Virus record (IMG/VR): IMGVR_UViG_3300043470_000441
Location: 1-20,210 of that record
From: a virus
Strand: one strand, 5' to 3'
Length of the DNA stretch: 20,210 nucleotides
Part shown: in pieces, positions 1 through 20,210 of the stretch
Numbering within the stretch: position 1 is the first letter of the stretch
Layout of the letters: the number at the start of each line of letters is the position of its first letter
Made by a program: the position numbers and the translations under genes
Notes under the pieces: model-generated
The model's input: only the letters and a program-made list of their open reading frames with translations
The model's database searches: none
What the model was told of the DNA's origin: nothing

Positions 1-490
1 CCATATTATCGTAATTATGTTTATCTTCATAGGTTAGTTCTTCGGGCGTGTTTAAAAGAACATAAGTTAAAACCGCTTTTCTGCAACCTGTTAAGTGCAT
101 ATAAACTTGTAATTGATAAAAATAATCTTTATTTGGGATTTCAGTTTCAAAAAGTGGAAAAGTAAAAGCATCCCAACTGCATTTTATATCATAAACAACA
201 TTATCAACAATTAAGTCAGGCGTTCCACAAAAGAAATCATCTTCGAATAACTTTTCATTTTTCAAAGTAAATGGTAAATCTAACCATTCTATTGCTTTGT
301 CAATTGCAGTATCTTCTAACTTCAAACCTTTTGTTAAATACTTGCTTTTTATTTCTTTACGGATTCCGTAAATTTTTTCAATTAACCACTCTTTAACGTA
401 TGTCTTTGTAGTTTCTGAAAGTAGTTCGCTTTTACTACGTGCGTTGGTCATTATCTTACCACTCGCACTTGCTCTAATTTTAAAGTTCAT
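1..490 (-). CDS. PD-(D/E)XK exonuclease (YqaJ/lambda-exo/Cas4-like), 3' end cut by window edge
   Basis: This is probably the 5'-3' exonuclease partner of the annealing protein encoded just upstream; such pairs process double-strand ends for single-strand annealing recombination. Reading leftward from ATG at 490, the start overlaps the annealase stop by 11 nt. The protein opens RASASGKIMT. It then shows the nuclease core: an acidic residue in KLEDTA, the aspartate of GTPDLIV, DIKCS as the D/E-x-K motif (aspartate replacing the more usual glutamate), and YFYQLQVYMHLTG as the following helix. Only about 163 residues are visible, and the reading frame stays open to position 1. The RASxxG start and YxxQLQxYM helix are typical of phage YqaJ-like nucleases. 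The biochemical direction of digestion is inferred from the family. Confidence 0.8.
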   Translation of the reverse strand, partial: MNFKIRASASGKIMTNARSKSELLSETTKTYVKEWLIEKIYGIRKEIKSKYLTKGLKLEDTAIDKAIEWLDLPFTLKNEKLFEDDFFCGTPDLIVDNVVYDIKCSWDAFTFPLFETEIPNKDYFYQLQVYMHLTGCRKAVLTYVLLNTPEELTYEDKHNYDNM

Positions 491-1109
491 TTAGTTTTTG
501 TTTTATAGTTTCTGAAATTTCATATTTGTTTGCAATATCTTCAATAGTGAATTGTTTGCTTTTTAACGCTTGACAAACTTTGTCCCAATTTGGGTGCGTT
601 TCATCTAAAGGAATTAATGTCGTGTCTAAAGAATAGTTAATAATATCCTTTCTATTTAAGTCAGAACCAAACAATTTACCAAAAGAATCACAAGCATCTT
701 TAATCGCTATTGTTTTAGCAACAGGAAAAGCCATACTTAAAGCACCATTATTAATATTTGCTAAATCTGCTGGACTTGTTCCTTTAGCTGTTTGTAATTG
801 ACTTGCTCCTATTCCATCATGGAAAAGCCATTCACCCGTAATAGGGTGCAAATAATGAACTCTAACAGTTACCCAAACGCCATTAAAAGATTGACCTTGT
901 CCTGTAATTTCTATTTTATAAGATTTAAAAATAGTTTTTAAAAGATATTCAATTCTTTCAATAGGTAGGTATTTATACCCACGAATAAAAGGGTGTTCTT
1001 TAACCCACGTTTGGTTAGGCGGTTGATTCATTAAAGTAACAAATATATCATTTTTTTGTACTGATAATTTATCACTATAAATGTCTTGAATTTTCGGAAG
1101 TGCTCCCAT
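480..1109 (-). CDS. Rad52-like single-strand annealing protein
   Basis: This 209-residue protein probably binds single-stranded DNA and anneals complementary strands, working with the exonuclease gene that overlaps its end. The clearest signal is residues 131-148, AKTIAIKDACDSFGKLFG, which match the Rad52/Rad22 pattern of an A-K-E/D-A helix followed by SFG..LG. The N-terminal half has the expected mixed strand content, including a FNGVWVTVRVHYLHP segment. The ATG at 1109 follows a TATATTTG box at 1132-1139, so the recombination pair may have its own promoter. RecT/Erf-type annealases are alternatives, but the DACDSFGKLFG block favours Rad52. No experimental evidence is available from sequence alone. 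Confidence 0.75.
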   Translation of the reverse strand: MGALPKIQDIYSDKLSVQKNDIFVTLMNQPPNQTWVKEHPFIRGYKYLPIERIEYLLKTIFKSYKIEITGQGQSFNGVWVTVRVHYLHPITGEWLFHDGIGASQLQTAKGTSPADLANINNGALSMAFPVAKTIAIKDACDSFGKLFGSDLNRKDIINYSLDTTLIPLDETHPNWDKVCQALKSKQFTIEDIANKYEISETIKQKLNEL

Positions 1110-1131
1110 AATTTTGATTTTTAAAGTTATG

Positions 1132-1139
1132 CAAATATA
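1132..1139 (-). promoter_or_regulatory. Candidate leftward promoter (-7 box TATATTTG) for the recombination genes
   Basis: On the minus strand TATATTTG matches the Bacteroidetes -7 consensus TAnnTTTG and lies 22 nt upstream of the annealase ATG. At the usual 19-nt distance upstream there is only a T-run, not TTG, so the -33 element is weak. It lies in the 45-nt gap between the methyltransferase stop and the annealase start, the widest non-coding gap in this part of the leftward operon. Confidence 0.45.
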
Positions 1140-1154
1140 ACATTATTTTGTTAA

Positions 1155-1781
1155 TTAAAAAAGTTTTTGTTGTGAAATGTGATTTTTTATTCTTTGTATT
1201 GCTTTATCGTAATACTCTTTATCTAATTCACAAGCTGTTAATTCGAATCCGTAATCGTGACAAGCTATTGCTATTGAACCTGAACCTAAATGTGTATCGA
1301 GTATTTTATCGTTTTCTTTTGCGTATTTATTTAAACAATATTCATAAAGCTTAATTGGTTTCTGTGTAGGGTGTTGTTTTTTTCCATCGTAGTCTTCCAT
1401 AGCAGAATATCGTTTAAATATTCTTACATTTTTTTTAATAGAACACCAAGCCATCTCACCTTCTGAAAAACTTAAGTTGGGATTTAATTTATCCCAAATT
1501 ATCCAATTATTATTTAATGGTAAATAAAAATAATTTCCACCCCAAATAATCTGATTTTTTGAAACTCTAAATAATTCATCAAAATATTCTTTATTAGGTA
1601 TTGCAGAATCCCAATCTTTACCTTTTGTAAAATTATGTTTTCCACTTCCCATAGTCATTTTACCTGCATCAATACCATAAGGCGGGTCTACAATAGCCAA
1701 GTCAAAATAATTATCAGGATAACGTGCCATTAATAACATATTATCTTCATTCGTTATTGTTATTTTATCTGTTATTTGCAT
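1155..1781 (-). CDS. DNA methyltransferase, beta group (N6-adenine or N4-cytosine)
   Basis: This enzyme transfers a methyl group from S-adenosylmethionine to adenine N6 or cytosine N4 in DNA. The catalytic motif IV, DPPYGID, is at residues 32-38, and the AdoMet-binding motif I-like segment, DTHLGSGS, is at about 162-169 and followed by ELDKEYYDKA. Motif IV before motif I places it in the beta group (N6_N4_Mtase family). At 208 residues it is short, leaving only a small target-recognition region (about 60-150). No restriction endonuclease is adjacent, so an orphan phage methylase that protects the genome from host restriction is the likely role; this is inferred. Its start overlaps the small gene upstream by 17 nt. 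Confidence 0.88.
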   Translation of the reverse strand: MQITDKITITNEDNMLLMARYPDNYFDLAIVDPPYGIDAGKMTMGSGKHNFTKGKDWDSAIPNKEYFDELFRVSKNQIIWGGNYFYLPLNNNWIIWDKLNPNLSFSEGEMAWCSIKKNVRIFKRYSAMEDYDGKKQHPTQKPIKLYEYCLNKYAKENDKILDTHLGSGSIAIACHDYGFELTACELDKEYYDKAIQRIKNHISQQKLF

Positions 1782-1884
1782 TTAATATTTTTTTATATAG
1801 TTCGTTTACCGATTCTTTATTGCAACCTCTTTTATAGTAGAAATTAATTACTCTTTTAATTCTTTGTAGGTTTGTTTGTTTCAT
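1765..1884 (-). CDS. Small basic hypothetical protein (39 aa)
   Basis: An ATG at 1884 opens a 39-residue frame beginning MKQTNLQRIKRV and ending LNANNR. It is lysine/arginine and asparagine rich, with no motif I recognise. Its start overlaps the stop of the upstream gene as ATGA, and its end overlaps the methyltransferase start. That tight coupling is the main argument that it is real. It fills what would otherwise be a 99-nt gap in a continuous operon. Confidence 0.55.
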   Translation of the reverse strand: MKQTNLQRIKRVINFYYKRGCNKESVNELYKKILNANNR

Positions 1885-2090
1885 AATCTATTTTTAATAT
1901 GTTCTACAATTTTTTTAGCCTCTCCTTCTTTTAACGGAATATTAAATAAGCTATTGTGGTAAGTCTCTAAAATTTCAATAGCGTAATCGTCTGCTATTTG
2001 TTCGCATTGTTTTGCGTATCTTCCAGCCTCTCCATCTGTATTAATACTTACTTTAGGTTTAAACTTTTCTCTTAATGTCATAACGTACAT
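1881..2090 (-). CDS. Small conserved-type hypothetical protein (69 aa), paralogue of the gene at 14978
   Basis: Function is unknown. The protein reads TLREKFKPK near its start, then QCEQIADDYAIEILETYHNS in the middle and a charged helix EAKKIVEHIKN at its end. The LxEKFK, CExIADxxAI and C-terminal helix blocks occur in the same order in the rightward gene at 14978-15196, so the two are probable paralogues in one phage. It is predicted to be a mostly helical, soluble protein. It overlaps the upstream 57-residue frame by 32 nt and the downstream gene by 4 nt. A start at codon 4 (also ATG) is possible. Confidence 0.75.
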   Translation of the reverse strand: MYVMTLREKFKPKVSINTDGEAGRYAKQCEQIADDYAIEILETYHNSLFNIPLKEGEAKKIVEHIKNRL

Positions 2091-2232
2091 GTTTATTTTT
2101 TATGTGATTCATTTCTTTTGTTTTCTCTAAAACTTCTTTAGCTTTTAAAGTAGTTTCTTTTTGAATTTCGTAGGATGTAGGGATTCGCTTTCCTACTAAA
2201 ACTATGCTTTTACGCTTCGATAATTTGGACAC
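2059..2232 (-). CDS. Possible small basic protein with GTG start (57 aa)
   Basis: This frame starts at GTG (2232), inside the end of the upstream HTH gene, and runs to TAA at 2059-2061, overlapping the next gene. The product begins MSKLSKRKSIVLVGKRIPTS and has a lysine-rich helical middle (ETTLKAKEVLEKTKEMN). It fills an otherwise empty 119-nt stretch of a gap-free operon. There is no recognisable domain. Evidence against it is the non-ATG start and the long overlaps (23 and 32 nt). Confidence 0.45.
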   Translation of the reverse strand: MSKLSKRKSIVLVGKRIPTSYEIQKETTLKAKEVLEKTKEMNHIKNKHVRYDIKRKV

Positions 2233-2401
2233 GGATTTTATAATTTAATTTTTTACAAGCTTTCTGCAAGGTTTCAAAAGAACAAACTACTTGATTATTC
2301 AAAATGTGGTTTAAATGTGAATAGCTTATTTCAGTTTCTTTTGCAAATTCTCTTTGGCTCATTCCTTCTTTTAGGAAGATTTCTTTTAGTTTATTATTCA
2401 T
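2210..2401 (-). CDS. Small XRE-family helix-turn-helix protein
   Basis: This 63-residue protein is essentially only a helix-turn-helix domain: SQREFAKETEISYSHLNHIL (residues 15-34) has the XRE pattern of recognition-helix spacing, followed by FETLQKACKKLNYKIRVQI, as in the fourth and fifth helices of Cro/C1-type domains. It likely binds operator DNA as a dimer. It is co-transcribed with the C5 methyltransferase and the MerR-like protein, overlapping the latter by 8 nt, so it could act as a Cro-like or methylase-controlling regulator. Its target cannot be told from the sequence. Confidence 0.8.
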   Translation of the reverse strand: MNNKLKEIFLKEGMSQREFAKETEISYSHLNHILNNQVVCSFETLQKACKKLNYKIRVQIIEA

Positions 2402-2621
2402 AATTCATCTTTGATTCGTAAATGTGGTATGTTTCAGTAATGTAAACAGGTCTATAAAGTGTAACGGTTGTATTTTTTACTAATCTTTGAAGGTCAAATA
2501 TATTATAAAATTTCATTCCATCTTTTTCTATATATTCTAATTTGTGTGCTTTTGCTATTTCTTTTAGCGTTACTCTATCAACTCCTAAATTGTTAGAAAT
2601 TTTTAATAATGTCATTTTCAT
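2394..2621 (-). CDS. Small DNA-binding-like protein (MerR/excisionase-type fold suspected)
   Basis: A 75-residue protein. Residues 4-25 (TLLKISNNLGVDRVTLKEIAKA) can form a helix-turn-helix, and the following segment, EYIEKDGMKFYNIFDLQRLV, has the wing and 'Y-n-i-x-d-l-x-r-L' arrangement seen in MerR and excisionase-like small DNA-binding proteins. The last 20 residues are unusually tyrosine/threonine-rich. It overlaps the methyltransferase end by 4 nt and the next HTH gene start by 8 nt. A role in regulation is inferred; I cannot assign a family with certainty. Confidence 0.6.
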   Translation of the reverse strand: MKMTLLKISNNLGVDRVTLKEIAKAHKLEYIEKDGMKFYNIFDLQRLVKNTTVTLYRPVYITETYHIYESKMNYE

Positions 2622-3478
2622 AATTTTATAAATTTAAAAATATGTTCTATTATTGGTAAAGTCCAACCATCACCTAATAATGATTGAGATTTGTCTACAT
2701 TAAGTATATTGCAATAGTCATCTGGAAATCCTTGTAACCTACACATTTCAACTTTATTAACTGTTCTTAAAAGTCCATTATCTAAATTGATTACAATTAC
2801 TCCAAACTTTTCTCTTGTTTTTAAAAATCTTTGAGCATTGTCTGAAAATTCATCAATGTAACAAAAACTTCTACGTTCTAACAATGTTTTGCTTTTTTCT
2901 CTTTTGGTAAAACCATCAGTAAGTATATCTTGTAGTTTTATTCCTTTATCTTTTGGTGCTGGAATATCTGTTATAATATCAAACATACTTTTTTTTGTTC
3001 TTATATTACTCCAGTAATATCTATCACGTAATTGAGCAGTAAGCAAACTACTATTAATTCTTGTAGGATATAAACCTAATGCTCTACTCATTATTCCAAT
3101 ATCTTTTTTTCTTGCACTACCTACATTTTCTTGAAGAAATAATACTTTAGGATTTAATGATTTTATATGTTCTAATATTTCTATAAAAACCCAAAACAAA
3201 CCACTATTTTCTGCATTAATTCCACCACGTTTTCCAGAAGAACTTAAATCTTGACAAGGTGAACCACTTAAAACCAAATCAATACTTTTCCAATCAATAT
3301 CCCACTCTCTCCATTTTGTAACATCTCCAACTTGAATAGTGTCAGGAAAATGATGTTGAGTTAATTCTATTGCGTATGGTTTAATTTCGCTTGAATAGTA
3401 TTTGTCTACTTTTATACCTACGTTTTCTAATGCTTGGCGACCTGTATTCATTCCATTAAATAATGATAGTACTTTCAT
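2618..3478 (-). CDS. C5-cytosine-specific DNA methyltransferase
   Basis: This enzyme methylates cytosine C5 in DNA using AdoMet. Motifs appear in order: a motif I variant LFNGMNTGRQAL (residues 6-17), motif IV SGSPCQDLSSSG with the catalytic Cys75, motif VI QENVG (116-120), motif VIII QLRDRYYWS (149-157), motif IX-like RLQGFPDDY (247-255) and motif X LGDGWTLPI (268-276). All catalytic elements are intact. Motif I has asparagine and methionine where FxGxGG is usual, and the target-recognition region (about 160-245) is small. At 286 residues it is at the short end of the family. There is no restriction partner nearby; a protective orphan phage methylase is inferred. It starts at a TAATG junction with the upstream gene. 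Confidence 0.92.
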   Translation of the reverse strand: MKVLSLFNGMNTGRQALENVGIKVDKYYSSEIKPYAIELTQHHFPDTIQVGDVTKWREWDIDWKSIDLVLSGSPCQDLSSSGKRGGINAENSGLFWVFIEILEHIKSLNPKVLFLQENVGSARKKDIGIMSRALGLYPTRINSSLLTAQLRDRYYWSNIRTKKSMFDIITDIPAPKDKGIKLQDILTDGFTKREKSKTLLERRSFCYIDEFSDNAQRFLKTREKFGVIVINLDNGLLRTVNKVEMCRLQGFPDDYCNILNVDKSQSLLGDGWTLPIIEHIFKFIKL

Positions 3479-3849
3479 TACTTCAAATTTAATATTTTCA
3501 TTACTTCTTCAGGTCTTTTTGCGTACTCTTTTAAAATTAAATCCATTTCGTAATAGTCAGTTAGTACTCTTTTACTCATAGTTTCAAAAAGATTTTCCAT
3601 ACTTTTAAAAACTTCATCTACTCTTTGCGTATCTACATCATCCATTTTTTCAAACTCTTTACGCTCCGCATTGATTAATATGTTAATACAAGGGCGTAAT
3701 ACTTCTTTTAAACGCCCTTTGTAATATTTACTATGTTTGAGTACTTCGTTGCAGTGTAATGCGTACTGATTCGCTAAAATTGATTTTGCTAATGCTGTAT
3801 TGAATATTATTTCTAAATATTCTTGTTGTGTCATTTCTTTAGTTTCCAT
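3478..3849 (-). CDS. Hypothetical helical protein (123 aa)
   Basis: I do not recognise this protein. It is predicted to be almost entirely helical and soluble, with a charged central stretch (ERKEFEKMDDVDTQRVDEVF) and two cysteines. There is no signal peptide or membrane segment. It sits between the C5 methyltransferase (1-nt TAATG overlap) and an unknown gene (11-nt overlap), so it is expressed with the early operon. An accessory role in DNA metabolism or host takeover would only be a guess from position. Confidence 0.7.
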   Translation of the reverse strand: METKEMTQQEYLEIIFNTALAKSILANQYALHCNEVLKHSKYYKGRLKEVLRPCINILINAERKEFEKMDDVDTQRVDEVFKSMENLFETMSKRVLTDYYEMDLILKEYAKRPEEVMKILNLK

Positions 3850-4282
3850 TTTCTTGTAACCACAATTTAATAACGTTAATACTTTTTTCTAAATCAGTTT
3901 TAAACTCGCCTTTTTTTTCGGCTCTTTCTAATCTTTTAACTATGTCAAAAAGATATGAATTCCATCCTCTCTCGGTTGCTACTTTGTAAAGTGTGCCTTT
4001 ACTATTATCGTAGTGTTTTGGCGTTTCCAACTGTTCGGAATTTCCGATTTGTTCAGGTTTATAAGATGTTATTTCCGCCCATTTTCCGTTAAAATAAATA
4101 CAACCACCTAAAGTGTTTCTTAAGTCTTGGCTATCGTGATGATAAAGTATTTGATCTATTTCATATTCTTCTCTATTATGAACATCTTTAAAAATATTAC
4201 CTTTTATAAACCCTCTTTTTTCAGATTGTTTAATTAAATCTTGTATTTTATTTTGCTTTAATGTTTCGTCTAAATATGTCAT
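3839..4282 (-). CDS. Hypothetical early protein (147 aa)
   Basis: Function unknown. I place the start at ATG 4282, which forms a TAATG junction with the small gene upstream. An earlier in-frame ATG at 4366 would make 175 residues, but its first 27 would overlap that small gene and look like out-of-frame translation (very basic, RKKRIR). The central part, TLGGCIYFNGKWAEI, suggests a short beta hairpin. The C-terminal half (GTLYKVATERGWNSYLFD onward, ending VIKLWLQENGN) is helical. There are no catalytic motifs I can name. Confidence 0.7.
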   Translation of the reverse strand: MTYLDETLKQNKIQDLIKQSEKRGFIKGNIFKDVHNREEYEIDQILYHHDSQDLRNTLGGCIYFNGKWAEITSYKPEQIGNSEQLETPKHYDNSKGTLYKVATERGWNSYLFDIVKRLERAEKKGEFKTDLEKSINVIKLWLQENGN

Positions 4283-4398
4283 TATTCGTATGATTTTATA
4301 AATTGGTCTAATGCGTTTTTTTCGTTTGGTGTTAATTCTTGGAATGACTTTCCATTGATAGTCCATTTTCCGTCTATTACTTCTATTACTAATTTCAT
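4282..4398 (-). CDS. Small hypothetical protein (38 aa)
   Basis: A 38-residue frame from ATG 4398 to TAA 4282-4284. It reads MKLVIEVIDGKWTINGKSFQ and ends EKNALDQFIKSYE, a two-strand-plus-helix pattern (GKWxINGKxFxELTxxEKxAL) that I associate with tiny proteins of other Bacteroidetes phages. It lies 1 nt after the stop of the upstream gene and shares its terminal A with the downstream ATG. Both junctions argue for a real, translationally coupled gene. Role unknown. Confidence 0.65.
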   Translation of the reverse strand: MKLVIEVIDGKWTINGKSFQELTPNEKNALDQFIKSYE

Positions 4399-4399
4399 C

Positions 4400-4675
4400 T
4401 TATTTATCTTTTAATTGGTTAATCCATTCTTCAAAATCTTTATAAAGCGGTGGCTTATTTTCTTCAAATATATTAGCCTTTCTTGAATCCTCAAAAGCTT
4501 GTTTTAAATCTTCTTTACTATACTTATTCTTGTCTTGTTCTTGTTGCATATTCAAAACTATTCTTTCAATTTCCTGCATTTCGCTTTGTAACGCAGTAAC
4601 ACCTAAATCATATAGATAATTAAATAATTCTTGTTGATACATTCCAGCTTCTTCAAGTGTTTCTTTATTTTTCAT
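4400..4675 (-). CDS. Hypothetical early protein (91 aa)
   Basis: An acidic, glutamine/glutamate-rich, helical protein. The C-terminal section, YSKEDLKQAFEDSRK followed by FEEWINQLK, resembles a YSxEDLxxAF...F.EW pattern found in many small Bacteroidetes phage proteins whose function is unknown. There is no membrane segment or metal-binding motif. It overlaps the upstream 50-residue gene as ATGA and ends 1 nt before the downstream small gene, in keeping with one operon. Confidence 0.68.
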   Translation of the reverse strand: MKNKETLEEAGMYQQELFNYLYDLGVTALQSEMQEIERIVLNMQQEQDKNKYSKEDLKQAFEDSRKANIFEENKPPLYKDFEEWINQLKDK

Positions 4676-4824
4676 AATTCTTTTATTTCTCTAATTTTTA
4701 CAAATGGATTGTTACTTCTAAAATGGTTATACGCTGCATCAAAATTCAATGCTTCAATTATCTTTTCGCAGTCGACACAATCGTCATTTTTAAACCGCCA
4801 ATAATATACTATGTACTTATTCAT
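4672..4824 (-). CDS. Small hypothetical protein (50 aa)
   Basis: A 50-residue frame beginning MNKYIVYYWRFKNDDC and ending KIREIKEL. It shows a strand-helix-strand pattern (YIVYYW, then IIEALNFDAAYNHFR, then FVKIREIKEL) and one CVDC pair, which might bind metal but has no second pair. It starts 8 nt inside the previous gene and its stop overlaps the next ATG by 4 nt. It fills a 141-nt gap in the operon. Confidence 0.6.
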   Translation of the reverse strand: MNKYIVYYWRFKNDDCVDCEKIIEALNFDAAYNHFRSNNPFVKIREIKEL

Positions 4825-5029
4825 TATCAAATAATTTATCCACGTTTTCGATTAATGTTTTTTCGCCTGTTGTATTTTGCATTAAAAATATAATGCTCTC
4901 AAATCGTAAGTTAGTCCATGCAACCTCACTTTTTAACTCGTATTGCAATTTCGTTGCTAAATACTTGTAAGGACTTGATTTGATTTTTTCTCTGTTTTCC
5001 TTGCTTAATTTTTTCCAAAGTGTTTTCAT
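4817..5029 (-). CDS. Small hypothetical protein (70 aa)
   Basis: A lysine-rich N-terminal half (MKTLWKKLSKENREKIK) is followed by an amphipathic helix and an acidic end (VDKLFDNE). There is no known motif. It is the second gene from the early promoter: the preceding small membrane protein gene ends 1 nt before this ATG. Early position and small size fit a host-takeover or regulatory accessory protein, but nothing in the sequence specifies which. Confidence 0.65.
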   Translation of the reverse strand: MKTLWKKLSKENREKIKSSPYKYLATKLQYELKSEVAWTNLRFESIIFLMQNTTGEKTLIENVDKLFDNE

Positions 5030-5030
5030 T

Positions 5031-5144
5031 TTATTGTTTTTTAAAGATTAATATTCCACATATAAGCAATGCACCTGACATTACTAAAAAATTATCGGTA
5101 CTCATTCCGATAGTTGCAACTGATAAAAAGATAATTGTTTTCAT
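5031..5144 (-). CDS. Tiny membrane protein (37 aa), first gene of the early operon
   Basis: An ATG at 5144 opens a 37-residue frame with two hydrophobic stretches (TIIFLSVATIGM and NFLVMSGALLICGILIF) and a KKQ end. It could be one long or two short membrane segments. It sits 21 nt downstream of a strong promoter match (5165-5194), so it would be the most highly expressed early gene. Function unknown; a membrane-active early protein such as a superinfection-exclusion factor is only a possibility. Confidence 0.6.
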   Translation of the reverse strand: MKTIIFLSVATIGMSTDNFLVMSGALLICGILIFKKQ

Positions 5145-5164
5145 AATTTGTTATTTTGATAGAG

Positions 5165-5194
5165 CAAATATAATATCTTTTTTTAGATAAACAA
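5165..5194 (-). promoter_or_regulatory. Leftward early promoter (TTG-N19-TATATTTG)
   Basis: On the minus strand TTG (5192-5194) is followed by exactly 19 bases and TATATTTG (5165-5172). This is a full match to the Bacteroidetes -33/-7 consensus, whose -7 box is TAnnTTTG. The predicted start of transcription is near 5158, giving a short leader before ATG 5144. It would drive the whole leftward early operon. Its -33 element lies within a quasi-palindrome (5190-5206), a likely operator. Confidence 0.75.
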
Positions 5195-5206
5195 CATAAT
5201 GATGTT
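5190..5206. promoter_or_regulatory. Quasi-palindromic operator candidate 1
   Basis: The 17-bp AACAACATAATGATGTT is symmetrical at all positions except the centre and one pair (AACA.CAT.ATG.TGTT). It covers the -33 element of the leftward promoter, where a bound repressor would block transcription. Confidence 0.4.
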
Positions 5207-5224
5207 AATTTATATTCATTATAA

Positions 5225-5242
5225 ATAACGTTGCTATGTTAT
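5225..5242. promoter_or_regulatory. Quasi-palindromic operator candidate 2
   Basis: ATAACGTTGCTATGTTAT is an imperfect 18-bp palindrome (ATAAC ... GTTAT with matching central GC). It covers the -33 position of the rightward promoter. It shares AACA/TGTT-type half-sites with the candidate at 5190-5206, about 35 bp away. Confidence 0.35.
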
Positions 5243-5268
5243 TTGTATTATAATAGTTTGTATATTTG
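5239..5268 (+). promoter_or_regulatory. Rightward promoter candidate for the HTH gene
   Basis: TATATTTG at 5261-5268 is a perfect -7 box. At 19 bases upstream the -33 element is TTA (5239-5241) rather than TTG. A start near 5274 would give a leader of about 55 nt before ATG 5330, containing a direct repeat. Confidence 0.5.
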
Positions 5269-5282
5269 TGGAAATTTAAAGC

Positions 5283-5328
5283 TATAGCCTTAAAATAAAA
5301 AATTAATTTAAACGTATAACCTTAAAAT
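5283..5328 (+). repeat. Pair of 14-bp direct repeats in the HTH gene leader
   Basis: TATAGCCTTAAAAT (5283-5296) and TATAACCTTAAAAT (5315-5328) are 13/14 identical and 32 bp apart. The second ends one base before the HTH gene's ATG (5330). Such a pair could bind a dimeric regulator or influence translation; the function is inferred. Confidence 0.5.
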
Positions 5329-5329
5329 T

Positions 5330-5542
5330 ATGATACACAAACTACAACAACTAATAGACCGAAAATCATTTGTCGATAATATGGCAAGGAAGTTGCACGT
5401 TAAACCTTCAACAATAGAGTATTATTTTAGAACTGAAATACCTATTAAAAATAAAGTAATAATTGAAGCGTGTTTAGATTTACAATTAAAGTTAGACAAA
5501 GAGTTTAAACAAATAGAGGTTAAGGCTTGGGAGTTGGTTTAA
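5330..5542 (+). CDS. Small helix-turn-helix regulator (70 aa), divergent from the early operon
   Basis: This protein probably binds DNA and controls the divergent promoters beside it. Residues 14-33 (FVDNMARKLHVKPSTIEYYF) form a helix-turn-helix, and the rest (KNKVIIEACLDLQLKLDKEFKQI) a helical tail suited to dimerisation. At 70 residues it is Cro-sized, with no peptidase or effector domain. It reads away from the leftward operon across a 185-bp region containing both promoters and two quasi-palindromes, the layout of a phage control switch. Its stop codon TAA (5540-5542) is part of the TAAC that opens the first palindromic element. A repressor role versus an activator role cannot be decided. 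Confidence 0.7.
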   Translation: MIHKLQQLIDRKSFVDNMARKLHVKPSTIEYYFRTEIPIKNKVIIEACLDLQLKLDKEFKQIEVKAWELV

Positions 5543-5666
5543 CGTTCCCGTGCTTGGTGCAGTGCGGGCTAAAAATGCACCAATTTTCAATTAATAACTA
5601 AACTAAACAAATATGACTGAAATTAAAATTAAAGACCAATCCCCGCATTGCTCCAAACACGTGTTA
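5540..5666 (+). repeat. Palindromic element R1 (127 bp), TAAC...GTTA
   Basis: The left arm 5549-5568 (CGTGCTTGGTGCAGTGCGGG) pairs with the right arm CCCGCATTGCTCCAAACACG (5642-5661) at 17 of 20 positions plus one wobble, across a ~73-nt AT-rich loop. The ends are TAAC (5540-5543) and GTTA (5663-5666). The block AGTGCGGGCTAAAAATGCAC (5561-5580) recurs with one change in R2, and the right arm begins with the same CCCCGCATT. The ATG of the YopX gene (5613) lies in the loop. It is far more GC-rich than the surroundings. It is an attC-like or REP-like mobile element candidate. Confidence 0.75.
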
Positions 5667-6050
5667 GCAAATCGGCTTTGTTTCAGAGCGTGGATTGAAT
5701 CAACTTTAGGGGATTATATGGCTATACAAGGCGAACCCGATTTAGAAACGTTAGGAAGTTTTATGCACCATTATTCTGACTGTAAAAATATAATGCAGTT
5801 TACAGGATTATTAGATAAAAACGGAAGTAAAATTTTTGAAGGAGATATTGTAACTTATAAAAGAAGTGTGGGGAATTGGACTGGACAAAAAATGACTACT
5901 ACTCATAAAATTATTTTTACAGAAGAAGTAAATGCTTTTGTAATGCAATATGGGAGCAGTTACATAAAATTGAGAAAACATTGGGGTTACGAATATGAAG
6001 TAATAGGCAACATTTTTGAAAATCCTGATTTGTTGCAGGGTTTTGTTTAA
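5613..6050 (+). CDS. YopX-family protein with element-derived N-terminus
   Basis: A YopX-family (DUF1867-type) protein, a family widespread in phages whose molecular role is not established. Hallmarks are MQFTGLLDKNG (61-71), EGDIV (76-80) and YEVIGNIFENPDLL (128-141). Family members normally begin with a short M-x-E-I-x-F-R-A-W segment; here the FRAW sits at residues 24-27 and is preceded by about 20 residues encoded by the loop and right arm of palindrome R1 (DQSPHCSKHVLAN). The gene therefore appears to have been placed behind, and fused to, the element's own start codon. It is one of two rightward accessory genes after the HTH regulator. Confidence 0.88.
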   Translation: MTEIKIKDQSPHCSKHVLANRLCFRAWIESTLGDYMAIQGEPDLETLGSFMHHYSDCKNIMQFTGLLDKNGSKIFEGDIVTYKRSVGNWTGQKMTTTHKIIFTEEVNAFVMQYGSSYIKLRKHWGYEYEVIGNIFENPDLLQGFV

Positions 6051-6059
6051 GCTGTTTGC

Positions 6060-6186
6060 TAACGTTTTGCAGCCTTGCGTTAGTGCGGGCTTAAAATGCA
6101 CTACACTTTGTTAAACCACAAATGCTCAATTATGGCAGAAAAAATTGATAAACCACAGACCCCCGCATTACGCAAGACTGCTGTTA
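6060..6186 (+). repeat. Palindromic element R2 (127 bp), TAAC...GTTA
   Basis: Its length matches R1 exactly, from TAAC (6060-6063) to GTTA (6183-6186). The left arm GCAGCCTTGCGTTAGTGCGGG (6069-6089; written here as GCAGCCTTGCG then TTAGTGCGGG) pairs with CCCGCATTACGCAAGACTGC on the right with one bulge and one mismatch. The outer stem differs from R1 (CTTGCG instead of CTTGG), but the right arm differs in step, so pairing is kept. It shares TAACGTT, AGTGCGGGCT-AAAATGCAC and CCCCGCATT with R1. An ATG at 6132 sits 29 nt before the right arm; the distance in R1 is 28 nt. Confidence 0.75.
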
Positions 6187-6434
6187 TAAGCAGTTGCGAT
6201 TGCTTAGTAGGATTTCTTAGTGGAGAAAAAGTAAACAAATCTACTATTGATTATGAAGTAGAAAAGATTGTAAATATTCAACCAACTTTCAAAAAGTACG
6301 GTTTATTGAATGGCGAACCACAAACTAAAAGTCAAATAGTAGATGGTAGAAAAGGATATTTAAGCAGATTTGTTTACTGTCCTTATTGTGGCGAAAAAGT
6401 CAATTGGAAGCAGGTTCTTAGCAATTGCTTATAA
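6132..6434 (+). CDS. Small CxxC protein (100 aa) with element-derived N-terminus
   Basis: Function unknown. The C-terminal part, GYLSRFVYCPYCGEKVNWKQ (residues 75-94), contains a CPYCGE knuckle typical of zinc ribbons, although only one such pair is obvious; CDC at 22-24 might supply the other ligands. I choose ATG 6132 because it occupies the same place in R2 as the YopX start does in R1. An in-frame ATG at 6096 would add 12 residues, but its counterpart in R1 is closed by a stop. Residues 1 to about 18 (MAEKIDKPQTPALRKTAV) come from the palindrome. The stop TAA (6432-6434) is part of the next TAAC. Confidence 0.7.
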   Translation: MAEKIDKPQTPALRKTAVISSCDCLVGFLSGEKVNKSTIDYEVEKIVNIQPTFKKYGLLNGEPQTKSQIVDGRKGYLSRFVYCPYCGEKVNWKQVLSNCL

Positions 6435-6477
6435 CAGCCTGATTGGCGATGGTTTTAATCTCGCCAATCATTTGTTA
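6432..6477 (+). repeat. Short palindrome R3 closing the accessory block
   Basis: It runs from TAAC (6432-6435) to GTTA (6474-6477) and contains a perfect 9-bp stem, GATTGGCGA (6441-6449) with TCGCCAATC (6461-6469), around an 11-nt loop. Its left flank TGCTTATAACAGC is the reverse complement of the right end of R2 (GCTGTTATAAGCA). It has no internal start codon fused to the next gene. A simple hairpin terminator is possible but no T-run follows. Confidence 0.55.
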
Positions 6478-6495
6478 AAAATTAAATAAATAAAT

Positions 6496-6597
6496 ATGGA
6501 AATACTTTTTAAATTATTTGTTATTTGTATGCTTGTTGCATTATTTAATAGACAAAAAATACTTTATGATGAAATTAAAAAAAACCACTCAAAATAG
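6496..6597 (+). CDS. Tiny membrane protein (33 aa)
   Basis: From ATG 6496 (leader TAAATAAATAAAT, typical A-rich Bacteroidetes start) to TAG 6595-6597. The product MEILFKLFVICMLVALFNRQ followed by KILYDEIKKNHSK is a single hydrophobic segment with a positively charged tail. It is the last gene of the rightward block, and its stop lies within the terminator hairpin. Function unknown; tiny proteins like this are uncertain calls. Confidence 0.5.
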   Translation: MEILFKLFVICMLVALFNRQKILYDEIKKNHSK

Positions 6598-6613
6598 AGT
6601 GGTTTTATTTTTT
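6581..6613. terminator. Bidirectional intrinsic terminator between convergent units
   Basis: AAAACCACTC (6581-6590) and GAGTGGTTTT (6597-6606) form a perfect 10-bp stem with a 6-nt loop, followed on the plus strand by ATTTTTT. On the minus strand the A-run gives a T-run as well. It separates the rightward accessory block from the leftward lysis region. Confidence 0.9.
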
Positions 6614-6972
6614 ATCCAATTCAAAACAAAGAGCAGTACAAATAGTATCCCTATAAGCCATATAAACCGATTTGCGACTATTTTAATAGTTTCTGAATAG
6701 TCAATTTGTTTTTCTTTTTTTTCTTCTTTAAAATCGATGTTTTGCTTTTCCTTAATTGTTTCTTTAGAATTGTTATAAATAACCCTTGTATTGTAAATTG
6801 TATCTTTTCCTAAAAGTATAGGTTTGTCAAGATTTACAGGCTCTAAAGTAAAGCTATTACTAAACTTTGTTATATCGGTTTCAGTAGTCTTGTTTTCCTC
6901 GATAACTGAACTTGACTTTTTTATAGTTCCGCAAGACATTAAAACTAAAAGTAATATTATACTATACTTCAT
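6589..6972 (-). CDS. Candidate unimolecular spanin (lipoprotein with C-terminal membrane anchor)
   Basis: The protein has a lipoprotein signal peptide (KYSIILLLVLMSC, lipobox LMSC with Cys14), a hydrophilic, charged, probably helical periplasmic middle, and a C-terminal membrane helix (FIWLIGILFVLLFVLNWIK, near 103-121) with a short basic tail. An outer-membrane lipid anchor plus an inner-membrane C-terminal anchor in about 130 residues is the architecture of u-spanins such as phage T1 gp11, which fuse the two membranes at the end of lysis. It lies in the same leftward unit as endolysin and holin candidates. It is the last gene before the terminator. An unrelated small lipoprotein is the alternative. 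Confidence 0.6.
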   Translation of the reverse strand: MKYSIILLLVLMSCGTIKKSSSVIEENKTTETDITKFSNSFTLEPVNLDKPILLGKDTIYNTRVIYNNSKETIKEKQNIDFKEEKKEKQIDYSETIKIVANRFIWLIGILFVLLFVLNWIKNKTTLF

Positions 6973-7123
6973 ATTGATTCATTATTTCGATTATATTTTC
7001 TTTTGAGTAACCTGCACTAACTAATAGATTAACAATTATTTCTATAACTTCTGAACTTGTGAAATCATTATCTTCACTTTCGAAACTATATTTTTTTCCG
7101 TATGCTTGAATTTCTATTTTCAT
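6962..7123 (-). CDS. Small acidic hypothetical protein (53 aa)
   Basis: A 53-residue frame from ATG 7123. It begins MKIEIQAYGKKYSFESED, then DFTSSEVIEIIVNLLVSAGY and an acidic end. The pattern, an N-terminal beta hairpin followed by a helix, resembles tiny proteins often seen in Bacteroidetes phages. Its start overlaps the exonuclease stop as ATGA and its end overlaps the spanin start by 11 nt. Function unknown. Confidence 0.65.
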   Translation of the reverse strand: MKIEIQAYGKKYSFESEDNDFTSSEVIEIIVNLLVSAGYSKENIIEIMNQYEV

Positions 7124-8025
7124 AAAAAGTTATTTGTTTTAAATTTTAAATAATTCATATAAGCACTATTACCTATTTCGTTAGTGCTATCGCAGTCATC
7201 ACATTGCATAAGTCTTTTAATAGTTCCTAAAGCAGTAACATTATTTTTAAGCAAAGTTACATTTTCTGAACCGCAACAACTACAACTATATTTTAAATTA
7301 CCTCCTAATACTCCAGAATGTGTATTTGGTTTAATATAATTTTGCATTGTTAAAAATACATCTTCTAATACTATAATGTCGCCTTCGCAATAAACAACCA
7401 TTTCTTTCATTGCTTCTTTAGATCCTTTTAAAACGTCTTTCCACATATCAAAACCTCTATGCTGAACCTTTGCCCCTACGCCTAAAAATTGTGCTATGTA
7501 ATCTAATTTATTTGAGTTGAAATTAAATCCGTTTTTAGCTTTCTTTAATGTGTCTAAAGTTTTGTATTGCGGAAACATTGGCACTCTATGAAAAATACAA
7601 CGTGTTCTTATCCATTTTATATCAAATCTATCACCATTATGAGCAATCAATTCATCAGCAGTATTTGCAACGTTTACAAAGTCGATTAACATTTGCTTAT
7701 CGCATTGGTTTTTATCCCACGTTAAACTATGTATTTTATCTTCGCTTTCCCACTTGTACGATATGCAAATTATTTTTCTTTCTTCGATTATATCGTGAGG
7801 TTGTAGACTTAAATTGTAACCTATACGCCACGCATAACATATATTTGGACTTGTTTCTATATCAAAAAATAATCTTCTTATTTGATGTTGTGGCTCTCGA
7901 AGTTTTAGTAGTTCTACTTCTTGCTCTTTTGAAAGTCTGTAACGATTTCTTAAATTAAATTCAAGACCTAATTTTCTGACTTCTGCATTATTTAACCTAT
8001 AACGTCTGTTTTTGTTTGGTTTCAT
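7120..8025 (-). CDS. DEDDy 3'-5' exonuclease-like protein with C-terminal zinc ribbon
   Basis: This is a ribonuclease-H-fold 3'-5' exonuclease. Exo I is FFDIET (Asp55, Glu57), Exo II is HNGDRFD (Asp135) and Exo III is YCEGD (Tyr212, Asp216), the DEDDy arrangement; all four acidic residues are present. The N-terminal 50 residues are basic and arginine-rich (RRYRLNNAEVRKLG), probably for nucleic-acid binding. The C-terminus carries CSCCGS (248-253) and CDDC (275-278), a zinc ribbon. Phages of Bacteroidetes carry similar proteins, but a precise role (repair, RNA processing, host DNA turnover) is not known. It is oddly placed, between endolysin and spanin rather than with the recombination genes. 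Confidence 0.82.
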   Translation of the reverse strand: MKPNKNRRYRLNNAEVRKLGLEFNLRNRYRLSKEQEVELLKLREPQHQIRRLFFDIETSPNICYAWRIGYNLSLQPHDIIEERKIICISYKWESEDKIHSLTWDKNQCDKQMLIDFVNVANTADELIAHNGDRFDIKWIRTRCIFHRVPMFPQYKTLDTLKKAKNGFNFNSNKLDYIAQFLGVGAKVQHRGFDMWKDVLKGSKEAMKEMVVYCEGDIIVLEDVFLTMQNYIKPNTHSGVLGGNLKYSCSCCGSENVTLLKNNVTALGTIKRLMQCDDCDSTNEIGNSAYMNYLKFKTNNFL

Positions 8026-8045
8026 AATATTTTTTTATATATTTG
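8015..8045 (+). promoter_or_regulatory. Rightward promoter (TTTG-N19-TATATTTG) with no gene downstream
   Basis: TTTG (8015-8018), exactly 19 bases, then TATATTTG (8038-8045) on the plus strand. This full consensus match lies at the start of the leftward exonuclease gene but points the other way, towards a terminator at 8095-8121. There is no rightward gene between them. Confidence 0.6.
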
Positions 8046-8050
8046 CATCA

Positions 8051-8121
8051 CACAACAACACAAAAAGTTGGTCAACTCGAAATCTGGCAAAATTAACCGC
8101 TATTAACGTAGCGGTTTTTTT
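8051..8121 (+). ncRNA. Candidate small RNA 1 (~70 nt)
   Basis: It is defined by the promoter at 8015-8045 and the intrinsic terminator at 8095-8121. The intervening ~45 nt encode no protein and contain AGTTG-GT-CAACT (5-bp inverted repeat). It lies between the 5' end of the exonuclease gene and the 3' end of the endolysin gene, so it is not antisense to a coding region over most of its length. The ends are inferred from the usual distance between -7 box and start. No known RNA family is recognised. Confidence 0.45.
8095..8121 (+). terminator. Intrinsic terminator, stronger in the rightward direction
   Basis: AACCGCTA (8095-8102) and TAGCGGTT (8109-8116) form a perfect 8-bp stem with a 6-nt loop and a T-run through 8121. 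On the minus strand it is followed only by AATTTTG, so rightward termination is favoured. Leftward use after endolysin cannot be excluded. Confidence 0.75.
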
Positions 8122-8143
8122 GTTTGTTATTACGGACAATAAA

Positions 8144-8156
8144 GGCGATTATCGCC
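8144..8156 (-). terminator. Weak hairpin after the endolysin gene
   Basis: GGCGATTATCGCC is a 13-bp near-perfect palindrome just beyond the endolysin stop. On the minus strand it is followed by TTTATTG. The stem is short (5 bp with a 3-nt loop), so termination would be partial. Confidence 0.3.
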
Positions 8157-8157
8157 G

Positions 8158-8532
8158 TTACCAACGTGCCTTTCTTCCTCTATAGTCGTAATGAACCCAA
8201 CTTGGATAAATTCCTACACCGCCTTCTTTCATTTTACCACTTTCAATAAGTCCTTCAATTACTAAAGCTACTTCTTTAGGTGTCATTCCTTGTACTTTAA
8301 TATCAGCAGCAGTACCTCTTAAATGTTGGCTATCTTTTACACCTCCTATTTTAGCATTGTATTTAGGACTTCTGTAACCGCTTGTAATTGTAATAGGTTT
8401 ATTTATTGCAGTTCTTAAAACTTCTAAATTACGTGCAAGTTCAACAATATTTAAAAGTGCGGAGTTTGGAATATCTGAACCATCTTTGCACTTAAACTCT
8501 TCAAGACTAAAGTTCTTTGTTATCTTTGCCAT
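8158..8532 (-). CDS. Endolysin, M15-family peptidase (Peptidase_M15_3-like)
   Basis: This is a zinc-dependent peptidase that cuts peptidoglycan peptide stems during phage lysis. Zinc ligands are visible as SQHLRGTAAD (His70, Asp77) and WVHYD (His114), with the substrate-site SGYRSPKYN (51-59) before them. At 124 residues it is a single catalytic domain without a cell-wall-binding domain, usual for phages of Gram-negative hosts. It has no signal peptide, so it depends on a holin for export, and two small membrane-protein genes lie directly upstream. Its start is overlapped by the 59-residue membrane protein. Confidence 0.9.
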   Translation of the reverse strand: MAKITKNFSLEEFKCKDGSDIPNSALLNIVELARNLEVLRTAINKPITITSGYRSPKYNAKIGGVKDSQHLRGTAADIKVQGMTPKEVALVIEGLIESGKMKEGGVGIYPSWVHYDYRGRKARW

Positions 8533-8686
8533 CTTTTTTATTTTTAATTAATTCAATAGTTTTCATTATCGTATAAACAATAGAAACGCATAGTAATAAT
8601 ATTTTTAATGTAGCCTCTACATTTGAAAAGCTAATTGCCATTGTAAGTGTATTCAATGAGTATAATCTTAAATCGTTAATTGACAT
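8507..8686 (-). CDS. Small membrane protein (59 aa), possible second holin or antiholin
   Basis: The frame runs from ATG 8686 to TAG 8507-8509, overlapping the holin candidate by 11 nt and the endolysin by 26 nt. It has one clear membrane segment (TLKILLLCVSIVYTIMKTIELI) and a strongly basic tail (KNKKDGKDNK). A single-segment membrane protein with a cytoplasmic basic tail between holin and endolysin fits a class III holin or an antiholin. This is position plus topology only. Confidence 0.6.
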   Translation of the reverse strand: MSINDLRLYSLNTLTMAISFSNVEATLKILLLCVSIVYTIMKTIELIKNKKDGKDNKEL

Positions 8687-8876
8687 TTCTTGTTTTCATT
8701 AAGCGTTCAACAATAGTAGTAACCCCTTCAATAGTTATGTAAGAAGTTCCAATAATTACCCAATCCGTTGACGTAATAACTCCTGAAAATAAACCAGCAG
8801 AAGCTACCACGAAAACAGTTAATTTTCTACTTACCCATTTTGATAGGAATAAGTCTATTTTTTCTTTTCTACTCAT
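8676..8876 (-). CDS. Holin-like membrane protein (66 aa)
   Basis: A small protein with a basic amphipathic N-terminus (MSRKEKIDLFLSKWVSRK) and two hydrophobic segments (LTVFVVASAGLFSGVI and WVIIGTSYITIEGVTTIV) and a charged tail. Size, topology and position upstream of the endolysin fit a holin that permeabilises the inner membrane at the time of lysis. There is no sequence motif that proves this. It overlaps the preceding gene by 8 nt. Confidence 0.65.
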   Translation of the reverse strand: MSRKEKIDLFLSKWVSRKLTVFVVASAGLFSGVITSTDWVIIGTSYITIEGVTTIVERLMKTRNVN

Positions 8877-9072
8877 CTATACAAGGTGTATATTCAATTC
8901 TTTCTAACTCATTTAATTGGTTATGGATTGGCTGAAATGGTTCGTATGTAAGTGCATCAAGACCTATAAACCATTTACCTGCCCCATCTTTTATAAACTC
9001 TAACCTGCAAACGCCATTTGTATACCCATCTAAAGCATTGTATTGTTCTGTATTTGGATGTAAAACTATCAT
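8869..9072 (-). CDS. Hypothetical protein (67 aa) after the fibre gene
   Basis: The protein starts MIVLHPNTEQYNALDGYTNG and continues with LEFIKDGAGKWFIGLDAL, a beta-rich sequence with no membrane segment. It follows the fibre-like gene by 1 nt and overlaps the holin candidate. Genes of this size directly behind a tail fibre are often fibre chaperones or adaptors; this is inferred from position, not from any motif. Confidence 0.7.
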   Translation of the reverse strand: MIVLHPNTEQYNALDGYTNGVCRLEFIKDGAGKWFIGLDALTYEPFQPIHNQLNELERIEYTPCIDE

Positions 9073-9073
9073 A

Positions 9074-9976
9074 TTAAACTAAATTTGTCATATAAGTATT
9101 AATTGCATTGTATAAGTTTGTGTTCAAAGTTGCATTTCCTCCTGCTGTAACTAAAGAAGCACCCATACCATAAACAGAAATTGTATGAGTACCATAATTT
9201 AATATTGTTGGAGTTGAACCTCCAGATGACCTAAAAATTAATTGAGCAGCTGGGGAACTTGCTGTACTTGTAGTAGTACCGCTTACACTTAAAGTCGTAT
9301 TTTGAAAAAGTCTTATTTGGTTATTAGCTGGTCTATTTATTGACTTCAATCCTACTCCTGATAAAGCACCAATAGCATTACTTGTTGTTCCGTTGTTGAT
9401 ATTTTGTGTATCAGGATTTCCTGCAAAAGTCATCCTATTAACGCCATTAGACATAATACCATCTATAAAACCGATACCAACGTTTTGAATCCAAGCAAAC
9501 CTACTCGCATCATCTTTTTGATAATTCACTCCTTGAGATGATGGTATAAAGTTTGTTGAAATAGAACCTGTGCTATTATTAGTAAAACCAACATTTGTAG
9601 CAAAAGTTAATGGATTTGTTAATGTTCCTTGATATAGTGTTGGTGATTTCCAATTCAATGAAGCAAATGCATTTGTAGCACCTGTACCAGTTGCAAAAAC
9701 ATAAAAAACATCGAGTTTAGACCAAACACCGCCTTCTTTTAAATCTAAAACTAACTGATTTTGTACAATTTGTTGTGCATCATTTGGTAAAGTATAACCA
9801 AGTGCAACAGCTCTATTCAATATGTCTTGGTAATCTGCATCATAAGCAAACCCAACTATATTAGTATCGCCTGACCAACTATTAGCGTGAACAGAACCCC
9901 AACTAATATCATTATTAACTGCTCCTTGTCCCCAACCTATATTATTATTTTTCGCTCCTTGACCCCAATCGCTCAT
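9074..9976 (-). CDS. Tail fibre / adhesin-like structural protein with WGQG repeats
   Basis: A 300-residue protein that probably forms part of the virion surface. The N-terminus has three short tryptophan/glycine units (DWGQGAKNNN, GWGQGAVNND, SWGSVHANSW) followed by SGDTNIVG. Residues 45-85 resemble a small globular region (DYQDILNRAVALGYTLP). The remainder is rich in Thr, Ser, Asn and Gly with short beta strands (GTTTSTASSPAAQLIFRSSG), as in fibres and lamin-G-like folds. It ends NLYNAINTYMTNLV. The position, after the connector and before the lysis genes, fits a host-contact protein. Receptor specificity cannot be read. Confidence 0.6.
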   Translation of the reverse strand: MSDWGQGAKNNNIGWGQGAVNNDISWGSVHANSWSGDTNIVGFAYDADYQDILNRAVALGYTLPNDAQQIVQNQLVLDLKEGGVWSKLDVFYVFATGTGATNAFASLNWKSPTLYQGTLTNPLTFATNVGFTNNSTGSISTNFIPSSQGVNYQKDDASRFAWIQNVGIGFIDGIMSNGVNRMTFAGNPDTQNINNGTTSNAIGALSGVGLKSINRPANNQIRLFQNTTLSVSGTTTSTASSPAAQLIFRSSGGSTPTILNYGTHTISVYGMGASLVTAGGNATLNTNLYNAINTYMTNLV

Positions 9977-10070
9977 TTTGTATCTTTTTTAATTGTTCAA
10001 CTTTTGCTAAATATAAATTTAGCTTTTTAAAATTCTCAACTTTTGGTTTATTATATTTGCCAGCCTGCAT
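9945..10070 (-). CDS. Small lysine-rich hypothetical protein (41 aa)
   Basis: From ATG 10070 the frame encodes MQAGKYNKPKVENFKKLNLY continuing to RLGSRSEK, probably one long helix. It overlaps the connector gene by 20 nt and the fibre gene by 32 nt, filling the space between them. The same frame is open further upstream, but that part overlaps the connector gene and reads as low-complexity hydrophobic sequence, so I use the later ATG. The call is moderate. Confidence 0.45.
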   Translation of the reverse strand: MQAGKYNKPKVENFKKLNLYLAKVEQLKKIQNERLGSRSEK

Positions 10071-10563
10071 AGAAATTATTTGTATCAGGATTAACATCAT
10101 CGTTTGAATTTGAATTGTATTCAGGATATGTATTTTGATTAAAACACATAAAATCAATAAATCTTTGCGTATAACTTTCTGCAATATCCCTTTCTTTTTC
10201 AACTAAATAATCTACTTCTGCTTTTTCTACGTTTGTAGAGTTTTCAGAAGTATGTTTAAATAAACCTTTATTACTTAAAGTATATGCTGCGAAAGGCAAA
10301 TAATAAACCATTGCCCAATGAATAAGCATAGGTTTGATATAAGTAGTTAATAAAGTTTTATAAGCTAAATACTGATTGTTATTTATTTCGTCATTTAAAA
10401 TCAATTCTTGTAACTTTTCGTAAAGTTTAGTACCTAAATAATTTTGAATGGTAATATCTTGACTAATTTTTATGTATTCGATAAAATCGTCAGCATCTAA
10501 ATTACCATTTGTAATTGTAAATTTCTTTACGTCTTCTGTGCTTATTAATAATGCGTATGCCAT
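10051..10563 (-). CDS. Head-tail connector-like protein
   Basis: A 170-residue, largely helical protein encoded 5 nt after the portal gene in the direction of transcription. The N-terminal region (ALLISTEDVKKFTITNGNLD, then a YIKISQDITIQNYLGTKLYEKLQ helix) has the look of gp6/DUF6712-type head-completion proteins of Bacteroidetes phages: short helices bearing a conserved YLG-T-LY segment, then a helical bundle with YLAYKTLLTTYIKPMLIHWA. Such proteins form the ring below the portal. The family assignment is from pattern and position. Confidence 0.55.
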   Translation of the reverse strand: MAYALLISTEDVKKFTITNGNLDADDFIEYIKISQDITIQNYLGTKLYEKLQELILNDEINNNQYLAYKTLLTTYIKPMLIHWAMVYYLPFAAYTLSNKGLFKHTSENSTNVEKAEVDYLVEKERDIAESYTQRFIDFMCFNQNTYPEYNSNSNDDVNPDTNNFYAGWQI

Positions 10564-10568
10564 AGTAA

Positions 10569-12353
10569 TTAGTTTTTAAATCCTTTTTTCTCCCAATACT
10601 CTTTAGTATAACCTTTGTAAGGCATATCTTTAGGTTTCATTGCAACCTCTTTTGGATTTCTTAAACGATAACCATACTTTTCAGCTTTTGCAATAGATAA
10701 AGGTTTTGCATTTGGATTTGTAGGGTCTATTTTAGTATCAAAACTTGCATAAGTTCTACGAAGCCATTTATGATTACATCTTGCTCCGCCTTTGTATAAC
10801 CATATAGAATAAGTATCAGCACCATTTTTACCGAATCCAGCGTTAACTGATACGTCATCCATTGCTAAAATATCTTCTTTTCTATATACTTTTTCAGCAC
10901 TTAACATTTTATTACAAAAATCCCTTTCGCCTTTTGTATCGCCACTATAAACATAACGAGTTATAAAATTAACACCATCTATTTCTTTGTCATCTTTTGA
11001 CTTTGTTCTCGGTTTTGCAGTTCCTGTACTTACTAAATTTACTATTTTAGAAAATAAACTTTGTTCTTTTTTCTTATTTAGCTTTTCAATTTCAGAATCT
11101 AATTCATCTTCAAGTTCATAATCAACTTCGTTTTCATCTATTAAGTGCCATTCATCACTTAAAACTTCGCCTTTGTCAATTAATGCTTCTGCTAAATCAG
11201 GGTGCGTGTGTGCCGACAAAGTAAGTCCTGTTTCTTCTGCTACTTGTTCCGCTGTTTGTGCATTTTCTAAATCGGTAAACTCTAAAGGTTGTATCGTTTT
11301 AAAGTATAATTTTAATTTGATATTATTAACAGCTAAAATAGTATCTAACGCTTCAATTATTTCTAATTGATAAGGTTTGATTACTAAATTATCATACATC
11401 AATAAAGAAGTTTTTATTTCATCTGCATTGTTTGAAAATCCTCCGCCTGTATCTCTAATACCTAAAAGCATAGGACTTGTAACTTTATGACCTTCAATTA
11501 ATTTTTCAAAACATTCTTTTGCTAAATATTCGTAGTGTGCAGGAGCATCGTTTAAAGGTACGTCTATAACTTCTGTTTGATTTTCCTTACTTGCGTTAAA
11601 AGATACGATTGTTTTTTGCCCTTTCGAACCTGTTAATTTTTGTTTAACATCGTTTGCAATTTGCTCTCTTTTTTCTTCAGATGGAATATTATTATTAAAG
11701 TTTATAATTTTAGTACCACTAAAACCGCCTCTAATATCATTAATTAAATAATCAGCAATTTCTTCTTCCATTAAAGCGTAGGTTAAACAACCTGAATACT
11801 CTACTGGCGTATAATAATGAAACCCTGTTAAATAAGGTTTAACAACAAAAATTTCAACATCTTTTTTATTACCAAAACCAAAAGCAGGTATTCTTTTTAC
11901 TTCTTCACTCGGTTTTTTATTTGCCCAATCAGGGTGATAATACCACGCTTCAATTTCGCCTTTATCATTACATTTTTCTGCTCTTAATGTATTCATAGGA
12001 AAATGCTCAATAAAAGAAACTTGTCCTTTATCGTATCCTATTTGCATCGCTGCCATTCCTAAAAGTTTTCTTTCAAGTGCTACTTTACGTAATGCATTTG
12101 GTTTAATTAAAGAAAGCATTTTAGCGTACTCGTCAGGCTTTTTATTTGCATCTAAAGCACTAATACCTTTTCCATAAATCATATTACTACAACCGCTTAT
12201 AATAGCGTTATTTGTAGTACTATATAAATATCTATCAATTAGAAACTGAAAGTAATTATTATCAGCACCATACTCTACATATTGCCCTTTTTTACTTTCG
12301 TTTATTTGCGGACTTGTATAAGCACTTAAATTTAAAATGTGTATATTACTCAT
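10569..12353 (-). CDS. Portal protein with extra C-terminal domain
   Basis: The portal forms the dodecameric ring through which DNA enters and leaves the head. Residues 1 to about 400 show portal features: a QFLIDRYLYSTTNNAIISGC segment, the membrane-free alpha/beta core and a long stretch ending in helices (NADEIKTSLLMYDNLVIKPYQ). A linker rich in Glu/Lys follows. The last ~140 residues form a separate unit with GDTKGERDFCNKML, GFGKNGADTYSIWLYKGGARC and NHKWLRRTY, which I have seen attached to structural proteins of related phages but cannot name. I start at ATG 12353, which overlaps the preceding stop by 8 nt; an ATG at 12398 is less likely. Confidence 0.78.
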   Translation of the reverse strand: MSNIHILNLSAYTSPQINESKKGQYVEYGADNNYFQFLIDRYLYSTTNNAIISGCSNMIYGKGISALDANKKPDEYAKMLSLIKPNALRKVALERKLLGMAAMQIGYDKGQVSFIEHFPMNTLRAEKCNDKGEIEAWYYHPDWANKKPSEEVKRIPAFGFGNKKDVEIFVVKPYLTGFHYYTPVEYSGCLTYALMEEEIADYLINDIRGGFSGTKIINFNNNIPSEEKREQIANDVKQKLTGSKGQKTIVSFNASKENQTEVIDVPLNDAPAHYEYLAKECFEKLIEGHKVTSPMLLGIRDTGGGFSNNADEIKTSLLMYDNLVIKPYQLEIIEALDTILAVNNIKLKLYFKTIQPLEFTDLENAQTAEQVAEETGLTLSAHTHPDLAEALIDKGEVLSDEWHLIDENEVDYELEDELDSEIEKLNKKKEQSLFSKIVNLVSTGTAKPRTKSKDDKEIDGVNFITRYVYSGDTKGERDFCNKMLSAEKVYRKEDILAMDDVSVNAGFGKNGADTYSIWLYKGGARCNHKWLRRTYASFDTKIDPTNPNAKPLSIAKAEKYGYRLRNPKEVAMKPKDMPYKGYTKEYWEKKGFKN

Positions 12354-12684
12354 ATATTTTATATTCGTTTGTTGTTGTATGTTGAACGTATTGCCCATTA
12401 TTTATAGAATATCTTTCTAAATTTTGATTTGTACAGAAAATTTTATCTCTATAAACTACATTATCATTCCTTGTTGAATCTTTAATACTTAAAGTATAAT
12501 ATTTACTTTCTTTTATAGGTAAAATAACTGAAGTAGTTGCGTAGTATTTATAAATAGAAAATACGCATTCAATTTCAGTTTCAATATTTGTTTCTTCATC
12601 TCTTAAAACAATAGTATCGGCATTGCTACCATATATAATAGCGTTTAATGTTTGTGCGGTTTCTTGCTCTCTTAAAATAATCAT
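12346..12684 (-). CDS. Hypothetical structural-region protein (112 aa)
   Basis: A beta-rich protein starting MIILREQETAQTLNAIIYGS with many short strands (ECVFSIYKYYATTSVILPI). It is the first gene of the portal transcription unit, directly behind the shared motif at 12699-12726 and a terminator. Its stop overlaps the portal start (ATGAGTAA). It might be a head-tail joining or minor structural protein; no motif proves it. Confidence 0.65.
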   Translation of the reverse strand: MIILREQETAQTLNAIIYGSNADTIVLRDEETNIETEIECVFSIYKYYATTSVILPIKESKYYTLSIKDSTRNDNVVYRDKIFCTNQNLERYSINNGQYVQHTTTNEYKIYE

Positions 12685-12698
12685 AATAGTTATTTATT

Positions 12699-12726
12699 AT
12701 TAAAACACAATTATTGTAAAATTGTT
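12699..12726 (-). promoter_or_regulatory. Shared late motif, copy A (AACAA-N13-GTGTTTTAAT)
   Basis: On the minus strand AACAA (12722-12726), 13 bases, then GTGTTTTAAT (12699-12708), ending 14 nt before ATG 12684. It is identical in both blocks and in spacing to copies at 14899-14926 and 16577-16604. It follows the terminator at 12737-12764, where a new promoter is expected. It does not match the TAnnTTTG host consensus. Confidence 0.55.
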
Positions 12727-12733
12727 TTTAAAC

Positions 12734-12764
12734 AAAAAAAGCGTACCGATTAAGATACGCTTTT
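12734..12764 (-). terminator. Intrinsic terminator after the tail tube-like gene
   Basis: AAAAGCGTA (12737-12745) and TACGCTTTT (12756-12764) form a 9-bp stem with a 10-nt loop. On the minus strand the hairpin is followed by a T-run (A-run at 12734-12740 on plus). It lies 22 nt beyond the stop at 12786, separating that gene from the portal unit. Confidence 0.85.
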
Positions 12765-12785
12765 AAAAATATTAGTGTTCAAAAA

Positions 12786-13313
12786 TTAAGTACCCGATAC
12801 AATTGTGAAACCAGCAGCTACTAAAGTATCACCGATAAAGTTAGCAGGTGCTTTTTCTTGACCTGTTAAAGTTAAAGTATACCCACTTAAATCGCCCATT
12901 GCAGCACCTGTTACAATAGTACCACCTGTTACATCGCATCCATGTTCTAAACCTGCATAAAAGAAATTTCCGTTGTTATCTTCTACGATAACTTGCGGAC
13001 GTCCATAAGCCATAAGTTTTAATTCTTTATGGTCTTTAACAGTTAATTTCTTGAAAGTCAATTCTAAAACTTGCTCCCAAAAAGTAGTTCCATTTTCACG
13101 TGAGCTATTCACATTTTGAGTAAAGGTACTTGCACCTTTTAACTCGTATTTGTATGCAGATGGAGTACCTGCAACCGCATCAATTACATCTGTATTTGTT
13201 ACGTCGTATGTATATCCAGTAGCATCGCCATAATTCACGAAATAAACCGCTTTTAAGCCACCTACTGAATCTTTACAAACTTCTTTTCTGCCGTATGTTA
13301 AATCACAAGCCAT
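12786..13313 (-). CDS. Probable major tail (tube) protein
   Basis: A 175-residue protein with beta-rich sequence typical of tail tube subunits: it begins MACDLTYGRKEVCKDSVGGL, contains alternating strands (YKYELKGASTFTQNVNSS, WEQVLELTFKKLTVKDHKEL) and ends with a YTLTLTGQEKAPANFIG segment. A central GxEHGCDVTGGT loop is notable. It is encoded just after the capsid gene, behind a terminator-like hairpin. It could also be a minor head or decoration protein; the tail-tube call rests on fold-like pattern and size. Confidence 0.6.
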   Translation of the reverse strand: MACDLTYGRKEVCKDSVGGLKAVYFVNYGDATGYTYDVTNTDVIDAVAGTPSAYKYELKGASTFTQNVNSSRENGTTFWEQVLELTFKKLTVKDHKELKLMAYGRPQVIVEDNNGNFFYAGLEHGCDVTGGTIVTGAAMGDLSGYTLTLTGQEKAPANFIGDTLVAAGFTIVSGT

Positions 13314-13337
13314 AGTATATATTTGTTTTATAAAAAA

Positions 13338-13360
13338 AAGGAAGGCATTTTACCTCCCTT
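13338..13360 (-). terminator. Intrinsic terminator after the capsid gene
   Basis: On the minus strand AAGGGAGG (13353-13360) pairs with CCTTCCTT (13338-13345), 8 bp including one G-T, with a 7-nt loop, followed by a T-run. It lies about 23 nt past the capsid stop, and would lower transcription of the next gene relative to the capsid. Confidence 0.8.
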
Positions 13361-13382
13361 TTCAGTTAATATTAATTTAAAA

Positions 13383-14315
13383 TTATGCTGGAGTATATAA
13401 TACGATTTCTGAACCGATACCATATTGAACACCTGCTGTAAATCTCATTATTACATTTACAGTTTGTGCTCCCGTTACTTCTGCTTGGTCAATTAATCTA
13501 ACCTCATTCATATCATTAAGTAAACCTGTACCGAAATATAAATTTGATTTTTGAGCAGCCATCATATAGTTGTTAGCCAATCCGTTAGCAACAAAGATTT
13601 TAACTCCGTCAAAAGATAATGAACCATTGTTAAACCATTGAGTACCTTGTGCGTTTGTTCCGTTTGCTCCTAAACCTGAAGCTCCGAATCCACCTAAAGC
13701 TCTTACGTAAGCTCTTGCAACGTTTTGAGAAACGTAGATATATAAATCTTCTTTTCCGTAAAGTGCAGCAGGGATAGCGTCTACAACTTTTCCTAATTCA
13801 GCAATAACGTTTGCAGCAGTTACAGTTGTACCTACTACATCAACTACAGTTGCATCAGCAGTAGCTAAAGGTACAAATCCATCAAATTGTCCCGCAGTAG
13901 CATTAGCACCTCTCCAAATTGAAATTTCCATTGATTCAGCAACTTTAGCTGAAACGTGTCCGATTAAATAATCAGCAAATGATTTTGGTAATTCTCCAAA
14001 AGCAGACATTCCCATTTCAATGCTTTGCCAAGTACTTGCAAGGTCTTTTTTACATAATTCTAAATTTACTTGAAATTCTTCAGGAGTAATAACTCTTTCA
14101 GTTAAAGTAATTGTAGAAGTTGGGTCAAAAGCACAAGTCGCATTTTTAACGATTCCATCCGTTGCTAAACGTTGGATAACTGATTTGTACTTTACGTTTG
14201 GCATTACTTCAATCCCACCATTGTCGATAGTAGGAGCTGATAATAATGCAGCAGAGATGTATTTCTTTGAAAACTCTCCGCTATAACTTGTTGTGATACT
14301 TGTTGTAGTAGCCAT
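13383..14315 (-). CDS. Major capsid protein (HK97-like)
   Basis: A 310-residue protein that should form the icosahedral shell. It is rich in Ala, Gly and Thr. Features suggesting the HK97 fold are an N-terminal arm, a long helix region (SWQ/EMGMSAFGELPKSF, residues ~95-110), a Gly-rich loop (GGFGASGLGANGTNAQG) and a C-terminal beta segment ending YGIGSEIVLYTPA. Context is strong: the scaffold-like gene lies 18 nt upstream, a protease lies further upstream and a strong terminator follows. There is no obvious N-terminal delta domain, in line with a separate scaffold. Family placement is by pattern. Confidence 0.82.
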   Translation of the reverse strand: MATTTSITTSYSGEFSKKYISAALLSAPTIDNGGIEVMPNVKYKSVIQRLATDGIVKNATCAFDPTSTITLTERVITPEEFQVNLELCKKDLASTWQSIEMGMSAFGELPKSFADYLIGHVSAKVAESMEISIWRGANATAGQFDGFVPLATADATVVDVVGTTVTAANVIAELGKVVDAIPAALYGKEDLYIYVSQNVARAYVRALGGFGASGLGANGTNAQGTQWFNNGSLSFDGVKIFVANGLANNYMMAAQKSNLYFGTGLLNDMNEVRLIDQAEVTGAQTVNVIMRFTAGVQYGIGSEIVLYTPA

Positions 14316-14333
14316 TTTTTTTTATTAATTTAT

Positions 14334-14882
14334 TTAGTTAGCAATTTTACTCATTACTTTGTCGAAAGTTGTCATTACTCTATTTTGTGAGTATAAGATT
14401 TTTTCAACGTTTGGTCTTGCATCAGGATTATGAGTTAAAGGTTGAGCAGATAATTCTACTTCTTTAACTTCTTTCATAGACGCTAATTCTGTTTTTAATG
14501 CTTCGATTTCAGACTTTAAAGCATCTACATCTTCTTTTGAAAAATGCGACTCTTTAACAGTTGACTCGATTACTTTTTTAGGTGCAGTAGGTTCAGCAGC
14601 TTGTTCTACTTCTACTTCTACTTCAGGAGTTTCCTCTTGAGCAGGTGTAGCTTCTTTGATTTCAGCAATTTCGCCTTCAACTGCAACAACTAAAATCATT
14701 CCGTTATCAAGAATATAATCACCTACTGGCAATGCAACTCTATCTTCACCATTAACTATAAACACTGCTTGACCTGCTTCGAACATTTCCGCTTCGATAA
14801 CAGTACCATTGTCTAAAGTCATTTGCTCTAATTGGATTTCCATCCCTAAAAGCCTTTTGATTTCTGTTAGTACGTTTGACAT
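14334..14882 (-). CDS. Scaffold-like protein
   Basis: A very acidic 182-residue protein located immediately before the capsid gene, the usual place for a scaffold. The first ~75 residues are a small beta domain (LDNGTVIEAEMFEAGQAVFI, then GDYILDNGMILVVAVEGEI). Next comes a Glu/Pro/Ala-rich linker, then a coiled coil (SKEDVDALKSEIEALKTELA) and a C-terminal tail ending VMSKIAN that could contact the capsid. It is probably present in the prohead and removed during maturation, perhaps by the protease at 15971. The N-terminal beta domain could also be a decoration domain. Confidence 0.65.
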   Translation of the reverse strand: MSNVLTEIKRLLGMEIQLEQMTLDNGTVIEAEMFEAGQAVFIVNGEDRVALPVGDYILDNGMILVVAVEGEIAEIKEATPAQEETPEVEVEVEQAAEPTAPKKVIESTVKESHFSKEDVDALKSEIEALKTELASMKEVKEVELSAQPLTHNPDARPNVEKILYSQNRVMTTFDKVMSKIAN

Positions 14883-14898
14883 ATTAATATTATTTTAA

Positions 14899-14926
14899 AT
14901 TAAAACACGTTTGTTAAAATGTTGTT
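14899..14926 (-). promoter_or_regulatory. Shared late motif, copy B (AACAA-N13-GTGTTTTAAT)
   Basis: On the minus strand AACAA (14922-14926), 13 bases, GTGTTTTAAT (14899-14908), ending 16 nt before the scaffold ATG. It heads the scaffold-capsid unit. On the plus strand the same DNA reads ATTAAAACAC, 19 bases, TATTTTTG (14928-14935), so a rightward role is not excluded. Confidence 0.55.
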
Positions 14927-14954
14927 GTATTTTTGAAAATTATTTGTAGATTTG
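14925..14954 (+). promoter_or_regulatory. Rightward promoter (TTG-N19-TAGATTTG) of the inserted gene pair
   Basis: TTG (14925-14927), exactly 19 bases, then TAGATTTG (14947-14954), a full consensus match, 23 nt before ATG 14978. It gives the two rightward genes expression independent of the leftward structural units. Confidence 0.7.
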
Positions 14955-14977
14955 TTTAAACTTTAAAAAATTAAATT

Positions 14978-15196
14978 ATGAAACTAAAAGAAAAGTTTAA
15001 AAGTTTAAATACTGATTTTATAAAAAGTAAGGTTTATTATAGGCACAACGCATATAGATGCGAAAAAATAGCAGATGAATTTGCCATTAATTTTGCTAAT
15101 TGGTATGAATTTACTTTAAGAGAAAGCGATAATCTTAATGAAAGATTTACACCTAAAGAATTAATTGAAATGTTTAAAAAAGAGAAAGGATTATAA
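14978..15196 (+). CDS. Small protein (72 aa), paralogue of the early gene at 1881
   Basis: Function unknown. It begins MKLKEKFKSLNTDFIKSKVY, has RCEKIADEFAINFANWYEFT in the middle and ends KELIEMFKKEKGL. The LKEKFK, CEKIADEFAI and terminal helix blocks match the leftward early gene at 1881-2090 in order and spacing. Encoded against the direction of the structural genes, with its own promoter and a shared terminator, it behaves as a moron (an inserted, independently expressed gene). It is coupled to the next gene by a TAATG junction. Confidence 0.75.
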   Translation: MKLKEKFKSLNTDFIKSKVYYRHNAYRCEKIADEFAINFANWYEFTLRESDNLNERFTPKELIEMFKKEKGL

Positions 15197-15399
15197 TGAT
15201 GCTAACACCAAAAGAAAAAGCAAAAGAATTAGTAGATAAAATGCATATTGAAAGTGATATAATTTATGTTATGTCAAAAGCACAAGCTAAAAAATGTGCG
15301 TTAATTTCGGTTGATGAGATATTAAGTGTTTTAGATTATCCTTCAGCACAATATACTTATTATTTAGCAGTTAATATTGAAATAGAAAAAGGGTACTAA
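15196..15399 (+). CDS. Small conserved-type protein (67 aa), second moron gene
   Basis: The sequence LTPKEKAKELVDKMHIESD and AKKCALISVDEILSVLDYP matches a pattern (TPKEKAKELVDKF...CALIAVDEI) that recurs in many small proteins of Bacteroidetes phages and prophages; their role is not known to me. It is helical and without membrane segments. A first start at 15196 gives MM; the second ATG (15199) is equally possible. Its stop overlaps the terminator hairpin. Confidence 0.75.
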   Translation: MMLTPKEKAKELVDKMHIESDIIYVMSKAQAKKCALISVDEILSVLDYPSAQYTYYLAVNIEIEKGY

Positions 15400-15413
15400 T
15401 AAAGCACCCTTTT
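15387..15413. terminator. Bidirectional terminator between convergent genes
   Basis: AAAAGGGT (15387-15394) and ACCCTTTT (15406-15413) form an 8-bp stem with an 11-nt loop. On the minus strand ACCCTTTTTC gives a T-run; on the plus strand the T-run is short. It ends the rightward pair and the leftward gene at 15434. Confidence 0.7.
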
Positions 15414-15433
15414 AACAATTAAATATTTATATA

Positions 15434-15796
15434 TTAAAACATAGAATACATTTGACTTATTTTAGATAAATAAGTTTGATTTTCTTTAATCATTACATCA
15501 ATAGTTTTATATTGATTTATAATTCCAGCTGGTAAATCAATTCCTAAATCTTTTGCTTTAGAAATTAAATCATCACCTATTTTTTTAGCATTTTGTAAAT
15601 TTTGTAAATTTTGTTTATAATCTGTTTCTGCTTTAGCTAAAGATTTAATTAAAATTTGACCAATGCTTTCTTGTTCATTATTTTGTTTTTCAAAAATTGT
15701 TTCAAAATCATCAACTAAAGCTAATTCAATCTTTTGAGAACCTAATTCAGTTTTTGTAAATAATTTACCAAATACGTTTTTTTCTTGTGGTGTCAT
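15434..15796 (-). CDS. Hypothetical coiled-coil protein of the head region (120 aa)
   Basis: An almost entirely helical protein: IGQILIKSLAKAETDYKQNL followed by QNLQNAKKIGDDLISKAKDL suggests a coiled coil, with a break at LPAGI and a second helix to the end (SKISQMYSMF). It is the last gene of the unit that begins with the protease. Coiled-coil proteins at this place may help head assembly, but nothing specific is visible. It starts 2 nt after the preceding gene. Confidence 0.7.
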   Translation of the reverse strand: MTPQEKNVFGKLFTKTELGSQKIELALVDDFETIFEKQNNEQESIGQILIKSLAKAETDYKQNLQNLQNAKKIGDDLISKAKDLGIDLPAGIINQYKTIDVMIKENQTYLSKISQMYSMF

Positions 15797-15798
15797 TT

Positions 15799-15987
15799 TT
15801 ATCCGTTTATTCTTGTTATTACTCTTACTCCGTTATTTTCTGTAATGGTTACGTTATCTACTCCTGTGGTTTTACCAATTCCTTGATTTTGTAAATCACC
15901 ATTGCAACATTCTTTACTATAAGTATCGTCATCACATAGACAACCACGCTTACCACCTTTCGGACTTGTTTTACTTTTTGTTTTCAT
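15799..15987 (-). CDS. Small cysteine-rich structural-region protein (62 aa)
   Basis: The core, GGKRGCLCDDDTYSKECCNG (residues 11-30), has four cysteines (CxC...CC) near a lysine-rich start, then NVTITENNGVRVITRI as two beta strands. A GCLCxDxTYSxECCxGxLxxQGIG pattern occurs in small proteins next to protease and capsid genes in flavobacterial phages; its function is unknown to me. The cysteines could bind zinc or form disulfides. Its start overlaps the protease end by 17 nt. Confidence 0.7.
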   Translation of the reverse strand: MKTKSKTSPKGGKRGCLCDDDTYSKECCNGDLQNQGIGKTTGVDNVTITENNGVRVITRING

Positions 15988-16564
15988 ATTTATTTATAAT
16001 TTGTTTTATTTGTTCGATAACACTCGGTTGTTTAGATAGTTGTTTCTTTTCTTCTAATTTATCAGCGAAGTAACCCTCTAAAGAAAACCCTTTTACTTTT
16101 CCTGTTTTAACGTAGTCATTCCAAATAGTGTCATCTTCAACTTTTACCGAAGCCATCCACGAACCAACAGAAACTGATAAATTGTAAATTGCACTTTTAT
16201 CTTTTTGAGTATCTTCTACAATCCAACTTTCAACAACTGTCAAGCCTTTAATTTCTTTATTGTGTTCTAAAGTCCAATTGTTTTGATTACCATTTTTAAA
16301 GAATAATTGACTTGCTTTGTTTACGGTATCTTTTGAAAAGTAGATATAGTATTCATCCTCTCCGTTTTTTCTATAAATAGGTTTTTCAGGAATTAAAACT
16401 GCACCCATTAAAATACGTTTTTCGCTATCTACTTGAGCGAGTTTAATTTCTTCGGACTTTAACGCTACGAAATTTGACTCGATTGCAGGACTTTCAACAA
16501 CTGAAATTGCATCAACTCCACTCAACTCGTCTTTTTCGTCTATAATTAACTCGATTAAATTCAT
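15971..16564 (-). CDS. Prohead protease (XkdF-like, Peptidase_S78_2 type)
   Basis: A serine protease that would cleave scaffold and capsid precursors during head maturation. The features are MGAVLIPEKPIYRK (53-66), the histidine motif WTLEHNKEIKG (His101) and the serine motif KVKGFSLEGYF (Ser161), the arrangement seen in XkdF and HK97/S78 proteases. The FxxDTVNKASQLFFKN and SVGSWMASVK segments fit the same fold. The C-terminal 40 residues are a charged helix. It heads a three-gene unit behind copy C of the shared late motif. Confidence 0.85.
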   Translation of the reverse strand: MNLIELIIDEKDELSGVDAISVVESPAIESNFVALKSEEIKLAQVDSEKRILMGAVLIPEKPIYRKNGEDEYYIYFSKDTVNKASQLFFKNGNQNNWTLEHNKEIKGLTVVESWIVEDTQKDKSAIYNLSVSVGSWMASVKVEDDTIWNDYVKTGKVKGFSLEGYFADKLEEKKQLSKQPSVIEQIKQIINKYENKK

Positions 16565-16576
16565 ATCTTTTTTTAA

Positions 16577-16604
16577 ATTAAAACACTATAATTAAAAATT
16601 TGTT
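16577..16604 (-). promoter_or_regulatory. Shared late motif, copy C (AACAA-N13-GTGTTTTAAT)
   Basis: On the minus strand AACAA (16600-16604), 13 bases, GTGTTTTAAT (16577-16586), ending 12 nt before the protease ATG. On the plus strand it is followed by TATATTTG (16606-16613) at the same offset as the TAnnTTTG in copy B, so it may belong to a divergent promoter pair. Confidence 0.55.
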
Positions 16605-16605
16605 T

Positions 16606-16613
16606 TATATTTG
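16606..16613 (+). promoter_or_regulatory. Rightward -7 box (TATATTTG) for candidate small RNA 2
   Basis: A perfect TAnnTTTG box on the plus strand, followed by CAT as at 8046-8048. There is no TTG 19 bases upstream; ATTAAAACAC (16577-16586) ends at that distance instead. It points into a 50-nt gene-free stretch that ends in a rightward terminator. Confidence 0.45.
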
Positions 16614-16618
16614 CATTG

Positions 16619-16690
16619 AGGATTTTATCATAAGGTCAAATTTTTAAAGTTAATCATCATTAAAGCCACCCTTTTGAGGTGGCTTTTTTG
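16619..16690 (+). ncRNA. Candidate small RNA 2 (~70 nt)
   Basis: It is bounded by the TATATTTG at 16606-16613 and the terminator at 16663-16689. The stretch between contains no start codon with a usable frame and no gene on either strand, and lies between the protease start and the tape measure stop. The size, layout and position between two leftward genes parallel small RNA 1. The two share GGTCAA and the downstream hairpin, but otherwise little sequence. Confidence 0.4.
16663..16689 (+). terminator. Intrinsic terminator, stronger in the rightward direction
   Basis: AAGCCACC (16663-16670) and GGTGGCTT (16678-16685) form a perfect 8-bp stem with a 7-nt loop and a T-run to 16689. Leftward it is followed only by TTTAAT, so it could end the tape measure transcript weakly, but it reads best as a rightward terminator. 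Confidence 0.75.
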
Positions 16691-18715
16691 TTATCCTAAA
16701 CTTGCGTTGTTTACTATGTTCCTATCTAAACTTTGTTGAGTAGTTACATTGTTTGCGACTACATACGCTTGAACAGGTTGCTGATTTCCTAACGTTTGAG
16801 CAATTTGATTTACTCCGCTATTACCTACTACGTTGAAATTTGGAGCAGGAGCAGCACCCCCTCCACCTCCTCCACCACTTGGAGCACTTGAACTACTAAC
16901 ACTTGTGCTATCTCCTTTAATTGCTTGAATTGATTTAATAGAACTTGCAATAGTTGAACCAATAGTTAATGCACCTTTCAAAGTGTTAATAGCAACATAA
17001 GGCATACCTCCTGTCAATGGACTTGCTGCAACTGCTTTCGCATTTGCTATACCTATACTTGAAATAGTTTCTGATACAGATTTTGTAGCAGTTCTAACTA
17101 CATCGGCAATAGCTAAAGCCTTTGCAACTTTGTTTAATTTACCACCACCTAAAGATAAAATGTTTTGTAGGTTATCGTAAGTACTTCTATATTGTTGCTC
17201 TTTAAATTCTCTTTCTTTTTGTGCTATATCCTCTCTTTCTTTAGCTTGTCTTTCGGCTTCATCTTTTTGTTTTTGAGCTTCGTCTTTAGCTGTTTGTGCA
17301 TCTTTTACTTTTGCTTCAGCTTCTAAAATTTTATATTTTTCTAATATTGCTAAACGTGCTTTTGCTTTTTCTTCTTCAGTTAATTTTAAAGCATCTAATT
17401 CCGCTAAATCCCTTTGCTTTTGAAGTGCTACTTTTTCAACTTCTGTTTTAGCTTTTAAATCTTCAATAGCTTTTAAAGCATTTTGTTCAATGTTTTTTAA
17501 AGCTTCTTTTTGTGCTTTTGCTGCCTCAAGTGCTTTGTCGTTCTTTTCCTTTTGTTTAGCTGCTGCTTCTTTAGCTGCTTGGTCATCGATATTTTTTATA
17601 GATAGTTGTAAACCTGCTCTATCGTTTTTTAATTTCTCTAACCCTTTTAAACTTTCTTTTCGTGTTTCTTCGGCTTTCTTTTTTTCCGCTTCAGGGTCAA
17701 ATATTAAACTCGCACCCTTATCTACCAAATCACTAAAACCTTGAGCAAGTCCGAAGTTTTGCCCTAATGCCTTACCTACCATATCGACACCCTCTAATAA
17801 TAAAGTTAAAGGCGTTTGAATAAATTTAATTATTCCTGCTAATATATCTCTATTACGTTGCGACGCTGCTATTTGTGCCTTTGCAGTTATATCATTTTGT
17901 GCAATTTGATTTTCAGTTGCTTTTATAACCTCATCGGTTTGAGCAATCTTTAGTTTTAAAATATCCTTTTCAGATTTCCCTTGTAACTTTAAAATATTTT
18001 CTTGCCCACCTATTGCATCTAACTTACTTTGTTGTAAGTCTAAATTAGCTTGTGCTTGAGCGTTTAGTTTTTCTTGCTCCGAACTTACACCACCTACTAA
18101 TTCTTTAATGTCATCCCAATACGCTACAATAGCACCTAAAGCAATTAATAAAACACCAACACCCGTAGCAGCTATTCCTGTTTTAATTCCGTTTAAAGCT
18201 ATTCTTGCTGATACGCCTAATGCTTTAAAAGCTACTGCACCCTCACGAATACCACGCACACCTTCAGCAAGTGCCATTGCACCCTGAACTTTTAAAAGTG
18301 CTTCTTCAAGTTTTTGGCTCTCTCCACCTGTTAAAGCCATTGCACCCTGAACACCTGCAAATGTAGAAGTAACACCTTGTAAAGCTCCACCTAACTTTGC
18401 ATCAAAAGTAGTTGCAGCAGCATCAACAACCATATCGGTTTGCATTTGCACCTTGCGATAATTACCAACTGTTTGAAGTAAGTCTTGATATTCTTTAGTA
18501 GCACTTTGACCAGCTAAAGCAAGTTCGTAAAGTCTATCTTCAGCCTCTCCCATTCTTGATGTTAGCGGTTGCAAATCTCCATAAACTTCCTCAAATGTAG
18601 CGTCTACACTTTTAGCTGACTTATCAACTTGTTTAAGTGCCTTGTCTAAATTTTCAAGTCCACCAACTGCCTTAAGCGAGTTAACATCAATTTCTATCGT
18701 TTTTGTAATTGCCAT
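16691..18715 (-). CDS. Tail tape measure protein
   Basis: This protein sets tail length and is ejected with DNA. At 674 residues it has the expected make-up: helical N-terminus (NSLKAVGGLENLDKALKQVD), a near-duplicated hydrophobic stretch (GVQGAMALTGG at 121-131 and VQGAMALAEG at 143-152), a membrane-type segment (GVGVLLIALGAIVAYW, 185-200), a long Lys/Glu/Ala coiled coil (about 385-520), a second hydrophobic zone and a Gly-rich tail (SAPSGGGGGGGAAPAP). By the usual ~0.15 nm per residue, the tail would be roughly 100 nm, pointing to a siphovirus or myovirus. The tail is not visible here, so this is an estimate. Confidence 0.88.
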   Translation of the reverse strand: MAITKTIEIDVNSLKAVGGLENLDKALKQVDKSAKSVDATFEEVYGDLQPLTSRMGEAEDRLYELALAGQSATKEYQDLLQTVGNYRKVQMQTDMVVDAAATTFDAKLGGALQGVTSTFAGVQGAMALTGGESQKLEEALLKVQGAMALAEGVRGIREGAVAFKALGVSARIALNGIKTGIAATGVGVLLIALGAIVAYWDDIKELVGGVSSEQEKLNAQAQANLDLQQSKLDAIGGQENILKLQGKSEKDILKLKIAQTDEVIKATENQIAQNDITAKAQIAASQRNRDILAGIIKFIQTPLTLLLEGVDMVGKALGQNFGLAQGFSDLVDKGASLIFDPEAEKKKAEETRKESLKGLEKLKNDRAGLQLSIKNIDDQAAKEAAAKQKEKNDKALEAAKAQKEALKNIEQNALKAIEDLKAKTEVEKVALQKQRDLAELDALKLTEEEKAKARLAILEKYKILEAEAKVKDAQTAKDEAQKQKDEAERQAKEREDIAQKEREFKEQQYRSTYDNLQNILSLGGGKLNKVAKALAIADVVRTATKSVSETISSIGIANAKAVAASPLTGGMPYVAINTLKGALTIGSTIASSIKSIQAIKGDSTSVSSSSAPSGGGGGGGAAPAPNFNVVGNSGVNQIAQTLGNQQPVQAYVVANNVTTQQSLDRNIVNNASLG

Positions 18716-18837
18716 TTGATTTGGTTTTTAAATTCTTTAAAATTATCAGGAATTTTATATTTTCCTTTCGCTATGTCTACGCTTTCGCTTGTTCCTATCT
18801 TTTGGAATTCAAGCATTTCAATAATTAGTTTAAGCAT
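18694..18837 (-). CDS. Small protein (47 aa) between tail protein and tape measure
   Basis: A frame from ATG 18837 to TAG 18694-18696. It begins MLKLIIEMLEFQKIGTSESV, continues AKGKYKIPDNFKEFKNQ and ends with a basic helix. The start overlaps the tail-protein stop by 8 nt, and the end overlaps the tape measure by 22 nt. In many phages a small chaperone is encoded beside the tape measure, sometimes by frameshift; the position is suggestive, but nothing in the sequence shows that function. Confidence 0.5.
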   Translation of the reverse strand: MLKLIIEMLEFQKIGTSESVDIAKGKYKIPDNFKEFKNQIKWQLQKR

Positions 18838-20210
18838 TTTGTATAATTGGTATTTCTATGTCTATACTTGTTCCTGTTTCATCTTCCCATTTGCCACTAA
18901 TGTAACCTATCCTTTCAGCTCCAGTTGTGTTTTGTGATATATCTACTCTAATAGTAGTGTCATTATCATAGTCCGCAGCTATGTAATCAATCCACCCGAA
19001 TAAAGACGCTTGTAACGATATAACAGGACTTACATTTCGTAATAATAAAACTTCAATACTTTGCTCTGTATTATCAACTTCATAAAATGGTTCAAAAGAA
19101 AATCTATTACCTATTGGCACTTCGCCACTTCTGTAATCTGTAAGCAATTCGAGTGTAGTTTCTCCACTTGTTAGATCTGTTGTCATTTTATTGATTGTGT
19201 ACTTTTTATCACGAATAATAATTCTATCGTTTAATTTAATATCTATTAACTCAACAGGATTGAAGTAACATTTTACAATTACTAATCTACTTTTGATATT
19301 AAAAATATTACCTAAATAATTTTCGTAGTGTCTTTTATATAGTCCGTTTGAAACACTACTTAAAAACCAAGTAGATATTTCTTCTCCCCAATTTAAAGTA
19401 AGTATAGTTCCGTTACTATAATCGTTTGAGAATCTTCTATATTGACTTATAATTTGATGCCCTCCTGTTAGTAAATCAATTCTAATAGTTGGACTTACTG
19501 TTTGCGTTCCGTTATCATAAATTAATAATGGTTTCGGTAAGTAATTTGTTAAATCATTCTTTTTAAAAGTTATCGTTTGAAAGTTGCTATTTGTTTTTCT
19601 TTCGTACATAGCATTCTCAAAAGGTAACTCTACGCTAAAAGTTGAACTTTCCAAACTATCAATTTGCTCATAGGCTAAATCCCCGTAAGAGAAATTTCGA
19701 GTAGACAAAAACAAGTCGTCAAATTTAGTATTTAATATATTTTCAGATTTTTGATATTTGAAATTAATATTTTTATACATCGAAGTTTTTTTCAATTCAA
19801 TGTCATCTGAAATTACATTTGCACTTATATCATTATAACGCCCATCGTTGTAATATAACTCTAAAGGAATTAACTCGTAGGTTGTTTCATCTTGCGGAAT
19901 AATAACAAGGTTAAACATTTTGATTAAACCCGTAATTAAATCAATTAGTTTTAAGTCAGGTGCATAGCCACCTATATCGATAGTCGCTCCGATTGTTTGA
20001 CTTGTTCCGCTTGCAGTATAACTTACAGCTGTACTACCTATTCCTCTTGTATAAGTTAACAAACTTGTAAAAGAAAAACCCGCTTGTCCTTGAATAGCTA
20101 AAGTAAATTTGTCCGTTACATTTTGAGTAGTTAAGACGTGACTAATAAATAAGTCATTGCTATTACCTATTACACCCGCATACGTTCCGTGTAATGCTCC
20201 ATTTTTATAA
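18830..20210 (-). CDS. Tail/baseplate protein with BACON-like C-terminal domain, 5' end outside the window
   Basis: The reading frame is open to the right edge (it reads YKNGALHGTYAGVIGNSND at the edge), so the start lies beyond 20210 and more than 450 residues are visible. The middle part, DLKLIDLITGLIKMFNLVII followed by PQDETTYELIPLELYYNDGR, resembles tail-tip or baseplate proteins of flavobacterial phages. The C-terminal ~75 residues (VSPVISLQASLFGWIDYIAA ... DISQNTTGAERIGYISGKW ... IPIIQNA) fit an Ig-like BACON-type domain, a carbohydrate-associated fold common in Bacteroidetes. It is the first structural gene read before the tape measure. Confidence 0.65.
   Translation of the reverse strand, partial: YKNGALHGTYAGVIGNSNDLFISHVLTTQNVTDKFTLAIQGQAGFSFTSLLTYTRGIGSTAVSYTASGTSQTIGATIDIGGYAPDLKLIDLITGLIKMFNLVIIPQDETTYELIPLELYYNDGRYNDISANVISDDIELKKTSMYKNINFKYQKSENILNTKFDDLFLSTRNFSYGDLAYEQIDSLESSTFSVELPFENAMYERKTNSNFQTITFKKNDLTNYLPKPLLIYDNGTQTVSPTIRIDLLTGGHQIISQYRRFSNDYSNGTILTLNWGEEISTWFLSSVSNGLYKRHYENYLGNIFNIKSRLVIVKCYFNPVELIDIKLNDRIIIRDKKYTINKMTTDLTSGETTLELLTDYRSGEVPIGNRFSFEPFYEVDNTEQSIEVLLLRNVSPVISLQASLFGWIDYIAADYDNDTTIRVDISQNTTGAERIGYISGKWEDETGTSIDIEIPIIQNA

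Follow-up and report, generated by a model that had tools for sequence, protein, structure and literature searches.

The window, a 20,210-nucleotide stretch of DNA from a Flavobacterium-type phage, contains between its exonuclease and endolysin genes a unit (8015-8121, +) whose anatomy and conservation give good support to the prediction of a self-contained small-RNA gene. The preliminary description had proposed such a stand-alone gene between lysis and nuclease genes, and the conservation of the unit, its exchanged gene contexts and its directional terminator uphold the proposal on sequence grounds. From these features we infer transcription of the unit, the ends of the RNA and, beyond these, action in trans and a host target. 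Our favored reading, which we hold with about even confidence, is that the unit is an accessory phage non-coding RNA gene (~72 nt) with a sequence-dependent mode of action, most likely in trans.

The promoter consists of a -33 element, TTTG (8015-8018, +), and, after a 19-nt spacer, a -7 element, TATATTTG (8038-8045, +), so that the consensus promoter claimed earlier is present. This TTTG-N19-TATATTTG architecture is of the Bacteroidota sigma-A type, and the -7 element fits TAnnTTTG, the sigma-A -7 box of Flavobacterium, which is placed at -12 to -5 in F. psychrophilum (PMC9723704). Setting TATATTTG at the same distance puts the predicted +1 at ~8050, and with an end assigned from the T-tract the predicted RNA spans 8050-8121 (+), or ~72 nt. 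The -7 box lies 49 nt from the hairpin (previously estimated at ~50 nt). The hairpin (8095-8116, +) is, as reported, a perfect 8-bp stem, formed by the arms AACCGCTA (8095-8102) and TAGCGGTT (8109-8116) around a TTAACG loop with a possible extra U-G pair, and runs into a T7 tract (8115-8121, +). The whole (8095-8121, +) is a directional intrinsic terminator: since the tail is T7-8 rightward and only TTAATTTT leftward, the hairpin should terminate better in the rightward direction, in agreement with the original claim. A weak 5' helix (8056-8070, +) pairing CAAC (8056-8059) with GTTG (8067-8070) is predicted in both the window and the related contig L151, and the predicted RNA folds better than its shuffles (z-scores -3.1 and -3.7). 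Among 300 dinucleotide shuffles of the 20-kb window, none contained the combination of -7 box, -33 TTTG and terminator that occurs once in the window itself; dropping the -33 element raises the expectation to a mean of 0.01 per shuffle.

The interval had been called gene-free, and we find within the unit no gene, no ATG and no conserved peptide; a peptide-coding reading was rejected because the predicted RNA holds no ATG and its sole TTG-started frame (12 codons) is lost in relatives. The unit has features of an independent small-RNA gene: a host-consensus promoter and an intrinsic terminator of its own enclose no open reading frame. The divergent neighbor is a PolB-type 3'-5' exonuclease (7120-8025, -; PHROG 403, PF10108), whose start codon is separated by ~25 nt from the start predicted for the RNA, and the convergent neighbor is an M15 peptidase endolysin (8158-8532, -; PHROG 894, PF08291), with a stop codon (8158) beginning 36 nt beyond the predicted RNA end at 8121; the RNA overlaps neither. 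Both neighbors and the surrounding late operon read leftward, opposing the predicted RNA. The statement that all genes read leftward holds for these and fails for 5330-6434 and 14978-15399, which read rightward.

Searching IMG/VR contigs with a DNA pattern and a profile recovered the unit in 10 other viral contigs (L147, L148, L150, L151, L152, L153, L154, L190, L205, and the hybrid L099), representing eight distinct sequences with the window included; L147, L152, L153, and L154 carry one common sequence. Neither the -7 box nor the stretch TTTTTTTATATATTTGCAT varies across the seven distinct sequences that were aligned. The left-hand neighbor, by contrast, is of four different kinds among the carriers: the exonuclease in the window and L151, a metallophosphoesterase in L153 with the same flank in L147, L148, L150, L152, L154, and L205, a lipoprotein-like gene in L190, and yet another gene in L099. 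The right-hand neighbor is the M15 peptidase, replaced in L190 by an unrelated amidase. L099 retains the promoter and the 3' half of the RNA with the first part swapped, and has an HNH-like gene inserted beside the endolysin. That the RNA stays nearly unchanged while its neighbors are exchanged argues for action through its own sequence. Promoter loss in close relatives, named at the outset as evidence against the gene, was not observed as first worded: every carrier has the -7 box (with an N18 spacer in place of N19 in L147), although L190 lacks the -33 TTTG at the expected place, and two contigs (L010 and L012) lack the whole unit even though their exonuclease is nearly identical (98-99% at the amino-acid level) and their endolysin is 90-92% identical. 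Absence from such close relatives indicates that the unit is dispensable.

To gauge constraint on the RNA, we compared it with four-fold degenerate sites in nearby genes shared by the same carriers. Carrier pairs are 89-100% identical over the RNA and 69-91% identical (94% in one pair) at four-fold sites, and the excess is significant in several pairs, with p down to 5e-6. The window matches L147 at 75/75 RNA positions versus 35/44 four-fold sites (p=7e-5) and L190 at 73/75 versus 27/36 (p=6e-4); in the most distant pairs, window with L151 and window with L205, the excess is not significant. Near-identity between carriers could also reflect recent transfer. The window supplies an internal control in a second antisense unit (16606-16690, +) located after a large gene of 674 residues and before the leftward gene that comes next; this unit comprises TATATTTG, an RNA of ~67 nt, a hairpin AAAGCCACC...GGTGGCTTT and a T-run. 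It occurs in three other carriers with a poorly conserved body, being 67-82% identical in pairs where the first unit is 89-100% identical. The compensatory changes that the preliminary description had called for, alongside promoter and hairpin conservation, are represented by one terminator pair in L151 that changed from C-G to A-U on both sides. Hairpin covariation (further pair types number 4 versus 1.8 in shuffles) is suggestive only, and the CAAC/GTTG helix never varies and so yields no covariation evidence.

We also surveyed 100 non-redundant junctions downstream of endolysins in peptidase and amidase phages, reading the strand opposite the endolysin and scoring those in which an intrinsic terminator follows a TAnnTTTG box ahead of the endolysin stop. 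Such an arrangement is present in 32 of the 100 junctions, compared with a mean of 0.125 in shuffled junctions and none on the sense strand; two of the 32 (L240 and L258) probably lie inside genes. The predicted RNAs are mostly 63-74 nt long and fall into at least four sequence families. Family A is the window unit, B comprises L104-L107, C comprises L111-L119 and many amidase phages and has a divergent leftward promoter, and D comprises L103 and L243; the cultivated isolates filifjonk, mumin, and hemulen (PMC7077304) display the same kind of junction as family D, across record ends. Family B matches the family A profile with E-values of 4e-7 to 6e-7 in whole records and ~1e-5 in a pooled search; because the two share mainly promoter and terminator, we claim no homology of the RNA bodies. 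RNA genes of other kinds are found at this place too, in matching orientation: L092 encodes a permuted tmRNA (1938-2167, -; RF04321, 62.5 bits against a cut-off of 47), and L277 carries five tRNAs on the antisense strand (2489-2972, -) that close with a similar terminator. Weak model matches in L317-L319 were rejected, since they are ordinary terminators, or leaders, whose hairpin is similar. Taken together, the junction survey, the several families and the tmRNA and tRNA occupants indicate an RNA-gene slot that counts the window unit among its occupants. The slot, with its interchangeable RNA genes, is more unusual than the unit itself.

By kind, the window RNA would be a phage-encoded small RNA; by family, it has no match in the libraries searched. 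Rfam returned nothing at gathering score and only chance-like matches below the cut-offs at permissive E-values, and neither ARAGORN nor Rfam detected a tRNA or tmRNA domain in the window, so that the RNA differs from the L092 and L277 genes with which it shares place and strand beside the endolysin. Annotated phages and plasmids gave nothing above chance-level matches, an exact search with the conserved pattern found no copy in 84,980 species genomes of bacteria and archaea, and the profile model R1 found 0 matches in 395 Bacteroidota genomes, a set without a positive control. Independent small RNAs of F. psychrophilum such as Rfp18 share the sigma-A -7 box consensus (PMC9723704); these are chromosomal, whereas we found no bacterial-genome copy of the window RNA, and the likeness noted here is in the promoter consensus and in being independent transcription units. 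A literature search on small RNAs of Flavobacterium phages found none.

In the mechanism that we favor, host sigma-A RNA polymerase would start at the TTTG-N19-TATATTTG promoter, and transcription would run rightward against the lysis/late operon to end at the gene's own directional terminator. The gene would occupy a slot downstream of the endolysin that Flavobacterium-type phages use for interchangeable antisense-strand RNA genes, among them several small-RNA families, a permuted tmRNA and tRNAs. During infection the RNA would most likely act in trans on a host RNA or bind a host RNA-binding protein, and it may in addition pair with read-through late mRNA at the leader to which it is complementary. 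Action on host transcripts and control of lysis timing, the two functions suggested in the preliminary description, are candidate functions of the predicted RNA. RNA genes with trans-acting products that share this slot and its orientation (the L092 tmRNA and L277 tRNAs) and the modular exchange of the 5' part of the RNA in L099 speak for the favored mechanism; the two non-significant distant pairs, the absence of the unit in close relatives and the missing -33 TTTG of L190 speak against it.

The main alternative is a cis-acting antisense RNA of the lambda OOP type, which would pair with the intergenic leader of endolysin read-through mRNA and limit expression of the next gene by RNase III cleavage or transcriptional interference. 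Lambda OOP (pO-oop-tO) is the closest known layout: it is a short phage RNA that runs against the surrounding operon from a promoter to a terminator of its own, as predicted here, and it shares 52 nt with the end of cII (PMC5869508). The window RNA, in contrast, overlaps no gene (RNA end 8121, endolysin stop 8158), stops short of the next start codon by ~25 nt, and has no Rfam sequence match. Place, strand and length are fixed in the 32 of 100 junctions despite different sequences; a cis role would predict such a constant position next to the endolysin, which therefore counts against a trans-acting RNA. Complementarity to phage translation starts does not exceed that of shuffles except at the next gene's leader, which is complementary to the RNA by position and gives the strongest predicted duplex in four of the five carriers tested. 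Family A has neither a leftward T-run at its hairpin nor a visible leftward promoter, so the next gene probably relies on read-through. A purely cis-acting RNA, however, needs no sequence conservation, yet this one is kept before unrelated genes while the second antisense unit drifts. On these two points we rank a sequence-dependent, probably trans-acting RNA somewhat higher, and consider the cis-antisense explanation possible though doubtful.

Alternatively, the unit could be a by-product of an operon boundary, where a late-operon terminator and a divergent or symmetric promoter would yield a short functionless RNA. Family C junctions have the expected form, with back-to-back leftward and rightward promoters and hairpins with T-runs on both sides, and the phages of families C and D would make such RNAs. 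Family A departs from it: no leftward TAnnTTTG box is conserved among the aligned carriers, the hairpin has rightward directionality, and conservation of the RNA body exceeds that of nearby synonymous sites. We therefore regard a by-product as unlikely for the window unit.

It is very improbable that the function lies on the leftward strand, with the conserved block forming a structured leader for the gene that follows. The block does extend to the next gene's start codon in the contexts examined; the promoter and the polarity of the T-run, however, suit the rightward strand only, the pair at the top of the hairpin is U-G on the rightward strand but mismatched on the leftward one, and the next genes are unrelated to one another and the block has no Rfam match. 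Least probable of all is an RNA anti-CRISPR (Racr; PMC10651486) or tracrRNA mimic: Racrs are likewise short non-coding phage RNAs, the window unit has its own promoter, and many Bacteroidota repeats also end in GTTG and CAAC motifs, but similarity to 19 Bacteroidota repeats, all of type II, was not consistently above shuffles, and neither similarity to candidate Bacteroidota tracrRNAs nor a tracrRNA-like arrangement was found.

Returning to a sequence-dependent RNA, we tentatively propose, at somewhat less than even confidence, that Flavobacterium-type phages keep an antisense RNA-gene slot by the endolysin into which short RNAs of near-fixed length are swapped as cassettes, with tRNAs or a permuted tmRNA in some phages, and that the window RNA is one of several RNAs that act in trans in host takeover. 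The unit would provide a candidate small RNA of Flavobacterium phages that is bounded by a consensus promoter and a terminator and for which both carriers with different neighbors and natural absence variants exist. The survey predicts short antisense RNAs by the endolysins of many related phages, and because the same kind of junction is found in cultivated Baltic Sea isolates, these are accessible to Northern blotting. Examining such slots also offers a way to find phage RNA genes overlooked by protein-based annotation.

Several of the surveyed contigs show further elements. In family B, L104, L106, and L107 (~1881-1980, -) have an additional hairpin, AGATTT...AAATCT, that encloses a G-rich loop; the L107 slot unit folds with a z-score of -6.8, and the stem is altered on both sides in L106. 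L105 (~1881-2190, -) has two antisense promoter-RNA-terminator units in tandem downstream of its endolysin. Four tRNAs lie beside the endolysin of L101 (2056-2460, +), on the endolysin strand. In L317 (1258-1387, -), TATATTTG is followed by a ~110-nt leader whose terminator-like hairpin lies immediately ahead of a start codon, possibly an attenuator of a phage gene. Finally, a 3' UTR element, GGCTCGGCAAAGCTTAAACCACTCTTAACGGAGTGG, precedes a T-run in both L317 (1501-1560, -) and L319 (~1535-1600, +) and is thus common to two different phages.
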